A stretch of 64,000 nucleotides of DNA from Salinilacihabitans rarus (GCF_024296665.1 NZ_CP100762.1:1798001-1862000); one strand, 5' to 3'; positions 1-64,000 are shown, counted from the first letter of the stretch. A program made the numbers and translations. The notes: generated by a model from the letters alone, not told the origin.

Positions 1-354
1 GTAAAATAGTTTTCTCAGTCAGTAGGTAATGAGTCCGATGTTTTATGTTCAGTTCGCAGGCCACCCGTTTCACTTTGTCATGTTTTCCGATGCACTTCAG
101 GGCAACTCCTCTCCTCACTACTGGAGTCTGCGGTCTCTGGTCACCTCACGCCGACCGTCTTCGCTGTGGACGACGACACGGGCGAGTCTCGATTGGTCGA
201 ACTCGACGAACTGGGCCGGACATGATACGAACCGGCTCTGTTGAAACCCTCAACGGTTGATGTAAACAGCGTGCTGAATACAGGCGCGAATGCAGCGGAA
301 CGAGTCCAACTCTACGTAGTTACCGGGGACCCATCTCGTGGCCCTCTACTCGGA
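1..354. other. Non-coding stretch at window edge
   Basis: I see no convincing gene here. Two overlapping open frames on the plus strand (from 29 and 45) have no recognisable motifs and lack haloarchaeal third-position GC bias. Base composition is clearly less GC-rich than the main part of the window, as in the next 2 kb. Confidence 0.5.
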
Positions 355-989
355 TTAAAGATCATCTGCTTCGAGATTCGCCGCCAGTCGTGACTCGAGC
401 GTGGCGTTTATCGGAATTAAGAGCAGCCACGTCAGAATCCCGAAGCCGGGATCGAACGCCGCGACGATTATCGAGAGGAGGAACACGAACGGGGACGCGA
501 GATACCTAGCCGCTTGAATCTCCACGGCCCGAGATGTGAGTCCTTCCTCAACGAGTTGTTTCCACGACGCGTACGACCAGAGGAGTGCGAGAGTAAACCC
601 TGTAAGTGCGAGTGTTCCCGACAGAAACATGATTCCGAACTGGTCCGGATACGTCGCAAAGACGTGGAGGCGAACGGGACGAACGCGACCATGAGGAGAA
701 ACAGGAGATTGAGCCACACTACTCCCCTGTCATGTTTCTCGATGTGGACGAAGATGCGACGGTGGTTGACCCAGTATGACGCAATAACGAGGAAGCTCAG
801 GACGAAGCCGAAGAACTCGTGCCATTGGTCAAGGAGGAGATCCGGGAGAACCGAAATCGGGTTTCCCACCGGCATTTCCGGAACGGTGATTTCGAGCACT
901 AACAACGTGATGGCGATAGCGATGACGCCGTCGCTCAATGCGAGCAGTCGGTCCGTTTCGTCCGACTCTCGGCGAAATGAAAACGCCAT
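355..989 (-). pseudogene. TMEM175-family potassium channel-like protein, frameshifted
   Basis: The reading frame from 989 encodes the start of a TMEM175 (DUF1211) protein: a first helix with an LSDGVIAIAITLLVLEI-type segment, then a second helix and a YWVNHRRIF segment. After about residue 108 the similarity moves to another frame, which continues with a YPDQFG segment and two or more hydrophobic helices and stops at 355. The break lies near 655-675 and equals one missing base (or two extra). Joined, the frames give about 210 residues, close to the usual archaeal length. The family forms membrane K+ channels. Either the gene is broken or there is a base-call error. Confidence 0.7.
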
Positions 990-1034
990 GGATTGACAAA
1001 CATCACCAATTCACAAACAGTTGTTCGTCTATTC

Positions 1035-1048
1035 GCGCACGTGTGCGC
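1035..1048. promoter_or_regulatory. Palindrome between divergent genes
   Basis: A perfect 6-bp inverted repeat GCGCAC with a 2-bp spacer lies between the divergent TMEM175 remnant and the lipoprotein gene. It sits just upstream of a TATA-like tcttatagc at about 1055-1063. It could be an operator; the role is inferred from position only. Confidence 0.3.
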
Positions 1049-1123
1049 CGGTCTGTCTTATAGCGGGTTGTTTGTGCCGAAATGCACCGGAAAATTGATT
1101 TGTATGCGCAATATCCATTAGCT

Positions 1124-1618
1124 ATGGATAGGCGAGGTTACCTCACTGGCGTTACGATCGGGATCGTTGGCATCGCAGGCTGCTCGGACTCACTGGGCAA
1201 TGCAAACAGTGACACTCGAAACGCTGGCACGGAAAATACTGGCGCTGACACGCCCGAATTCGAGGTCGACGACGACGCCCCGGGCACGGTCATCCTTCTT
1301 CGGCAACAGCCACAGAACCCGAACGGTGTCGTGGTCGGCGACGAGTTCGAGATCGCTATCGTGCTCGGAAACGCCGGCGGGGAACCGGTCAGTACCGACG
1401 TGAGCGTCGAACTCGGCCCCCCGACCGACGACGAGCCCGCTCAAATGGCGACGGTCGCCGTCGACGAACTCCCCGCTGGGGCGGCGCGATTTTTCACCGC
1501 CGGCCCGTTTGCAGCGACGGTTGCCGGCGACTGGGAACTAACCGCCGGCCCCGAGATCGACCGGGTCTATCCCGAATACGACGGGATAGTCACCGTCGAA
1601 GACCAGGCCGACGAGTGA
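1124..1618 (+). CDS. Tat-type lipoprotein, haloarchaeal, unknown function
   Basis: A 164-residue protein beginning MDRRGYLTG, with a twin-arginine-like region followed by a short hydrophobic stretch and a lipobox ending IAGC. It should therefore be exported and lipid-anchored on the outer face of the membrane. The remainder is acidic and looks like a single beta-rich domain of the kind found in many haloarchaeal secreted proteins. I chose the start at 1124 because it puts the twin arginine near the N terminus; an in-frame ATG at 1082 would also suit the TATA-like box at about 1055. Function unknown. Confidence 0.7.
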   Translation: MDRRGYLTGVTIGIVGIAGCSDSLGNANSDTRNAGTENTGADTPEFEVDDDAPGTVILLRQQPQNPNGVVVGDEFEIAIVLGNAGGEPVSTDVSVELGPPTDDEPAQMATVAVDELPAGAARFFTAGPFAATVAGDWELTAGPEIDRVYPEYDGIVTVEDQADE

Positions 1619-2221
1619 GAGAGGTCGCTTCTGATTCTGCTCCACAATGGGCACGGGCCCTTGGGATCATGATGCGGCCAGAGCTATGTGATCGATCTAA
1701 ATTCAGATAGACGAGTTTCGCACTGCTAGGTACGTCAGCAAGATCGGCATCGAGATCGAGGCCGGACATAATCATCTTATCTCGCAGAGACGCAGGGCTG
1801 ATCGACCGGAGGCGAACGCCACGTCGTACCACCCAATCACGATGGCAGTCACTCCGATCAGAACTGCTTTTCCGGTCCCACATCTTAGACTGCCCGTCAC
1901 CCGGAAGCTACAATATGGATCGTCTTGCCGGCGGCGAACGCGCGCAGCGCGCGGACGAACGTGCCGGCGACGTCGTCGCAGGAGATGACCTCTGCCCAGA
2001 GGGCCGTGACCGGCTGAGTGTCGAGATCGATTACGGCCGCGGCCGACGCCGGGACCTGCTGGGTCGGGGTGAGCCCCGGCGTCGTCACGCCGACCACCTC
2101 CGCGCTTCCGCCGAACCATCAGCGGGCGCTCTCGCAGGAGACGGGTGGCCGAGCGCAGCAGGCGCTCGGGAAGTAGTTCCGAGAGGATTGTGCGTGGGTG
2201 CTCGTCCCTTTTTAAGGGGAG
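1619..2221. other. Long intergenic stretch with a coding-like remnant
   Basis: No intact gene is seen between the lipoprotein and the tRNA. The first half is less GC-rich and featureless. The second half carries the orphan coding-like fragment listed at 1897-2127. I found no second copy of the tRNA 3' end that would mark an integration site. Confidence 0.5.
1897..2127 (-). pseudogene. Orphan coding-like fragment
   Basis: An open minus-strand frame of about 75 codons, starting with WFGGSAEVV just after an in-frame stop, has strong haloarchaeal codon bias and plausible protein texture. It includes a PGLTPTQQVPASAAAVIDLD segment and an alanine-rich end. There is no good start codon at its upstream edge, and it is not part of a longer gene in any frame I can follow. 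I read it as the decayed remnant of a gene; the family is not recognised. Confidence 0.3.
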
Positions 2222-2239
2222 CTCCCCTCGAAAGGGGAG
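2222..2239 (-). terminator. Stem-loop downstream of tRNA-Leu
   Basis: A perfect 7-bp stem (CTCCCCT / AGGGGAG) closes a 4-base loop about 20 nt beyond the 3' end of the minus-strand tRNA. A second overlapping palindrome and a ttttt/aaaaa run at about 2210 follow. The position suits a terminator or processing signal. Confidence 0.4.
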
Positions 2240-2259
2240 TATCAGCACCGGTGACGTAG

Positions 2260-2344
<85 letters not shown>

Positions 2345-2381
2345 TCGCGTCGTCTTGCTGCGTTCGTTCGTATCCAGCGTG

Positions 2382-2391
2382 CATATAAAAG
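2382..2391 (-). promoter_or_regulatory. TATA box for tRNA-Leu
   Basis: On the minus strand this reads CTTTTATATG, a good archaeal box A. It lies about 40 nt upstream of the mature tRNA 5' end, which would place the transcription start roughly 12 nt before it. Confidence 0.6.
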
Positions 2392-2477
2392 CCCTTCCTT
2401 TTCTTCGAAGCCTGCGCCCCGGTCGCACGAACCCGTCCAAGCGGAGGCTTGAAATGCTCCAGTTGCGAATCTCCCGC

Positions 2478-2990
2478 ATGGCCAAATACTCGACGGGCTC
2501 GTCGTCGGGTGGCGGCGGGACGACCTGCGAGCTTTGTGGCGCCGAGAGCGACTCGCTGCGACGGGCGACCGTCGCCGGCGCGGAACTCGAAGTCTGTCCC
2601 GACTGCGCGCCCCACGGCGACGCACGCGGCGGATCGAACCGCTCGGACCGCTCGTCGGGCGGCTCGCGCGACGGGACCGACCGCAAGAAGAAGGCGGCAC
2701 AGAACGTCGCGCGGGCGAACCCGATCTGGGACGGCGACTCCGAACACTGGGAGAAGGAGGGGACGAACTACGACGACGACCCGCTCCCGTACCTCGTCTC
2801 CGGCTACGGCGAGCGCCTCGAGGAGGCCCGCCAGGAGGCCGGCTACCGGCGCGAGGAACTCGCCGAGGAACTGGGCTGTCGGGAGTCCGACCTGCTGGCG
2901 ATCGAGCAGGGGCGGGCGACACAGGCCGGCGTCGGCGGCGGTCTGGTCCGCGCGCTGGAGGAGTACCTCGACGTGACCCTCACCGAGTGA
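2478..2990 (+). CDS. MBF1-like multiprotein bridging factor (HTH)
   Basis: This 170-residue protein has the layout of archaeal MBF1 homologues. An N-terminal zinc ribbon has paired cysteines CELC and CPDC (about residues 17-42). A basic and acidic linker follows, and then a C-terminal helix-turn-helix of Cro/C1 type (YGERLEEARQEAGY onward, about residues 110-150). MBF1 proteins bridge TBP-like factors and regulators or act at the ribosome; the archaeal role is uncertain. ATG at 2478 is chosen because upstream in-frame codons run through the tRNA gene. Confidence 0.85.
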   Translation: MAKYSTGSSSGGGGTTCELCGAESDSLRRATVAGAELEVCPDCAPHGDARGGSNRSDRSSGGSRDGTDRKKKAAQNVARANPIWDGDSEHWEKEGTNYDDDPLPYLVSGYGERLEEARQEAGYRREELAEELGCRESDLLAIEQGRATQAGVGGGLVRALEEYLDVTLTE

Positions 2991-3038
2991 CCGGGCGGCG
3001 AGCAAACTTTTAATCGCGGGGCGCGGAGTCGGTGAGTG

Positions 3039-4265
3039 ATGAGTGGGCAACGGGCGGCAGCCGAGCCGTACACGACGCGCTTCCAGACCGAGGTGACGGC
3101 CGTCGACGGCCGGAAGGTCTGGCTCGAGACGAGCTACTTCTACGCCGAGAGCGGCGGCCAGCCGGCCGACCGCGGCCGGATCGGCGACGTCCCCGTCGAG
3201 GACGTCCGACTCGTCGACGGCGAGCACGTACACGTCCTCGCCGAAGAACCGTCGTTTAGCGCCGGTCGCCGCGTAATGTGTTCGATCGACTGGTCGTTCC
3301 GGATGTACTGCATGCGAGCGCACACCGCCAGCCACGCCCTCTACGGCGCCGGCCGGCGGCTCCTCGACGACCTCGGCTACGGCGGGTTCGACATCGGCGA
3401 GGAGAAGGTGCGCGTCGACTTCGAGACGAGCACCGAGATCGACGACGAGACGCTGGTCGAACTCGACGAACTGGTAAACCGGGCCGTCTGGGAGTCCCGA
3501 CCGGTCTCGTGGGAGGAGGTGCCGGTCGCGGAGGCCCGCGACCGCGAGGGCATCTCGTTCAACGAAGCGACCGAGGAGGAGGCGTTCCGGAAGGGGCGCG
3601 TCCGGGTCGTCACCATCGGCGCCGAGGACGACGACGAGCGCAGCACCAACGGGTCGAGCGACCCGTGGGACGTCGCCGCCTGCGGCGGGACGCACGTGCG
3701 AAACACGCGCGAGATCGGGCCCGTGACCGTTCTCGGACGGTCGAATCCCGGCGAGGGGATGACGCGGGTCGAGTTCGCCGTCGGCCCGCGGGCGATCGAG
3801 CGGCGGGCGGTCGAGAAGCGGACGACCCTCGCGGCCAAGCGGGACCTCGGCGTCGGCATCGAGGACGTGCCCGACGAACTCGAACGGCTACGGGACGAGC
3901 GCGACTCGCTCGCCGAACGACGGCGGACGCTCGAACGCGACCTCGTCGCGAGCCGGCTGGAGGGCGGCGAACGGATCGAGCGCGACGGCGCCGCGTGGCT
4001 CGTGGCGGCCGTCGAGGGCGTCTCCGGCGACGCCGTCGGCGAGGTGCTGCGGGAGCGCGCCGGGGAGTTCGCGGACGTGGTCGTCGCGGTCGGCGACGAC
4101 GGCTCGCCGTTCGTCGCCGTCGGCGCGGCCGGCGACGAGAGCGCCGCGGCCGTCGTCGACGAGGTGACCGACGAGTTCGGCGGGGGCGGCGGCGGCTCCG
4201 ACCGGTTCGCCCAGGGCGGCGGCTTCGACGCCGGGGTCGACGAGGTCGTCGACTGGCTCGGGTGA
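3039..4265 (+). CDS. alaX: AlaX-type alanyl-tRNA editing protein (long form with DHHA1)
   Basis: This 408-residue protein is a free-standing editing domain of alanyl-tRNA synthetase, which deacylates mischarged Ser-tRNA(Ala) or Gly-tRNA(Ala). Zinc-site motifs are visible: HTASH at residues 95-99 and CGGTH at about 218-222. A SGGQPADRG segment lies near the N terminus. A coiled-coil stretch (about 280-320) leads to a C-terminal DHHA1-like domain with a glycine-rich GGGGGG loop, so this is the long AlaX class. A TATA-like cttttaatc at about 3006 puts transcription start near the ATG, suggesting a leaderless message. A GTG at 3036 is an alternative start. Confidence 0.9.
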   Translation: MSGQRAAAEPYTTRFQTEVTAVDGRKVWLETSYFYAESGGQPADRGRIGDVPVEDVRLVDGEHVHVLAEEPSFSAGRRVMCSIDWSFRMYCMRAHTASHALYGAGRRLLDDLGYGGFDIGEEKVRVDFETSTEIDDETLVELDELVNRAVWESRPVSWEEVPVAEARDREGISFNEATEEEAFRKGRVRVVTIGAEDDDERSTNGSSDPWDVAACGGTHVRNTREIGPVTVLGRSNPGEGMTRVEFAVGPRAIERRAVEKRTTLAAKRDLGVGIEDVPDELERLRDERDSLAERRRTLERDLVASRLEGGERIERDGAAWLVAAVEGVSGDAVGEVLRERAGEFADVVVAVGDDGSPFVAVGAAGDESAAAVVDEVTDEFGGGGGGSDRFAQGGGFDAGVDEVVDWLG

Positions 4266-4417
4266 CGCCGGCGGCGAGAGCCGCGGTGTGCAGGGTAGCA
4301 CTGACGGTGCTCGATCGCCTATCGTCTCCGGCATGAGGCCCCTGCTTTCGACCCGCCGGAATCGAACGACCGTACCGAACGTGAAAGTTTTACTACGAGC
4401 CGAGTCAATGTAACGCC

Positions 4418-5656
4418 ATGGGAGTCGATTACTCGCAGCTCCGGGACCCGAACGCCGAGTACACGATGCGGGACCTCTCGGCCGAGACGATGGGCGTCAC
4501 CCGCGAGCGCGGCGGCGGCCGCGACGTCGAGATCACGGACGTCCAGACGACGATGGTCGACGGCAACTTCCCGTGGACGCTCGTCCGGGTCTACACCGAC
4601 GCGGGGATCGTCGGCACCGGCGAGGCCTACTGGGGCGCCGGGGTACCGGAACTCGTCGAGCGGATGAAGCCGTTCGTCGTCGGCGAGAACCCGCTTGACG
4701 TCGACCGCCTCTACGAGCACCTGATCCAGAAGATGTCCGGCGAGGGCAGCGTCGAGGGCGTCACCGTCACCGCCATCGCGGGCATCGAGATCGCCTTGCA
4801 CGACCTCGCGGGCAAGATCCTCGAGGTGCCGGCCTACCAGCTACTCGGCGGCAAGTACCGCGACCACATGCGGGTCTACTGTGACTGCCACACCGAGGCG
4901 GAGGCCGACCCCGAAGCCTGCGCCGACGAGGCCGAGCGCGTCGTCGAAGAACTCGGCTACGACGCGCTGAAGTTCGACCTCGACGTCCCCTCCGGACTCG
5001 AGAAAGACCGCGCGAACCGCCACCTCCGGCCCGGCGAGATCCGCCACAAAGCCGAGATCGTCGAGCAGGTCACAGAGCGCGTCAAGGACCGCGCCGACGT
5101 CGCCTTCGACTGTCACTGGACGTTCTCCGGCGGCAGCGCGAAGCGCCTCGCGGAGGCCATCGAGGACTACGACGTCTGGTGGCTCGAAGACCCCGTCCCG
5201 CCGGAGAACCTCGACGTCCAGGAGGAAGTGACGAAGTCCACGACGACGCCGATCACGGTCGGCGAGAACCGCTATCGCGTCACTGAGGAGCGGCGCCTGA
5301 TCGAGAACCAGGCGGTCGACATCGTCGCCCCCGACATGCCCAAGGTCGGCGGGATGCGCGAGACCCGCAAGATCGCCGACGTCGCCAATCAGTACTACGT
5401 GCCGGTGGCGATGCACAACGTCTCCTCGCCGGTGGCGACGATGGCCAGCGCCCACGTCGGCGCGGCGATCCCGAACTCGCTGGCCGTCGAGTACCACAGC
5501 TACGAACTCGGCTGGTGGGACGAGTTGGTCGAGGAGACGGTCATCGAGGACGGCTACATCGAGATCCCCGAGGAGCCGGGACTGGGCGTCACGCTCGACA
5601 TGGACGCCGTCGAGGAGCACATGGTCGAGGGCGAGACGTTGTTCGACGAGGCGTAA
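4418..5656 (+). CDS. gnaD: D-gluconate/galactonate-type sugar acid dehydratase (enolase superfamily)
   Basis: This 412-residue protein belongs to the mandelate racemase/muconate lactonising branch of the enolase superfamily. The metal-site pattern is visible as a KFDLDV segment, DCHW, LEDPVPPEN and GENRYR, with a later AMHNVSSP segment. The full-length sequence closely resembles haloarchaeal gluconate dehydratase, which makes 2-keto-3-deoxygluconate in the semi-phosphorylative Entner-Doudoroff route. Xylonate dehydratase is a close paralogue and cannot be excluded. No pathway partner is adjacent. A TATA-like agttttac at about 4386 fits the ATG at 4418. Confidence 0.8.
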   Translation: MGVDYSQLRDPNAEYTMRDLSAETMGVTRERGGGRDVEITDVQTTMVDGNFPWTLVRVYTDAGIVGTGEAYWGAGVPELVERMKPFVVGENPLDVDRLYEHLIQKMSGEGSVEGVTVTAIAGIEIALHDLAGKILEVPAYQLLGGKYRDHMRVYCDCHTEAEADPEACADEAERVVEELGYDALKFDLDVPSGLEKDRANRHLRPGEIRHKAEIVEQVTERVKDRADVAFDCHWTFSGGSAKRLAEAIEDYDVWWLEDPVPPENLDVQEEVTKSTTTPITVGENRYRVTEERRLIENQAVDIVAPDMPKVGGMRETRKIADVANQYYVPVAMHNVSSPVATMASAHVGAAIPNSLAVEYHSYELGWWDELVEETVIEDGYIEIPEEPGLGVTLDMDAVEEHMVEGETLFDEA

Positions 5657-5741
5657 GCCGAAGTCAAGCACGCCGAGCTTTGCTCAGCGGAGTTCGACGC
5701 GAGCCAGCGAATCCTCGATTCGAGCCGTTCGACGAGGCGTA
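5641..5741. repeat. Direct repeat of gene 3' end
   Basis: The 15-bp sequence GTTCGACGAGGCGTA occurs at 5641-5655, spanning the last codons and stop of the dehydratase gene, and again at 5727-5741 in the spacer. This looks like a short local duplication of the gene tail. Confidence 0.6.
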
Positions 5742-5809
5742 GCTTCGTCGAGCACCCCGCCGAACCCCGCTCCCGAACCTTTTTGTCGTCTTCCTGAACA
5801 GACCGTGGT

Positions 5810-6055
5810 ATGTCTCTCCCCTTCGAACTCCTCACGAAGGTCCTCGTCGACCCGCTCATCGAGTACGTCTGGCACGGCCTGACCGTCGGACGGATCGTCA
5901 CGCGACTCGTCGCGACCGTCGCGCTCCTCGGCGGGGCGTACCTCGCGTTCCTCCGGCCGGCACCGCTCTCGTACGTCGGCTGGGCCCTCGTCGTTCCGGC
6001 GATGATCTTCACCGCCTACGACGCGCTCACCGTCCACCGGTACACGCGCCACTGA
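5810..6055 (+). CDS. Small two-helix membrane protein
   Basis: An 81-residue protein with two hydrophobic segments (about residues 28-46 and 55-73) and a short basic C-terminal tail (VHRYTRH). It is predicted to sit in the cytoplasmic membrane. The start is preceded by a T-rich cctttttgtcg that may be the promoter. I do not recognise a family with an assigned function; similar small proteins are common in haloarchaea. Confidence 0.65.
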   Translation: MSLPFELLTKVLVDPLIEYVWHGLTVGRIVTRLVATVALLGGAYLAFLRPAPLSYVGWALVVPAMIFTAYDALTVHRYTRH

Positions 6056-6363
6056 GCCAACGCGTCGGAAGCGCTCGTCCAACTCCTCGCCTCGCTCGCG
6101 CTCGTCGAGGGGCCCGGTCGGTCCGCGGCGCGTTCTGCGTCCCGAGGCCGTCGCCCGCGTCGACCTCCTCGGGGTCGCGGCCGGCCCGCGTCGACCTCCT
6201 CGGGGTCGCGGCCGACCCGCGCCAGTTTCTCCTCGCGTTCGGCCTCGTACTCGTCGGCGGGGTCGGTGTCGTCCTCGGCCGTGCGCGAGGGGTCGCCGTC
6301 CAGCGGTTCGGTCGCCGGCCCGTCACCTGCGGCGTCGACCCGTCGGCCGACGGACGAAAGACA
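6056..6363. other. Intergenic stretch with decayed coding-like sequence
   Basis: The minus strand reads as acidic, haloarchaeal-looking peptide (an EYEAEREEKLARVGRDPEEV segment), but there is no usable start codon and the 31-bp duplication at 6154-6215 breaks the frame. It may be a gene remnant; no function is suggested. Confidence 0.35.
6154..6215. repeat. Tandem duplication, two copies of a 31-bp unit
   Basis: The unit cccgcgtcgacctcctcggg... occurs back to back at 6154-6184 and 6185-6215, differing only in the last base. Because 31 is not a multiple of three, it shifts any reading frame crossing it. Confidence 0.85.
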
Positions 6364-6371
6364 GATAAAAG
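6364..6371 (+). promoter_or_regulatory. TATA box of secE-nusG
   Basis: The sequence gataaaag lies 25-32 nt before the secE start, as expected for a short-leader or leaderless transcript. Confidence 0.5.
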
Positions 6372-6395
6372 ACGACGCGGTGTGAACGGACAGAC

Positions 6396-6575
6396 ATGGA
6401 CGTTCCGTACGACCTCACCTCGTACGTTCGGGTGCTCAAAATGGCGACGACACCCACGCGTGAGGAGTTCTTCCAGGTGGCGAAGATCGCCGGCGCCGGC
6501 ATCCTGCTCGTCGGGCTCATCGGGTTCCTCATGGGCGTGGTGATGTTGCTCCTGACCGGCACGGGTGGCATGTGA
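6396..6575 (+). CDS. secE: Preprotein translocase subunit SecE
   Basis: A 59-residue protein with the archaeal SecE layout: an N-terminal amphipathic region containing the [15 protein letters not shown] segment, then a single C-terminal membrane helix (about residues 34-55). It forms the SecYE(beta) translocon in the cytoplasmic membrane. Its stop TGA shares one base with the ATG of nusG, which is the usual haloarchaeal pairing and confirms the call. In several haloarchaea an ftsZ gene precedes this pair, but it is absent here. Confidence 0.93.
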
Positions 6576-7012
6576 TGGCAATCTACGCAGTCAAGACCAC
6601 GGCCAGTCAGGAACAGACCGTCGCCGACATGATCATCAACCGCGAGGAGTCGGAGGTCCACGCCGCGCTGGCGCCGGACTCGCTTACCTCCTACGTGATG
6701 GTCGAGGCGGACAACGACGCCGTCCTCGAGCGCGTCCTCGAGGAGATTCCCCACGCCCGGACCATCGTCCCCGGCCAGTCGGACATCTCCGAGGTCGAAC
6801 ACTTCCTCTCGCCGAAGCCGGACGTCGAGGGGATCGCCGAGGGCGACATCGTCGAACTCATCGCGGGGCCGTTCAAAGGCGAGAAGGCCCAGGTCCAGCG
6901 CATCGACGAGGGCAAGGACCAGGTGACGGTCGAACTGTACGAGGCGACGGTTCCGATTCCGGTGACGGTACGCGGCGATCAGATCCGCGTGCTAGACTCC
7001 GACGAACGATAG
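6575..7012 (+). CDS. nusG: Transcription elongation factor NusG/Spt5
   Basis: This 145-residue protein has an N-terminal NGN domain beginning [14 protein letters not shown] and a C-terminal KOW domain ([19 protein letters not shown], about residues 85-120). Spt5/NusG binds RNA polymerase and, with Spt4, promotes processive elongation. It overlaps secE by one base and is co-transcribed with it. I prefer ATG 6575 over the in-frame GTG at 6572. Confidence 0.95.
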
Positions 7013-7087
7013 CGGCTCCCGGAGCGAGAGAGGTAGTCAGTCGGGGTATCCGCCGGATTCTTTACGTTCTCCGCAGTATCGTGACAC

Positions 7088-7408
7088 ATGGGATACGACA
7101 CCGTGTCCTACGACGAGGTCGAACCGCGCGCCCCCGGCATGCACTTCCTGCGCGACGCGCTCGACTGCGAGACCCACGGGATCACCGTCGTCGAAGCCGA
7201 CGCGGGCTGGGAGGGGATGGAACACGAACACGGCGACGAGGACCACGAGGAGACGTACCTCCTGTTAGCGGGCGCGGCGACGCTCGCGTTCGACGGCGAC
7301 GAGGCGGCCCTCGAACCCGGCGACGCCGTCCGGGTCGACCCCGGCCAGCCGCGGACGCTCTCGTTCGACGCCGACGACTCGCTGATGGTGATCGTCGGCG
7401 CGCCCTGA
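7088..7408 (+). CDS. Cupin-domain protein
   Basis: A 106-residue single-domain cupin. The first metal-binding motif is visible as a His-rich segment (MEHEHGDEDHEETYLLLAG, about residues 47-65) and the second as PGDAVRVDPGQPRTL (about 77-91), where the usual histidine is weak. Such small cupins bind a metal and act as enzymes or sugar binders; the substrate cannot be deduced. It is a single gene facing a convergent zinc-finger gene. Confidence 0.8.
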   Translation: MGYDTVSYDEVEPRAPGMHFLRDALDCETHGITVVEADAGWEGMEHEHGDEDHEETYLLLAGAATLAFDGDEAALEPGDAVRVDPGQPRTLSFDADDSLMVIVGAP

Positions 7409-7429
7409 GGACGGGAACCGTCGACGGCG

Positions 7430-7717
7430 CTACCGGCGCAGGTACTCCGCGAGGCGGGTCTCGTCGACGACGTCGTCGACGTCCTCGAGGAGGTCCTCGC
7501 GCTGGCGGACGGCCCGGGAGTCGGCCCCGTAGGCGCGGACGTACTCCGCGCGGCTGTGTTCGGTGAAGACGTGGCGGATCGCCAGATAGCCGTCGGGGAC
7601 GAGGGTGCCACAGACCTTGCACTCGCGGCGCTCGTGGTCGTTCACCTGGTGAGCGATCGCCGACTCGACGTCCTCGAACACCGAACCACAGCCGTCGATC
7701 CCGCATTCCCAGGCCAT
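7430..7717 (-). CDS. Small zinc-finger protein, haloarchaeal
   Basis: A 95-residue protein with two Cys/His clusters. The first, CGIDGC with H-x4-H later (HQVNDH), resembles a C2H2-like finger. The second is CKVC followed by HVFTEH. A charged helical C terminus follows. It could bind nucleic acid or protein. Related proteins are conserved in haloarchaea without an assigned role. ATG at 7717 lies directly before a spacer shared with the divergent PHP gene. Confidence 0.75.
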   Translation of the reverse strand: MAWECGIDGCGSVFEDVESAIAHQVNDHERRECKVCGTLVPDGYLAIRHVFTEHSRAEYVRAYGADSRAVRQREDLLEDVDDVVDETRLAEYLRR

Positions 7718-7822
7718 TTTCGTGAGTGTCGACGTGCCGTCCTAATATGTCTTTTCGCCTTCGGCGTCGCGGCGCTCGCAGGAATCAGAATACATAACTC
7801 GCCGGTCACGAAAGCCCCTCGC

Positions 7823-8587
7823 GTGAGCGACGGATCGGAGTTTCGGGTCGACCTCCACGTGAAGGTCCTCGACGACCGCGTCCTCGAACGGGCGCGCCGG
7901 GCGGACCTCGACGCGATCGTCTACGCGCCACACTTCACCCGTCTTCCCGAGATCCGGGCGCGAGCGGCGGCGTACTCGAGCGAAGACCTCCTCGTCGTTC
8001 CGGCCCGGGAGGTGTTCACCGGCTCGTGGCGCGACCGCAAGCACGTCCTCGCGGTCGGCCTCGAAGAACCGGTGCCGGACTTCATCTCGCTCGACGCCGC
8101 GATGGCCGAGTTCGACCGGCAGGACGCGGCGGTGCTCGTCCCCCACCCCGAGTTCCTGAACGTCTCGCTGACCGAGGCGGACCTCCGGACGTACCGCGAG
8201 TCGGTCGACGCCATCGAGATTTTCAACCCGAAACACCTCCCCTCGCACAACCGCCGGGCGCGGGACCTCGCCGACGAGTTCGACCTGCCGCCGTTCACGT
8301 CCTCGTACGCCCACCTGCCGGGCTCGGTCGGCATCTCCTACACCGCCTTCGAGGACGGGATCGAGTCGGCGGCCGACCTCGTCGACGCCCTGAAGGAGGG
8401 TACGCCGCGGCGGGTCGTCTACCGGAACGGCCTCCGGCGCCTCCGGACGACCGCGGCCGAACTGGTCCACCTCGGCTACGAGAACTCCTGGCAGAAGGCA
8501 GACCGGCTGTTCCTCTCGGGGACCGAGCCGACCCACCCGCGTCACATCGCCTACGACGGGAAGTTCGACGACGTGGCGGTCTACTGA
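7823..8587 (+). CDS. PHP-domain phosphoesterase-like protein
   Basis: A 254-residue protein starting at GTG 7823 with a PHP-type fold: an RVDLHVKV segment at the N terminus (the usual DxHxH is reduced to DLHV), then LVVPAREVF, LVPHPEF and a C-terminal SYAHLPGSVG segment. PHP proteins usually hydrolyse phosphate esters at a metal centre. The first motif is degenerate, so activity is uncertain. A TATA-like atacataa at about 7788 fits the GTG start. It converges with the Mut7-C gene, overlapping its stop by 7 bp. Confidence 0.75.
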   Translation: MSDGSEFRVDLHVKVLDDRVLERARRADLDAIVYAPHFTRLPEIRARAAAYSSEDLLVVPAREVFTGSWRDRKHVLAVGLEEPVPDFISLDAAMAEFDRQDAAVLVPHPEFLNVSLTEADLRTYRESVDAIEIFNPKHLPSHNRRARDLADEFDLPPFTSSYAHLPGSVGISYTAFEDGIESAADLVDALKEGTPRRVVYRNGLRRLRTTAAELVHLGYENSWQKADRLFLSGTEPTHPRHIAYDGKFDDVAVY

Positions 8588-9063
8588 TCGGCGTCCTCGC
8601 GCCCGCCTTCCGAGGCCGACCCGATTTCCGAGAGCGTCTCCCGCACCCGGTCCCAGTGGCTCCCCCGCCAGAAACACTGCCCGCAGTCGCGACACCGCCA
8701 GACCGGCTCCTCGGCCGGATCCGGCGCGTACTCGGGGGTCGGCTCCGTGCGGTCGACGCGCGCCAGCGGACCGTTGCAGGCCCCGCAGAACCGTGGCTCG
8801 TCGGCGAGCGAGAGCGGGACGCCGGCGTCCGCGAGCGCCGCCAGTTGCGACTCGATGGCACGCGAGTCGAGCAGGATCGCCGCGTCGGCGCGGCCGGCGA
8901 GTTCGACGTCGCGGCTGACGACGGTCCGCCCTTCGGCCGCGGCGACGGCGAGGACGTCGTCGTCGGCCTCCAGATCGCGGTCACCCGCGTAGAGGGTGTC
9001 GTGGCCGCACATCCGCAGGTAGGGCACGAGGCGGCCGCACATGACGTCGACGAGCAGGCGCAT
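8581..9063 (-). CDS. Mut7-C (DUF82) RNase-domain protein with zinc ribbon
   Basis: A 160-residue protein. The N-terminal half has PIN-like features (LLVDVMCGRL, then RTVVSRDVELA), and the C-terminal half has a zinc ribbon with CGAC and CRDC pairs. This is the Mut7-C architecture, thought to be a ribonuclease by its PIN-like fold. It is just downstream of polX on the same strand (3 bp gap), suggesting co-transcription and possibly a nucleic-acid processing role. Confidence 0.85.
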   Translation of the reverse strand: MRLLVDVMCGRLVPYLRMCGHDTLYAGDRDLEADDDVLAVAAAEGRTVVSRDVELAGRADAAILLDSRAIESQLAALADAGVPLSLADEPRFCGACNGPLARVDRTEPTPEYAPDPAEEPVWRCRDCGQCFWRGSHWDRVRETLSEIGSASEGGREDADQ

Positions 9064-9066
9064 GAG

Positions 9067-10818
9067 TCAGTGCAGGAACGCCCGCAACTCCGCGAGCGGC
9101 CACGCGTTGATCACGTCCGCGGGTTCGGCCCAGCCGCGGCGGGCGGTGTGGACGCCCCACCGCATGTACTCGAGGGTGGCGGGCCGGTGGGCGTCGGTGT
9201 CGACCGCGATCGTCGCGCCCTCGTCGATCGCGGCCTGGACGGCGCTGCCCCACAGGTCGAGCCGGCGGGGGTTGCCGTTGACTTCGAGGGCGGTGTCGTG
9301 TTCGGCGGCGGCGCGGCCGAGTGCGGCGGCGTCGATCGACAGCCCCTCGCGCTGGTTGAGCAGCCGGCCGCTCGGGTGGCCGAGCACGTCGACCGCCGGG
9401 TTCTCGATCGCCCGCAGGAGTCGCTCCATCGCCGTCTCGGAGTCCTGGCTGAGGCCGCTGTGAGGCGAGGCGACGATCAGGTCGAGCGCCTCGATCACCG
9501 CCTCGGAGAGGCCGATCTCGCCGTCGGCGTCGACGTTGGCCTCGATCCCCGCAAGCACCTCGACGTCCGCCGCGGCGTCGACCTCGCGGATCGCCTCGAC
9601 CTGCTCCGCGATCTCGGGCTCCGAGAGGCCGACGTCGGCGACGACCCCCGCCCCCTCGGCGTGGTCGGCGATGCAGTAGTACTCGTAGCCGCGCTCCTCG
9701 GCGGCGGCGACCATCTCGTCGATCGAGTTGTTGCCGTCGGACCACTCGGTGTGGGTGTGGAGGTCGCCCCGGACGTCGTCGCGGGTGACGAGATCCGGGA
9801 GGTCGCCGCGCTCGGCGGCGTCGATCTCGCCGCGGTCCTCGCGGATCTCGGGCGGGATCCACGGCAGGCCGAGCGCCTCGTACATCCCCGCCTCGGTCTC
9901 GCCGGCGACCCGGTCGCCGACGCGCTGGTCGGCATCGGGGTCGTCGACCTCGCTCACGTCGAACGCGCCGTACTCGTTGAGCTTCAGCCCGCGGTCGATC
10001 GCGTAGTTGCGCAGGCGGACGTTGTGGTCCTTGCTCCCCGTGAAGTACTGCAGGGCGGAGCCGAACTCCGCGGGCGCGACGACGCGCAGGTCGACGCGCA
10101 CCTCGCCGACGCGGACGCTGGCCTTCGCGGGGCCGGACTCGATCTCGTCGTCGACCGACTCCCAGCCGACGAACGCCTCGACGACAGCCTCGGGTGACTC
10201 CGTCGAGGCGAGCACGTCGACGTCGCCGATGGTCTCGCGCCAGCGCCGGATCGAGCCGCCGACCTCACAGCGGTCGACGGCCCCGACGGACTCCAGAAAC
10301 GCCAGCACGTCGTCGGCCAGCGGCCGGGCCTCGCCCAGCAACTGGCGCTGGCCGACCTGCCGGGCGAACTCGAGGTTCTCGAGGATGTTTTGCTCGGTCT
10401 TCGGCCCGAACCCCGTGACCTCGCGGATCTCGCCCGCTTCGGCCGCCGCTTCGAGGTCGTCGAGCGTCCGGACGCCGAGTTCGCGGTAGAGGGTCCCGAC
10501 GGTCTTCGGGCCGACGCCCTCGACGCGGGTGAGGTCGGCCATCTCGACCGGCAACTCCGCGCGGAGTTCCTCGAGTTCCTCGATCTCGCCGGTCTCGACG
10601 TACTCGATTATCTTCGCGGAGATGGCGTCGCCGACGCCCTCGATCTCCTCGATCGCCCCCTCGTCGCCGGCCTCGACGAGGTCGGCGATCGGCGCCGGGT
10701 GCGCGCCGATGGCGTCGGCCGCCCGGCGGTACGCCCGGGGCTTGTACTCGACGTCGTTGGCTTCGAGCAGGTCGGCGAACTCCTCGAAGCGGGCGGCGAG
10801 TTCGGCGTTTGTCGTCAT
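9067..10818 (-). CDS. polX: DNA polymerase X family protein with PHP exonuclease domain
   Basis: This 583-residue protein has the bacterial/archaeal PolX architecture. It runs: an N-terminal HhH region (IEGVGDAISAKI and VEGVGPKTVG, about residues 45-110), a nucleotidyltransferase core with GSIRR and GDVDVL (about 185-205), and a C-terminal PHP domain beginning DLHTHTEWSDG at about 351 with later HAEG, SPHS and DTDAHR motifs. PolX fills short gaps in base-excision repair; the PHP domain supplies 3'-5' exonuclease or AP-endonuclease activity. It lies 2 bp downstream of the DUF5788 gene, and the Mut7-C gene follows. Confidence 0.95.
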   Translation of the reverse strand: MTTNAELAARFEEFADLLEANDVEYKPRAYRRAADAIGAHPAPIADLVEAGDEGAIEEIEGVGDAISAKIIEYVETGEIEELEELRAELPVEMADLTRVEGVGPKTVGTLYRELGVRTLDDLEAAAEAGEIREVTGFGPKTEQNILENLEFARQVGQRQLLGEARPLADDVLAFLESVGAVDRCEVGGSIRRWRETIGDVDVLASTESPEAVVEAFVGWESVDDEIESGPAKASVRVGEVRVDLRVVAPAEFGSALQYFTGSKDHNVRLRNYAIDRGLKLNEYGAFDVSEVDDPDADQRVGDRVAGETEAGMYEALGLPWIPPEIREDRGEIDAAERGDLPDLVTRDDVRGDLHTHTEWSDGNNSIDEMVAAAEERGYEYYCIADHAEGAGVVADVGLSEPEIAEQVEAIREVDAAADVEVLAGIEANVDADGEIGLSEAVIEALDLIVASPHSGLSQDSETAMERLLRAIENPAVDVLGHPSGRLLNQREGLSIDAAALGRAAAEHDTALEVNGNPRRLDLWGSAVQAAIDEGATIAVDTDAHRPATLEYMRWGVHTARRGWAEPADVINAWPLAELRAFLH

Positions 10819-10820
10819 CG

Positions 10821-11261
10821 CTACCGCCCCCGCCGCGTCGCGGCCTCGTCCTCGTGGCCGAGTGCCTTCTTCAGGAACGACATCCACCGCTTCTGGTCGG
10901 CGGTCCGCTGGGCCCGCTCCTCGCGTTCCAGATCCGTCGGGCCGAGGCTCTCTAAGGCGTTCAGCGCCCGGTCGATGCCGACGACGCTGCTGGCGAGTCG
11001 CTCGCCCTCCTCGCGGCTGACGTCGCCCGCCTCGATCCGCTGGACCCGCTGGAGGCGCTCGCGTCGCAGGTTCCGCTTCGCCCGCTCGACGCGCTCGCGC
11101 TCGCCGGGCGGTACCGTCTCGCGGCGCTTGATCTCGAAGACGAACTCCCGGAGGTCGATCTCCTCGCCTTGCACCTCGATCCGGTCCGGGATGTCCGCGC
11201 CGACGGTCGCGCCCTCGCGTTCGACGCGTTCGAGCAGCTGTTTGCGCTCGTACTCTTTCAC
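10821..11261 (-). CDS. DUF5788-type haloarchaeal protein
   Basis: A 146-residue, highly charged, mostly helical protein starting at GTG 11261 (VKEYERKQLLERVEREG). It contains a segment IEVQGEEIDLREFVFEIKRRE and a long basic helix rich in RRE repeats. It is the first gene of the polX cluster on the minus strand, 2 bp before polX, and faces the divergent rhomboid gene. Function is unknown; the linkage suggests nucleic-acid metabolism. Confidence 0.75.
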   Translation of the reverse strand: MKEYERKQLLERVEREGATVGADIPDRIEVQGEEIDLREFVFEIKRRETVPPGERERVERAKRNLRRERLQRVQRIEAGDVSREEGERLASSVVGIDRALNALESLGPTDLEREERAQRTADQKRWMSFLKKALGHEDEAATRRGR

Positions 11262-11363
11262 ACCCCCGAATCCGCGTCGAAGGGGCAAAAAACGTCGGTC
11301 GCTCCCGGAAACGGAGGATCGAAACCCCAAACCCCTTGGCAACTGGCCACTTATCCCGGGGCA

Positions 11364-12290
11364 ATGGCAACGTGCGACGTGTGTGGGAAGCAAGAGAGCA
11401 TGCCCTACAACTGTCGACACTGCGGGGGGACCTACTGCGCCGAGCACCGGCTCCCGGAGAACCACGACTGCTCGGGGCTGGAAAACTGGAACGACCCCGG
11501 CGGGGTCTTCGACAGCGGCTTCGACGACAGCGTGAACGCCGGCTCCTCGCGGGCCTCCGGCGTTCGCTCGAAGCTCGCCTCGCTGACCGGGACCGGCGGC
11601 CCGCTCGCGTACTTCCGCGGGAACATGACCTACACGTTCCTCGCGCTGATGTGGCTGACGTTTCTCGCACAGTTTATCGTTAGCGCCGCCTTCGGTGCCG
11701 AAGCGTTTCAGACCCTCTTCATCCTGCGGCCCTACTATCCGGAGTACGTCTGGACGTGGTTCACGTCGATCTTCGCCCACGGCAGCCTCATGCACATCGT
11801 CGGTAACAGTATCGTAATCTTCTTCTTCGGGCCGCTCGTCGAGCGCTACGTCGGCTCGCGGAACTTCGCGATCCTCTTTCTCGTCAGCGGTGCACTCGCC
11901 GGTCTCGGACAGATCACGATCCAGATACTGGAACCCGGGGCGGTTACGCCGCTCACACCGGGCGTCCTCGGTGCCAGCGGCGCCGCGCTCGCGATCATGG
12001 GCGTCCTGACGGTGCTGAACCCCAACCTGAAGGTGTACCTCTACTTCATCCTCCCGATCCCGATCTGGGTGCTCACCGGCGGCTACGCCGTCTTCAGCGT
12101 CTTCTTCCTCGCAACCGGCGGTGGCGGCCCGATCGCCCACGCGGCACACCTCGTCGGCCTCCTGATCGGCCTCGGCTACGGCGAGTACGTCAAGCGCACC
12201 CGGAACGTCCGGGCGCCGAACCAGTTCCAGCTCGGCGGCGGCCCCGGCGGGCCGGGCGGTCCCGGCGGTCCCGGCCGTCGCCGGTTCTGA
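11364..12290 (+). CDS. Rhomboid-family intramembrane protease with AN1-like zinc finger
   Basis: A 308-residue protein. The N terminus is an AN1-type zinc finger (CDVCGKQES, CRHC, CAEHRLPENHDC, residues 4-36). A linker follows, then about six membrane helices carrying the rhomboid signature: a WTWFTSIFAHGSLMHIVGN segment, catalytic serine in GASGAALA (about residue 203) and catalytic histidine in AHAAHLVGLLIGL. The C-terminal tail is glycine/proline-rich (GGPGGPGGPGGPG). Rhomboids cleave substrates within the membrane. Its stop shares one base with the next ATG (endonuclease V). The start follows a TATA-like ttatccc only weakly. Confidence 0.92.
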   Translation: MATCDVCGKQESMPYNCRHCGGTYCAEHRLPENHDCSGLENWNDPGGVFDSGFDDSVNAGSSRASGVRSKLASLTGTGGPLAYFRGNMTYTFLALMWLTFLAQFIVSAAFGAEAFQTLFILRPYYPEYVWTWFTSIFAHGSLMHIVGNSIVIFFFGPLVERYVGSRNFAILFLVSGALAGLGQITIQILEPGAVTPLTPGVLGASGAALAIMGVLTVLNPNLKVYLYFILPIPIWVLTGGYAVFSVFFLATGGGGPIAHAAHLVGLLIGLGYGEYVKRTRNVRAPNQFQLGGGPGGPGGPGGPGRRRF

Positions 12291-13072
12291 TGGCCGCCGA
12301 TCCCCGTCCCGACCTCGCGCCCGACCCCGCGCTCTCGCGCGAGGAGATGGAGGCCCTCCAGCGCGAGATCGCCCGCGCGGCCGCCTTCGAGGACGACTTC
12401 GCGTTCGACCCCGGGGCGCTCTCGAACCCGCTCGCCGCGACCGCGAACGAGGAGGCGGCGCCGATCGTCGCGGGCGTCGACCAGTCGTTCCTCCTCGACG
12501 AGGAGCGCGCCGTCAGCGCCGTCGTCGCCGTGCGGGGCGGCGAGGTGATCGAGCGCGTCCACGCGGTGACGCCGCTCGAAATTCCGTACGTCCCCGGCCT
12601 GCTCTCGTTCCGCGAGGGCCGGCCGATCCTCGACGCCGTCGAGGCGCTGTCGGTCGCCCCCGACCTGTTCCTGTTCGACGGCAGCGGCCGCATCCACTTC
12701 CGGCAGGCCGGCATCGCGACCCACATGGGCGTCGTCCTCGGCGTCCCGAGCGTCGGCGTCGCCAAGAGCCTCCTCTGTGGCCACCCCGCGGGCGAGACCG
12801 ACGGACTCGACGCCGGCGCCCGGGTGCCGATCGAGGCGAACGCGCGCGTCGACGCCCCCGACGGCACGCTGCTCGGCTACGCCGTCCAGACGAAGCAGTA
12901 CGACTCCCCGAACCGCCACGTCAACCCGCTGTACGTCAGCCCCGGCCACCGCGTCGGCCCGGAGACGGCCGCCGACGTCGCCCTCGCGCTCTCGTCGGGC
13001 TACAAGCTCCCCGAACCGATCCGGCTGGCCGACTCGTACGCGGACGAGGCGAAGCGTGAGCACGTCGATTGA
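12290..13072 (+). CDS. nfi: Endonuclease V (deoxyinosine 3' endonuclease)
   Basis: A 260-residue protein with endonuclease V motifs: AGVDQSF (metal aspartate), the YVPGLLSFREG segment with its glutamate, and LFDGSGRIHFRQAGIATHMGV with the second catalytic aspartate, followed by VPSVGVAKS. The enzyme nicks DNA one nucleotide 3' to deaminated adenine (inosine). It overlaps the rhomboid gene by one base, so they are likely co-transcribed. A helical N-terminal extension of about 55 residues precedes the core. Confidence 0.92.
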   Translation: MAADPRPDLAPDPALSREEMEALQREIARAAAFEDDFAFDPGALSNPLAATANEEAAPIVAGVDQSFLLDEERAVSAVVAVRGGEVIERVHAVTPLEIPYVPGLLSFREGRPILDAVEALSVAPDLFLFDGSGRIHFRQAGIATHMGVVLGVPSVGVAKSLLCGHPAGETDGLDAGARVPIEANARVDAPDGTLLGYAVQTKQYDSPNRHVNPLYVSPGHRVGPETAADVALALSSGYKLPEPIRLADSYADEAKREHVD

Positions 13073-13155
13073 GGCCACCGCCGGGTGCACCGGCCCGTTC
13101 CGAGCGGCGCGACGAACCGTCGGTACTTAGGTGTCGTCTCCCGAACCGGTCGGGT

Positions 13156-14136
13156 ATGACGAACGCAGCGGAAGCGGACGCCGACGAGGGCGGGTCGGAG
13201 TCCCGCGTCGGCGAGGACGCGGGGGAGGCGAGCGACGAACGCGTGCGACCGAACCGCCGGACCGCCGGCGAGGACCGGGAGGTCGTCGCCGGCGAGGCGC
13301 CCGACGACCGCTACACCCGCAAGAAGAGCGTGCTGATCACGGGCTGTTCCTCCGGGATCGGCCGCGCGACCGCCCGGGCGTTCCTCGAGGAGGACTGGCG
13401 GGTGTTCGCCACGGCGCGCGACCCCGAGGACGTCGCGGACCTCGCGGAGGCGGGCTGTGAGACGCTCGCGCTCGACGTCACGGACTCCGAGCAGGTCGCG
13501 CGGGCCGTCGAGACGGTCGTCGAGGACGGCGGCGCGATCGACTGTCTCGTCAACAACGCCGGCTACGCCCAGATGGGGCCACTGGAGGACGTCTCCACCG
13601 TCGACCTCCACCGGCAGTTCGACGTCAACGTCTACGGCCCCCACCGGCTGACCCGCGCCGCCCTGCCGCACATGCGCGCGCAGGGCGAGGGCCGGATCGT
13701 CACCGTCTCGAGCGTGCTCGGGCGCCTCTCGTTCGCCGCGACGGGCGCCTACTCGGGAACGAAACACGCCGTGGAGGCGATGAACGACGCCCTCCGCGCG
13801 GAGGTCGAGGAGTTCGGGATCGACGTCGTGTTGATCGAACCCGGCAGCGTGAAGACGAACTTCGTCGACCGCGTCGACGAGGAACTCCCCGAGAACCGGA
13901 CGCCAGCCTACGAGTCGCTGTACGAGATCGTCGAGGACGCGGGACTCGTCGGCGGCGACGGCCCGCTCGCGGTCGACCCCGAGGACGTCGCCGCGGCGAT
14001 TCTCCACGCCGGCACCTGCCCGGAGCCGCCGGCGCGGTACCCCGTCGGCCCGATGGCCCGGTACGGGACGTACGCCCGGTTCCTCCCCGACCGCGTGCGC
14101 GACGCCGCCTACGGCCTCGTTCGCAAACTCGTCTGA
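13156..14136 (+). CDS. SDR-family oxidoreductase
   Basis: A 326-residue classical short-chain dehydrogenase. It shows the nucleotide-binding TGCSSGIG motif (about residues 62-69), NNAG and the catalytic YSGTK (Y-x3-K, about 199-203), followed by PGSVKTNF. The substrate is unknown; relatives act on retinol-like or other alcohols. An unusual acidic 55-residue N-terminal extension precedes the Rossmann fold; I kept ATG 13156 because no better in-frame start is seen. Glycerate kinase follows 3 bp downstream, so the two are probably co-transcribed. Confidence 0.88.
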   Translation: MTNAAEADADEGGSESRVGEDAGEASDERVRPNRRTAGEDREVVAGEAPDDRYTRKKSVLITGCSSGIGRATARAFLEEDWRVFATARDPEDVADLAEAGCETLALDVTDSEQVARAVETVVEDGGAIDCLVNNAGYAQMGPLEDVSTVDLHRQFDVNVYGPHRLTRAALPHMRAQGEGRIVTVSSVLGRLSFAATGAYSGTKHAVEAMNDALRAEVEEFGIDVVLIEPGSVKTNFVDRVDEELPENRTPAYESLYEIVEDAGLVGGDGPLAVDPEDVAAAILHAGTCPEPPARYPVGPMARYGTYARFLPDRVRDAAYGLVRKLV

Positions 14137-14139
14137 ACC

Positions 14140-15483
14140 GTGACCGTGTTCGACGACCGCGACGACCTCGCGGGGACGCCCGCCCGCGAGACCGCGCTCG
14201 CCTGCCTCGAAGCGGGGATCCGTGCGGCCCTGCCCGAGCGCGTCGTCGCCGAGGCGGTCTCGGTCGAGGGCGACGCGCTGTACCTCCTCGACGCCGAGTA
14301 CGACCTCTCACGTTACGACCGGGTCGTCGTCTGCGGCGGCGGGAAGGCCGCCGGCGGCCTCGCGCGGGCGCTCGAATCGACCCTCGGCGACCGGATCGAC
14401 GGGGGCGTCGTCGTCTCGACCGATGGCGCGGAGACCGACCGGGTCGACGTCCGCGCGGGCGACCACCCGACGCCGAGCGAGCGCAACGTCGCGGCGACCG
14501 CCGACGTCCTCGCTCTCGCCCGCGAGGCCGACGAGCGAACCCTCCTGCTCGCCGCGATCACCGGCGGCGCGAGCGCGCTGCTGTGCGCGCCGGCCGACGG
14601 CCTCTCGCTCGCGGCCCTGCGGGAGACGACCGACGCGCTGCTCGCCTCGGGGGCGTCGATCGACGAGGTAAACGCCGTCCGCAAGCACTGCTCGGCGATC
14701 AAGGGCGGTCGCCTCGCCCGCGCGGCGGCCCCGGCGACGGTCGCGGCGCTCGCGATCAGCGACGTCGTCGGCGACGACCCGGCCGTGATCGGTAGCGGAC
14801 CGACGGTTCCCGACCCATCGACGTTCGCCGACGCGCTGGCGGTCCTCGACCGGTACGACCTCGACGACGAGGTTCCCGCGCCCGTCCGGGAGCGCCTCGA
14901 ACGCGGCGCCGCGGGCGAAATCGCGGAGACGCCGACGGCGGAGGACGCCGCCGTCGCGGCCGCGGACTGGCACCTGCTGGCGAACGGCCGGACGGCGACC
15001 GACGCCGCCCGCGAGGTCGCCCGCGAGCGCGGCTACGGGACGCTCGTGCTCTCGGGTCGCCTCCGCGGCGAGGCCCGCGAGGTCGGGCGCGTCCACGCCG
15101 CCGTCGCCGAGGAGGCCCGGGCGACGGGCGACCCGGTCGAACCCCCGGCGGTCGTCTGCTCGGGCGGCGAGGTGACGGTCGCGGTCCGCGGCGACGGCGT
15201 CGGCGGCCCCAATCAGGAACTCGCGCTTGCGGCCGCCGCCGAGTTCGCCGACCGCGGGACCGACGCCGTGCTCGCGAGCGCCGACACCGACGGGATCGAC
15301 GGCCCGACCGACGCCTGCGGGGCGCTCGTCGACGGCGGGACGGTCGACGACCCGGACGCCGCGTGGCGGGCGCTCGCGGCGAACGACGCCGCCGGCTTCC
15401 TCGACGACGCGGACGCGCTCCTCCGGACGGGCTACACGGGGACGAACGTGAACGACCTGCGGGTGCTCGTGCTGGACGAGTAG
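14140..15483 (+). CDS. Glycerate 2-kinase (MOFRL family)
   Basis: This 447-residue protein starts at GTG and has the class-II glycerate kinase (GckA/TtuD) layout. The N-terminal domain has VVCGGGKAAGG, ITGGASALL and SAIKGGRLA. The C-terminal MOFRL domain has CSGGEVTV, GGPNQELALA and a terminal GYTGTNVNDLRV. It phosphorylates glycerate to 2-phosphoglycerate, feeding lower glycolysis. It follows the SDR gene by 3 bp, so the dehydrogenase could supply or remove a related metabolite. It converges on the ArsA-family gene. Confidence 0.9.
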   Translation: MTVFDDRDDLAGTPARETALACLEAGIRAALPERVVAEAVSVEGDALYLLDAEYDLSRYDRVVVCGGGKAAGGLARALESTLGDRIDGGVVVSTDGAETDRVDVRAGDHPTPSERNVAATADVLALAREADERTLLLAAITGGASALLCAPADGLSLAALRETTDALLASGASIDEVNAVRKHCSAIKGGRLARAAAPATVAALAISDVVGDDPAVIGSGPTVPDPSTFADALAVLDRYDLDDEVPAPVRERLERGAAGEIAETPTAEDAAVAAADWHLLANGRTATDAAREVARERGYGTLVLSGRLRGEAREVGRVHAAVAEEARATGDPVEPPAVVCSGGEVTVAVRGDGVGGPNQELALAAAAEFADRGTDAVLASADTDGIDGPTDACGALVDGGTVDDPDAAWRALAANDAAGFLDDADALLRTGYTGTNVNDLRVLVLDE

Positions 15484-15487
15484 GGGG

Positions 15488-16621
15488 TCAGCGCAGACAG
15501 GCCGCGACGACCGCGAGCATCTCCTCGCCGCGCACCTCGTCGGCGAACAGCGGCACCCGCTTGACGTCCGTGCCCCGGAAGAGGTCCTGGGCCCTCGCCA
15601 GGGCGCGCTGCTGGACGTCCCAGCGGCGCTGGCAGAACTCGCAGTCCTCGAGGTTCGGCTGGAGGAACTCGCCCGCGCCCTCGACGTCGTCGGTGACGTC
15701 CGCGAGCGGCTCCATCACCCGGTTGACGACGACCGTCCCGACGGGAATCTCGAACGTCCGGAGCTGATCGCGCAGGCGCTCGGACTCCAGGACGCTCATC
15801 TCCTCGGGGACCATCACGATCCGGAAGTCGGTCCGCTCGGGGTCACGCAGGGTGGCTCGCAGGCGCTCGACCCGCTCGCGCACGACCCGCAGGTCGTCTA
15901 GGTCGCCGGCGCTCCCCGGTGTGTCCTCGTCGCCGAACATCCCCTTGAGGCCGTCCATCATGCCGGAGATGCGCTGGCGGAACGTGATGATCCGCCCCAT
16001 CATCGTGTCCATGATCTCCGGAAGCTGGAGCAGGCGGAGGGTGTGGCCCGTCGGCGCGGTGTCGACGATCACGCGCTCGAAGCGGTCGTCGTCGAGGTAC
16101 TCGAGGAGGGTCTGCATCGCGACGGCCTCGTCGGAGCCGGGCATCGCGCCGCCGAACAGCGCGTCCATCGGCGACTCCTCGCCCAGCATCTCGCCGAGGC
16201 CGCCGAGGGCGTCCGGCCCCGCCGCGGCGAACGCCGCCTGCCCCTCTTCGAGGGCGGCGTCGGGGTCGATCTCGGCCGCGTAGAGGGGGACGTCCTCGCG
16301 AAGGCGCTCCGGACGGGCCGGCACGTCGGTCTCGAAGGTATCGGACAGCGAGTGGGCGGGATCGGTCGAGACGACGAGCGTCGACGTCCCGCGGCGGGCG
16401 CTGTCGAGGGCGGTCGCGGCCGCCATCGTCGTCTTGCCGACCCCGCCTTTCCCCCCGTAGAGGACGTACTCGGGGCCGTCGGCGGGCCCCTCCGACGGCT
16501 CGACGTCGATCGTCCGGCGCTCGCTCTCCGCGACGGCGTCCGTCGGCGTCACCTCGATAGTGTTGTCGTCCGCGTCGTCCTCCTCGGTCTCGTCGACCGG
16601 TTCGACGTCGAGTCCGCTCAT
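15488..16621 (-). CDS. ArsA/Get3-family ATPase
   Basis: A 377-residue soluble P-loop ATPase. A short acidic N-terminal tail precedes the deviant Walker A GGKGGVGKTT at residues 56-65. DPAHSLSDTF (switch I) and DTAPTGHTLR (switch II) follow, then methionine-rich helices (IMDTMMGRI, MMDGLKGMF) typical of the client-binding groove. A CEFC pair near the C terminus matches the zinc-bridging CxxC of Get3. The family targets tail-anchored proteins or energises arsenite export. No arsenite pump gene is adjacent, so I favour the Get3-like role. Confidence 0.9.
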   Translation of the reverse strand: MSGLDVEPVDETEEDDADDNTIEVTPTDAVAESERRTIDVEPSEGPADGPEYVLYGGKGGVGKTTMAAATALDSARRGTSTLVVSTDPAHSLSDTFETDVPARPERLREDVPLYAAEIDPDAALEEGQAAFAAAGPDALGGLGEMLGEESPMDALFGGAMPGSDEAVAMQTLLEYLDDDRFERVIVDTAPTGHTLRLLQLPEIMDTMMGRIITFRQRISGMMDGLKGMFGDEDTPGSAGDLDDLRVVRERVERLRATLRDPERTDFRIVMVPEEMSVLESERLRDQLRTFEIPVGTVVVNRVMEPLADVTDDVEGAGEFLQPNLEDCEFCQRRWDVQQRALARAQDLFRGTDVKRVPLFADEVRGEEMLAVVAACLR

Positions 16622-16746
16622 GGAGCCGAATAACCCGTCCGGACACGAGTATTCGTCGGTCGCGAGCGGCGGCGGCCGACGCCGCGCGTGAGCGTGACAC
16701 ACGGGTACCGAGTGTCCGTGGCGCGGCTCCCTGCGGTAGGTCGTTC

Positions 16747-17064
16747 TCACGCCGGTCCCGCGGCGTAGTGCAGCGCAATCGCGAGCGAGACGTAGGCGGC
16801 GACGAGCGCCGCGAGGCGGACCCCGAGGCGGTCGTCGAGGCGGATCGCCGCGGCGGCGCCGACGGCGAGGGCGACGAGGTTCGGCCACGCGGCCGCCGAC
16901 AGCGGGGGGAGGGCCGCGAGCGCCAGCGCGGCGAGAAGGCGGTCGACCGCCCCGGGGACGCTCGCGAGCGACCCGGTCAGGTAGACGGTCGCGCCGACGA
17001 CAGCGCCGAAGGTGAGCGCGACCGCTCCGACGACCGTCTCGGCGAGTTCCCGGATGGGCGACAC
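16747..17064 (-). CDS. Small membrane protein, haloarchaeal
   Basis: A 105-residue alanine- and leucine-rich protein with about four hydrophobic segments and almost no polar loops, so it should be an integral membrane protein. It begins MSPIRELAETVV. It stands alone between the ArsA-type ATPase and the aminotransferase, all on the minus strand. No family with known function is recognised. Confidence 0.65.
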   Translation of the reverse strand: MSPIRELAETVVGAVALTFGAVVGATVYLTGSLASVPGAVDRLLAALALAALPPLSAAAWPNLVALAVGAAAAIRLDDRLGVRLAALVAAYVSLAIALHYAAGPA

Positions 17065-17127
17065 GGCACAGCCGTGGGGGTCGATCGACTAAGCTATCGG
17101 CCTTCACGTGGCCGCGTTTGATGGCCG

Positions 17128-18228
17128 TCAGCCGAAGTACGCGGCGAGGCGGTCGGCGGCCTCCTCGGCCCGCGGCGTGACGAGCGCGAACCGGAGCCAG
17201 TCCGCGCGGGCGTCCCCGAACGCCTCGCCCGGCATCCCCGCGACGCCGGCCTCGTCGATCAGTCGCTCGACGTTCTCCAGCGTGCCGGGGTAGCCCTCGA
17301 AGCGGGCCATCACGTAGAAGGCGCCCTCGGGACGGGTGTACTCGGCGCCGGCGTCGTCGAGCGCGCTCGTGAATGCGTCGACGCGCTCGCCCAGGAGGTC
17401 GCGGTTGCGCTCGTAGTACTCGGGCCCCGTCTCGCGTAAGGCGTGCAGGACGGCGTACTGGGCCGGCCGACTCCCGGCCACGTTGACGAGCATGTGCCGG
17501 CTCTCGGCGTTTTCGACGAGGTCCGGCGGGAATATCGCGTAGCCGACGCGAAAGCCCGTGATCGCCATCGACTTCGAGAAGGCGTTGGTGACGATCCTGT
17601 GGTCGGAGTCGACCGCGAGCGCGCTCTCGAACCGCCCCGAGAGGTCGAAGTGGTCGTACACCTCGTCGCTGACGAGGATCGCGTCGTACTCCTCGGCGAT
17701 CGCGACGAGTTCGCACACCGTCTCCGCCGGGTAGACCGCCCCCGTCGGGTTGTTCGGCGAGTTGACGACGATCGCCGCGGTCTCCTCGCTCGCCGCCGCG
17801 CGCACGTCGGCGGGATCGAGGTGGCCGTCCGCGTCGGTCGCGACGAACCGCTGGCTGCCGCCGAGCATCGTCGTCTTGCCCGGGTAGTAGGGGTAGACGG
17901 GGTCGGTGAGGAGCACCTCGGAACCGGCGTCGCGTTCGAGCGCGCGGGCCATCGCGAGGTAGTTCGCCTCGCCGGCGCCGTTGGTGACGACGACCTGGTC
18001 GGCGTCGACGCCCCGGCGGGCGGCGATCTCCTCGCGGAGGTCGCGGAGGCCGGGGCTCGGCGGGTACTGGAAGGCGTCCGGGTCGAGGTCGGCGTACTCG
18101 TGCAGCGCCTCCCGCAGCGCCGCCGGGGGCTCCCAGTCGGGGTTGCCGCTGACCATGTCGATCACGTCGCGGTCGGCCCGGGCCGCGTAGCCCATGACGC
18201 GAAAGAACAGGGGCGTCTCGTACTCCAT
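17128..18228 (-). CDS. Class I/II PLP-dependent aminotransferase
   Basis: A 366-residue fold-type I aminotransferase. It shows NSPNNPTGAVY, SDEVYDHFDL and the PLP-lysine motif NAFSKSMAITGFRVGY (lysine near residue 220), with a substrate-arginine segment WLRFALVTP near the end. Such enzymes move amino groups between aspartate, aromatic or branched-chain amino acids and 2-oxoglutarate; specificity cannot be read here. ATG at 18228 fits the family length. The divergent pncC gene starts 93 bp away. Confidence 0.92.
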   Translation of the reverse strand: MEYETPLFFRVMGYAARADRDVIDMVSGNPDWEPPAALREALHEYADLDPDAFQYPPSPGLRDLREEIAARRGVDADQVVVTNGAGEANYLAMARALERDAGSEVLLTDPVYPYYPGKTTMLGGSQRFVATDADGHLDPADVRAAASEETAAIVVNSPNNPTGAVYPAETVCELVAIAEEYDAILVSDEVYDHFDLSGRFESALAVDSDHRIVTNAFSKSMAITGFRVGYAIFPPDLVENAESRHMLVNVAGSRPAQYAVLHALRETGPEYYERNRDLLGERVDAFTSALDDAGAEYTRPEGAFYVMARFEGYPGTLENVERLIDEAGVAGMPGEAFGDARADWLRFALVTPRAEEAADRLAAYFG

Positions 18229-18321
18229 GCTCGCCCCTGCGGCCGGCGCCCCCGTGGTTCTTTCGTCACGGCTGGGCCGGCGACCCCGGCTTTCACTACC
18301 GTCCCGCCCGTTCACGCTCGC

Positions 18322-18846
18322 ATGAACGACGCCATCGACCGCGACCTCTCGCGGCGGGTCGGGGAGGCCCTCCGCGAGGCCGACGCCACCCTCGCCGTCG
18401 CGGAGTCTTGCACCGGCGGGCTGATCGGCGCCGCGATCACGGCCGTCCCCGGTGCGAGCGACTACTTCGACGCCGGACTGACGACCTACGCCTACGACGC
18501 CAAGCGCCGCCACCTCGGGGTGAGCCGCGAGGCCCTCGACGAGCACGGCGCGGTCTCGGAGGCCGTCGCGGTGGAGATGGCCCGCGGGGCCCGCGACGTC
18601 GCCGACGTCACCTGGGGGCTGTCGGCGACCGGCGTCGCCGGCCCCACCGGCGGGACCGAGGAGACCCCCGTCGGCACCGTCTACGTCGGCGTGGCGTACG
18701 CGGCCCCGTGGGGCTCCGGGGAGTCCGCCGCGACCGCCTCCCGGTACGAGTTCGACGGCGACCGCGCGACGGTGCGCGCGAAGACCGTCGAACGCGCCCT
18801 CCGGGACCTGCTCGCGGACGTCGAGCGGGTCGAGGGCGACGGCTGA
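18322..18846 (+). CDS. pncC: Nicotinamide-nucleotide amidase (CinA C-terminal domain)
   Basis: A 174-residue stand-alone CinA C-terminal domain with ESCTGGLIGA (nucleophile serine), then LTTYAYDAKRRHLGVS and a GVAGPTGGTEETPVGTVYV segment. PncC deamidates nicotinamide mononucleotide to nicotinate mononucleotide in NAD salvage. No N-terminal molybdopterin-like domain is fused. It is a single gene with its own upstream region shared with the aminotransferase. Confidence 0.92.
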   Translation: MNDAIDRDLSRRVGEALREADATLAVAESCTGGLIGAAITAVPGASDYFDAGLTTYAYDAKRRHLGVSREALDEHGAVSEAVAVEMARGARDVADVTWGLSATGVAGPTGGTEETPVGTVYVGVAYAAPWGSGESAATASRYEFDGDRATVRAKTVERALRDLLADVERVEGDG

Positions 18847-18949
18847 GCCGGGACCGCGCGCCACGCCGTTTCGGCTCGCGGGACGGTCACCGCGAGGCGA
18901 CGGTCTCGAAAGAAAGGTATTCGGGCCCGGCCTCCCCAGTGGCCGGTAG

Positions 18950-19435
18950 ATGAACAAGAAAGGACACGTTCTCAACGCGATCCTGCTGGGCGTCGGTCTG
19001 GGGTACCTGCTCGAACCCGCGGGGGACGAGACGACGTTCGCGGCGATCCTGATGATCGGCATCCCGGTCACCCTCGGCGCGCTGTTTCCCGACGTCGACA
19101 CGGAGTTCGGCCGCCACCGCAAGACGCTGCACAACCTGCCGGTGCTCGCGGCGTTCGTCGCGTTCCCGTACGTCTTCGGCAACCTCGAGTACGTCTGGAT
19201 CGGCGTGCTCACCCACTACGTGCTCGACGTCGCCGGCAGCAAGCGCGGGATCGCGCTGTTCTACCCGCTCTCACCGAAGGAGTACGGCCTGCCGACGGGC
19301 GTCAACGTCAGCAGCGCTCGCTCCGACATCGTGACGGTGCTCGTGACGGTCGCCGAACTCGCCGCCGCCGCGGCGTGGCTCTACCGCCTCCCCCAGCGCG
19401 GGTTCGAACTGGGGCGGGCGGCGTTCGGGTTCTGA
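18950..19435 (+). CDS. YdjM/DUF457-type membrane-bound hydrolase-like protein
   Basis: A 161-residue membrane protein starting MNKKGHVLNA, with the family's metal-ligand histidines and acidic residues: GHVLN near the N terminus, FPDVDTEFGRHRKTLHNL (about residues 46-63) and LTHYVLDV. It has about four membrane helices. DUF457 proteins are predicted membrane-associated metal-dependent hydrolases, but the substrate is not established. It converges on the following minus-strand gene. Confidence 0.82.
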   Translation: MNKKGHVLNAILLGVGLGYLLEPAGDETTFAAILMIGIPVTLGALFPDVDTEFGRHRKTLHNLPVLAAFVAFPYVFGNLEYVWIGVLTHYVLDVAGSKRGIALFYPLSPKEYGLPTGVNVSSARSDIVTVLVTVAELAAAAAWLYRLPQRGFELGRAAFGF

Positions 19436-19442
19436 GCCGCCG

Positions 19443-20285
19443 TCACCCCCGCTCGTGGTTGGGCGTCCACTCCCCGCAGGCGTCCATGTCGTCCATCGCG
19501 CCCTCGTAGTGGTCGCAGTAGGGCGTCATCCCGTCGGCGGTCCGGACGTACCGGAAGTGCTGGCAGTTGCCGCAGTAACGATCGGTCGTCTCGGCCGGCG
19601 ACCCGGACCCGGAGACGACCTCGGCGCCGTCGTCGTCGAGCGGCGACCGGATGTCGCCGGCGGCGGCCCCGCCGTCGCTGGCGGCGGCCGCGACGGGGCC
19701 GTTCGTCTGGGTCGCCACCTCGCCGTCGGGGTCGTCCCCGAGGAAGCCGACGCCGCCGACGCCGCCCGAGTGTTCGACCTCGACGACTTTCGTCTCGTTC
19801 GTCCGTGTGACGTTCATCTCGAGCATCCCGCCGGGGTCGTTGCGGGTCTTGAAGTTGACGACGGCGGTGAACAGACACCAGACGGCGGTGAACAGGCCGA
19901 GCAGGTAGACGGCCGACACCAGCCACGTGAGGTTGTCGCCGTGGCCCCGCCAGTGGGACGGGTAGGCGTGCCAGAAGAGCGCGACCCCGAGCAGGCAAAG
20001 CGCCAGACCGATGGCCGCGGCGGCTTTCACCCGACGGCTCGACGGGAGGACGACGAAGACGCCGACGAGCGCCGTCGGGACGCCGACGCCGGCCGCGATC
20101 CCCGCCCACTTCACCGGGGCGAACGGGCCCTCGAAGGCCCAGGCCAGCAGGTCGGTCGTCGCCACGAGCACCGCCACGACGGCGAGGACGGCCCCGGCGA
20201 TCACGAGCGCGGTTCCCGCGTACAGCCGGCGGAGGCTGGACACCTCCCCGGCGTTCCCCTCGTAGACCTCCGTCAGGCTGGTCAT
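19443..20285 (-). CDS. Four-helix membrane protein with C-terminal zinc-binding motif
   Basis: A 280-residue protein with four predicted membrane helices in the first half (about residues 22-135). A soluble linker rich in Gly, Ala and Asp follows, and then a compact C-terminal segment with four well-spaced cysteines (CGNCQHF, then C in YCDHYEG, then DACGEW). The cysteine set suggests a metal-binding knuckle facing the cytoplasm. Related proteins are widespread in haloarchaea without assigned function. Confidence 0.75.
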   Translation of the reverse strand: MTSLTEVYEGNAGEVSSLRRLYAGTALVIAGAVLAVVAVLVATTDLLAWAFEGPFAPVKWAGIAAGVGVPTALVGVFVVLPSSRRVKAAAAIGLALCLLGVALFWHAYPSHWRGHGDNLTWLVSAVYLLGLFTAVWCLFTAVVNFKTRNDPGGMLEMNVTRTNETKVVEVEHSGGVGGVGFLGDDPDGEVATQTNGPVAAAASDGGAAAGDIRSPLDDDGAEVVSGSGSPAETTDRYCGNCQHFRYVRTADGMTPYCDHYEGAMDDMDACGEWTPNHERG

Positions 20286-20419
20286 GGACCCGGATTGAAC
20301 GGCCTGCCACAAAACGATACGTCAGACACGTGTCACCGGTCGGAGGGGACGGGCCGGCCACGCGGTCCCGAACACGGGGAAGCGAAAGCTTGAATCGACG
20401 CCCTCGCGAACGACCGACC

Positions 20420-20704
20420 ATGAGCGACGAGGAAGACGACGGGGAGCCAGCGGTCGAACTCGGCGAGAAGACGCCGGTCGAGGGGGCGCCGCTGGCCCGC
20501 GTGAGTTCCCGGCTGCACTGGCCGATCCAGCAAAGCGAGGTAGACCGCCTCGAAGGCGACAGCGTCCTCCGGACGGCCGACGGGCCGCGCTCGCTGTCGG
20601 CGGTCCTCGAGGAGGTCGACCTGACGTACTTCGAGCGTCGACAGGAGTTCGAACGCCACGTCCGGGACGTGATCGGCACCGGGCCCGTCGAGACCGCCGA
20701 GTAA
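20420..20704 (+). CDS. Small acidic protein, DUF5789-like
   Basis: A 94-residue soluble protein with an acidic N terminus, then a conserved-looking core ARVSSRLHWPIQQSEVDRLEG and TADGPRSLSAVLEEVD. The family is common in haloarchaea and has no known role. It sits 6 bp before the CPBP-type membrane protease gene, so the two are probably co-transcribed. ATG 20420 is the only sensible start. Confidence 0.75.
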   Translation: MSDEEDDGEPAVELGEKTPVEGAPLARVSSRLHWPIQQSEVDRLEGDSVLRTADGPRSLSAVLEEVDLTYFERRQEFERHVRDVIGTGPVETAE

Positions 20705-20710
20705 CCAGCC

Positions 20711-21409
20711 GTGGCGACCGGCGACGTCCGCGGCGGCGTGCGCCGGCTTCTCGACCGAGTACCGGAACTCACGTGGGTCCAGAAGTCGCTGCTCGCCGGC
20801 GCCGTCCTGACGGTGCTGTGGATGCGTCTCGTCCCCTCGGACCTCGGCCGGCGGGCCGTCGTCGACGGCGTCCTCTTGATCGGCGGGCCGCTCGCGCTGG
20901 GGCTCACCCACGGCCGCCGCGTCGGCTGGCGGGTCGACCGGCGCGCGGCCCGCAACGCCCTCCTGCTCTCGCTGTTCGTCCTCCCGTTCTACCTCGTGGG
21001 GTCGACGCTGCCGACGATCCGCGAGTTCTACCCGATGTGGGAGACCTCGGCCGCCCTCGGCGAGTTCCTCCCCCACGGCGTCCAGCTATTCCTGCTCGCG
21101 CTGGCCGCGGAGACGTACTACCGGGGGTTGCTCTGCGTCGGCGTCCGCGAGATCGGGTTCGTCGCGGTGTTCATCAGTCCCGTCGTCTACATGCTCCACC
21201 ACTCCTCGAAGCCGCCGGTCGAGTTCCTGCTGTCGGGGCCGACGGACGTCCTCTTCGGCGCGGTCGACTACGAGTCGAACTCGATCCTGCCGTCGGTGAT
21301 CGCCCACGGGGCCGGTCTCGTCCTGCTCGACTGGCTCGTCCTCCACGACCCGCTGTTCGACCCCGCGCCCGCGCTCCGGGCGGTCGAGTGGCTACCCGTG
21401 CCGCTGTGA
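20711..21409 (+). CDS. CPBP-type intramembrane metalloprotease-like protein
   Basis: A 232-residue protein starting at GTG, with about six membrane helices. The CPBP (Abi) motif appears in partial form as LAAETYYRGLL, with one glutamate instead of EE, followed by YMLHHSS and VIAHGAGLVLLD, whose histidines would be metal ligands. CPBP proteins are intramembrane proteases related to prenyl-protein processing enzymes. The single glutamate makes activity less certain. Its stop lies inside the 3' end of the convergent CPBP gene (18 bp overlap). Confidence 0.75.
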   Translation: MATGDVRGGVRRLLDRVPELTWVQKSLLAGAVLTVLWMRLVPSDLGRRAVVDGVLLIGGPLALGLTHGRRVGWRVDRRAARNALLLSLFVLPFYLVGSTLPTIREFYPMWETSAALGEFLPHGVQLFLLALAAETYYRGLLCVGVREIGFVAVFISPVVYMLHHSSKPPVEFLLSGPTDVLFGAVDYESNSILPSVIAHGAGLVLLDWLVLHDPLFDPAPALRAVEWLPVPL

Positions 21410-22294
21410 GTCCGCGGTCCGGCGTCGGTCGACGAGCGGGGGCGGGCGCGGTATCCGTTCGGACTTCAGTAACGTCGTCGGTCCCCAGAGCGCCGCGAGC
21501 AAGGCGGCCAGCAGCACCCAGTTGGCGTAGTAAAACACGTCGGCCACCGCGACGGTTTCGGCGGTGAAGTTGATCCACCCGTGTAAGACCACGATGGCGA
21601 GGACGCTGCGGGCCGTGTGGTTGTACACCCACGTGAACGCCACCGAGAGGGCGACGATCCCGATCATGAACAGCCAGAACCCCTGCGTCCCGAATCCGAC
21701 CGACTCGGCCTGAAACGAGCCCGCGACGAAAAACAGCGGGAGGTGCCACCCCGCCCACACCACGCCCAGTATCAGGCTCGCGGTCAGCGCGGACCACGTC
21801 GTCTGGAGCCGATCCAGCGCGTAGCCTCGCCACCCCAGTTCCTCGAGGATGGGTGGGAGCGTCGCGAAGAAAAGCGCCGGCAGGATCGCGAGCGGGTCGA
21901 CGCCGAACTGCCGAACCCCCTCGCCCCACGTCGCGCCCGGTCCGCCGAACGCCACGTCCATCACGGCTGCGGCGAGAGTCACGACCAGCGGCAGGGCCAG
22001 AATCACGAGGAACCACCGGGAGCCGATTCGACCGATCCCGGTGACGCGGGCCCGGAGGTCCGACAGGCCGTCGCGGCCGTACGCGAGGTACGCGAAGGCG
22101 ATTCCCGCGATTCCCGGGCCGGTGAGTCCCAGCAACAGCAGCAGGGCCCCCGTACCGCTCGCAAAGGATACCCCGAGGGCGATCGCCGACAGCCAGAACG
22201 ACCACGTGATGGCGAACGTCACGGCGAAGAAGACCCAGGGGCTCGTCAGGGAACCGGTCGTATCGGTGATCGTTCGGCGCACGTTTTGGTACAC
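21392..22294 (-). CDS. CPBP-family intramembrane metalloprotease
   Basis: A roughly 300-residue protein with seven or eight membrane helices and a full CPBP motif set: LEELGWRGYAL (EExxxR), GWHLPLFF and VVLHGWINF. I place the start at GTG 22294; the frame is open to a GTG at 22339, but those extra residues are encoded by the left inverted repeat of the island. If the island inserted here, it may have replaced the native promoter. GC content is intermediate between core and island genes. Confidence 0.85.
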   Translation of the reverse strand: MYQNVRRTITDTTGSLTSPWVFFAVTFAITWSFWLSAIALGVSFASGTGALLLLLGLTGPGIAGIAFAYLAYGRDGLSDLRARVTGIGRIGSRWFLVILALPLVVTLAAAVMDVAFGGPGATWGEGVRQFGVDPLAILPALFFATLPPILEELGWRGYALDRLQTTWSALTASLILGVVWAGWHLPLFFVAGSFQAESVGFGTQGFWLFMIGIVALSVAFTWVYNHTARSVLAIVVLHGWINFTAETVAVADVFYYANWVLLAALLAALWGPTTLLKSERIPRPPPLVDRRRTADSQRHG

Positions 22295-22319
22295 GGTACC
22301 ACGGACGGTCGGTGCGAGC

Positions 22320-22354
22320 TTAACAGTTGTTGCAAACACGGATTATTTATTCAG
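22320..22354 (+). repeat. Left terminal inverted repeat of the island
   Basis: A 35-bp sequence beginning TTAACAGTTGTTGCAAA and ending TTTATTCAG. It matches the reverse complement of 28601-28635 at 31 of 35 positions. Both copies read outside to inside, the arrangement of terminal inverted repeats. No target-site duplication is visible in the flanks. Confidence 0.8.
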
Positions 22355-22425
22355 AATTGATGAAGAATGGAAGCCGAACTCCTACTGTGATAGTGAAGGC
22401 TAAGGAATCGCCTAGCTTCAATGGT

Positions 22426-22435
22426 AGTATAAATG
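22426..22435 (+). promoter_or_regulatory. TATA box of the HTH_10 regulator
   Basis: The sequence agtataaatg lies about 60 nt before the ATG at 22495. An imperfect inverted repeat (gaaggctaagg / cctagcttc, about 22395-22419) sits just upstream and could be an operator. Confidence 0.5.
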
Positions 22436-22494
22436 CAGAGTATGAGAGTGGGAGGCTGCCCATTCAGTAAACCGCTGAGCCAGGTGGTATTCCG

Positions 22495-23145
22495 ATGAGA
22501 GCGGTGACAGTCCTCGTCTCGCCCCCGACGAATCACCCTGTGGACCATCTGTTTACCAGTGAATCGAGTGTGCAACGGGAGCGAATCTTCAATCTCACCC
22601 TCCTCGAAGATGGGACGTTCGTTCTCCTCGGCCGGATTCGGGGCAATCTAACGCATGCACGCGAAATCCTCTCGGCTGAACAGGACGTCCTCGGATTCAG
22701 TATCTCCGAACAGGACGCGAACGTCGGGCTCGTGTTTGTACACGCTCGACCGCCGTCATCCATCAGGCGGATACTCGAACTCCGTCGAGAGCAGGGCGTG
22801 TTCTTCGACTTCCCGATCGAGGCGACGGAAGAGGGGCAGCTCAAGCTCACCATCGTCGGCGAAACCAACAGCGAAATCACGGGAGTACTGGACGAAATTC
22901 CAGCAGAGATCGAAATATCGGTCGAACGAATCGGCCCGTACATCGAGGGTCCGAAATCGATGAAAGACTTGCTGACCGACCGCCAGCGCGAAATACTGGA
23001 CGTCGCGCTCACCAGCGGGTACTACGACGTTCCTCGGCGCGCGACTCACCGAGACATCGCCGAACAACTCGAACTCGCAGTGCCGACAGTGAGCGAACAC
23101 CTCCAGAAAATCGAAGCTAGAATCTTCGGCGCTCTCGAACTCTGA
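22495..23145 (+). CDS. HTH_10 (Bat-like) transcriptional regulator
   Basis: A 216-residue protein. The C terminus is a haloarchaeal HTH_10 domain: LTDRQREILDVALTSGYYDV, then RATHRDIAEQL and VPTVSEHLQKIE (about residues 158-212). The N-terminal domain is of the kind fused to Bat-like regulators and probably senses a ligand. It is the first gene inside the inverted-repeat island, with lower GC than the core genes. It lies 158 bp before the dikinase gene and may control it. Confidence 0.88.
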   Translation: MRAVTVLVSPPTNHPVDHLFTSESSVQRERIFNLTLLEDGTFVLLGRIRGNLTHAREILSAEQDVLGFSISEQDANVGLVFVHARPPSSIRRILELRREQGVFFDFPIEATEEGQLKLTIVGETNSEITGVLDEIPAEIEISVERIGPYIEGPKSMKDLLTDRQREILDVALTSGYYDVPRRATHRDIAEQLELAVPTVSEHLQKIEARIFGALEL

Positions 23146-23186
23146 GCACGGCCCCGGGACCCTCAAAAAACGCCGCCCTCCGGTTT

Positions 23187-23239
23187 CATATTTAAATGGC
23201 CATTAGTACTAGGCATCAGTCTAACTCCTCAGCTAGGCA
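23187..23239 (+). promoter_or_regulatory. Promoter and repeated heptamer before the dikinase gene
   Basis: A strong TATA element catatttaaatgg at 23187-23199 is followed by two direct copies of ctaggca (23209-23215 and 23233-23239), 24 bp apart. They lie around or just after the expected transcription start, a place where a repressor could bind. A GGAGG motif precedes the ATG at 23304. Confidence 0.45.
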
Positions 23240-23303
23240 ATAGCGTATTATGGAACTCTGCCCCGTTACAGATCAGTGCCGTGTAATCAGGAGGGATGAT
23301 TAG

Positions 23304-26060
23304 ATGCCGGAGACTGAGCTATCAGACGTACGCGACCGGCGGTTCGTCATCTCGCTGGACGAAGAAGACGCGACAAACCTCGAACTCACTGGCGGTAAGG
23401 GTGCAAATCTCGCTCGCTTAGTCGAAGCGGGCATGCCAGTCCCCGCTGGAACGTGTGTGACGACTGGCGCCTATCAGGTTCTCGCCGACGAGCCCGACAT
23501 CCGGGCAGAGATCGAATCGTTGGAGGGACTCGACCCGGAGAGTGCGGACGAAATCGCTACGAAGAGTGAGGAACTCAGAACGAAGATCCGGGAGACGGAG
23601 ATCCCCGAACACGTCCAGCGGGCTATCTCGAACGCACTCGACACGCTCGGTGCCGATGCGTACGCCGTTCGGTCGAGTGCGACGGCCGAGGATTTGCCGA
23701 CGGCGTCGTTCGCCGGGATGCACGAGACGTTCCTCGGAATCGACCAGGAAAACGTCCCCGAATACGTTCAGGAGTGCATAGCGAGCCTCTTCACGGAACG
23801 GGCAGTGTCGTACCGGCTCCGGAACGGCATCTCGCACTCTGAGGTAGCGATGGCGGTAGTCGTGCAGACGATGGTCGAACCAGAGGTTGCCGGAGTGCTC
23901 TTCACCGCCGATCCTGTGTCCGGTAATCGCCACATTGCATCGATCGACGCCAACTATGGTCTTGGCGATACGGTGGTCGCCGGAGACGTATCTCCGGACA
24001 ACGCACGTGTTGACCGGCGAACTGGAGACGTCCTCGAATACGAAGTCGGCGAAAAGCAGCTCGCGCTCCGCTCGGGGAAGGACGACCAGGATGAGCCATC
24101 GCTGGAAGAGGTGTCTACGGGACGCCGCGAGAGCCGGGCGTTGACCGATGCCCAACTACGGGAACTCGTAGAGTTCGGGGAAGATGTCGAAGAACTACTC
24201 GGGAGCCCACAGGACATCGAATGGGCACTCGTCGATGGCGAGTTCGTGCTGCTCCAGTCACGTCCAATTACCTCTTTGTATCCGCTCCCCTCACCAGCGC
24301 CAGCCGGCGACCAGCTGCACATCTACTTCAGCATCGGTCACCAGCAAGCGATGGCCGAGGCACTCCCACCACTGGTCGCCGATTGGATGCAGGAAACGCT
24401 AAACAGGTCGGTTGCTCGGTTCCAGTCCCCCGAATCCGAGCAGTCGTTCGCAGTCGAAGCCGGACGCCGAGTGTATGTGGACCTCACCCCCCTTCTCCGA
24501 GGGGAAGTAACACGAAAGATCGCTCTTCGCGTCCTCGACTCGATGAGCGAGCCTGCGACGCGTGCACTCGAAGATATCCTCGACCGACACGACGATACAT
24601 TTTCCCAAGACACGCTCACGAACAGGCTCCGAACGCTCGGTCGCGTGAGCCGACGCCTCCTCCCACTTGCGGTCTCAAACGCACCGCACCTGTTGGTCCG
24701 TCTCCTCGAGCCGTTCCTTTTGGGGCCACCCGACGCCGAACACGTCCGTGCTCGTGTCGAACGGGCGGGAAAAACGATGGCAGCTCGTGTCACGCAACCC
24801 GAGTCCCGGAGTGAGCGGATTCGAGTGGCATTCGAGGAAACTGCACTCGGGACGCTGGTCGCTTCGGTCGGAAGCAAGTCGATGCCGTATCTCCTGGCCG
24901 GCGTCGTGGCGGGCAACGTGCTGGAACGGCTGTACCCGGACGCAGACGACGAACTCACAGCACTCAGCCGCGGATTCGACGAGGAGATCGCCACCGAAAT
25001 CAATCAGCGGCTCGGCGACCTCGCAGATATTTCCAGGGAACATCCGGGCGTCGAAGCGGCGATTCGAGACGAATCCTCGCTCTCAGAGATCGAAGATGTC
25101 GATGGCGGAACCGAATTCGTGGCGGCATTCGAGACGTTTCTCGACGACTTCGGCTTCCGGACGAGTAACGAGATAGACCTGAGCCGACCACGCTGGCGAG
25201 ACGACCCTTCGATACTCTTTCAGACGATTCGAAGTAATCTTCGGAGTAGTGACCGGGGAGAACACCGCAAACACTTGGCGCAACTGAAACAGGATGCGGG
25301 TGAAGCCGCCGAGAAACTCGAGAATCGCGCTAGTCGAGGACTCTTCGGCCCCGTGAAACGGCCGATTGTGGGGCAGTTGATCCAAGTGTACCGGGGAGGA
25401 ATTCAGCTCCGGGAACATCATAAACACGGAGCTGCGCGGTTTCTCGCGGCCATACACGACTGCGTCTCCGATGTGGGAACCGAACTCGCTGAGGCTGGAG
25501 TATTGGAACACCCAGAGGACGTCTGGTTCCTCCGGAAACGGGAGTTGTTGGACGCACTTGATGGTGAGTCCCCTCTTGATGTAGACGTCTCCGAACGACG
25601 TGATACTCACCAGCGATATATGTCACTGAGCGCACCGCCTATTCTCACGAGCGAAGGAGAGACACCGACAGGCAAGAGAAATGGTTCACCCTCAGAACAC
25701 GTGCTCACTGGAACGCCGGTCTCGTCCGGTGTGGTCGAAGGAGTTGCCAGGGTGATGCACGATCCGTCCGAACAGTCGATTTCAAAGGGTGAGATTCTCG
25801 TCGCCCCGTCTACGGACGTTGGATGGACACCGTTGTTCCAGGATGCGGCTGGGTTAGTGATGGAGGTTGGTGGCCGGATGACACACGGCGCACTGGTCGC
25901 ACGTGAGTACGGTATTCCGGCCGTCGTGTCGGTGGCGAACGCAACCAACGAAATCCGAACGGGCGAGCGAATTCGAATAGACGGCGAGCGCGGAACCGTC
26001 GAGTTACTTGACCGAACGGACCAGTCGACGGGAGATTCTGACTCTGAGAGTAAGCGATGA
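23304..26060 (+). CDS. Rifampicin phosphotransferase-like PEP-synthase-type dikinase
   Basis: A 918-residue three-part enzyme. The N-terminal ATP-grasp domain begins with GGKGANLARLVEAGMPVPAG and has AVRSSATAEDLPTASFAGMHETFL and QSRPITSLYPLP (to about residue 335). A large central domain follows. The C-terminal swivelling domain carries the phosphohistidine loop GGRMTHGALVAREYGIPAVV (histidine near residue 860). This order and the length match rifampicin phosphotransferases more than PEP synthase, which has a C-terminal TIM barrel. The enzyme would transfer phosphate from ATP via histidine to an acceptor; the natural acceptor is unknown. A GGAGG sits before the start. It overlaps the DUF4010 gene by 4 bp. 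Confidence 0.85.
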   Translation: MPETELSDVRDRRFVISLDEEDATNLELTGGKGANLARLVEAGMPVPAGTCVTTGAYQVLADEPDIRAEIESLEGLDPESADEIATKSEELRTKIRETEIPEHVQRAISNALDTLGADAYAVRSSATAEDLPTASFAGMHETFLGIDQENVPEYVQECIASLFTERAVSYRLRNGISHSEVAMAVVVQTMVEPEVAGVLFTADPVSGNRHIASIDANYGLGDTVVAGDVSPDNARVDRRTGDVLEYEVGEKQLALRSGKDDQDEPSLEEVSTGRRESRALTDAQLRELVEFGEDVEELLGSPQDIEWALVDGEFVLLQSRPITSLYPLPSPAPAGDQLHIYFSIGHQQAMAEALPPLVADWMQETLNRSVARFQSPESEQSFAVEAGRRVYVDLTPLLRGEVTRKIALRVLDSMSEPATRALEDILDRHDDTFSQDTLTNRLRTLGRVSRRLLPLAVSNAPHLLVRLLEPFLLGPPDAEHVRARVERAGKTMAARVTQPESRSERIRVAFEETALGTLVASVGSKSMPYLLAGVVAGNVLERLYPDADDELTALSRGFDEEIATEINQRLGDLADISREHPGVEAAIRDESSLSEIEDVDGGTEFVAAFETFLDDFGFRTSNEIDLSRPRWRDDPSILFQTIRSNLRSSDRGEHRKHLAQLKQDAGEAAEKLENRASRGLFGPVKRPIVGQLIQVYRGGIQLREHHKHGAARFLAAIHDCVSDVGTELAEAGVLEHPEDVWFLRKRELLDALDGESPLDVDVSERRDTHQRYMSLSAPPILTSEGETPTGKRNGSPSEHVLTGTPVSSGVVEGVARVMHDPSEQSISKGEILVAPSTDVGWTPLFQDAAGLVMEVGGRMTHGALVAREYGIPAVVSVANATNEIRTGERIRIDGERGTVELLDRTDQSTGDSDSESKR

Positions 26061-26821
26061 GCACTCGCTGGAGCGAGATGAGAGGTCGAATCGATACGGA
26101 AGACCTCAGAGCGATAGCTGAATTTCTTGCTCTGCTCCTCGTCTTGCTGGTTTTACCCGACGAGCGCCTCGATGTACTGCTCGGAGTGAACCCGCGACAG
26201 GTCTGGTTAGTCGTGGTGTTCGTCGCAGGACTGAGTTTTCTCGGATACCTCCTATCCAAGGTAGTCGATCCGGGGACTGCAATCGGGGTCACCGGAGCAC
26301 TTGGGGGTGCCGTGTCCCCCGGAATGACAATTACATCACTCACTGAACAGTACCGGCGTCATCCGGAGTTCGGTCTTGCCTACACGGTCGCAGCCGCAAT
26401 CGCATCGACGATGCTGTTCTCGCGTAACTTCATCGTCGTGGCCATCGTCAGCCCTGCACTTGCCCAGTCGCTCGTGATTCCATTCGTGGCGATGGCCGGG
26501 GTAGGATTCCTCGTGACAGGGAGTCTCCGGCTTCGTACTCGAAATCGTGAACCACCAACGAACGAATTAAATACTCCGTTTCGGATTCGATCAGCGCTAG
26601 CGATCGGCGGCCTTGTCGCGGTCGTTCTTGCCTTCGTCAATTCCGTTGACCTGTCTCTTTCAGCAGGCACTACCCGCATTGGAATCGTCGTAGCGACTGT
26701 GGTACAGTTATCTGTATACGTTGCAGTAACGTCGATAGCTGGTGCGAAACAGATTGCTCAAGTGATCGTTGTGATACTACTCGGTAGCGCGAGCGTCGGA
26801 ATTGTGCTCGTCGTGTTATAG
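26057..26821 (+). CDS. DUF4010 (MgtC/SapB-associated) membrane protein
   Basis: A 254-residue integral membrane protein with about seven helices, carrying the DUF4010 region: VVFVAGLSFLGYLLSKVVDP, then GTAIGVTGALGGAVSPGMTI and TMLFSRNFIVVAIVSPALA. In most genomes DUF4010 follows an N-terminal MgtC/SapB domain; here that domain is absent. The ATG overlaps the dikinase stop (ATGA), so the two are translationally coupled and probably act together, perhaps in transport linked to the modifying enzyme. The function is inferred from linkage only. Confidence 0.8.
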   Translation: MSTRWSEMRGRIDTEDLRAIAEFLALLLVLLVLPDERLDVLLGVNPRQVWLVVVFVAGLSFLGYLLSKVVDPGTAIGVTGALGGAVSPGMTITSLTEQYRRHPEFGLAYTVAAAIASTMLFSRNFIVVAIVSPALAQSLVIPFVAMAGVGFLVTGSLRLRTRNREPPTNELNTPFRIRSALAIGGLVAVVLAFVNSVDLSLSAGTTRIGIVVATVVQLSVYVAVTSIAGAKQIAQVIVVILLGSASVGIVLVVL

Positions 26822-27027
26822 CGGAGCACACCCGAAATGATACGCTTGGTACCGAAACACATCGGCATCTTGCACTGAAACCCGCATTCGACTAGAATAT
26901 CTAATTGAATTCGAGCCAGGTTGCATGCCATGTTCTGGCCTTCTATTCAGCACGGGCCGTTGTGGCTGTTATCTGATATATACACTATTTTACAGCCTTC
27001 GGCAAGAGTCCAAAATGAATTCCTACT

Positions 27028-27292
27028 TCAGCGGAACTCTGACCAAGGATCAAACGCTTTGAACTTGTCTTCGACCACCGACAGGTCGTCCTTCTCCCCA
27101 ATTTGCAAATCAGCGGGATCTTCCTCGATAGCACGCATCACCTCGGGACCGCGGAACGGGTAGTCCTCATCGTCGTCACCGAGATCAATCTCCAGTTCAT
27201 CGGCGCGCTTCACGTTCGCGGCCAGCCACATATTGTACCAGAGGACGGCGAAATAGAACACCTCGCTGAAGTGCCACACGCTACTCGTGGCG
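27028..27292 (-). mobile_element. Truncated IS transposase, C-terminal fragment
   Basis: A minus-strand frame encodes about 88 residues with a VWHFSEVFYFAVLWYNMWLA segment, which resembles the C-terminal end of haloarchaeal IS4-type transposases, followed by an acidic tail ending DPWSEFR. The rest of the transposase is missing: immediately upstream the sequence switches to a GC-rich plus-strand gene remnant. The fragment is AT-richer than its right neighbour. No terminal repeats of the element could be found. Confidence 0.5.
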
Positions 27293-27623
27293 GTCTTGCT
27301 CGACAACTACCGTGACGGCCACGAGTTCGCCGATCTCCTCCTGGTGGTGGACCGCGCCGGGGAGATCGTACCCCCTCGGACGGTCTACGCCGGCGAGGAT
27401 TTCGCGCTCCGAATCGACGAGCGCGCGGGCGGACGACCGTCGTCCCGCCTCGGGAGTCGGCCGCGGCGGTCGTGGGCCGCCACGTGGAATCGGTTGACCG
27501 CACACCCGCTCGACGCCGCTCACGACAAGTACGACATGGTGCTCGACGCGAATCTCCGTCGATCGGCGCGTGGTCCACCGCGCTCCAGTACATCGAGGAC
27601 TTCCGGGAGGTGTTCGACCGATG
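27293..27623 (+). pseudogene. Decayed gene A, C-terminal part, unknown family
   Basis: Plus-strand coding texture begins abruptly at the transposase fragment: VLLDNYRDGHEFADLLLVVD and YAGEDFALRIDERAGG in one frame. It continues in others (ESAAAVVGRHVESVD; HPLDAAHDKYDMVLDANLR) and ends IGAWSTALQYIEDFREVFDR before a TGA at 27621-27623. At least three frame changes are needed, so it is a pseudogene lacking its 5' end. The stop overlaps the ATG of gene B, as in an operon. I do not recognise the family. Confidence 0.4.
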
Positions 27624-28550
27624 ACGCGCATCCAGCAAGTCCAGTGGAGGCTGGAGATGGACTACATCGGCCACCCGTACTACGTCTCGGGGAACGCCAT
27701 CATGCACGCGCTCGGTCAGCAACTCCCGCACGACGTCCACCGGCACCTGAACGCGAGTCACGGCGTCTTCGTGCCCGGGCAGTTCGGGACTTCCCGAGGA
27801 GCACTCGCAGAGCGGTATCCGGCCGTACCTCGGGAGTGGGCTCCCGGACGTCGAGGCGTACGACGACCTGTTCCTGATGCGGCAGGCGTCGCACTCGTGG
27901 CTCCTCGATTCCCGGCCGCGAGACGCGCCGAACACCCACGACAGCCGCGTCCAGAGCGGTCACCTGACGCTGTCCCACGAGACCATCATGGGGAAACCCG
28001 ACGGCGCGCGGAAGCAACAGCGGACGACGAAGTGGTACATCAACGCGTACCTTCACGCCGACCGGGACGACGTCCTCCCGCTCGACGAGAGCGCCCTGGA
28101 CGGCCTCCAGTTCGGCGGGAAGCGCAACTACGGCTACGGCATCACGGGGCTGAAAGACACGCAGGTCGTGGACCTGGACGTTGGACTACTCGCGCCTCGA
28201 AGACGGCGAGGCGTTCATCCTCGAACTCGTGACGCCGTTCGTGCTGGAGTCGGAGTACCCGAACGCCCACGACCAGGACGTCCCGTGGTGGTGGAAGGAG
28301 GACCGCCGCCGATCTCCGTGAACGCGAGGAGAAGGTGCCGGAGCAACGCGAGGTGTACAAGCTCCAGGCGGTAGACCACGGACAGGTGGTCGCCTACGAG
28401 GGCGACCGTCCGGTGGAGACCGCGAAGAGCGGTATCCTCCGGGTCGGAAGTCACTCGAAGTACGGCTTCGGTGAGTTGCGAGTGAAGCCCGTCGAACCCC
28501 GGTCGGAGCAGTGGCAGAAACCAGATGAAAAGACGAAGGTCACCGGGTGA
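27621..28550 (+). pseudogene. Decayed gene B, RAMP-like protein
   Basis: Starting MTRIQQVQWRLEMDYIGHPYYV at 27621, the coding sequence shifts frame near 27783, near 28178 and near 28310, and ends at 28550. Joined, it would be about 310 residues. Two glycine-rich loops, FGGKRNYGYG near the middle and GSHSKYGFGELRVKP near the end, and a YVSGNAIMHAL segment near the start, recall the RAMP fold of CRISPR Cas5/Cas6/Cas7 proteins. No CRISPR repeats or other cas genes are in the window, so the CRISPR link is a guess from loop texture. The gene cannot be functional as it stands. Confidence 0.4.
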
Positions 28551-28600
28551 AATAACTCATGCGAGACAGAGAAATCGGCACGAAAAAATCACGCTGCAGA

Positions 28601-28635
28601 CTGAATAAAGAAATCGTATTTGCAACAACTGTTAA
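28601..28635 (-). repeat. Right terminal inverted repeat of the island
   Basis: Reverse complement begins TTAACAGTTGTTGCAAA and ends TTTATTCAG, matching 22320-22354 at 31 of 35 bases. To its right normal GC-rich core sequence resumes and the DUF302 promoter appears intact. Confidence 0.8.
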
Positions 28636-28694
28636 ACCAGGCAGGGGGCTCTCGACCAGCCACTGTTTTACGCACGCCACGCGATGTACCGCGC

Positions 28695-29153
28695 ATGAGT
28701 CTCCCGATCGACCCGACCGAGATCGACCCCGACGAGTACGGCGAGAAACAGGCGGTCCTCGAGATGGACCACGAGGAGGCCGTCGAGCACGTCCGCGAGG
28801 TCTGTCTCGACGTCGGCTTCGGCATCCCCGTCGAGTTCTCCCCGTCGGAGTTGCTAAACGAGAAGGTCGACGCCGACCGGGACCCCTACTACGTCCTCGG
28901 CGCGTGCAACCCCGAGATCGCGGATCGGGCCCTCGACGAGACGATGGGCATCGGCGGGCTCTTCCCGTGTAACACGGTCATCTGGGAGGAAGAACCGGGC
29001 CGCCAGCGGGTCTACCACGTCTCGATCATGCGGATCGCCCGCCTGCTCGGGATCGCACCGGACAGCGAGGAGTGGGGCGAGATCCTCGCGGCGACCGGCG
29101 AACTCACCGAGGAACTGTTCGAGCGCCTCGACGCGGTCGAGGCGAGCGGCTGA
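28695..29153 (+). CDS. DUF302-family protein
   Basis: A 152-residue soluble protein with the DUF302 core: a helical start EAVEHVREVCLDVGFGIPVE, then YYVLGACNPEIADRALDE and GLFPCNTVIWEE. DUF302 proteins are small alpha/beta domains of unknown activity that are often found with redox or sulfur genes. A TATA-like ctgttttacgc at about 28663-28673 lies just before the start, which suggests a leaderless message whose promoter was left intact by the island boundary. Confidence 0.85.
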   Translation: MSLPIDPTEIDPDEYGEKQAVLEMDHEEAVEHVREVCLDVGFGIPVEFSPSELLNEKVDADRDPYYVLGACNPEIADRALDETMGIGGLFPCNTVIWEEEPGRQRVYHVSIMRIARLLGIAPDSEEWGEILAATGELTEELFERLDAVEASG

Positions 29154-29161
29154 GTCGCCGG

Positions 29162-29422
29162 TTACGACCGCAGGAGCTTCGGCACGGCTCTGACGTACCG
29201 CCAGTGGAGCGCGAGGTGGACGGCGACGAGCGCGGTCATCGTGAGGCTCGCGAGGACGTGAACGCGGGTCCAGTCGCCGCGGACCAGCCCGACGAAGTCG
29301 AGCCCGCGCGAGGTGCCCCCGCCCGGGAGCACCTGCCAGAGGACGACGCCCGAGGCGAGGACGACGAGAAACGCCGCGAACAGGAGGAGGTTGACCGAGA
29401 GGTTCTGCGTCCGTCGGTTCAT
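29162..29422 (-). CDS. Small DUF4405-like membrane protein
   Basis: An 86-residue membrane protein with two helices. It contains DWTRVHVLASLTMTALVAVHLALHWRYV, in which spaced histidines (HV and HLALH) resemble haem ligands of cytochrome b-like DUF4405 proteins. The partner is unknown. It begins MNRRTQNLSV. It converges on DUF302 and is separated from the upstream antiporter gene by 54 bp. Confidence 0.75.
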   Translation of the reverse strand: MNRRTQNLSVNLLLFAAFLVVLASGVVLWQVLPGGGTSRGLDFVGLVRGDWTRVHVLASLTMTALVAVHLALHWRYVRAVPKLLRS

Positions 29423-29476
29423 GCGTGACGAGACGGCCGGAACGGGCAAAGCGTCGTCCGTGCAGTATACAGGGGG

Positions 29477-30922
29477 TTATCCCCGCCCCAGTCCGCTCCG
29501 GGGCAGGCGGGCGCGCCGCGTCGTCGGCACGCCCACGCCGGTCGCCGCCATCGCGAACAACACGAGCGGCGACAGCAGGCCGAACAGGTAGTACGGCGCG
29601 TACTCCAGCGTGGGGACGCCCGTCGCCGAGGCCATGAAGACGCCCCCGGCGTGCCACGGGATGAGCGCGCCCGTCGGCGTGCCGGCGGCCTCGACGGCCC
29701 GCGAGAGCTGGTCGCCCTCGAGATCGAACTCCTCGTAGAGGTTCCGCAGCGTCACCCCCGGCAGGACGATGCTCATGTACTGCTGGGCGGTCAGCGCGTT
29801 GATCGCTATCGCCGCGGCGCCCGTGCCCGCGATCAAACTCGTCGAGTTGCGGATGCCCTGCGAGAGCCGGTGGGCGAGCACCGCGAGCGTGCCCGTCCGT
29901 TCGAGCAGGCCGCCGAGCGCGAGCGCCGCGACGACGACCGTGATCGTCCACGCGGACCCCGAGAGGCCGCCGGTCGCGAGCAGTTCGTCGACGAGGGCCG
30001 CCCCCGTCCCGGGCTCGGTGCCGTACAGGAAGACGTCCCACGCGGCGACGAAGCCGACGCCCTGGACGGCGACCGAGGTGACGACGCCGGCGAAGACGCC
30101 GGCGACCAGCGACGGCAGGGCGGGGTAGCCGCGGAACGCGAGCCCGAACGTGACCGCCAGCGGGAGAAACGCCAGCGGCGAGAGGTCGTAGGTGCCCGCG
30201 AGCGCGCCCTGGATCTCGACGACGCGGTCGGCGGGGATCGCCCCGTCGACGCCGACGCCGAGGGCGGCGAACGCGAGGACGGCGACGGCAAACGCCGCGC
30301 CCGTCCCCGTCCGCATCCGGCGGATGTGGTCGTACAGCGGCGTGTTCGTCACGCCGGCCGCGAGGTTCGTGGTGTCGGACAGCGGCGACTGCTTGTCGCC
30401 GGCGTACGCCCCCGAGAGGACCGCGCCGACGGTCATCGGTGCGGGGACGCCGAGTCCGGCGCCGATGCCGACGAACGCGACGCCGAGGGTCCCGACCGTC
30501 GTCCACGAGGAGCCGATCGAGAACGCGACGACGGCCGCGAGGACCGCCGCGACGGGCAGGAACACCGCCGGCGTCAGCGATTCGAGGCCGTAGTACATCA
30601 TCGCCGGAATCGTCCCCGCGGCGACCCACGTGGCGATGAGCGCGTAGATGGTGAAGACGATCAGGAGTGCCTGTGCCCCCATCAGGAGGCCGCCGGCGAG
30701 GCCGTCCGAGAGGTCCTCCCACGTGTAGCCGAGGGAGCGGCCGAAGGCGCCGGTGAAGACGATGCTCCACAGCAGCGGGGCGTGCGGGTCGAGCCCCAGC
30801 AGGGCCGAACCGACGCCGAGGAACGCGACGACCGCGAGCACCGGAACGAGCGCGAGACGAAACGAGGGCCGTCGCTCCGGGTCGAGGTCGTCGACGGTGG
30901 TCGGTGTGAAGTCGAGCGTCAT
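29477..30922 (-). CDS. nhaC: NhaC-type Na+/H+ antiporter
   Basis: A 481-residue integral membrane protein with about 11-12 helices and NhaC motifs: AFSIGSSWTTVGTLGVAFVG, GAVLSGAYAGDKQSPLSDTTNLAA and a C-terminal AGTPTGALIPWHAGG. It exchanges Na+ for H+ (or a related Na+-coupled substrate exchange) across the cytoplasmic membrane, a normal need in high salt. The acidic N terminus is cytoplasmic. A TATA box gcataaaaac at 30944-30953 lies about 25 nt before the ATG, implying a leaderless message. Confidence 0.9.
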   Translation of the reverse strand: MTLDFTPTTVDDLDPERRPSFRLALVPVLAVVAFLGVGSALLGLDPHAPLLWSIVFTGAFGRSLGYTWEDLSDGLAGGLLMGAQALLIVFTIYALIATWVAAGTIPAMMYYGLESLTPAVFLPVAAVLAAVVAFSIGSSWTTVGTLGVAFVGIGAGLGVPAPMTVGAVLSGAYAGDKQSPLSDTTNLAAGVTNTPLYDHIRRMRTGTGAAFAVAVLAFAALGVGVDGAIPADRVVEIQGALAGTYDLSPLAFLPLAVTFGLAFRGYPALPSLVAGVFAGVVTSVAVQGVGFVAAWDVFLYGTEPGTGAALVDELLATGGLSGSAWTITVVVAALALGGLLERTGTLAVLAHRLSQGIRNSTSLIAGTGAAAIAINALTAQQYMSIVLPGVTLRNLYEEFDLEGDQLSRAVEAAGTPTGALIPWHAGGVFMASATGVPTLEYAPYYLFGLLSPLVLFAMAATGVGVPTTRRARLPRSGLGRG

Positions 30923-30943
30923 CGGCCGAGTTATGCAGATGAA

Positions 30944-30953
30944 GCATAAAAAC
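30944..30953 (-). promoter_or_regulatory. TATA box of nhaC
   Basis: On the minus strand this reads GTTTTTATGC, 22-31 nt before the ATG at 30922, consistent with a leaderless transcript. Confidence 0.55.
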
Positions 30954-31067
30954 TTGTCTTTTCATTACCGAGATTCATGCGGCGTGGTACCGAGATCCAC
31001 TGCTCGGGACGCCAACAGGAGCTCGCGGACGGGTACGGCGGGGACGCGGACGAAAAACGGAGGCCGG

Positions 31068-32366
31068 CTACTCGACGCCGTACGCCGAGAGGCTCGACTG
31101 GAGGCCCGCGGCGAGTTCGGACTTGCGCTGGAGGCGCTCGCGGGAGACCGGCAGCCGCGAGGCGACGGCCGCGACCGCCCCGTGGAACGTCTCGGCCGTG
31201 CCGTACTCCCCCTCGAAGGCGTTGCGGACGCTCTCGCGGACCTGCCAGACGCCGACGGGCGCCCAGTAGTCGTCCGACACTTCGCGGAGGACGAGACACT
31301 TCGCCTGCCGGCCGATCGACTCGAGGTACTCCAGCACTCCGAGGCGGGCCGCGTAGTAGGCGCCGGCGGTCTCCTCGACGTAGCTCGACCGGCCCTCGTA
31401 CCCCTCCGAGGCGCTGGCCATCCAGACGTTCCCCTCCGGGTCGGGGTTCCAGATGCTCCCCGGGGCCTTCATCTCGACGAGTTCGAACTCCCAGGAGCCG
31501 GGCGCGAGGATCACCCAGTAGCGGTTGCCCACGTACTCGTTCGCCCAGACCTGGACCTCGTCGACGCTCGGCTCGTTCCTGATCCGGCCCCGCAGGTACT
31601 GGCCGACGGTGTCGTCGACGGCGGTGATCGACCACCGCGTCGGCACCAGCCGGCGGTTCGCGGCCTCGCCGAGCGCGCCCGCCGAGAGGATCGAGTTGAT
31701 CTCGTAGACGTCGAACCCCCGCCGGTAGAGGTAGGTCATCGCCCCCTGTGCCTGCCAGTCGTCGTCTTCGAGGGTCTTCCGGACCGGGCGGGGGACGTGG
31801 GGGTTCTCCCGGAGTTCGGCGTCGCGGGCGGTCGCCCGCGGGCCCCGCGGGGTCGCGACGTCGGTGCCCGCGTCCAGCCCGAGGTCGGGTTTCCCGTCGA
31901 GGCCGATTTCGAGGTCGACGGGCCGGTCCGAGATGGCGACCTCGCGCTGGACGCCGACGAAGCCGTCCCAGACGTCGTGGACCGAGGGCGCCAGCCGGGA
32001 GGCGATGCCGGGGGCGTCGACGTTCGCGCGCTTGTTCGAGTTGAGCAGGCCGGTCCGGCGCTGGAGCACGTCGTCGATGCCGTACCCCCGCCGGTACCAG
32101 TTTCCGTCGGTGACGTACTCCTCGGCCGCGCCCTCGTCGCCGACCGGCGAGAGGACGCCGACGGGAATGTCGGGGTAGTTCGACCGCCCGACGAAGATCG
32201 ACGGGGCGGTCGAGCCGACGAGGGAGTCGCCGCTGAGCGCGTCGTCGAACTTGCGCTCGAACTCCGCCAGGTGGTCCGTGATCGCGTAGGACTTCTCCTT
32301 GGCGAGTCGGCGGCGTTCTGCCTCCTCGTCGGGCTCTAGGTCCTCGATGTACTCGTCGAGGCGCAT
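31068..32366 (-). CDS. nreA: DNA repair protein NreA
   Basis: A 432-residue archaeal Nre protein, which works with UvrABC-type repair of bulky and mitomycin damage in Haloferax. The body shows conserved blocks (PSIFVGRSNYPDIPVGVLSP and SVHDVWDGFVGVQREVAIS). The C terminus ends QSSLSAYGVE, a close match to the PCNA-binding PIP box QxxLxxY/F. The usual N-terminal zinc-finger seen in some relatives is not obvious. Own promoter region on the minus strand; divergent from the CBS gene. Confidence 0.93.
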   Translation of the reverse strand: MRLDEYIEDLEPDEEAERRRLAKEKSYAITDHLAEFERKFDDALSGDSLVGSTAPSIFVGRSNYPDIPVGVLSPVGDEGAAEEYVTDGNWYRRGYGIDDVLQRRTGLLNSNKRANVDAPGIASRLAPSVHDVWDGFVGVQREVAISDRPVDLEIGLDGKPDLGLDAGTDVATPRGPRATARDAELRENPHVPRPVRKTLEDDDWQAQGAMTYLYRRGFDVYEINSILSAGALGEAANRRLVPTRWSITAVDDTVGQYLRGRIRNEPSVDEVQVWANEYVGNRYWVILAPGSWEFELVEMKAPGSIWNPDPEGNVWMASASEGYEGRSSYVEETAGAYYAARLGVLEYLESIGRQAKCLVLREVSDDYWAPVGVWQVRESVRNAFEGEYGTAETFHGAVAAVASRLPVSRERLQRKSELAAGLQSSLSAYGVE

Positions 32367-32483
32367 TCACCGGAGGTAGGGGCGGCCCGGCTTTGAATGT
32401 TCGCTCGCGCCGACCGATCCGACACCCCGTAGCGAGGGCAAGGCCAAGAGGTAGGATCGGGGCCGGCCTCACGTAGGTTCGCC

Positions 32484-32903
32484 ATGGCAGTCCAGCAAAT
32501 CGCCGAACCGGACGTCGTAACGGCACACCGAGACGACGGCGTCGAGGACGTCGTCGAGAAGATGGCGACCGAGAACGTCGGCTCGGTCGTGATCGTCGAG
32601 GACGGCTCGCCCGTCGGCATCGTCACCGACCGCACGATCGCCCTCTCGATCCGCGAGGTCGACGACGTCGCCGACCAGACCGTCGACGACCTCATGGCCG
32701 CGGACCTCGCGACCGTCTCCGCCGACGCCGGCGTCTTCGACGTCATCCGGACCCTCAGCGACGAGGGGGTCCGCCGCGTACCCGTCGTCGACGACGGGGG
32801 CTCGCTCGAAGGGATCGTCTCGCTCGACGACCTGATCGTCCTGCTTGCCGACGAGTTCGGCGGGATCAGCACGGTCATCGAACAGCAGGCACCGCGCTTC
32901 TAG
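32484..32903 (+). CDS. Two-CBS-domain protein
   Basis: A 139-residue protein made of a CBS pair: the first with VGSVVIVEDGSPVGIVTDRTI (residues about 32-52), the second with VRRVPVVDDGGSLEGIVSLDDLI (about 95-117). CBS pairs bind adenosine nucleotides and regulate partners; many stand alone in archaea. No partner gene is adjacent. The first copy includes the nucleotide-contact TDR motif. Confidence 0.88.
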   Translation: MAVQQIAEPDVVTAHRDDGVEDVVEKMATENVGSVVIVEDGSPVGIVTDRTIALSIREVDDVADQTVDDLMAADLATVSADAGVFDVIRTLSDEGVRRVPVVDDGGSLEGIVSLDDLIVLLADEFGGISTVIEQQAPRF

Positions 32904-32999
32904 CCCGCTCTCGCGGCCGCGGGCCGACCCGGCCCGCGGCCGGGTCGGTCGCCACTGCGCGGCGGGTGCGAAAAATCGAGCCTCGGGGGCAAACGGCGG

Positions 33000-33962
33000 C
33001 TAGCCGTGGATGCCCATCGCTTCGATCTGTTCCTGGTACCGGTTGCGGATCGTCACTTCCGTCACCTGCGCGACGTCCGCGACCTCGCGTTGGGTCTTCT
33101 TCTCGTTGCAGAGAAGGGACGCGGCGTAGATCGCGGCGGCGGCGTAGCCGGTCGGGGACTTCCCCGAGAGCAACCCTTCCTCGGCCGTCTTCTCGATGAT
33201 CTCGTTGGCCTTGGTCTGGACCTCCTCGGAGAGTTCGAGTTCGGAACAGAAGCGGGGGACGTACTTCTTCGGGTCGACGGGTTTCATCTCGAGGCCGAGT
33301 TCCTGCGAGATGTACCGATACGTGCGACCGATCTCTTTGCGTTCGACGCGGGAGACTTCCGAGATTTCCTCCAGGCTGCGCGGGATGCCCTCCTTTCGAC
33401 AGGCGGCGTACAGCGCCGAGGTGGCGACGCCCTCGATCGAGCGCCCGCGGATCAGGTCCTCTTTGAGCGCGCGCCGGTAGATGACCGACGCGACCTCGCG
33501 GACCGACCGCGGGACGCCAAGCGCCGAGGCCATCCGGTCGATTTCGGAGAGCGCGAACTGCAGGTTTCGCTCGCCGGCGTCTTTGGTTCGGATGCGTTCT
33601 TGCCACTTGCGCAGCCGGTGCATCTGGCTGCGCTTCTTCGAGGAGATGGAGCGACCGTACGCGTCTTTGTCCTTCCAGTCGATCGTCGTCGTCAGCCCCT
33701 TGTCGTGCATCGTCTGCGTCGTCGGCGCGCCGACGCGGGACTTCTCCTGCCGTTCCTGGTGGTTGAACGCCCGCCATTCCGGGCCGGGGTCGATCTTTTC
33801 TTCTTCCACGACGAGCCCACAGTCTTCGCAGATGAGCTCACCCCGGTCGGAGTCCTTGACGAGGTTGTCCGATTCACACTCGGGGCAGGCACGAATCCCC
33901 TCCTGATCCTCGGCCTCGTCCGTCTCGCGCAATCGCTCCCGCTGGCGGGTGGACCGTGTCAT
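33000..33962 (-). CDS. tfb: Transcription initiation factor TFB
   Basis: A 320-residue archaeal TFIIB. The N-terminal zinc ribbon has CPEC and CEDC (about residues 26-50). A B-finger/linker follows ([20 protein letters not shown]), and then two cyclin repeats. The C-terminal HTH ([20 protein letters not shown]) contacts the BRE. TFB recruits RNA polymerase to TBP-bound promoters. Haloarchaea carry several TFB paralogues, so the number cannot be assigned. A strong TATA at about 33990 suggests a leaderless message. RNase HI is divergent upstream. Confidence 0.95.
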
Positions 33963-33988
33963 CGCACTTTTATAGTAGTAGCATCAGC

Positions 33989-34000
33989 GTATATAAATCC
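33989..34000 (-). promoter_or_regulatory. BRE/TATA of tfb
   Basis: On the minus strand this reads GGATTTATATAC, about 28-35 nt before the ATG at 33962, fitting a leaderless tfb transcript. Confidence 0.6.
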
Positions 34001-34123
34001 TTGGGAAGGGTTTTCGGTGCCGAACGTTTATCGGCCGAAAGCGGACACGTAGGACGGTTCCCTCCGGCGATTTCGGTCCGAAACCGCAAAGACTTTACTC
34101 GCCGTATCGCCTCCACCCGAGGG

Positions 34124-34717
34124 ATGCCGGTGATCGAATGCGACGTCGAGGCGGCCCGCGAGCGACTCGAAGCCGCGGACGTGACGGTCGAGCCCGGAAA
34201 CACCGAACACGAGCGCTGGCGGGCCGAACGCGGCGGTGCGAGCGCCGTCGCGTACGACGACAAGGTCGTGATTCAGGGGTCGGAGCCGCGCGACCTCGAG
34301 GCGCTGCTGCGCGAGGGCGGCGGCCGCGCGCACGTCTACTTCGACGGCGGCGCGCGCGGCAACCCCGGCCCCGCCGGAATCGGCTGGGTGATCGTCACCG
34401 GCGACGGCATCGCCGCCGAGGGCAGCGAGGCGATCGGGCGCGCGACGAACAATCAGGCCGAGTACGAGGCGCTCGTCGCGGCGCTCGAAGCCGCACGCGA
34501 CTACGGCTTCGAGGAGGTCCACGTCCGCGGCGACTCCGAACTCATCGTCAAGCAGGTCCGCGGGGAGTACGACACGAAGAACCCGGAACTGCGCGAGAAG
34601 CGGGTGACCGTCCGCGAGTTGCTCTCGTCGTTCGACGAGTGGACGCTCGAACACGTCCCCCGCGAGGTCAACGACCGCGCCGACGCGCTCGCGAACGAGG
34701 CGATGGACCGGGCCTGA
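34124..34717 (+). CDS. rnhA: Ribonuclease HI
   Basis: A 197-residue archaeal type 1 RNase H. An N-terminal domain (about 65 residues) precedes the catalytic core with VYFDGGARGNPGPAG (first aspartate), NNQAEYEAL (glutamate), RGDSELIVKQVRG (second aspartate) and VNDRADALANEAM (last aspartate). It removes RNA from RNA-DNA hybrids. It is the first gene of a pair with the RnhA-operon protein. A TATA-like aaagactttac at about 34088 fits ATG 34124. Confidence 0.95.
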   Translation: MPVIECDVEAARERLEAADVTVEPGNTEHERWRAERGGASAVAYDDKVVIQGSEPRDLEALLREGGGRAHVYFDGGARGNPGPAGIGWVIVTGDGIAAEGSEAIGRATNNQAEYEALVAALEAARDYGFEEVHVRGDSELIVKQVRGEYDTKNPELREKRVTVRELLSSFDEWTLEHVPREVNDRADALANEAMDRA

Positions 34718-34769
34718 CGGCGCCGGACCGCCAAGCGGATGAAGCCTCGGGCGCGTAGGCTCGGCCGAC

Positions 34770-35372
34770 ATGAGCGAGCGTCGCGACGCGGAGGGGGAAT
34801 CGACGGACGGCGACGAACTCCCCGCGGACGTCGTCGACGAGGCCGAGCGGCTGACCCGCCTCGCGCGCCGGGCGGTCGACGACGCCGAGCGGGAAGTGTA
34901 CGAACGTCGCCGCGAGGAACTGCTCGCGGCCCGCGGGTTCGTCGCCCGCGTCCGCGAGGACGACGCGGGCGAGGTGCTCGTCGTCCATCCGGACGAGTGG
35001 CTCGACGACGGCGTGGTCCGGACGGACCGCATCGAGGATCTCTCGCGGGGAATCGAGATCCCCCTCGACGGAGCCGGCGACCCCGACGACTGGGAGAACG
35101 TCGACGCGCACAACCGCGAACTCGTCGACGCGGTCCGCGAGGCCCACGGCGACGTCCACGGCGCGAACGCGGCGGCGCTCGCGGACTTCATGGGCAACCA
35201 CTACGCCAAGCCGATCGAGTCGGCGACGGCCGACGAGCTAGCGGAGTTTCTCACGGAGTACTTCGTGCGAAACGCGTGGCCGTCCGAGGCCCAACGAGAG
35301 GCGATCGAGGAGTCGATCGAACTCGTCTTCGAGACGGCCGGAGAACCGCTACCCGAAGCGGGCGGTCAGTAG
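34770..35372 (+). CDS. RnhA-operon protein, haloarchaeal
   Basis: A 200-residue acidic, mostly helical protein (DVVDEAERLTRLARRAVDD; FVARVREDDAGEVLVVHPDEW; FMGNHYAKPIESATADELAE). It follows rnhA by 52 bp, and this pairing is conserved in haloarchaea, giving the name RnhA operon protein. No enzymatic motif is seen; it may be a cofactor of nucleic-acid processing. Its 3' end overlaps the convergent PadR gene by 7 bp. Confidence 0.85.
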   Translation: MSERRDAEGESTDGDELPADVVDEAERLTRLARRAVDDAEREVYERRREELLAARGFVARVREDDAGEVLVVHPDEWLDDGVVRTDRIEDLSRGIEIPLDGAGDPDDWENVDAHNRELVDAVREAHGDVHGANAAALADFMGNHYAKPIESATADELAEFLTEYFVRNAWPSEAQREAIEESIELVFETAGEPLPEAGGQ

Positions 35373-35725
35373 CTCTCGTCGACGATCTCGCGGATCTCGT
35401 CGGCACGCTCCTCGTCGATGACGACCTTCGAGAGCGTCCACTGGATCCCGTCGAGGACGGCCGCGTAGCCGTCGTCGGTCAGCGTGTACTGGTTGGTGCG
35501 CTTGTCGAGTTCACTCTTCTCGACCAGTCCGAGATCGACCAGTTCGTCGAGGTTGGGGTACAGCCGACCGTGGTTGACCTCGGTGCCGTAGTAATCCTCT
35601 AGTTCCCGTTTGATGGCGAGACCGTACATCGGTTCCTTCGCCAGAATGACGAGGATGTTGTTCTGGAACGCTGTAAGGTCGCGAGCGATGCTCTGTTCGC
35701 CGGTGATTGATTGTGCCTCTGACAT
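35366..35725 (-). CDS. PadR-family transcriptional regulator
   Basis: A 119-residue winged-helix protein of the PadR type: an N-terminal FQNNILVILAKEPMYGLAIKREL helix-turn-helix, then VNHGRLYPNLDELVDLGLVEK (wing and recognition region) and a C-terminal dimerisation helix. PadR regulators respond to ligands and usually repress. The regulated gene is not identifiable from the window. A TATA box tttaa at about 35750 precedes the start by about 25 nt. Confidence 0.88.
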   Translation of the reverse strand: MSEAQSITGEQSIARDLTAFQNNILVILAKEPMYGLAIKRELEDYYGTEVNHGRLYPNLDELVDLGLVEKSELDKRTNQYTLTDDGYAAVLDGIQWTLSKVVIDEERADEIREIVDESY

Positions 35726-35746
35726 AGGTGTGCAAATGTCACCAGA

Positions 35747-35756
35747 CTATTTAAGG
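35747..35756 (-). promoter_or_regulatory. TATA box of the PadR gene
   Basis: On the minus strand this reads CCTTAAATAG, 22-31 nt before the ATG at 35725; fits a leaderless message. Confidence 0.55.
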
Positions 35757-35924
35757 TTTGCCAACTATTCGTGTGCGGTAACGACCGGTTATCGCCCGGC
35801 CGACAGGGGGTGCCGTGCCCGTGGCCCGGATCGGCACTCGTCGGCCGGTTGTCTGGCAGCCGTCACCTAACCCTCCAACTCGATTACGAAAGTACTTTTT
35901 GATCCACCGCGGACGTGAGCGTGT

Positions 35925-36458
35925 ATGGTGAACCTCTGGGAAGACCTCGAGACGGGACCGAACCCGCCGGAGACCATCTACGCTGTCGTCGAGTGTCTCA
36001 AAGGCGAGCGCAACAAGTACGAGTACGACAAGGACGTCCCCGGCGTCGTCCTCGACCGGGTGCTCCACAGCAACGTCCACTACCCCTCCGACTACGGGTT
36101 CATCCCGCAGTCCTATTACGACGACGAGGACCCCTTCGACGTGCTCGTTCTCGTCGAGGACCAGACGTTCCCCGGCTGTGTCATCGAAGCCCGCCCCGTC
36201 GCGCTGATGAAGATGGACGACGACGGCGAGCAGGACGACAAGGTCGTCGCCGTCCCCACCGAGGACCCCCGGTTCGACCACATCGAGGACCTCGAGGACA
36301 TCCCCCAGCAGACCCGCGACGAGATCGACGAGTTCTTCGCGACCTACAAGAACCTCGAGGCGGGCAAGGAAGTCGAAACGCAGGGCTGGGAGGACCGACA
36401 GGCCGCCTACGACGCGATCGAGCACGCCCAGGACCTCTACGAGGAACACTTCGGGTAG
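35925..36458 (+). CDS. ppa: Inorganic pyrophosphatase, family I
   Basis: A 177-residue soluble pyrophosphatase with the signature EDPFDVLVLVED (D-x-D-P-x-D, about residues 65-76), the KYEYDKDVPGVVLDRVLH segment and VALMKMDDDGEQDDKVVAV. It hydrolyses PPi to phosphate, pulling biosynthetic reactions forward. The length matches the hexameric family I enzymes. It is a single gene; a T-rich gtactttttg lies about 30 nt before ATG 35925. Confidence 0.95.
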   Translation: MVNLWEDLETGPNPPETIYAVVECLKGERNKYEYDKDVPGVVLDRVLHSNVHYPSDYGFIPQSYYDDEDPFDVLVLVEDQTFPGCVIEARPVALMKMDDDGEQDDKVVAVPTEDPRFDHIEDLEDIPQQTRDEIDEFFATYKNLEAGKEVETQGWEDRQAAYDAIEHAQDLYEEHFG

Positions 36459-36588
36459 TCTCCCGCTTCGATCCGAACGCGTCGCACCGTCTCTCCACCT
36501 CCGACGCGCCGTCGTCCGGACGACCGCCGCGGCGTTCGACCGTCCACAGTACCACACGTTCTACGTAACTTCGGTACCGGAAACGACT

Positions 36589-37422
36589 ATGCGGATCCGG
36601 ACGGCAGGTGCGAGCGTGACCGCCGACGACCTTCCCCCGATCGGACTGGGCACGTACGGGAACACGAACCCCGAGGAGTGCGCCGAGAGCGTTCACACGG
36701 CGCTCGAACTCGGTTACCGGCACGTCGACACCGCCGAGATGTACGGGAACGAGGCGGCCGTCGGCGAGGGGATCGCGCGGGCGGACGTCGACCCGGCGGA
36801 CGTCTTCGTCGCCACCAAGGTCGACTCGCGCAACCTCGCGTACGACGACGCGGTCGAGAGCGCCCGCGCGAGTCGCGACCGACTCGGCGTCGACGTCGTC
36901 GACCTGCTGTACGTCCACTGGCCGATCCGGACGTACGACCCCGCCGAGACGCTGGCCGCGTTCGACGACCTCCGCGACGAGGGCGTGATCCGCCACGTCG
37001 GGCTCTCGAACTTCACGCCGGCGCTGCTTTCGGAGGCGCTCGAACGTCTCGACTCGCCGCTGTTCGCCCACCAGGTCGAGTGCCACCCGATGCTCCCACA
37101 GTCCGAGTTGCGGGCGCTGGCCCGCGAGCGCGGCCACTACCTCGTGGCGTACTCCCCGCTGGCCAAGGGAGCGGTGACGTCGCACCCGGTCCTGCGCGAG
37201 GTCGCCGCGGACCGCGACGCGACGGCCGCCCAGATCGCCCTCGCGTGGCTGGCCTCGAACGACCGCGTCGTCCCCATCCCGAAGGCCGCGACCGAAGCGC
37301 ACGTCCGCGAGAACGTCGAGGCGCTGGATCTCTCGCTCCCGCCCGAGGCGATCGAGCGCATCGACGCCATCGAGGAGCGAACGCGGACGGTCGACTTCGA
37401 ACGCGCGCCGTGGAACCGGTGA
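36589..37422 (+). CDS. Aldo/keto reductase
   Basis: A 277-residue AKR with the catalytic tetrad visible: aspartate and tyrosine in HVDTAEMYGNEAAVG, lysine in FVATKVDSR and histidine in YVHWP. NADPH-site features near the end are VVPIPKAATEAHVRENVEAL. It reduces aldehydes or ketones; the physiological substrate cannot be deduced. Single gene on plus, 130 bp after ppa, with its own start ATG 36589. Confidence 0.9.
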   Translation: MRIRTAGASVTADDLPPIGLGTYGNTNPEECAESVHTALELGYRHVDTAEMYGNEAAVGEGIARADVDPADVFVATKVDSRNLAYDDAVESARASRDRLGVDVVDLLYVHWPIRTYDPAETLAAFDDLRDEGVIRHVGLSNFTPALLSEALERLDSPLFAHQVECHPMLPQSELRALARERGHYLVAYSPLAKGAVTSHPVLREVAADRDATAAQIALAWLASNDRVVPIPKAATEAHVRENVEALDLSLPPEAIERIDAIEERTRTVDFERAPWNR

Positions 37423-37481
37423 GCGCCGCCCGATACCCGGTAGTTATTCGCACGCAGTCGCCGATGCGTTATGAGCATGGG

Positions 37482-37490
37482 TAATTTTAT
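37482..37490 (+). promoter_or_regulatory. TATA box of a small leaderless gene
   Basis: The AT-rich taattttat sits 29-37 nt before the ATG at 37519, in an otherwise GC-rich stretch. Confidence 0.4.
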
Positions 37491-37518
37491 TCCGGTGGCC
37501 GTGCTAGTCCCGAACGTC

Positions 37519-37653
37519 ATGGCAACGAGCGAGCACCCCTCTCGGTCGTCGGACTCGACGCCCGAGGCATCCGAACCCGGTACGGGCATCGCCCACCCCA
37601 CCGTCGTCCCGACGAACTTCGACCCCGACGCGTCGGACGGCCGTCGGGACTGA
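37519..37653 (+). CDS. Small 44-residue protein
   Basis: A 44-residue Ser/Pro/Asp-rich open frame (MATSEHPSRSSDSTPEASEP, then TVVPTNFDPDASDGRRD) directly downstream of a TATA box, so it could be made from a leaderless message. The ending TVVPTNFDPDA looks conserved in style, but I cannot name the family. An in-frame upstream ATG at 37471 lies before the TATA box and is less likely. Confidence 0.4.
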   Translation: MATSEHPSRSSDSTPEASEPGTGIAHPTVVPTNFDPDASDGRRD

Positions 37654-37788
37654 CGACCGGCGGGGTCGGCGCGGACGACGAGACGGCCGTCCACGTCCGC
37701 TCTCGGGGCCGCTCGCGGCGCGTCGCTCGTTCTCGAAAACAGTGTCCCGAGACGAACCTTCTTGTATGCGGTCGGACTACGACCCCCC

Positions 37789-39132
37789 ATGGGACTATTC
37801 GACCGGCTGCGGGGTGACGGAGACCCTCGCGTCGCTTTCGTCGGAATTGATGGCGTGCCGTACAGTCTCCTCTCCGACAACCCGGAACTCTTTCCCAACT
37901 TCGCGGCACTCGCCGACGAGGGGACGGCGGGCGAGATCTCGAGCATCGTCCCGCCCGAGTCGAGCGCCTGCTGGCCGTCGCTGACGACGGGCGTCAACCC
38001 CGGCGAGACGGGCGTCTACGGCTTTCAGGACCGCGAGGTCGGCACCTACGAGACCTACGTCCCGATGGGACGGGAGGTACAGGCCCCCCGCGTCTGGGAC
38101 CGCGTCGAGGAAGCAAACCGGCGTGCGACCGTGATGAACGTCCCCGTCACCTTCCCGCCCCAGCGTGACGTCCAGCGGATGGTCTCGGGTTTCCTCTCGC
38201 CCGGCCTCGAGAAGGCGGCCTACCCCGACGACGTCCGGGAGTACCTCGACTCGATCGGCTACCGGATCGACGTCGACCCGAAACTCGGCCACGAGGAGGA
38301 CAAGACCGACTTCGTCGAGGACGCCCACGCGACGCTCGACGCCCGGTTCGAGGCGTTCGAACACTACGTCGAGGAGGACGACTGGGACCTCTTCTTCGGC
38401 GTCTTCATGACCACCGACCGGGTCAACCACTTCCTGTTCAAAGACTACGAGCGCGACGGCGAGTACAAGGAGGCGTTCCTCGAGTTCTACCGGAAGGTCG
38501 ACGAGTACGTCGGCCGCCTGCGGGAGGCGCTCGCGGACGACGTCACCCTGATCGTCGCCTCCGATCACGGCTTCACCTCGCTGGACTACGAGGTCCACTT
38601 CAACGAGTGGCTCCGCGAGCAGGGGTGGCTCTCGTTCCGGACCGACGACCCCGAGGAACTCGACGACGTCGCCGACGAGACGACGGCCTACTCGTTCATC
38701 CCCGGCCGGTTCTACGTCAACCTCGAAGGTCGCGAGCCCCGCGGCACCGTCCCCGAGGCGGAGTACGACGACGTCCGCGACGAACTCAAGGCGATGCTCG
38801 AGACCCTCGAAGGGCCCGACGGCCGGCAGGTCGTCGACCGCGTCGTCGAGAAGGAGGAGGTGTTCCGCGGCGACCACGACGAGATCGCCCCCGACCTCGT
38901 CGCCATCCCGACGAAGGGGTTCGACTTCAAGGCCGGCTTCAGGGCCGACTCCGAGGTGTTCGCCACCGGCCCGCGAAACGGGATGCACAGCTTCGACGAC
39001 ACCGCGCTGTTCGTCGACGACCCCGACGCGACGCTCGACGGCGCCGACCTCTACGACATCGCGCCGACCATCCTCGACCTGATGGACGTCGAGTACAAAC
39101 GCGGCGAGTTCGACGGCGCGAGCCTCGTCTAG
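37789..39132 (+). CDS. Alkaline phosphatase-superfamily phosphodiesterase
   Basis: A 447-residue protein of the type I phosphodiesterase/nucleotide pyrophosphatase family. Metal-site motifs are visible: FVGIDGVPYSLL at residues 17-28, a catalytic serine/threonine segment PESSACWPSLTTGVNPGE, MTTDRVNHFLF, ASDHGFTSLDY and a late GMHSFDDTALFV histidine. It would hydrolyse a phosphate mono- or diester; some haloarchaeal relatives are called phosphoglycerate-mutase-like by fold. Start ATG 37789 (MGLFDRLRG). Confidence 0.85.
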   Translation: MGLFDRLRGDGDPRVAFVGIDGVPYSLLSDNPELFPNFAALADEGTAGEISSIVPPESSACWPSLTTGVNPGETGVYGFQDREVGTYETYVPMGREVQAPRVWDRVEEANRRATVMNVPVTFPPQRDVQRMVSGFLSPGLEKAAYPDDVREYLDSIGYRIDVDPKLGHEEDKTDFVEDAHATLDARFEAFEHYVEEDDWDLFFGVFMTTDRVNHFLFKDYERDGEYKEAFLEFYRKVDEYVGRLREALADDVTLIVASDHGFTSLDYEVHFNEWLREQGWLSFRTDDPEELDDVADETTAYSFIPGRFYVNLEGREPRGTVPEAEYDDVRDELKAMLETLEGPDGRQVVDRVVEKEEVFRGDHDEIAPDLVAIPTKGFDFKAGFRADSEVFATGPRNGMHSFDDTALFVDDPDATLDGADLYDIAPTILDLMDVEYKRGEFDGASLV

Positions 39133-39172
39133 ATCCGATCCCGTTTTCCCCGCGACGGCCGACCGACTGGAC

Positions 39173-39598
39173 ATGAGCGACCCACTGGAGGAGGTCATCC
39201 GCGCCCGCGGCCACGAACACGTCAGCGCCGCACACGCGAGCACGTTCGAGGTGACGACCGACGACTACCTCACGCCCGCCGGCGACTGCATCCTCGCGGT
39301 CGACGCCGACCGCGCGCCCGCGGACTTCGACCCCGCGTTCGTCGAGGCCTGCCGGGACGCGTCGGCGGCGATCACCGTCACCGTCGAGGCCGGCGGCCAC
39401 CGCGATTCGGTCGTCGGCCGGGGCGACCCCGACCTCGAGTTCGCCAGCGAGCGCAGCGCCGTCGGCCGGACCAGCGAGTACGTCGACGAGCGAACGGTCC
39501 TCGTCGGCGCCGCGTTCGCCGCCGAGGGGTTCGACCGCGACCTCGTGGCGGCGCTCGCCGACGGCGCCGAGGCGACGGTGACGATCACGGTCGAGTAG
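39173..39598 (+). CDS. DUF371-family protein
   Basis: A 141-residue archaeal DUF371 protein with ARGHEHVSAAHASTFEVTTDD and LTPAGDCILAVDAD (about residues 10-45). This single-domain family is broadly conserved in archaea and has no assigned function. It starts 40 bp after the phosphodiesterase gene and 45 bp before endonuclease III, all on plus, so the three may be co-transcribed. Confidence 0.88.
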   Translation: MSDPLEEVIRARGHEHVSAAHASTFEVTTDDYLTPAGDCILAVDADRAPADFDPAFVEACRDASAAITVTVEAGGHRDSVVGRGDPDLEFASERSAVGRTSEYVDERTVLVGAAFAAEGFDRDLVAALADGAEATVTITVE

Positions 39599-39643
39599 CC
39601 GCGAGTCACCGCCGTTTTGTCGCCCGGGTTCGTACCCCGGGGC

Positions 39644-40468
39644 ATGAGCGAGGAGCCAGATCCCGAACCCGCCGTGAACATCAGCGGCGGGCCGGACGGC
39701 GGCGGGGCCGCCGCCGAGTTCGACCCCGCGGCGGCCGACACCCGCGCCGAGGCCGTCGTCGACCGGCTGGGCGAACTGTACTGGACGAAGACCTACGGCG
39801 GCCGCGACGGCTTCGAGTGTCTCGTCCGGACGATCCTCAGCCAGAACACGAGCGACGTGGCGAGCCAGCCGGCACACGACGCGCTGATCGAGCGCTACGG
39901 CGGTGCGGACGCGGATCTGGCCGACGCCCTCGCCGACGCCGAGCGGAGCGTCCTCGCCGAGACGATCAGTTCCGCGGGCCTGTACAACCGGAAGTCGAAG
40001 ACGCTGATCGAGGTGGCCGAGTGGGTCGTCGCGGAGTTCGGCTCCGCGGCGGCGTTCGACGCGTTCGCCAGGGACGGCGACCCCGAGGAGGTCCGCGAGA
40101 CGCTGCTGTCGGTCCGCGGCGTCGGCCCGAAGACCGCCGACTGCGTGTTGCTGTTCGCCGGCGGCCGCGCGGGGGTCTTCCCCGTCGACACCCACGTCCA
40201 CCGGATCTACCGCCGGATGGGCGTCGCGCCGGCCGACGCCGACCACGAGGGGGTCCGCGAGGTCCTCGAAGCCGACGTGCCGGCCGCGAAGTGCGGCTTC
40301 GGTCACACCGCGACGATCCAGTTCGGCCGCGAGTACTGCACGGCCCGGAAGCCGGCCTGTCTCGACGACCCCGAGGCGTGTCCGCTGGCGGACCTGTGCG
40401 AGCAGGTCGGCGTCTACCCCGAGACGGGCGAGGTCGTCGACCCCGCGGCGGCGCCCGAGGCCGACTGA
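39644..40468 (+). CDS. nth: Endonuclease III
   Basis: A 274-residue HhH-GPD glycosylase/AP lyase. Catalytic lysine is in VRGVGPKTADCVLLF and the aspartate in VFPVDTHVHRIYRRMG. The [4Fe-4S] cluster cysteines are C-x6-C-x2-C-x5-C (AKCGFG precedes; YCTARKPACLDDPEACPLADLC carries them). It removes oxidised pyrimidines and cleaves the AP site. An acidic N-terminal tail of about 40 residues precedes the fold. ATG 39644 is chosen over 39617, which lies before it in frame with no added conserved sequence. Confidence 0.93.
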   Translation: MSEEPDPEPAVNISGGPDGGGAAAEFDPAAADTRAEAVVDRLGELYWTKTYGGRDGFECLVRTILSQNTSDVASQPAHDALIERYGGADADLADALADAERSVLAETISSAGLYNRKSKTLIEVAEWVVAEFGSAAAFDAFARDGDPEEVRETLLSVRGVGPKTADCVLLFAGGRAGVFPVDTHVHRIYRRMGVAPADADHEGVREVLEADVPAAKCGFGHTATIQFGREYCTARKPACLDDPEACPLADLCEQVGVYPETGEVVDPAAAPEAD

Positions 40469-40477
40469 CGCCGACCT

Positions 40478-40891
40478 TCAGTTCGCGAGCAACAGGACCG
40501 CGAGGACGGCGAAGGCGATGCCCGCGGCGTCCTTCAGGACGAGGGTCTCGCCGAGGACCAGCACGCCGAGGACGGCCGCGACGACGAAGTACAGCGCCGA
40601 GACGGTCGTGACGACGCTCGCCCGCCCGTAGGAGAGTCCGGCGTAGAAGGCGACGGCGCCGATCCCGGCGAAGACGCCGGCCGCGAGCGCGAGGCCGACG
40701 CCGGTCCGTTCGAGGGTGACCGGCTCGCCCCGGACCGCGACGTACCCCAGCGCGACGGCGACGCCGGTCGCGTACGACAGCACCATGGCGATCTCGGGAT
40801 CGATCGTCCGCGTCGCCTCGTTCGCGAGGACGGTCCAGACCCCCCAGCCGAGCATGGCGACGACGGCGAGGACGACCGCGTGTTGGCTCAT
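40478..40891 (-). CDS. EamA/DMT-family membrane protein, half-size
   Basis: A 137-residue integral membrane protein with about five helices and one EamA repeat: LGWGVWTVLANEATRTID near the start and YFVVAAVLGVLVLGETLVLKDAAGIAFAVLAV at the end. Half-size EamA proteins dimerise like small multidrug-resistance transporters; the solute is unknown. It converges with nth (9 bp gap). Confidence 0.85.
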   Translation of the reverse strand: MSQHAVVLAVVAMLGWGVWTVLANEATRTIDPEIAMVLSYATGVAVALGYVAVRGEPVTLERTGVGLALAAGVFAGIGAVAFYAGLSYGRASVVTTVSALYFVVAAVLGVLVLGETLVLKDAAGIAFAVLAVLLLAN

Positions 40892-40955
40892 ACGCGTGCC
40901 GACGACTCCGAGCGTCGAATAGCCGTCGAAACCGCCCTAAAACCGATCCGCGGGC

Positions 40956-41285
40956 CTACTCCCGGCGCGTCTCGACGGCGGTCCCGGAGAGGTTGACCCA
41001 CAGCATTCCCTCTGCCATCTCCTCGTAGTCGAACGTCGCGCCGACGACGGCGTCCGCGCCGAGGTCCGCCGCCTCCGCCCGGAGGTCGGCGATGGCCTCC
41101 TCGCGGCCGGCCTCGACCTTCTTCTCGTAGGAACCGCTCCGCCCGCCGACGACGTCCCGGATGCCGGCGGCGATGTCGCTCACCACGTTCGCACCGATGA
41201 TCGCCTCTCCCGAGACGACGCCGAGGTACTCCACTACTTCGTACCCGTCGAGACTGTCCGTCGTCGTGATGGTGATCTCGTCCAT
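40956..41285 (-). CDS. YbjQ/DUF74-family protein
   Basis: A 109-residue YbjQ-type protein: TDSLDGYEVVEYLGVVSGEA, GANVVSDIAAGIRDVVGGRS and ADAVVGATFDYEEM. The family folds as a pentameric heavy-metal-binding-like domain, with no proven activity. A single gene whose promoter region carries the structured intergenic stretch 41286-41594. An ATG at 41285 follows a weak attt box. Confidence 0.9.
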   Translation of the reverse strand: MDEITITTTDSLDGYEVVEYLGVVSGEAIIGANVVSDIAAGIRDVVGGRSGSYEKKVEAGREEAIADLRAEAADLGADAVVGATFDYEEMAEGMLWVNLSGTAVETRRE

Positions 41286-41594
41286 GCCCGTTAGCGTGGG
41301 CGCGGCTACGACATAAATTTTCTCTAACAATTCTGGCGCGCGGTTGCCACGTCCGGCCGACCGTCCATCGGGACGCGGTCGGCCAGCCCTCAAAAACGAC
41401 CGATCGACCAACCGGCGAAAAACGAGTACTCGACCGACCAACCGGCCGTCGCGCGCGGTCGCGATTCCAGCGACCGCGCGCGACACGGGGGAAGGCTGGC
41501 CTCCGAGCGGCGTGCGGACCCGCGCGCCGCGTTACGGGTCTGGCGGAAATTGAAACGGCGAGCGAGGCCCGCCAGGGCCGAGCGAGGGTTCTCT
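41286..41594. other. Intergenic stretch with strong inverted repeats
   Basis: No protein gene is supported. The stretch holds a perfect 15-bp hairpin (41448-41484), an outer 8-bp inverted pair GGCCAGCC/GGCTGGCC (41381-41388 with 41494-41501), and two direct copies of cgaccaaccggc (41405-41416 and 41435-41446). It is downstream of aCPSF1 on the minus strand. It may be a terminator region or a structured RNA. Confidence 0.5.
41448..41484. terminator. Perfect 15-bp hairpin downstream of aCPSF1
   Basis: Arms GTCGCGCGCGGTCGC and its exact reverse complement are separated by the 7-base loop gattcca. The hairpin lies about 110-150 bp beyond the aCPSF1 stop. Archaeal termination usually needs only a T-tract; no long T-run follows, so the terminator role is tentative. 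Confidence 0.35.
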
Positions 41595-43535
41595 TCAGAG
41601 GAAGCGGAACGTCTCCAAGTTCTTCGGCGCGAAGGTGCGCATGTTGAACTTGTGGTACAGCGCCGAGGAGAGGTCCTGGGTGGAGCGTTCGTCGCCGTGG
41701 ACACAGAGCACCTTCTCGGGGCGGGGGTTCATCGTCTTCACGAAGTTCTCGAGGCCGGCGCGGTCGGCGTGGCCGGAGAAGCCGTCGACCGTCTCGACGT
41801 CGACGTCCAGCGAGAGGGTGCCGCGGCCGTTGCCGCCGTTGCGTCCCATCCGGCCGACCTCGCTGACGGGAATCTCGTCCCAGCCGTTCTGGATGCGTCG
41901 GCCGAGGGTGCCCTGGGCCTGGTAGCCGACGAAGACCATCGTCGAGTCCGGGTCGGGGCCGATGTGGCCGAGCCACGACATGATGGGGCCGCCGGTGACC
42001 ATCCCGGAGGTCGAGAGGATGATGGAGGGGTCGCCGTCGGCGACGTCCTGACGCTCCTCCTCGCCGCCGTCGATGTGGTTGAACTCGTCGGCGAGGAAGG
42101 GGTTCTCGTCCTCGTGGAAGATGCGGTCGCGCAGGTCGTCCCGGAGGTACTCGGGGTAGGTGGTGTGGATGGCGGTCGCCTCCCAGATCATGCCGTCGAG
42201 GTGGACGGGCATCGAGGGAATCTCGCCCTCGCGCATCGCCTCCTCCAGGACGAGCATGATCTCCTGGGAGCGACCGACCGCGAACGCCGGGATGAGAACC
42301 TTCCCGCCGCGCTCGGCGGTCTCCCTGATGATCTGCTTGAGTTTGCGCTCGGAGTCCTCCTGGTCGGTCTGGTAGTCGTTGCGCCCGCCGTAGGTCGACT
42401 CCATCACGAGCGTCTCCACCCGCGGGAAGTCGTTGACCGCGCCGTTGAACAGGCGGGTGTCCTCGTAGTGGATGTCGCCGGAGAAGGCGACGTTGTAGAG
42501 GCCGTCCCCGATGTGGAAGTGCGAGACGGCCGAGCCGAGGATGTGGCCGGCGTTGTGGAAGGTGAGTTTGACGTCGGGCGCGATGTCGGTGACGTCGCCG
42601 TACTCCAGCGGGATCGTGTGTTTGATCGCCTCGCGGACCTGCTCGGACTCGTAGGGCGGAGAGCGGCCCTCCTTGGCCGCGACGTCGAGGTAGTCGAGGG
42701 TGAGCAGGCCCATCAGGTCGCGGGTGGGTTCGGTACAGTAGATGGGGCCGTCGTAGCCGTACTTGAACAAAAGCGGGATGAGCGCGGAGTGGTCGAGGTG
42801 GGCGTGGGTGAGCACGACGGCGTCCAAGTTCTGGGCGCCCGCGCCGAGCGCCTCGGGGACGTGGAGGTACGGCACCTCGCCCTCGGCGCCGGGTTTGTCC
42901 CCGCAGTCGATGAGGATGCGCGTCTCGGGCGTCGAGAGGATAAAGGAGGCGCGGCCGACCTCGCGGCAGCAGCCGAGGGTCGTGATGCGGACGTACTCGT
43001 CGTCGGACATCTCCTCGCGGTGGATCTGTCGGCCCACCTTCTCTAGGATGTCCCGGCGGTCGTCGCGCTCCTGTTTGAGGAAGTTCCGGACGTTCGAGAC
43101 GGTCGACGACTCGATGGGCGGCGTGCGGACGACCTCGGGGGTCCAGCCGACGGTCTTGGTGATCTCGCGCAGGGTCGAGCCGTGACGGCCGATCACCATG
43201 CCCGGCTTCTCGGCCTCGATGACGACCTCGCCGGTGTCGGCGTGGAAGTCGAGGTCGGTGACGCCGGCCTCGTCGGGGATGACGTCCATGATCTGCTCGC
43301 GGGCGTCGCCGGGCCGCGAGAGGACACTCGGGTCCGGCCGGACCGTGATCCGCTTGCGCAGTTTGCTCGCGAGTTTGCGGATCAGGTCGCCCTGTCGGGC
43401 GAACTTCTTCGGATCCCGGGTGTAGACCACCAGTTCGGGGCCCTCGTACTTCACCGAGGAGACCGAGATGTCGCTCGGTAACTCGCTCGTGATCTCTGCT
43501 TTCAGATCGTCGAGTTGCTGCTCTACAGTGCTCAT
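41595..43535 (-). CDS. aCPSF1 / FttA: KH-domain beta-CASP ribonuclease, termination factor
   Basis: A 646-residue protein with two N-terminal KH domains (GMVIGRHGSTLREI loop near residue 112), a metallo-beta-lactamase core with the HAHLDH motif (residues 244-249), ESTYGGR, and a beta-CASP domain, ending KNLETFRFL. Known archaeal homologues (aCPSF1, also called FttA) cut nascent RNA and terminate transcription genome-wide. A long upstream leader may exist (43536-43870). ATG 43535 follows the family start MSTVEQQLDDLKAEI. Confidence 0.95.
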   Translation of the reverse strand: MSTVEQQLDDLKAEITSELPSDISVSSVKYEGPELVVYTRDPKKFARQGDLIRKLASKLRKRITVRPDPSVLSRPGDAREQIMDVIPDEAGVTDLDFHADTGEVVIEAEKPGMVIGRHGSTLREITKTVGWTPEVVRTPPIESSTVSNVRNFLKQERDDRRDILEKVGRQIHREEMSDDEYVRITTLGCCREVGRASFILSTPETRILIDCGDKPGAEGEVPYLHVPEALGAGAQNLDAVVLTHAHLDHSALIPLLFKYGYDGPIYCTEPTRDLMGLLTLDYLDVAAKEGRSPPYESEQVREAIKHTIPLEYGDVTDIAPDVKLTFHNAGHILGSAVSHFHIGDGLYNVAFSGDIHYEDTRLFNGAVNDFPRVETLVMESTYGGRNDYQTDQEDSERKLKQIIRETAERGGKVLIPAFAVGRSQEIMLVLEEAMREGEIPSMPVHLDGMIWEATAIHTTYPEYLRDDLRDRIFHEDENPFLADEFNHIDGGEEERQDVADGDPSIILSTSGMVTGGPIMSWLGHIGPDPDSTMVFVGYQAQGTLGRRIQNGWDEIPVSEVGRMGRNGGNGRGTLSLDVDVETVDGFSGHADRAGLENFVKTMNPRPEKVLCVHGDERSTQDLSSALYHKFNMRTFAPKNLETFRFL

Positions 43536-43870
43536 AGTCGCCGAATGTGGCTCGCACGGACTCGTCGACGGGGAATCGTGCGTCTCGAGCCGTACGCGCG
43601 GGAGAGCGGGTCGTCTCGGGTCCCGTGGCCGCGCGACGGCGTCGCCGCCGTCGGCGCGCGTCGCCCGAAGCGGGGCCACACGGGCTGGTTCATCAATGGG
43701 TCGCCGTCCCGGATCATCGTGTGGTGTGTCCGTGCCGTGACGAGCACGCTCCCAGGTGTGTCCTGGTTCGTGCGGGAAGATTCCAGGGAGAACCCGCTTA
43801 CCCGAGCCTATTCCTTGCGTGGTATAAAAGCCTTCGCAAAAGTGAGTACGGGGCGCCACGAACGGTCGGT
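43536..43870. other. Divergent intergenic region of aCPSF1
   Basis: No gene is supported in this stretch. A symmetric-looking TATA element ggtataaaag near 43822 could serve the plus-strand gene at 43871 and, read as cttttatacc, perhaps aCPSF1, which would then have a 5' leader of about 265 nt. A short hairpin ccagg/cctgg sits at about 43751-43765. Otherwise featureless. Confidence 0.4.
43822..43829 (+). promoter_or_regulatory. TATA box of the 43871 gene
   Basis: The sequence gtataaaa lies about 45 nt before the ATG at 43871, giving a leader of roughly 20 nt. Confidence 0.55.
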
Positions 43871-44353
43871 ATGCGACTCACACCGCGACGCGTCGCCGAG
43901 GAACGCGACTGGGTGGCCGACCGGGCAGACCGGGTCGTCCCCGTGATCAACGAGGTCCGCGACGAACTGGGCGAGCTATTCGAGACGGACGTCGACCCCG
44001 TGAACGAGGCCGCCTACCGCGAGGCGGTCGACGACGTCTTCGCCGACGGCGACCTCGCGGTGAACGTCGCCGCGCTGGTCGCGCTCCTGCGCGACCTCGA
44101 CGTCGAGGGCGACTACCCCGGCTTCGTCGTCGACGAACTGCTCGGGCGCGAACTCGCCGCGACCGTCGCCGGCCGCCAGCCGCTTCGCACCCTCGGCGAG
44201 GCGACGTTCCACTACGCCGACCTGCGGGTCCACGGCCCCGCCGACGAGAACGCCGGCGTCGACGACCTCGAGGCGGCGCTGGCCGCCGGCTTCCAGGAGC
44301 GACTGCCCGGCTGGAACTGGACCGAACGCGAGAGTCCGTTCGCCGTCGAGTGA
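43871..44353 (+). CDS. Conserved-looking haloarchaeal protein, unknown function
   Basis: A 160-residue acidic, mostly helical soluble protein (MRLTPRRVAEERDWVADRAD; VNVAALVALLRDLDVEGDYPG; LGRELAATVAGRQPL). It has no recognisable catalytic motif. It stands between aCPSF1 (divergent) and a convergent lipoprotein gene. The TATA box at 43822 and the codon bias support a real gene. Confidence 0.65.
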   Translation: MRLTPRRVAEERDWVADRADRVVPVINEVRDELGELFETDVDPVNEAAYREAVDDVFADGDLAVNVAALVALLRDLDVEGDYPGFVVDELLGRELAATVAGRQPLRTLGEATFHYADLRVHGPADENAGVDDLEAALAAGFQERLPGWNWTERESPFAVE

Positions 44354-44364
44354 CCGGGAGCGGG

Positions 44365-44814
44365 TTACGGCGCCTGCGCCTGAAGCTCGGCGAACGCCTC
44401 GCCGGGCAGCAGCGCGTCGACCGAGCCGTCCCTGAGCGTCCCGACGAGCGCCTCGGCGGACGCGTCGAGCAGGAAGAGTCCCATCTCGAGCACCGAGTCC
44501 TCGATTTCGAGGTCCGCGTCGGCCTCGGCCGTCGACTGGAACTCGGCTGCCGTCTCCTCGACCAGTTCCCTCTGTCGCCGCTGCATCTCGGCCTGCGCCT
44601 CCTCGCGGTCGAGGTCGCCGGCATCGAGTTCCGCCGCGACCGTCTCCTGGATCGCCGCGAGCTCCGCCTCCGGCGGCTCGACGACCGCGGTGATCGCGCC
44701 GGCGGTCGACCCGGCGTCCTCGTCGGCCTGAAGCTGACTGCACCCCGCGACCGAGACCGCGGCGCTCGCGCCCGTCAACCGGAGGAACCCGCGGCGGGAG
44801 GGCAAACCGTCCAT
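44365..44814 (-). CDS. Tat lipoprotein, unknown function
   Basis: A 149-residue protein with a twin-arginine motif (SRRGFLRLTG), a hydrophobic stretch and a lipobox ending VAGC, so it should be exported folded and lipid-anchored. The mature part is acidic and largely helical (AEMQRRQRELVEETAAEF). Its partner and role are unknown. ATG at 44814 is preferred over GTG 44817. The divergent nucS gene starts 125 bp away. Confidence 0.8.
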   Translation of the reverse strand: MDGLPSRRGFLRLTGASAAVSVAGCSQLQADEDAGSTAGAITAVVEPPEAELAAIQETVAAELDAGDLDREEAQAEMQRRQRELVEETAAEFQSTAEADADLEIEDSVLEMGLFLLDASAEALVGTLRDGSVDALLPGEAFAELQAQAP

Positions 44815-44938
44815 CACGTTTCGACAACGTCACGCGAACGCGAATAAGCCTTGTCTCCGGCCTCGCGCGTCGAAACGGCCCCCTGCGGCCGGCCCAGGGT
44901 CGGGGCCCTTTTGGTCGTCGGCGGGCTACCCCGTCGCA

Positions 44939-45685
44939 GTGACCGCGAGCGAACGAGAGCCCCCGGTTCGAACCCTCGAAGCGCCCTCGCCCGAGGCCGC
45001 CCGCGACGCGATCGACGACGGGATCGCCCGCGGCGCGCTCGTCACCGTCTTCGGCCGGTGTACCGTCGACTACGACGGCCGGGCGTCGAGCACGCTCGAC
45101 GCCGGCGACAGGCACGTCATGCTCAAGCCCGACGGCGCGGCGCTGGTCCACACCGCCGAGGGCCAGCAGCCGGTGAACTGGCAGCCCCCCGGCTGCGAGC
45201 ACGAGGCGTTCTGCGCCGACGGCGCGCTGTGCCTGCGCAGCCTTCGCTCGACGCCCGACGAGCGCCTGCTCGTCACCTTCGAACGGGTCGTCCAGGTGTC
45301 GACGTTCGCGATGGACGACCCCGGCGAACTCGCGTTGGTCGGCACCGAGGCGGACCTCCGCGACCGCATCCTCGACGACCCCGACCTGCTCGAACCGGGA
45401 TTTACCCCCCTCGCGACCGAGCGCGACACGTCCGCCGGCGCCATCGACGTCTACGGCGAGGACGACGACGGGAACGCCGTCGTCGTCGAACTCAAGCGCC
45501 GCCGGGTCGGCCCCGACGCCGTGAGCCAACTGCGCCGGTACGTCGACGCCCTCTCGCGGGACCTCCACGCCGACGCCGCGGTCCGCGGGATTCTCGTGGC
45601 CCCATCCGTGACCGACCGGGCCGAGCGGCTGCTGGCCCGCCACGGCCTCGAATTCGTCCCGCTCGAGCCGACGGTCGGCGACTGA
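44939..45685 (+). CDS. nucS: Endonuclease NucS/EndoMS
   Basis: A 248-residue DUF91/NucS endonuclease starting at GTG. The N-terminal domain includes HVMLKPDGAALVHTAEGQQPVNWQPPG; the C-terminal RecB-like nuclease has GAIDVYGEDDDGNAVVVELKRRRVG (D-ExK pattern) and VSQLRRYVDAL. NucS cuts both strands at mismatches in archaea and actinobacteria and works with the sliding clamp. The gene lies one gene away from mutS, an unusual pairing of two mismatch systems. Confidence 0.93.
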   Translation: MTASEREPPVRTLEAPSPEAARDAIDDGIARGALVTVFGRCTVDYDGRASSTLDAGDRHVMLKPDGAALVHTAEGQQPVNWQPPGCEHEAFCADGALCLRSLRSTPDERLLVTFERVVQVSTFAMDDPGELALVGTEADLRDRILDDPDLLEPGFTPLATERDTSAGAIDVYGEDDDGNAVVVELKRRRVGPDAVSQLRRYVDALSRDLHADAAVRGILVAPSVTDRAERLLARHGLEFVPLEPTVGD

Positions 45686-45697
45686 GTCGCGACGCGG

Positions 45698-46549
45698 CTA
45701 CCGCGCCCACTCGGCGAACAGTTCGGCCGGCGTCTCGTCGGGCACCGCGTCGTCGGGCAGCGCGTCCCACCCCAGCACGTCGGTCCCGGGATCGGCCGCC
45801 GTCTCGAAGCCGGCGGGTTCCGCGTCCGGCCCGCCCCGGTACTCCGGCGGCGGGACGTCGTGCGCGTAGGTCCCCTCGGGGTGGGAGACCGTCCAGACGT
45901 GCAGCATACACGGCGTCCGGCAGTCGGGGAGCACCTCGCCCTCGCTGGCGGCGTCCTCGTAGACCTGCCGGTAGTACCACCAGGCGAACCGCCCGGGGAG
46001 GCCCGCGTGGGCGTGCCACGGCGAGCACCGGCCGCCGTCTTCGGCCTCCCCACGGTAGACGTCGGGCGGTCGCTCGACCCGCTCGCCCGAGCGCGTCGCG
46101 ACGAACATGGCGCCGATCGGCCGCCACCGCTCGTCGTCCACGAGCACCGCCTCGGGTCGCCCGGGATCGAGGACGGTGTCGTCGCCGACGAACTCGGGGT
46201 GCAGCCAGTGGGAGTAGCCGCCCGACTCGCCGGAGACGAGGGTGTCGAAGTACGGGACGAACCCCGCGTCGAGCAGCGCGCCGACCGTCGGGTAGCGACG
46301 CTCGATCGTCCGCTCGACCGCGCCCCGCAGGCGCTCGGTTTCGGGGTCGTCGTCCGCACATCCGTCCGCGTTCGACCCCGGACAGGACGTCATCGACGGC
46401 CGGAGCGTCGCCTCGGGACAGCGGCGGTGCGGTCGCTCGTCCTCCTCGTCGTCCGCCCGCACGTCCCCCGCGAGCGCGAACGGGGCCGCGAGCGCCCCGC
46501 CCGACGCCCCCAGCAGGGCGCGGCGCGTCACGCGGTCGTCGCCGGTCAT
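45698..46549 (-). CDS. Tat-exported haloarchaeal protein, unknown function
   Basis: A 283-residue secreted protein: a Tat signal (VTRRALLGASGGALAAPFALA) with no lipobox, then a domain containing six cysteines (CPEA, SCPGSNADGCADD, CSPW, CRTPCM) and a HWLHPEF and WHAHAGLPGRFAWWYY segment. The His and Cys content suggests a metal-binding extracellular protein. I do not know the family. It lies convergent to nucS and just downstream of mutS. Confidence 0.7.
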   Translation of the reverse strand: MTGDDRVTRRALLGASGGALAAPFALAGDVRADDEEDERPHRRCPEATLRPSMTSCPGSNADGCADDDPETERLRGAVERTIERRYPTVGALLDAGFVPYFDTLVSGESGGYSHWLHPEFVGDDTVLDPGRPEAVLVDDERWRPIGAMFVATRSGERVERPPDVYRGEAEDGGRCSPWHAHAGLPGRFAWWYYRQVYEDAASEGEVLPDCRTPCMLHVWTVSHPEGTYAHDVPPPEYRGGPDAEPAGFETAADPGTDVLGWDALPDDAVPDETPAELFAEWAR

Positions 46550-46659
46550 GGTGGACGTACCACCCCGCGGCCGGCCGTAAAACGCAGCCCCGATTCGACC
46601 GATCGGAAAGCGCACGAAATTTTGTGCAACGCGGCGCGCCCGACCCCCACCGCCGCCGA

Positions 46660-49389
46660 TCACTCCTCCAGCAGGCGCTTCAGCCGGTCGAGTTCCGTGA
46701 GCGCCTCGACCGGCGTCAGGTGGGCCACGTCGAGTTCCCGGAGTTCGGCCGCGACGTCGGTGGGGGCGTCGCCGACGTCGGAGCGAAGGTCCGACCCGGC
46801 GGTTCGCTCGCCGCCGTCGGCCGCCGCGTCGGCGGGCGCCCGGTCGGACGCGCGGGCCGTCGCGGACTCCCCGCCCTCGCTCCGGCGTTCGCCGGCGTCC
46901 GCGTCGGCCGCCTCGCTCGCCGCCGCGACGAGTTCCCGCGATCGTTCGACGACGGGGTCGGGGACGCCGGCCGCGGTGGCGACCTCGACGCCGTAGGAGC
47001 CCTCGGCGGCGCCGGGGGCGATCTCGTGGTGGAAGACGACCTCGCCGTCCGCCTCGCTCGCCTCGAAGTGGAGGGTGAACGCGGCCGGGAGGTCCTCGGC
47101 GAGTTCGGTGAGGGGGTGGTGGTGGGTCGCGAACAGCGTCGTCGCGCCCACCTCGTCGTGGAGGTGCTCGGCCATCGCCTGCGCGATGGCGAGGCCGTCG
47201 GCCGTGCTCGTCCCGCGGCCGACCTCGTCGAGCAGGACCAGCGAGCGCTCGTCGGCCTCCCGGAGGATCGTCGCGAGTTCGTCCATCTCGACCATGAACG
47301 TCGACCGACCGCCCGCGATGTCGTCGCTGGCGCCGACGCGGGTGAAGATCCGCTCGACGGGCGCGAGGCGGGCCGCCCGCGCGGGGACGAAACTCCCCAC
47401 CTGCGCGAGCAGGACGATCAGCGCCACCTGCCGCATGTACGTCGACTTCCCCGACATGTTGGGGCCGGTGATGACCGCCAGCCGCCGGTCCGGCGAGAGG
47501 CCGACGTCGTTCGGGACGAACGACTCCTGGGTGCGCTCGACGACCGGGTGGCGTCCGGCCTCGATCGCGAGTTCGGGGTCGCCGTCGACGACCTCCGGCC
47601 GGCAGTAGTCGTACTCGGCGGCGACGGTCGCCAGCGAGACCAGCGCGTCGAGCGTCGCGACCGCCTCCGCCAGCGCCTGAACGCGCTCGACCTCGTCGGC
47701 GACCGTCCGGCGGACCTCGCGGAACAGTTCGTACTCGCGCTCGTCGGCCCGGCCCTCCGCGCGAACGATCTCGTCCTCGCGCTCCTCGAGTTCGGGCGTG
47801 ACGAACCGCTCTGCGTTCTTCAGCGTCTGGCGGCGCCGGTAGTCCTCGGGCACCGAGTCGAGGTTCGGGTTGGTCACCTCGATGTAGTAGCCGTGAACGG
47901 AGTTGTAGCCGACCTTCAGGGAGTCGATGCCGGTCCGCTCGCGCTCGCGCTCTTCGAGGTCGTCGATCCAGCGTTTCCCGTCGCGGGCGGTCTCGCGCAG
48001 GCGGTCGAGGTCCTCGTCGTACCCCTCGGCGACGATCCCGCCCTCGGTGATCTCCAGCGGCGGGTCGGCGACGATCGCCCGGTCGATCAGGTCGCGCACG
48101 TCCGCGAGGGGGTCGAGCGCGTCGCGGAGGTCCCGCAGGCGGTCGGACTCGGCGTCGGCGAGTTCCGCCCGCACCTCGGGGACGACCGCGAGCGTGTCCC
48201 GCAGCGAGCGCAGGTCACGCGCGTTCGCCCGCTCGCGGGAGATCCGCCCGATGAGCCGTTCGAGGTCGTAGACGTCCCGCAGCAGGCCGTGGAGTCGCTC
48301 GCGGGTCCGGACCGCGCCCGTCAGTTCCTCGACGGCGTCGAGTCGCGCCTCGATCCGGTCGGGGTCGAGCAGCGGCCGGCGGATCCAGTCCCGGAGTTTG
48401 CGGCTCCCGAGCGCGCAGGCGGTCTCGTCGAGGACGCCGACGAGGGTGGCGTCCTCGCGGCCGTGGACCGCGCGGGGTTCGAACAGTTCGAGGCTGCGCA
48501 GCGCGACGGCGTCGAGCAGCAGGTACTCCCGCGGGTCGTACCGGGTCAGGTGCGTGAGGTACTCGAGGCGGCGGCCGTCGCCGTCCGCGTCGTCCTCGTT
48601 CCCGTCCGCGTCACCGTCTTCCTCCCCGGCCGCGCCGCCGCGGGCGTACTCCGCGTAGGCGAGCAAGGCCCCGCAGGCGCGGATCTCGGCGTCGCCGGCC
48701 AGCAGCGCGTCCGGATCGCCGAAGTAGGCGGCGACGCGCTCGCCGGCCCGCTCGCGGTCGAAGGCGGCCGCCTCGAACGGCGTCACCATGCAGTCGTCGG
48801 GGAAGAGGGCCGCCGGCGCGTCGGGGCCGACGACGGCCTCGGCGGGGTCGAACCGGCTCACCTCGTCGGCGATGGCCTCCCGCGAGGTCGCGCCCGTCGC
48901 GAGGAAGTCGCCAGTGGAGACGTCGAGCAGGGCGAGTCCGAGTTCGCCGTCCTCGCGGGCGACGGCGGCGACGAAGTTGTTGTCCGCGCTGGAGAGCAGT
49001 TCGTCCTCCGTGAGCGTCCCGGGGGTGATGACGCGGGTGACCGCCCGCTCGACGACGCCGGGGGACTCGCCGGGTTCCTCGACCTGATCGGCGACGGCGA
49101 CCCGGTAGCCGGCCTCCAGCAGTTCCTCGATGTAGGAGGCGGCGTTGTCGACCGGGATGCCGGTCATCGGGTACTCGCCGGTGGAGTCCTCGCGGCTGGT
49201 GAGCGTGAGTTCGAGCAGGCGCGCGGTGCGCTCGGCGGCGCCACAGAAGGTCTCGTAGAAGTCGCCGACCTGAAAGAGGACGATGGCGTCGTCGTAGCGC
49301 GCACAGAGGTCGTGGTACTGGGCCATCATCGGCGTCAGTTCCTCGCGCCGTTCGGCCATCGCCTCCGGTGGACCGAGCGCCGGATCCAT
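46660..49389 (-). CDS. mutS: DNA mismatch repair protein MutS
   Basis: A 909-residue MutS1. The N-terminal mismatch-binding [10 protein letters not shown] has the conserved phenylalanine and glutamate (residues 44 and 46). The connector and core domains, a clamp, and the ATPase with Walker [12 protein letters not shown] (about residue 640), [14 protein letters not shown] and ATHHHPL follow. An Asp/Gly-rich insertion (about 250-275) and an Ala/Asp-rich linker before the C-terminal HTH are typically haloarchaeal. MutL, which commonly follows mutS, is not adjacent here. Confidence 0.95.
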
Positions 49390-49541
49390 ACGAGAGGGGG
49401 ACCGCCCGACGCGGAAAAAGGTGCTGGATCGGCGGAAACCGCGCGCCCGCGCGCCGGTCGGCGCCGGGACCCGAGGACTCGTCTGGCGGCAGGGGGGAGC
49501 GCGGGCGGCCGGGGCGGCGTTCCGATTCCGAGCGAGGCCTG

Positions 49542-50090
49542 TCAGCCGGACTCGTACTCGACGGTGTCGCCCCGGCGGTAGCGGTCGATCCGGCGGTAGC
49601 CCTCGATGACGCCGTCCTCGGTCAGGTCGACCTCGTAGCGGCCGAGGACGTCCATGGTGTCGGGGATCGAGGAGCGCTCGACCACCTCGACGACGGCGCG
49701 CCAGCCGTCCTCGGTGGGCGTGATCTCGCTTACGCCGTCGAACTTCCGGCCGATGATCTGCCCGGCGGTCCGCTCGACCGTCCGGCGGACCGCGAGCAGG
49801 CCCTCGACCCGCTCGTCGTCGACCTCGACGTCGAGGTCGCTCGTGTCGACGTCGCCGGGATCGGTGGTCTCGACGCCGCTTGGGTCGACCTCGCTCTCGG
49901 CCGCGGCGGTGCTCTGGTCGTCCGGTTCCCCTTCGCTCTCGGTTTCGGTTTCGCTCACTGTCGGATCACTCTCGTCGTGCTGGTAACAGAAGCCGTTCTC
50001 CCGGGCCGGTCGCGAACAGCGCTCACCCTCGGCTGTCAGCGCCTTACACCGCTCGGGTTCGGAGTCGGATTGCGCGTCTGCTTCGGCCAT
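49542..50090 (-). CDS. gvpO: Gas vesicle protein GvpO with N-terminal Cys/His motif
   Basis: A 182-residue GvpO. The C-terminal domain (about residues 95-180) has [36 protein letters not shown] and [13 protein letters not shown], the GvpO core. The first 35 residues contain [20 protein letters not shown] then CYQH, a compact C-C-C-H zinc-finger-like motif not needed by the core. GvpO is required for vesicle formation in haloarchaea. It is the second gene after gvpA on the minus strand. ATG 50090 is preferred over 50102. Confidence 0.9.
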
Positions 50091-50191
50091 GTGTCGGTCC
50101 ACATCGGTGGCCCCCGCCGGGGGTTCCGGCGAGGGTCGGCGGAGCGCCGACGGCGACGATCACGGCGAGATCCGCCCGCGACGCCTCGTCG

Positions 50192-50491
50192 CTAGCCCTG
50201 CTGTTGCATCTCCGCCGTGATCGGCGACGACTCGGGACGGGTCTCGATATCGAGTTCCTCGAGGGACTCCATGTCCCCCTCGGCGGTCGCCCGTTCGATC
50301 TTCGATATCTCCTTGGCGTAGTGGAGGAAGGTGTCCACCGACGCCACGACGACTCGCGCCTCGACTGTGAGGAGCTCGATCCCCACGACGGAGACGCGCG
50401 CCCAGACGTCGATGACGACGCCCTTGTCGAGGATGCGATCGAGTACCTCCGCGAGGCTCGAGGAGTCCGGCCGGCGCGTTGGTTGTGCCAT
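50192..50491 (-). CDS. gvpA: Gas vesicle structural protein GvpA
   Basis: A 99-residue member of the GvpA/GvpJ/GvpM fold: [49 protein letters not shown]. GvpA forms the ribbed wall of the vesicle. It is the first gene of the minus-strand gvpA-gvpO pair, divergent from gvpF. The C-terminal tail (about 25 residues after the core) is longer than usual for GvpA. No gvpC, which normally encodes the outer stiffener, follows it. Confidence 0.93.
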
Positions 50492-50680
50492 GATGCGTCC
50501 GTTCGTCCGACAGCGACACGTATGACGGTTCGGGGTGCTGGTGCAAGCGAGCCGACACCGCGCGGCTGCAAGCACCACCGTAAGGCACCGGGAAGCCGAA
50601 CCGGCCACCGAGAGTCGCGCACGTCGCCGGCGCGCCGACAGCCGCCGGACGGTGACGGTGCGAGGCCACGTCTCAGAGTT

Positions 50681-51328
50681 ATGAACGAGTCAGCACGGTC
50701 CGAGGCGAACAGCCGGTACGTCTACGGGATCGTTCGCGACGAGGACGCCGTCGAGTTCGAGACCGACGCCGTCCGCGGCGGCGAGCGCGTCTACCCGATC
50801 ACCCACGGCCGGCTGGCGGCCATCGTCTCGGACGTCGACACGACCGATCCCGAGGAGACCGACGAGGACGCCAAGCGTCACGACGAGGTGCTCCGGGAGA
50901 TCATGGAACACGACGGCGGGCGAACGGTCGTCCCGATGCAGTTCGGCATGGCCTTCGAGAGCGACCGGGCGCTGAAGAACGTCCTCCGGGGCGCGCGCCC
51001 GGCGTTCCGGCGGGCCATGCGCGACGTGCGGGGGGCGGTCGAACTCGGCCTGAAGATCGTCCGCGACGAGGACGACGCCGTCGACCGGGAGGCGGTCGCC
51101 GCGGCCGTCGACGACGAACTCGCCCCGCTCGCCGAGGACGCCGTCGACGGCGACCTGTTCAGCGACCGCCTCGTCTACAATCGGACGTTCCTCGTCGCCC
51201 GCGACGACCGGGAGGCCTTCGACGAGGCCGTCGCGCGCCTCGAAGACGAACACGACGACCTGACGTTCCGGTACTCGGGCCCGTTCGCCCCGTACAGCTT
51301 CGTCGACGTCCACGTGGGGGCCCAGTGA
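50681..51328 (+). CDS. gvpF: Gas vesicle protein GvpF
   Basis: A 215-residue GvpF/GvpL-family protein: [12 protein letters not shown] near the start, [13 protein letters not shown] in the middle and [14 protein letters not shown] at the end. GvpF is a minor vesicle component or assembly factor that binds GvpA. It opens the plus-strand operon gvpF-G-H-X-J-K-L-M; each next start overlaps or abuts the previous stop. ATG 50681. Confidence 0.92.
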
Positions 51329-51582
51329 TGTTCGTCCTCGACGACCTCCTGTTCCGGCCGTTCGTCGGCATCGTCGACGCCCTGCACACGATGGCGCTCG
51401 ACGAACTGTACGACGTCGACGCCATCGAGGACGACCTCAAGGAGAACCAGTTGCTGTACGAACTCGGCGAGCGCTCCGAGGAGGAGTACCGCCGACGGAA
51501 GGAGGAACTGGAGACGGAACTCGAAATCGCCCGCGAGGTCCACGAGGAACTCACCAGCGGCCGCGTCCAGGTGAAACGATAA
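51328..51582 (+). CDS. gvpG: Gas vesicle protein GvpG
   Basis: An 84-residue helical, acidic protein (FVLDDLLFRPFVGIVDALHT; then a long helix of Glu/Arg repeats) matching GvpG, a required accessory of gas vesicle assembly. Its ATG overlaps the gvpF stop by one base (TGATG), so the two are co-transcribed. Confidence 0.9.
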   Translation: MFVLDDLLFRPFVGIVDALHTMALDELYDVDAIEDDLKENQLLYELGERSEEEYRRRKEELETELEIAREVHEELTSGRVQVKR

Positions 51583-52103
51583 TGGTAGACGACCCACCCG
51601 ACGACCCGCCAGACGAACCGACCGACGACCGTCGCGACGGCAACTGGATCGCCAGTCTGCTGGACGCGCTAGAGCGCCTCGACCGGTACTCGTCGTCCGA
51701 GCACCGCGGCCGGGGCCGGCGCTTCGACTACGACGTCTCGATCCGGACGGGCCTCGACGCGATCGACGACCGGCGCCGCGACCCCGAGGAAGGGGGCCCG
51801 CCCGGGCGTCGCCCGTCGGGGACCCGACCGTCCGCGCCGGAACGGGGGTCGTCGGGGCGAACCGCCAGCGCGGACCGGTACAACCTCACGACCCGCCGCC
51901 ACGGGGACGAACTGCTCGTCACGGCGGACGTCGCCGGCGTCGACCCCGACGACGTCACCGTCGGCTTCGACGACGACGTGCTGGTCGTCGCCGTCGAGGA
52001 TCGGCCGCTCGAACGCGTCGACCTGCCGTGGGAGGGGTCGACGGCCGAGGCGCGGGTCAACAACGGCGTGCTCACCGTCCGGGCGAGGCCAGCCGATGAC
52101 TGA
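51582..52103 (+). CDS. gvpH: Gas vesicle protein GvpH (Hsp20-like)
   Basis: A 173-residue protein with a Hsp20/alpha-crystallin domain at the C terminus: YNLTTRRHGDELLVTADVAGVDPDDVTVGFDDDVLVV, then VNNGVLTVRARP. GvpH is believed to act as a chaperone for GvpA. A Pro/Asp-rich N terminus precedes it. It starts at the TAATG overlap with gvpG and overlaps the following gene by 8 bp. Confidence 0.9.
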   Translation: MVDDPPDDPPDEPTDDRRDGNWIASLLDALERLDRYSSSEHRGRGRRFDYDVSIRTGLDAIDDRRRDPEEGGPPGRRPSGTRPSAPERGSSGRTASADRYNLTTRRHGDELLVTADVAGVDPDDVTVGFDDDVLVVAVEDRPLERVDLPWEGSTAEARVNNGVLTVRARPADD

Positions 52104-53037
52104 CCCGAACGAGGGGGCGGAGGCGGTGACCGAGGCCGCCGCGGAGGGCCTCGACGGCCTCGAGGACGCGCTCCGTTCGATCGACGACCTCGTAGACCCC
52201 GACGAGGAGCACCTGGGGTCGGTGATCGACCGCCTCGACCGCCTCGAACGGGTCGCCCGCGAGGCCGAGGAGTTGCTCGCGTCGATCGACCTCGCCGAAC
52301 TCCCCGACGCGGTCGACGAGGAGGAACTGGTCGAGGCGGTCGAGACGGGCGAGATTCCCGACGCCATCGCCGAGGGCGAGGCCGACGAGGTGGTGCGCGT
52401 CCGCCGGCTCCTCCGGGCGATCAACCTGCGGGAGCTGCTGGACGTCGGGAACGTCGTCGAGATTTCGCGGGAGGCGAACGAATTCGAGGAGGCGGTCGGG
52501 AACGTACGCGACGGCGGCGACGGCGGCGAGGACGACGGCATCCTCGGGAAGGCGACCGACGCCGTCGGCGACGACGAGGGCGGGATGCTCGAAACCGCCG
52601 TCGAGGAGGGCGAGGAGTTGGTGGCAGAGGGCAAAGAGGCCGCGAGCGACGAGTTCGGCGTCGGCTCGCTCGACCCGGCCGAGGGCGAGGAGTTCGGCTT
52701 GGACGCCGAGGACACCGAAGCCTACCAGCGGATGGTCCAGGACCGGGCGGTCGCGAGCATCGAGGAGTTCCGCGAGGCGCTGCTCGTCGTCCACGGGAAG
52801 TTCCAGAAGGTGTACGACTTCAACCGGGAGCACCTGCGCCGCGAGGACGCGAGCACCCACTCGCGGAACCCGACGGCGGCCTCGACGATGCCGATCGAAC
52901 GGGCCGACATGCGCGCGGCCGACCGCCTCTCGACGGTGCCGCGCCAGGTGAAGTACTCGACCGCGCCGGGGTTCGACCGGATCTACGGCTCGCGGTTCGA
53001 GCGCGAACTCGAGAAACGCCGAGGTGACAACGAGTGA
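52096..53037 (+). CDS. Unassigned protein inside the gvp operon, in the gvpI position
   Basis: A 313-residue, very acidic protein. The first 130 residues are helical with Leu/Asp/Glu repeats (DLVDPDEEHLGSVIDRLDRL; VVEISREANEFEEAVGNV). A Gly/Asp-rich middle follows, then a C-terminal helical segment (QDRAVASIEEFREALLVVHGKFQKVYDFN) and a basic tail ending RFERELEKRRGDNE. It overlaps gvpH by 8 bp and gvpJ by 4 bp, so it is co-translated with them. It is not the short basic GvpI known elsewhere, and I do not recognise the family. Confidence 0.8.
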   Translation: MTDPNEGAEAVTEAAAEGLDGLEDALRSIDDLVDPDEEHLGSVIDRLDRLERVAREAEELLASIDLAELPDAVDEEELVEAVETGEIPDAIAEGEADEVVRVRRLLRAINLRELLDVGNVVEISREANEFEEAVGNVRDGGDGGEDDGILGKATDAVGDDEGGMLETAVEEGEELVAEGKEAASDEFGVGSLDPAEGEEFGLDAEDTEAYQRMVQDRAVASIEEFREALLVVHGKFQKVYDFNREHLRREDASTHSRNPTAASTMPIERADMRAADRLSTVPRQVKYSTAPGFDRIYGSRFERELEKRRGDNE

Positions 53038-53618
53038 GAGACTTCCAACCCAGCAGACAGAAGACCGACCTCGCCGAGGTCGTCGAGATGCTCCTCGACA
53101 AGGGAATCGTTATCAACGCCGACGTCGCCGTCTCGATCGGCGACACGCAACTGCTCGGCATCCAGATCCGGGCGGCGATCGCCTCCTTCGAGACGGCCGC
53201 GAAGTACGGCCTCGAATTTCCCGAGGGGACGGACATGCGCCGCGTCGCGGAGGCCGCCGGCGATCCCGAACTCGCCGAGCGCGAGCGGCCCGCCGCGCCG
53301 GTCGACCCGACCCGCGGGGTGAACGTGACGGCCGAAGGGGACGACGAGGAAGACGGCGACGGCGAGGAGACCGAGACCGCGAACGACGGTGGCTCGTACG
53401 GCCACGACGGGGGCACCGAGCGCGGAACCGAACACGTCGGCGTCCGACCCGACCCCGGGACGCTCGGCGGGACGGGGACCGACCTCGTGAGCGACACGAC
53501 GAAGGGAGACCCCGAGGAGTGGGAGCCAAACGAGGAGGACGAAGAGGCGGGCGAGGGCGACGCCGACGAGGCGGAAGCCGACGGGGCCGAAGACGACCCG
53601 GAGGCCGAGGATGGCTAA
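53034..53618 (+). CDS. gvpJ: Gas vesicle protein GvpJ with extended acidic tail
   Basis: A 194-residue protein starting at GTG. The first 75 residues are the GvpA-like fold (DLAEVVEMLLDKGIVINADV and LLGIQIRAAIASFETAAKYGLEFP). Typical GvpJ is about 110 residues; here a roughly 100-residue Asp/Glu/Gly tail follows. GvpJ is thought to initiate or cap the vesicle. It overlaps the unknown gene before it by 4 bp and gvpK by 8 bp. Confidence 0.88.
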   Translation: MRDFQPSRQKTDLAEVVEMLLDKGIVINADVAVSIGDTQLLGIQIRAAIASFETAAKYGLEFPEGTDMRRVAEAAGDPELAERERPAAPVDPTRGVNVTAEGDDEEDGDGEETETANDGGSYGHDGGTERGTEHVGVRPDPGTLGGTGTDLVSDTTKGDPEEWEPNEEDEEAGEGDADEAEADGAEDDPEAEDG

Positions 53619-53949
53619 GATCGACGTCGGCGACGAGGCGGACGCCCGGCAGGGACTCGTCACGCTCGTCGTGACCGTCGTCGAACTACTGGTCGAAGCC
53701 CTGGAGCGGGAGGCCGTCCGCCGGATGGACTCCGGGAAGCTCTCCGACGAGGATGTCGAACGTCTCGGGAGCCAACTCGCCCGGATCGAAGCCGAGATCG
53801 AACAGTTGAAACGCGACGAGGGGATCGAGGAGGGGGTCGCCGACCTCCGGGGCGACCTCGACGGCCTCGTCGCGGACGCCATCGAACGCTTCGACGATCC
53901 GGAGGCAAGCGGGCCGGGCTACACCGTCTACGGGGGTGACGAGGAGTGA
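53611..53949 (+). CDS. gvpK: Gas vesicle protein GvpK
   Basis: A 112-residue GvpK: AKIDVGDEADARQGLVTLVVTVVELLVEALEREAVRRMDSG, then SDEDVERLGSQLARIEAEIEQLK and a coiled end. It is a helical assembly factor of gas vesicles. The start overlaps gvpJ by 8 bp and its stop overlaps the GTG of gvpL by 4 bp. Confidence 0.93.
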   Translation: MAKIDVGDEADARQGLVTLVVTVVELLVEALEREAVRRMDSGKLSDEDVERLGSQLARIEAEIEQLKRDEGIEEGVADLRGDLDGLVADAIERFDDPEASGPGYTVYGGDEE

Positions 53950-54854
53950 CCGACGACGTCGGGCGAGCGGTCGAGAACGGCGGCCCGGAGACGGCGGAGG
54001 ACGCGGCGGAAGAGCCGCCGGAGTTCGACGAGGGCCGGTACGTCTACTGCGTCGTCCGCGCCGAGGCGGACGACGCCGACGCGTTCGAGGGCGTGACGGG
54101 CCTCGAAGACGAACCCGTCTCGCTCGTCGCCGTCGACGGCGTCGGCGCGGTCGTCCACGCCTGCGAGGGGCTGTACGACTCCGCCGACCTCGGGGAGATC
54201 CGCCGCTGGCTCGTCCGCCACCAGTCGGTCGTCGACGCGGCCGCCGAGCGCTTTGGCACCCCGCTGCCGTTCCAGTTCGACACCATCGTCCGCGGCGACG
54301 ACGGGACCGTCCGCGAGTGGCTCCGCGAGGAGCGCGAGACGCTCGCGGACGTCCTCGGATCGCTGGCGGGCCACTGGGAGTACCGGATCGAGGTCGTCCG
54401 GACCGACCCGGTCGACGCGGCCGCCCTCGAAGCGGACGACGAGCGACTGGCGGGCCTCCGCGAGCGGATCGACGACGCCGCCGAGGGGACGGCGTTCCTC
54501 CTGGAGAAGCGCTACGACCGGCGGGCCGCCGAGCTACGGCGGGACCGCCGGGAGGCACTGGCGGCCGACCTCCGCGAGCGGCTGGCGGGGCCCGCCCGCG
54601 AGGTCCACGAACTCGACCGGTCGCCGGCCGCGACGCTCGACGAGGCGGACGGGAGCGACGAGGCGGGCGAGACGGTCTGCCGGCTGACGGTCCTCGCACG
54701 CGAGGACCGGGAGGACGCGGTCGGATCGGTGCTCGACGACGTGGCGGCCGAGCCGGGGATCGAGGTGCGGTTCACGGGGCCGTGGCCGCCGTACACGTTC
54801 GTCCCGGACCTCGGGGACGAGACCGACGCCGGCTCCGCCGGCGGGAGGGGGTAG
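53946..54854 (+). CDS. gvpL: Gas vesicle protein GvpL
   Basis: A 302-residue GvpL/GvpF-family protein starting at GTG: RYVYCVVRAEADDADAFEG, VVHACEGLYDSADLG and TPLPFQFDTIVRGDDGTV, then TGPWPPYTFVPDL near the end. GvpL is an accessory binding GvpA. It overlaps gvpK by 4 bp and gvpM follows after 3 bp. Confidence 0.92.
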   Translation: MTDDVGRAVENGGPETAEDAAEEPPEFDEGRYVYCVVRAEADDADAFEGVTGLEDEPVSLVAVDGVGAVVHACEGLYDSADLGEIRRWLVRHQSVVDAAAERFGTPLPFQFDTIVRGDDGTVREWLREERETLADVLGSLAGHWEYRIEVVRTDPVDAAALEADDERLAGLRERIDDAAEGTAFLLEKRYDRRAAELRRDRREALAADLRERLAGPAREVHELDRSPAATLDEADGSDEAGETVCRLTVLAREDREDAVGSVLDDVAAEPGIEVRFTGPWPPYTFVPDLGDETDAGSAGGRG

Positions 54855-54857
54855 CGC

Positions 54858-55175
54858 GTGGAGCCGACCAGAAACGAGGACGCGCTGGTCGACGTCCTCG
54901 ACGTGCTCCTGCGTGACGGGGCCGTCCTCCGGGCGGACGTGATCGTCTCGGTCGCGGAGATTCCGCTGATCGGGATCAAGCTGACGGCCGCCATCGCGGG
55001 CATGGAGACGATGACCGAGTACGGCCTGTTCGAGGAGTGGGACACCACCCGGCGGAAGGCCGCCGTCGCCAGACGGCAGTACCGCCGCGGCGAGCGCCGG
55101 CGGGAACCGGAGCGACGCGAGGCGTCGGCCCTGCGCCAGCGGTCGGCAGCGGACGATCGAGACGGGGAAGACTGA
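54858..55175 (+). CDS. gvpM: Gas vesicle protein GvpM
   Basis: A 105-residue GvpA-fold protein starting at GTG: DALVDVLDVLLRDGAVLRADVIVSVAEIPLIGIKLTAAIAGMETM, then a basic tail of Arg/Glu repeats. GvpM is a minor GvpA paralogue essential for assembly. It closes the gvp operon; a gap of about 100 bp precedes the convergent zinc-ribbon gene. Confidence 0.9.
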   Translation: MEPTRNEDALVDVLDVLLRDGAVLRADVIVSVAEIPLIGIKLTAAIAGMETMTEYGLFEEWDTTRRKAAVARRQYRRGERRREPERREASALRQRSAADDRDGED

Positions 55176-55272
55176 GACGACTCCCGGGATCGGAAGGGAG
55201 CGTCGACGAAAGAGCGCGAGTGCGAGTGCGAGACGCCCGACAGTGGTGAGGCGATTCGAGCGGGACGACCGG

Positions 55273-55488
55273 TCAGGCGAACTTGGGGCGTTCCTTGGTC
55301 ACCTGGACGTCGCCGGAGACGGCGGTGCGCTCGCCGTCCTCCTCGTAGGTGTACCGCCCCGTGCCGCCACAGAGGGTGCACTCGTACTTCTCGGTGATCT
55401 CGTTTATCATCTCGCCGTCCTGGAAGTAGACCCGGCTCTGGGTGATCTGGAGGAACTGGGCGGTCTCGCAGTTGGTGCACTCGATCAT
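55273..55488 (-). CDS. Small zinc-ribbon protein
   Basis: A 71-residue protein with a zinc ribbon made of CTNC and CTLC pairs, and a short basic/acidic end (VQVTKERPKFA). It could be a regulator or RNA-associated ribbon. It converges on gvpM. ATG 55488 is chosen since the upstream open frame adds no conserved sequence. Similar ribbons are common in haloarchaea and of unknown role. Confidence 0.75.
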   Translation of the reverse strand: MIECTNCETAQFLQITQSRVYFQDGEMINEITEKYECTLCGGTGRYTYEEDGERTAVSGDVQVTKERPKFA

Positions 55489-55771
55489 GCGAGACGGGTC
55501 GGCCGTTTCGGTAGTAGTTATCCGGCTTGTAACCAGTCCGGAGGGTCGATACAGACGTGTTAACACCGCCCGGAACGGCGAGCGCCGACGGCGGGTCGCG
55601 GCCCCCGGCCGCGGGCGACGATCCCTCCCGCGGGCACCGACGGGATCGCCCGACGGGAGCGGGGACGACCTCGCGGACCAGCGACGGATTACGGGTCGAA
55701 AACCGCGGGTGAAACGATTCGACGTCGATTAACGGAGCGAATGCTGTGATTTCGACGGCCGTTCGCGGGGG

Positions 55772-56785
55772 CTACGGTCCGACGGCGACGCGCTCGCCCG
55801 AGCGCGCGGACTCGTAGGCCGCCTCGGTCAGCGCCGTCACTTTCAGGGCGTCGCGGGCGGTCGCCGGCGGTTCCGTCCCGTCGAGGACGCTCCGGACGAA
55901 GGCGTCGGCGCGGGACTGCTCGCGGCGCGGATCGATGTAGGGAACGTGTTCCGCGCTCTCGGCGTCGATCTCGAAGACCCGACGCGAGCGCCACTCCTTG
56001 CCTTCGAGGTAGACCGCGCCCTCCTCGTCCCAGACGTGGAGGTGTTCGCGGACGGCCGGCGCGTCGCCGTAGAAGGAGAACGCCCCCGTCGCGCCGTTCG
56101 AGAAGCGGACGTCGAGGTGGGCGCGGCGGTCGACGCGCCGCTCGTCGTCGTGGAAGACCATGCTCGCGCGTACCGACTCCGGTTCGAGGCCGGTCGTCCA
56201 GAGTACGCCGTCCAGAACGTGGCTGCCGGTGTCGTAGAGGAAGCCGCCGCCGGAGAGGTCGGGGTCGAGGCGCCAGTTGCCCGCGGAGGCCTCGATCCAC
56301 CCCTGGGTGATCGAGGCGGTGAGCCACGTCGGCGAGGCCTCCCGGAAGCGCTCGTGGGCGGTCTGAAACGCCGTCTGGAGGTGGCGCTGGTAGCCGACCA
56401 TCAGCGTCTCCGGCCCCGTCGCCGCCCGCTCGGCGAGGTCGCGGGCGTGCCCGTAGTCGGTCGCTAACGGCTTGTCGCAGTAGACGTGTAAGCCGCGGTC
56501 GAGCGCGGCGGTCACCTGCTCGTAGTGCAGCGTGTGGGGCGTCCCCACGAGGACGGCGTCGAGGCCGGCGTCCCCGAGCATCGCCTCGTAGGAGGGGTAC
56601 CTGCGGTCCTCGGCGACGACGAACCGGTCGCCGACCTCCGCGAGGCGCGCCTCGTCGAGGTCGCAGACGGCCGCGACGGTCGCCTCGGGGTGGCGGTGGA
56701 ACTGACTGCCGACCGTCGTGCCGATGTAGCCGAGGCCGACGATCCCGAGGCGAATCGGTGTCGTGGCGTCTCGCTGTGACGTCAT
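55772..56785 (-). CDS. Gfo/Idh/MocA-family oxidoreductase
   Basis: A 337-residue NAD(P)-dependent sugar-type oxidoreductase. The Rossmann start RLGIVGLGYIGTTVGSQFH (residues about 12-30), the CDKPLATDYG (EKP-like) motif and HVLDGVLWTTG with an acidic/His site are visible. These enzymes act on inositol, glucose-derived or other sugar alcohols. The cysteine in YCDKPLA replaces the usual glutamate of EKP. Divergent from the glutaredoxin gene. Confidence 0.88.
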   Translation of the reverse strand: MTSQRDATTPIRLGIVGLGYIGTTVGSQFHRHPEATVAAVCDLDEARLAEVGDRFVVAEDRRYPSYEAMLGDAGLDAVLVGTPHTLHYEQVTAALDRGLHVYCDKPLATDYGHARDLAERAATGPETLMVGYQRHLQTAFQTAHERFREASPTWLTASITQGWIEASAGNWRLDPDLSGGGFLYDTGSHVLDGVLWTTGLEPESVRASMVFHDDERRVDRRAHLDVRFSNGATGAFSFYGDAPAVREHLHVWDEEGAVYLEGKEWRSRRVFEIDAESAEHVPYIDPRREQSRADAFVRSVLDGTEPPATARDALKVTALTEAAYESARSGERVAVGP

Positions 56786-56879
56786 GGCTCGTCGCACGAC
56801 GCCCAAGGCCATGTCTCTTTGGCGAGGGGAACGCCGCGTCGCCGCCGGACCTTTCCTCGTGGAACCGGTACGGCCGCGC

Positions 56880-57119
56880 ATGGCGATCACGCTGTACGAA
56901 CTCGACGGCTGTCCCTACTGCGAGACGGTGGCCGACGCGCTCGACGAGGCCGGCGTCGACTACGAGAGCGTGTGGGTCGACGCCCCGCACTCCGAGCGCG
57001 ACGAGGTCAAGCGCGTCTCCGGCCAGCGTGCCGTGCCGGTGCTCGTCGACGACGAGCGCGGGGTCACGATGGCCGAGTCCGAGAACATCCTCGCGTACGT
57101 CGAGCGGACGCTCGCGTGA
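56880..57119 (+). CDS. Glutaredoxin-like protein
   Basis: A 79-residue thioredoxin-fold protein with the CPYC active site near residue 11, a TVADALDEAGVDYE helix and the cis-proline segment RAVPVLVDD, then MAESENILAYVERTL. It reduces disulfides using a low-molecular-weight thiol, which in haloarchaea is gamma-glutamylcysteine. Single gene divergent from the oxidoreductase; ATG 56880. Confidence 0.9.
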   Translation: MAITLYELDGCPYCETVADALDEAGVDYESVWVDAPHSERDEVKRVSGQRAVPVLVDDERGVTMAESENILAYVERTLA

Positions 57120-57591
57120 CGGCAGTAACGGCCGCCATCCGCGGGCGCAGGCGACGGCTCACGGCCGGTAGCCGGGGGCTATCGGCGTCGGCGCCGCGTC
57201 CGACCGGTCGGGTAGCTCGCGGATACCGCCGCGTTACACCACTCCTGTGCTCGTTTTCGCCGGGCTAGCCGCGACCGAGCGACTCCATAACAAAGGGGAC
57301 GTCCCGCGTCGCCCTCACGTGCGGGGAAGCAACGCCCCGTCGGGTACACGCTCGGCGCAGACCACGACGCGCTGACCGGCCGATTGCCGTGCGTTCGTGC
57401 CCGGATCGCTCGGAAGTGGACTCGCCCCCCGCTTCGAGTCAGCTCATGTCTCTCACGCCAGGGCGGGCCCCCGCCCCCGCCCGGCTCACCAATTTTCGAG
57501 CGACGGCTCCCGGTACGCGAGCGGCGGCGTTCCCTCGCGGACGGCGTCACGCCGAAATCGCTTAGCACGCGGGACGAATACGTCGGGAACG
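57120..57591. other. Gene-free stretch of about 470 bp
   Basis: No protein gene is supported: the open frames here lack codon bias continuity and motifs. A GC-rich run (gggcgggcccccgcccccgccc near 57461) can form stems. I looked for tRNA, SRP RNA and RNase P RNA hallmarks and found none. The end of the stretch should hold the promoter of the nucleotidyltransferase gene. Confidence 0.4.
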
Positions 57592-58062
57592 ATGCCCCCG
57601 CTCGGCGACGACCACCGCGCCGCGATCCGGACGCTCGCGACCGAACTCGAAGGGGCCGGCGTGACGTGGGCGCTTACGGGCAGCGCGAGTTTCGCGCTGC
57701 AGGGCGTGCCGGTCGAACCGGACGACGTCGACGTGCAGACGACCGCCGAGGGCGCCTCCGAGATCGAACGGCGGTTCGCGGAGCGGGTCGTCGAACCGGT
57801 CTCGTTCTCCGCGGCCGAGCGGATTCGCTCGCATTTCGGCGCGTTCGAGGTCGAGGGCGTCCGGGTCGAGGTCATGGGCGCGGTCCAGAAGCGGCGGGCG
57901 GACGGACGCTGGGAGTCGCCGGTCGACGTGGCGGCCCACCGCAGGGAGGTGTCCCTCGACGGCGTGTGCGTGCCCGTCCTCTCGCTCGCGTACGAGGCGC
58001 GGGCCTACGAGCGGCTGGGCCGGACCGAGCGGGCCGCCCTGCTGCGCGAACACGTCGAGTGA
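57592..58062 (+). CDS. Nucleotidyltransferase-fold protein
   Basis: A 156-residue protein with a nucleotidyltransferase signature: LTGSASFALQGVPVEPDDVDV (GS followed by D-x-D, residues about 28-50) and a later EVMGAVQKRR segment. This matches small MNT-like proteins, some of which are antitoxins or aminoglycoside-type adenylyltransferases. No HEPN toxin partner is next to it. ATG 57592 follows the gene-free stretch. Confidence 0.8.
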   Translation: MPPLGDDHRAAIRTLATELEGAGVTWALTGSASFALQGVPVEPDDVDVQTTAEGASEIERRFAERVVEPVSFSAAERIRSHFGAFEVEGVRVEVMGAVQKRRADGRWESPVDVAAHRREVSLDGVCVPVLSLAYEARAYERLGRTERAALLREHVE

Positions 58063-58174
58063 CGCCCGCGGGTTCGGTCTGCAAGGCGTAGGCCAAAACC
58101 GTCGGAGCCGTTTCGTTCGATCGGATGCAGCAGTTCGTTTCGAGCCGTCGGCCGCTCGCGCGGGGTGGGCCGCG

Positions 58175-58660
58175 GTGAGCGACGCCGGGACGGGCCGGCG
58201 ACGGTACCTGGCGGCGCTCTGCGGCGCCGTGGCGACGGTCGCCGGCTGCGGCGCCGCGGAGACCGCACCGCGGTACGAGTCCGGCGAGGCCGACGGCAAC
58301 GCGTCGGCCAACGGCTCGCGGTCGGCCGAGCAACTGGAGACGGCCGAGGCGCTCGCCGTGACCGAGGCCGACGAGGACGCCGACCACCGCGAGGGGCTCG
58401 CGGTGGTCGACCACGAGTACGTCGTCTACGACGACTACCGCGGGCCGACCGTCGAGGGAGTCGTCGAGAACGACGGCGACGAACCCCTCAGGCGCGTGGA
58501 GGCCCGCGTCCGCGTCTACGACGACGCGGGCCACCAGCTCGGCCGGTACGTCGACCGCACGGGCGACCTCGAACCGGGGGACACGTGGCGGTTCGAGGTG
58601 CTCGTCCTCGAATCGCCGGGCGACGTGGCGAGCTACGACGTCGCGGTCGTCGGGCTGTGA
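58175..58660 (+). CDS. FxLYD-type lipoprotein
   Basis: A 161-residue protein starting at GTG, with a Tat-like GRRRYLAAL region and a lipobox ending VAGC. The mature part has an FxLYD-like beta domain (YRGPTVEGVVENDGDEPLRRVEARVRVYD; DTWRFEVLVLESPGDV). It should be anchored on the outer membrane face; the role is unknown. The stop is at 58660, next to the convergent alcohol dehydrogenase. Confidence 0.82.
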   Translation: MSDAGTGRRRYLAALCGAVATVAGCGAAETAPRYESGEADGNASANGSRSAEQLETAEALAVTEADEDADHREGLAVVDHEYVVYDDYRGPTVEGVVENDGDEPLRRVEARVRVYDDAGHQLGRYVDRTGDLEPGDTWRFEVLVLESPGDVASYDVAVVGL

Positions 58661-59722
58661 TCAGAACTCGGTGACGACGGGGATGCCGACCGTCTCGTAG
58701 TCGTCCATCGCGGCGAGGGTCTCCGGGAGGTCGTCGAGCGAGAGCCGCTCGCCGACGATCCGCCCGGGGTCGAGCGTCCCGCGCTCGATGAGGCGGAACA
58801 GCTCCTCGTAGCGGACCGGCGGCATCCCGAACGAGCCGCGGACGTCGATCTCCTGCATGGTCATCGCGTCGACGGGGATCGACACCTCCCCCTGTTCCTC
58901 GCCGGAGGTGAGCCCGATCTGGACGTGGGTCCCGCGCCGGCCGAGGCTGCGGATCGAGTTCCGGCAGGTCTCCGCGACGCCGAGGGCGTCGATCGAGACG
59001 TCGGCGCCGCCGCCGGCGGCCGCCTTCACCTCCGCGTGGACGGTCTCGACCGCGGCGGCGTTTACGGTCTCGACGGCGCCGAGGTCGCGGGCGCGTTCGA
59101 GTTTCTCCTCGCGGACGTCGACCGCGATCGGGTGTGCGCCCAGCGCCGCGGCGACGTGGACCGCCGAGAGGCCGACGCCGCCACAGCCGTGGACCGCGAC
59201 GGCGTCGCCGGCGCGGAGGTCCGCGCGGTCGGCGAGCGCGTGGTAGGCCGTCACGAACCGACAGCCGAGGCCGGCCATCTCCGCGAAGTCGACCGCGTCG
59301 GGCAACCGGACGCAGTTGAAATCCGCCTCGCGGACGGGGAACGCCTCGGCGAACGCGCCGGGGGCGATTCCGGTGAAGCCGAGCGGGAGCACCGTCTCGC
59401 AGACGTTCGCCCGCCCGGCCCGGCAGTGCGGGCAGGTGCCGTCGGCGAGGTGGAAGGGGACGGTGACGCGGTCGCCCGCCGAGAGGGTCTCGACGTCCGC
59501 GCCCACCTCGGCGACGACGCCGGCGGGTTCGTGCCCGAGGATCTGGCCCTCCGGCGCCTGCGCCCCGATCCACCCCCAGTCGCCGCGCCACGCGTGCCAG
59601 TCGCTGCGACAGACCCCACAGGCCCGCGTCTCGACGATCACCTGATCGGGTTCCGGTTCGGGGTAGTCGACGTCGCGAATCGCGAGCGGTTCGCCGTACG
59701 CTTCGAGGACTGCGGCGCGCAT
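58661..59722 (-). CDS. Zinc-dependent alcohol dehydrogenase
   Basis: A 353-residue MDR-family dehydrogenase: catalytic zinc site CGVCRSDWHAW and GHEPAGVV, NAD-binding AVHGCGGVGLSAVHVAAALG, and a structural-zinc loop DGTCPHCRAGRANVC in which the first of the usual four cysteines is Asp. It oxidises an alcohol or sugar alcohol; the substrate cannot be assigned. It is convergent with the lipoprotein gene. ATG 59722. Confidence 0.9.
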   Translation of the reverse strand: MRAAVLEAYGEPLAIRDVDYPEPEPDQVIVETRACGVCRSDWHAWRGDWGWIGAQAPEGQILGHEPAGVVAEVGADVETLSAGDRVTVPFHLADGTCPHCRAGRANVCETVLPLGFTGIAPGAFAEAFPVREADFNCVRLPDAVDFAEMAGLGCRFVTAYHALADRADLRAGDAVAVHGCGGVGLSAVHVAAALGAHPIAVDVREEKLERARDLGAVETVNAAAVETVHAEVKAAAGGGADVSIDALGVAETCRNSIRSLGRRGTHVQIGLTSGEEQGEVSIPVDAMTMQEIDVRGSFGMPPVRYEELFRLIERGTLDPGRIVGERLSLDDLPETLAAMDDYETVGIPVVTEF

Positions 59723-59836
59723 ACGCCCCCGTTCGACGGGGAGGGGTAAAACTGTCGGCGGCGCGTCGGGTCCGTAGCTGAAGCGAGGATTTCAGCTTGG
59801 ACAACGTATACCCCCGGTGATACCCAACGGTTGCCC

Positions 59837-60484
59837 ATGCCCACGTCCCTGACGCGACGACGCCTCCTCGCCGCCGGATCGGCCGCCGGCCTCGCCGCGG
59901 TCGCCGGCTGTATCGCCGACGGCCCGAACGACAGAGCGGCGGGCGGCGACGGTGGCGGAACCGAACCGGACGGGAACGAGACCGACGGCGACGGGGAGAA
60001 CGACGGACACGACGACGAGAACGGAGACGACGGGACGTACGTCCTGCGCGACTCCGAAGTCCTGACCTACTCGACCCCGAACGGCGAGACGAGCGCCGAG
60101 GCGTTGCTCTCGAGAACGGACGCCGACGACCGCATCGAGTACGACGCGCTCGCCGAGGAGGACCGGAGCCGCGTCGAGTCGTTCGTCGACGAGACGGACT
60201 TCGACGAGGCCGTCATCGTGCAGGTGCGCGTCCGCCTCCCCGACCACTGCCACGACGTCGAAGTCGAGGAGGTCGACGCCGACGAGGACGGACTCTCGGT
60301 CCGCGCCCGGGCGGTCGACGACGGCGGCGCCGACGAAATGTGCGCGCAGGCCCTGCACACGGTGACCGCCCTCGTCCGGGCGGTCTTCGAGGACGAGGTC
60401 CCGAAGACCGGTTCGATCCACGTCGTCGACGCCGACGGGAGCGAGCACGGGTTCGGCTACGGGTCGGCGAGCGACGGCGAGTGA
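59837..60484 (+). CDS. Tat lipoprotein with acidic linker
   Basis: A 215-residue protein: a Tat signal (LTRRRLLAAGSAAG) and lipobox ending VAGC, then an Asp/Gly/Asn-rich linker, and a domain (VLRDSEVLTYSTPNGETSAE; CHDVEVEEVDADEDGLSV; two spaced cysteines). It is exported and anchored. Function unknown. The convergent R2-like gene ends 1 bp beyond its stop. ATG 59837 is preferred to TTG 59831. Confidence 0.8.
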   Translation: MPTSLTRRRLLAAGSAAGLAAVAGCIADGPNDRAAGGDGGGTEPDGNETDGDGENDGHDDENGDDGTYVLRDSEVLTYSTPNGETSAEALLSRTDADDRIEYDALAEEDRSRVESFVDETDFDEAVIVQVRVRLPDHCHDVEVEEVDADEDGLSVRARAVDDGGADEMCAQALHTVTALVRAVFEDEVPKTGSIHVVDADGSEHGFGYGSASDGE

Positions 60485-60485
60485 C

Positions 60486-61376
60486 TCACTCCTCGAGGCG
60501 CACCAGTTCCTCGACCGACGGGAACTCGCCCGCGTCGTCGGTGATCTGTGCCATCCGCTGGGCGTGCTTCTCGGCGGCGTACTCGACGAGGCCCGCCTCG
60601 GGAACGCCGGGTTCGCCCTCGACGCTCGCCTCGCCGACGATGCGCCGGGTGAGCGCCGCGAGGTCGCCGACCGTCTCGTGGAGCAGCGAGGGGTCGACCT
60701 CGCCGCCGGCGAGTAGCCGCTTCAGCTTCCACATCCCGAAGCCGACGTGGCGGCCCTCGTCGCTGCGGATCTTCGAGAAGCCCTCGACGAGCCCCGGTAG
60801 CTCCGGCAGCGCCTCGAACTCGCCGCTGAAGTTGCGCTGGACGCCGTAGTAGCCCGTCTGGGCGAGGATGCCCTCGATCGTCAGGTGGTAGTGACAGTAC
60901 GCCAGCGCCCGGTTCTCGGGGCCGTCGTCGTCGAGCAGCGCGGCCATCGCCGCCTCGTTGCGCGCGAACAGTTCGTCGTAGGCCTCGCCGAACCACCGGT
61001 CGTCGGTCGGTGACGTCCGCTCGCCGCCGCGGCGCTCCTCCTCGGGGCCGATCACCGTTTCCCAGTAGCGGTCGAAGAAGTCGGCGTGCTTTGCCTCCTC
61101 GTATAGCTGGGTGGTGACGAACAACTGATCGGCGACGTCGTCGAGGACGACCGACAGCGGCGCGAGGTCCTCGGTGACGGCCTCCTCGCCGGCGCCGAAC
61201 AGCGCGAGCGTCGAGCGGAGGCCGTCGAACGACGCCTCGGAGAGGTCTGCGATGGCCTCGCGGTCCGCCGCGAGGTCGATCTCGTGGGGGTCCCAGTGGC
61301 GCTCGACCGCGTTGCGGTAGTAGCGGTACGACCGCCGGTCGCGGTCCAGCCGCGGTCGCGTGGCGTCCGTGGCCAT
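60486..61376 (-). CDS. R2-like ligand-binding oxidase (ferritin-like di-metal)
   Basis: A 296-residue ferritin-fold protein. The di-metal ligands are visible: EDLAPLS, YEEAKHADFF (E-x2-H), YHLTIEGILAQTGYY and SDEGRHVGFGMW (E-x2-H). These match R2-like oxidases and RNR R2 proteins. The TIEGILAQTGYY motif suits R2lox, which binds Mn/Fe and a fatty acid and makes a tyrosine-valine crosslink in other archaea. No RNR large subunit is adjacent, so a ribonucleotide role is unlikely. Confidence 0.85.
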   Translation of the reverse strand: MATDATRPRLDRDRRSYRYYRNAVERHWDPHEIDLAADREAIADLSEASFDGLRSTLALFGAGEEAVTEDLAPLSVVLDDVADQLFVTTQLYEEAKHADFFDRYWETVIGPEEERRGGERTSPTDDRWFGEAYDELFARNEAAMAALLDDDGPENRALAYCHYHLTIEGILAQTGYYGVQRNFSGEFEALPELPGLVEGFSKIRSDEGRHVGFGMWKLKRLLAGGEVDPSLLHETVGDLAALTRRIVGEASVEGEPGVPEAGLVEYAAEKHAQRMAQITDDAGEFPSVEELVRLEE

Positions 61377-61487
61377 ACCACACGGTACGATCCCCCACCG
61401 TCAAAGTGCTACCGGACCGACACGCGCCGGCGCCCGTACCCGCCCGATGACACAGCGTTCAAGATCGCTGACGCGAATCCCTCGCGT

Positions 61488-63308
61488 ATGCGACTCGAGG
61501 AGTACTGGGGGGTCGGGCCGAAGACGCGCGAGACGCTCGTCGACGGACTGGGGGCCGAGGCGGCGGTCGAGGCCATCGAGAGCGGCGACGTCCGCGCGCT
61601 GGTCGACGCCGGCCTCCCGCGGGGCCGGGCGACGCGAATCCTGCGCCGGGCGACCGGCGGGGAGGGGATGGAGACGCTGGCGACGAGCGACGCCCGCGCG
61701 GCGTACAAGGAGCTACTCGATCTGGCGGTCGAGCACGCGGTCACCGAGCGCGCCGCCGACCGGATCCGGATTCTCACGCCGCTGTCGAGCCGCGAGGCGA
61801 TGGCGGAGCGCCTCGACGCGGTGCTCGCGGCCCGCGACGCGTGGGCGGCCCTCCCCGAGGGCGACCGCGAGGCCGTCCTCGCGGCGTACGACCGCTACGA
61901 CGAGCGCGAGGGGAGCGAACTGGCCGCCGTGGAGGCGGCCCTCGCGCTGGCCGAGGCGGGCGTCGACGCCGGGCCGTTCGCGGCGATCGCCGACCTCGAC
62001 CGCGAGGCCCTCGCGGAGGCCGCGGCGGCGCTGTCGGCGCTCGACGACGGGCGCGTCCGCGAGGGAGCCGACGAGGAACTCGACCGCCTGCGCGACGCCC
62101 TCGGGACGGTCGAGGACGTGGACGCGAACGCCCTCAACCTGATCGAGGAGTTACGCGAGGACGGCGTCCGCGACGTGGCCGGCTTCCGCGACGCGTTCGA
62201 GGATCGGCTGGTCGCCGACGCGGGCGTGACGATCGACCGGGTCCGCGAGGCGATACCGGCCGACGCGACCGACGCGACGGACTTCGTCGGCGCGACGCTG
62301 CGCGGGCTCCGGGCCGACCTGACCGACGCCGTCGACGAGCGCGAGGCGGCCGTGGCGAGCGACCTCGAGGCGACGCTGGCCGACGCCCGCGAGGCGGTCG
62401 ACCGGGCCGTCTCGGCGGTCGACGAGATCGCGTTGCACCTCTCGCTCGCGCGGTTCGCGCTGGCGTACGACTGCACGCGCCCGACGTTCGTGGAGACCGA
62501 GGCGCGCGGCGCCTCGGACCGGGCGAGCGCGGGAACCGCGCGAGAGGGGCGCCGCGCGGCCGTCTCCGTCGTCGGGGCGCGCAACCTCCGGCTGGCCGCG
62601 AGCGACGAGGAGTCCGTCCAGCCCGTGACGTACGCGCTTGGCGACCACGCCGTCGACGAGGTTCCCGACGGCGTCGGCTCGGCCCCCGGCGACGACCGCG
62701 TCGCCGTCCTCACGGGGGCAAACAGCGGCGGGAAGACGACGCTGCTGGAGACGCTCTGTCAGGTGGTCCTGCTGGCGTCGATGGGCCTGCCGGTCCCCGC
62801 CGAGCGCGCCGCGGTGACCCCCGTCGACGCGCTGGTGTTCCACCGTCGCCACGCCAGTTTCAACGCGGGCGTCCTCGAATCGACGCTGCGCTCGATCGTC
62901 CCGCCGCTTTCCGGCGACGGGCGCACCCTCATGCTCGTCGACGAGTTCGAGGCGATCACCGAACCCGGCAGCGCCGCCGACCTGCTGCACGGCCTCGTGA
63001 CGCTCACCGTCGAGCGCGACGCGCTGGGCGTGTTCGTCACCCACCTCGCGGACGACCTGGAGCCGCTGCCGCCCGAGGCACGCGTCGACGGCATCTTCGC
63101 CGAGGGGCTGGGGGCCGACCTCGAACTGCGCGTCGACTACCAGCCGCGGTTCGACACGGTGGGACGGTCGACGCCCGAGTTCATCGTCTCGCGGCTCGTC
63201 GCGAACGCGAGCGACCGGGCCGAGCGCGCGGGCTTCGAGACGCTCGCGGAGGCGGTCGGTCACGAGGCCGTCCAGCGGACGCTGGCGGACGCCCGCTGGG
63301 ACGAGTGA
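61488..63308 (+). CDS. MutS-family ATPase with N-terminal HhH domain
   Basis: A 606-residue protein. The N-terminal region has HhH-like WGVGPKTRETLVDGLG (residues about 7-22). A long helical core follows, then the MutS ATPase with Walker A LTGANSGGKTTLLETL (about residue 409), MLVDEFEAITEPGSAADLL and VFVTHLADDL. It lacks the mismatch-recognition domain and the Smr nuclease of MutS2, matching the archaeal MutS5-type group. It is likely to act on recombination or branched DNA. ATG 61488. Confidence 0.88.
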   Translation: MRLEEYWGVGPKTRETLVDGLGAEAAVEAIESGDVRALVDAGLPRGRATRILRRATGGEGMETLATSDARAAYKELLDLAVEHAVTERAADRIRILTPLSSREAMAERLDAVLAARDAWAALPEGDREAVLAAYDRYDEREGSELAAVEAALALAEAGVDAGPFAAIADLDREALAEAAAALSALDDGRVREGADEELDRLRDALGTVEDVDANALNLIEELREDGVRDVAGFRDAFEDRLVADAGVTIDRVREAIPADATDATDFVGATLRGLRADLTDAVDEREAAVASDLEATLADAREAVDRAVSAVDEIALHLSLARFALAYDCTRPTFVETEARGASDRASAGTAREGRRAAVSVVGARNLRLAASDEESVQPVTYALGDHAVDEVPDGVGSAPGDDRVAVLTGANSGGKTTLLETLCQVVLLASMGLPVPAERAAVTPVDALVFHRRHASFNAGVLESTLRSIVPPLSGDGRTLMLVDEFEAITEPGSAADLLHGLVTLTVERDALGVFVTHLADDLEPLPPEARVDGIFAEGLGADLELRVDYQPRFDTVGRSTPEFIVSRLVANASDRAERAGFETLAEAVGHEAVQRTLADARWDE

Positions 63309-63311
63309 GGC

Positions 63312-63818
63312 TCACGGCTCGCCGACGCCCTCGTCCGACGGGGCGTCGTAGGTGTAGAGGTGACCGTCCCGATCCTCGCAGACGCGCGCTTCGAGGTACG
63401 CCTGCGCCGCCCGCCGCGAGAGGACGCCCATCTCGACGACGTCGGCCAGCGCGGTCTTCGTGGCGCGAAACCACGTCCGGAGTTCGAGGTCGTCGCCGGG
63501 GTCGGCCGCGACGAGCGCGCCCCGGCCCCGGCGGCGGCCGTCGCCCCAGCCGAGCCAGAACGCGCGGTAGGGTCGCACCGCGAACGCGGGGGAGACGAGG
63601 TACAGCGCCTCGTAGCCGCGCGGGTCGAGGTAGTCGGTCAGGACGTGATCGAGCGCGACGCCGGCGGCGAGCAGTTCGGCGTCGACGGCACTGCGGGCCA
63701 GCGGCGCGTCGTGCGTGATCGCGGTCGCGAGCGCGAGGCCCTCGCCGCCCCAGTGGCTGTACCGGAGGTCGTAGCGGCGGTCGGGTCGCCGGTAGGCGAC
63801 GAGCGCCCTATGTCCCAT
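63312..63818 (-). CDS. DUF6735-type haloarchaeal protein
   Basis: A 168-residue soluble protein (MGHRALVAYRRPDRRYDLRYSHWG; DHVLTDYLDPRGYEALYLVS; FWLGWGDGRRRGRGALVA). Aromatic and arginine-rich blocks look conserved within haloarchaea, but no function is known. It is convergent with the MutS-family ATPase gene (3 bp gap). ATG 63818 is preferred over the extended frame to 63914. Confidence 0.75.
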   Translation of the reverse strand: MGHRALVAYRRPDRRYDLRYSHWGGEGLALATAITHDAPLARSAVDAELLAAGVALDHVLTDYLDPRGYEALYLVSPAFAVRPYRAFWLGWGDGRRRGRGALVAADPGDDLELRTWFRATKTALADVVEMGVLSRRAAQAYLEARVCEDRDGHLYTYDAPSDEGVGEP

Positions 63819-63992
63819 CGCGCCACCGGCGAGCGGGGCGGTCGACGTCGGTCGTCGAGGGCGCGAGCGCGGGCATTCGGTCGGGCATCGGGGAGTCTGG
63901 CCGCCCGTTTGCACTTGAACCTGTGGACGCCCCGCGGACGGGTCGCCGGCGAGCGCAAGGCCGAAAGTCTCCGAGCCCGTACGGACGACCGA

Positions 63993-64000
63993 ATGCGATA
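63993..64000 (+). CDS. Possible start of a truncated gene
   Basis: An ATG followed by CGATA begins 8 bases before the window edge, after a spacer with no other feature. It may be the start of the next plus-strand gene; too little is present to say more. Confidence 0.2.

What the first reader, a model, noticed from the sequence alone, without database searches (positions are those of the whole stretch)
22320..28635. A 6.3-kb island bounded by 35-bp inverted repeats
Seen: TTAACAGTTGTTGCAAA... at 22320-22354 matches the reverse complement of 28601-28635 at 31 of 35 bases, both reading outside to inside. GC and codon use between them differ from the GC-rich flanks, and the CPBP start at the left edge runs into the repeat. 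Inside are a regulator, a dikinase, a membrane protein, a transposase piece and two dead genes. Inference: a mobile element or composite transposon carrying a modification module. No intact transposase, integrase or target duplication is visible.
Basis: partly seen in the sequence, partly recalled or inferred. Interest (0 to 1): 0.75.

Follow-up and report, generated by a model that had tools for sequence, protein, structure and literature searches.

The report
Decayed archaeal transposon carrying CRISPR-like genes
The island is a worn-out copy of a jumping DNA element of salt-loving archaea whose intact relatives carry their own transposase, a CRISPR-derived 'HRAMP' gene set and swappable passenger genes, so a CRISPR relative with no known means of spread turns out to ride on a transposon.

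Summary
The inverted repeat is real and not chance. The outer four bases of each 35-bp arm (TTAA) are best read as a 4-bp target-site duplication, so the true terminal repeats are 31 bp (22324-22354, 28601-28631). The same ends occur in 45 of 392 haloarchaeal genomes; the reversed control gives none. They bound transposons of about 3-10 kb with NTAN duplications; two insertions are proven by exact empty sites in congeners. Full members read: left end, ISH3-related transposase (~600 aa), small genes (in some a 224-aa TnpB-like nuclease), Cas7-like, a conserved protein, Cas5-like, right end. The last three genes are an HRAMP cassette, a known array-less CRISPR-like module. The window copy is collinear (92-93% DNA identity) with a 9.7-kb element in another haloarchaeal family carrying the same regulator, dikinase and DUF4010 cargo; it lacks 2.8 kb and 0.6 kb of it, its Cas5 is frameshifted and only the transposase C-terminus remains. 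The right end follows Cas5 in 40 of 49 testable loci of one HRAMP clade and 0 of 35 of the other. The mobile element is well supported; HRAMP as defence cargo is inference; RNA-guided transposition is unsupported.

The parts
22320..22323 (.). left copy of the 4-bp target-site duplication TTAA
   Evidence: Sequence. Paired elements of the family have identical 4-bp NTAN duplications outside the 31-bp ends; exact empty sites of relatives hold a single copy.
22324..22354 (+). 31-bp terminal inverted repeat, left end (LE type)
   Evidence: one mismatch to the left end of the related element L087.
22368..22368 (.). junction of a ~600-bp gap relative to L087 (there it holds a DUF6653 gene)
   Evidence: blastn alignment window versus L087; Pfam hit of the L087 ORF.
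22495..23145 (+). cargo: HTH_10 / HVO_0513-type regulator, 216 aa, intact
   Evidence: Pfam; 94% identical to the cargo protein in L087.
23304..26060 (+). cargo: 918-aa dikinase of the PEP-synthase/rifamycin phosphotransferase-like group, intact
   Evidence: Pfam PPDK_N and PEP-utilizers; NCBIfam hits below cut-off; 93% identical to L087; resident 44% paralogue next to a DUF4010 gene.
26057..26821 (+). cargo: DUF4010 membrane protein, 254 aa, intact
   Evidence: Pfam; 95% identical to L087.
27049..27258 (-). C-terminal remnant of the element's transposase (ISH3/IS4-related DDE family)
   Evidence: tblastn, E 1e-5 to 4e-7 against family transposases; 83% identical to the L087 transposase fragment.
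27263..27266 (.). junction of a ~2.83-kb internal deletion relative to L087 (rest of transposase, small genes, Cas7-like, start of the 'sm' gene)
   Evidence: blastn: window 27263 aligns to L087 11307 and window 27266 to L087 8473.
27260..27562 (+). 3' part of the conserved HRAMP protein 'sm' (residues 145-245 of its relative), start missing
   Evidence: tblastn 71% identity.
27615..28511 (+). HRAMP Cas5-like gene, broken: four pieces spread over the three reading frames
   Evidence: tblastn, four pieces of 64-75% identity.
28601..28631 (-). 31-bp terminal inverted repeat, right end (RE type)
   Evidence: exact match to the consensus found in 45 of 392 genomes.
28632..28635 (.). right copy of the 4-bp target-site duplication TTAA
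   Evidence: Sequence, as for the left copy.

Best explanation
The island is a decayed, non-autonomous copy of a haloarchaeal unit transposon. A DDE transposase related to ISH3 acts on 31-bp ends (CAGTTGTTG...TTTATTCAG) and inserts the whole unit at NTAN sites, duplicating 4 bp. Between the ends the family carries an HRAMP cassette (Cas7-like, a conserved protein, Cas5-like, in some copies a small TnpB-like nuclease) next to the right end, and variable cargo beside the transposase. The window copy landed with HTH_10, dikinase and DUF4010 cargo, and has lost most of the transposase and of HRAMP. Shown: ends, duplications, empty sites for two relatives, shared cargo and collinearity. Inferred: that the family transposase moves it, and that HRAMP and much of the cargo are defence genes carried along that help the element persist.
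For: Motif in 45/392 genomes, reversed control zero. Thirty-eight distinct paired units, the window included, with identical 4-bp flanks; in the first set 22 of 26 pairs match, against a permutation mean of 3.6 and maximum of 12 in 100,000. Exact empty sites with one ATAA or one TTAA in congeners of the genome holding L033 and L034. Full-length transposase and HRAMP genes inside paired ends: L096, L110, L126, L206, L209. Window and L087: 93.4% over 4.9 kb and 92.2% over 1.38 kb, same cargo order. Right end in 40/49 loci of one Cas7 clade and 0/35 of the other, clades split at 100/100 support. Transposase hits ISH3 and DDE_Tnp_1 models; Cas7-like hits Csm3 and Cas5-like hits Cmr3 models. Cargo with defence-like hits in other members.
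Against: The insertion of the window copy itself has no exact empty site: no same-genus genome is held. The genome holds no family transposase at E<=1e-60, so the copy is probably immobile. Some units have unequal flanks (L087, L097, L098, L100, L210, L233). One member has the transposase but no HRAMP (L207), so HRAMP is not required for movement. Defence function was not tested.
Confidence: 0.88

Rival explanations
1. RNA-guided or HRAMP-assisted transposition: the Cas7/Cas5 complex (with the TnpB-like nuclease) takes part in target choice or in keeping the element in place, as CRISPR complexes do in Tn7-like CASTs.
For: The cassette sits next to the right end, is retained over wide divergence, and comes with a transposase and in some copies a TnpB-like RuvC protein.
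Against: Targets share only NTAN; no repeat array in 38 units; no conserved RNA fold in the right-end region; no clear excess of matches between element and its flanks; a member has moved without HRAMP (L207).
Confidence: 0.1
2. HRAMP is an independent host defence module that was captured once by this transposon lineage and has no functional tie to it; ends and HRAMP travel together only by shared descent.
For: A sister clade of HRAMP (0 of 35) has no such ends; other cargo is swapped freely.
Against: 43 of 54 loci of the mobile clade still show ends or transposase, across many haloarchaeal families, which suggests continued co-mobilisation. This rival differs from the best explanation only in whether HRAMP serves the element.
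Confidence: 0.35
3. The island is a genomic island assembled by recombination, and the two repeats are unrelated promoter or MITE sequences that happen to flank it.
For: The same ends also occur as solo copies and short MITEs.
Against: Collinearity with L087 from end to end, matching left- and right-type ends, and TTAA on both sides.
Confidence: 0.03

Closest known systems
HRAMP (haloarchaeal RAMP) array-less CRISPR-like systems (PMC8730458, PMC12669027)
   Same: Haloarchaea; diverged Cas7-like and Cas5-like proteins resembling type III, a conserved extra protein, no CRISPR array.
   Different: The passages read describe HRAMP as a defence-like locus with HNH or PD-(D/E)xK nucleases and mention no transposon; here one clade lies inside paired transposon ends with its own transposase and, in some copies, a TnpB-like nuclease. 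The founding paper (FEMS 2019) was not available.
ISH3-family insertion sequences
   Same: DDE transposase similar to the ISH3 model (E 4e-23); haloarchaeal hosts.
   Different: Score 82 against a cut-off of 225; protein about 600 aa; elements of 3-10 kb with cargo; 4-bp duplications against 5 bp and about 1.4 kb listed for ISH3 in Halobacterium (PMC10264941).
CRISPR-associated transposons (CASTs)
   Same: A transposon that carries a CRISPR-derived multi-subunit module and cargo.
   Different: Known CASTs are Tn7-like, with Mu-like and telomeric variants (PMC11406308, PMC12669027); here the transposase is ISH3/IS4-related, there is no array and no sign of guided targeting.
Element L087 (G143:C6:202103-211845), closest relative of the window copy
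   Same: Same ends, same three cargo genes, collinear at 92-93% identity.
   Different: Keeps whole Cas5-like, sm and Cas7-like genes; its flanks TTAC/TTAT differ by one base; its transposase is also truncated.

Membership tests
Unit transposon with terminal inverted repeats | Paired inverted ends with target-site duplication | tested here: met
   31-bp ends with TTAA on both sides; 37 other paired units with identical 4-bp flanks.
Unit transposon with terminal inverted repeats | Precise insertion as one piece (empty site) | tested here: inconclusive
   Met for relatives L033 and L034; for the window copy no same-genus genome was available.
Unit transposon with terminal inverted repeats | Own intact transposase (autonomous member) | tested here: not met
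   The window copy keeps only a C-terminal remnant and its genome has no family hit at E<=1e-60; it is a non-autonomous derivative. Full-length in L096, L110, L126, L206, L209.
ISH3 family (curated) | Transposase reaches the curated ISH3 score | tested here: not met
   82 bits against a cut-off of 225: related, not a member.
HRAMP | Cas7-like and Cas5-like RAMP proteins with type III affinity | tested here: met
   Intact relatives hit Csm3 (E 1e-5) and Cmr3 (E 2e-6) models; weak hits, so remote homology.
HRAMP | Conserved uncharacterised third protein | tested here: inconclusive
   'sm' is present in both clades; fold weakly like Csm1/Cas10. Identity with the published HRAMP protein could not be checked.
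HRAMP | No CRISPR array | tested here: met
   No array-like repeats in 38 units.
HRAMP | Associated nuclease, mostly HNH or PD-(D/E)xK | tested here: inconclusive
   Some elements carry a 224-aa TnpB-like protein; HNH or PD-(D/E)xK nucleases were not searched for systematically.
CAST | Tn7-like transposase set (TnsA/B/C, TniQ) | tested here: not met
   The transposase is a single ISH3/IS4-related DDE protein.
CAST | RNA-guided target choice | not testable with these tools
   Indirect signs are negative.

The most novel reading that the evidence does not exclude
A CRISPR-derived RAMP complex, perhaps with a small TnpB-like nuclease, works together with an ISH3-related transposase in a non-Tn7 archaeal transposon, steering insertion or attacking rival DNA so that the element is kept: an independent archaeal counterpart of CRISPR-associated transposons.
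Probability: 0.13. Interest if true: 0.92.

Novelty: new variant of a known kind. Interest (0 to 1): 0.72.

Why it matters
HRAMP is a CRISPR derivative without known function or means of spread. Showing that a whole clade of it is packed between the ends of a transposon, with its own transposase and swappable, often defence-like cargo, explains its patchy spread and gives defined units to test. Related copies sit on plasmids of Halobacterium salinarum, a standard laboratory archaeon, so both the mobility and the function of HRAMP become directly testable.

Tried and rejected
Composite transposon: no flanking IS copies; ends are asymmetric left and right types. Promoter repeats: the ends recur at unrelated sites with 4-bp duplications. 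Guide-target matches between element and flanks: longest shared words were 8-13 bases, much like those with other elements. Conserved RNA fold before the right end: none predicted. Rfam on 21000-30000: nothing. HRAMP in viruses: no match in phages or viral contigs. Transposase structure prediction failed (pLDDT 40, four-sequence alignment). PDB sequence search with Cas7-like: nothing. The permutation test of duplications is approximate, since pairs were first chosen for equal flanks and the unequal ones added by hand; the empty sites carry the argument. Searches failed for technical reasons.

Full report
Observation. It has no further copy in this genome within two mismatches. GC drops to 0.588 between the repeats, against 0.724 and 0.682 outside.

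What the repeats are. A DNA search with the island against 60 relatives gave matches that begin at 27266 and stop at 28635, exactly at the end of the right repeat. Reading those loci showed the same terminal motif at both ends of larger units. The bases outside CAGTTGTTG... form a 4-bp direct duplication of the form NTAN: GTAA, ATAT, ATAA, TTAA, TTAT, CTAA and so on. In the window this is TTAA on both sides, hidden because TTAA is its own reverse complement. The true repeats are therefore 22324-22354 and 28601-28631.

How widespread. The 31-bp consensus with up to three mismatches occurs in 45 of 392 haloarchaeal genomes; the same pattern read backwards occurs in none. Of 76 such sites examined, 71 are flanked by NTAN; of the 71 sites with at least 3 kb of sequence, 38 have HRAMP genes or remnants within 6 kb. 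The remainder include solo ends and MITEs of 109 to about 880 bp. In all, 38 distinct paired units with identical 4-bp flanks were found, the window included.

Proof of movement for relatives. Joined flanks of two units in one genome, L033 and L034, were searched in six congeners. Three congeners hold both uninterrupted sites, with one ATAA or one TTAA where the unit sits; two more distant congeners also show ATAA at the L033 site. So the complete unit, from end to end, was inserted as one piece.

What is inside. Full members have a fixed order: left end, transposase reading toward the left end, small genes, in some a 224-aa TnpB-like protein, Cas7-like, 'sm', Cas5-like, right end. The transposase hits DDE_Tnp_1 and, below the cut-off, the ISH3 and IS4 models. 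The Cas7-like protein hits Csm3 and type III RAMP models, the Cas5-like hits Cmr3, and the TnpB-like protein hits TnpB and Cas12f models. The sm protein has no family hit; its confident AlphaFold model (pLDDT 88) finds almost only Csm1/Cas10 chains among its best PDB hits, but all are weak (best E 0.27), so a Cas10 remnant is only suggested. This set matches the published description of HRAMP, an array-less CRISPR-like system of Haloarchaea derived from type III (PMC8730458; PMC12669027). The passages found in those papers say nothing of a transposon. The founding paper is not held, so an earlier mention cannot be excluded.

Two clades. In a tree of 91 Cas7-like proteins, two groups are split with full support. 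In one, 43 of 54 loci have the right end after Cas5 or the transposase upstream, and the right end is present in 40 of the 49 with enough sequence; in the other, none of 37 has either (0 of 35 testable). The search used one motif, so a different kind of end in the second clade would be missed. The window's genome holds both kinds: a second mobile element at G000:3519468-3524275 (L035, duplication ATAA) and a static locus near 775 kb (L045).

The window copy. Element L087, from a genome of another family, carries whole Cas5-like, sm and Cas7-like genes and the same three cargo genes in the same order. The window aligns to it end to end: 22321-22368, 22368-27263 at 93.4% and 27266-28636 at 92.2%, lacking about 0.6 kb near the left end and about 2.83 kb in the middle. 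The middle gap fuses the transposase C-terminus to the second half of sm. Cas5 is split over reading frames. Cargo genes are intact and 93-95% identical to those of L087. The genome has a resident dikinase-DUF4010 pair of 44% and 52% identity, so the cargo is a mobile version of a pair that also exists outside the element. No family transposase was found in this genome at E<=1e-60.

Mechanism. Best supported is movement by the family transposase, with NTAN targets and 4-bp duplication. Whether it is cut-and-paste or replicative, and that this transposase does it, are inferred from position and family. The HRAMP cassette is most likely carried as a defence or persistence module: other cargo includes an Avs1b-like protein, a PDC-S19 protein, a DUF4365 protein and TPR/ATPase proteins. 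RNA-guided insertion is not supported: targets share only NTAN, there is no array, no conserved RNA fold was predicted before the right end, and one member (L207) has the ends, the transposase and other genes but no HRAMP.

Verdict. The window copy is a relic, but it leads to a transposon family that carries a CRISPR derivative, for which I found no description in the papers I could search.

Noticed in passing
L207:4358-9274: Element with the same ends, TTAT duplication and a 622-aa transposase but without HRAMP, on a contig whose length matches one of Halobacterium salinarum DSM 3754.
   Followed up: partly
L225:9281-11923: A 2.6-kb unit with the same ends and ATAG duplication holding three other genes (one resembling a trans-sulfuration enzyme), no transposase and no HRAMP.
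   Followed up: no
L222, L231, L242, L243: MITEs of 109-110 bp with the same ends and 4-bp duplications.
   Followed up: no
L081:5873-10947: Paired ends around a 1478-aa Avs1b-like protein with only a Cas5 remnant left of HRAMP.
   Followed up: partly
L206 and L209: Elements with full-length transposase carry a small protein resembling RelE next to it, in L209 with a CopG-like partner (by eye, no family search).
   Followed up: no
L045 / L247 (G000 about 774-778 kb): A static-clade HRAMP locus in the window's own genome, without the ends.
   Followed up: partly
plasmids NZ_CP038632.1 and NZ_CP038633.1: The HRAMP Cas7-like gene is present on two plasmids of one Halobacterium salinarum strain, and on further Halobacterium plasmids.
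   Followed up: no
window:20711-21409 and 28695-29153: These two genes are close neighbours in many relatives; in the window a second CPBP gene (21392-22339) and the element lie between them.
   Followed up: partly
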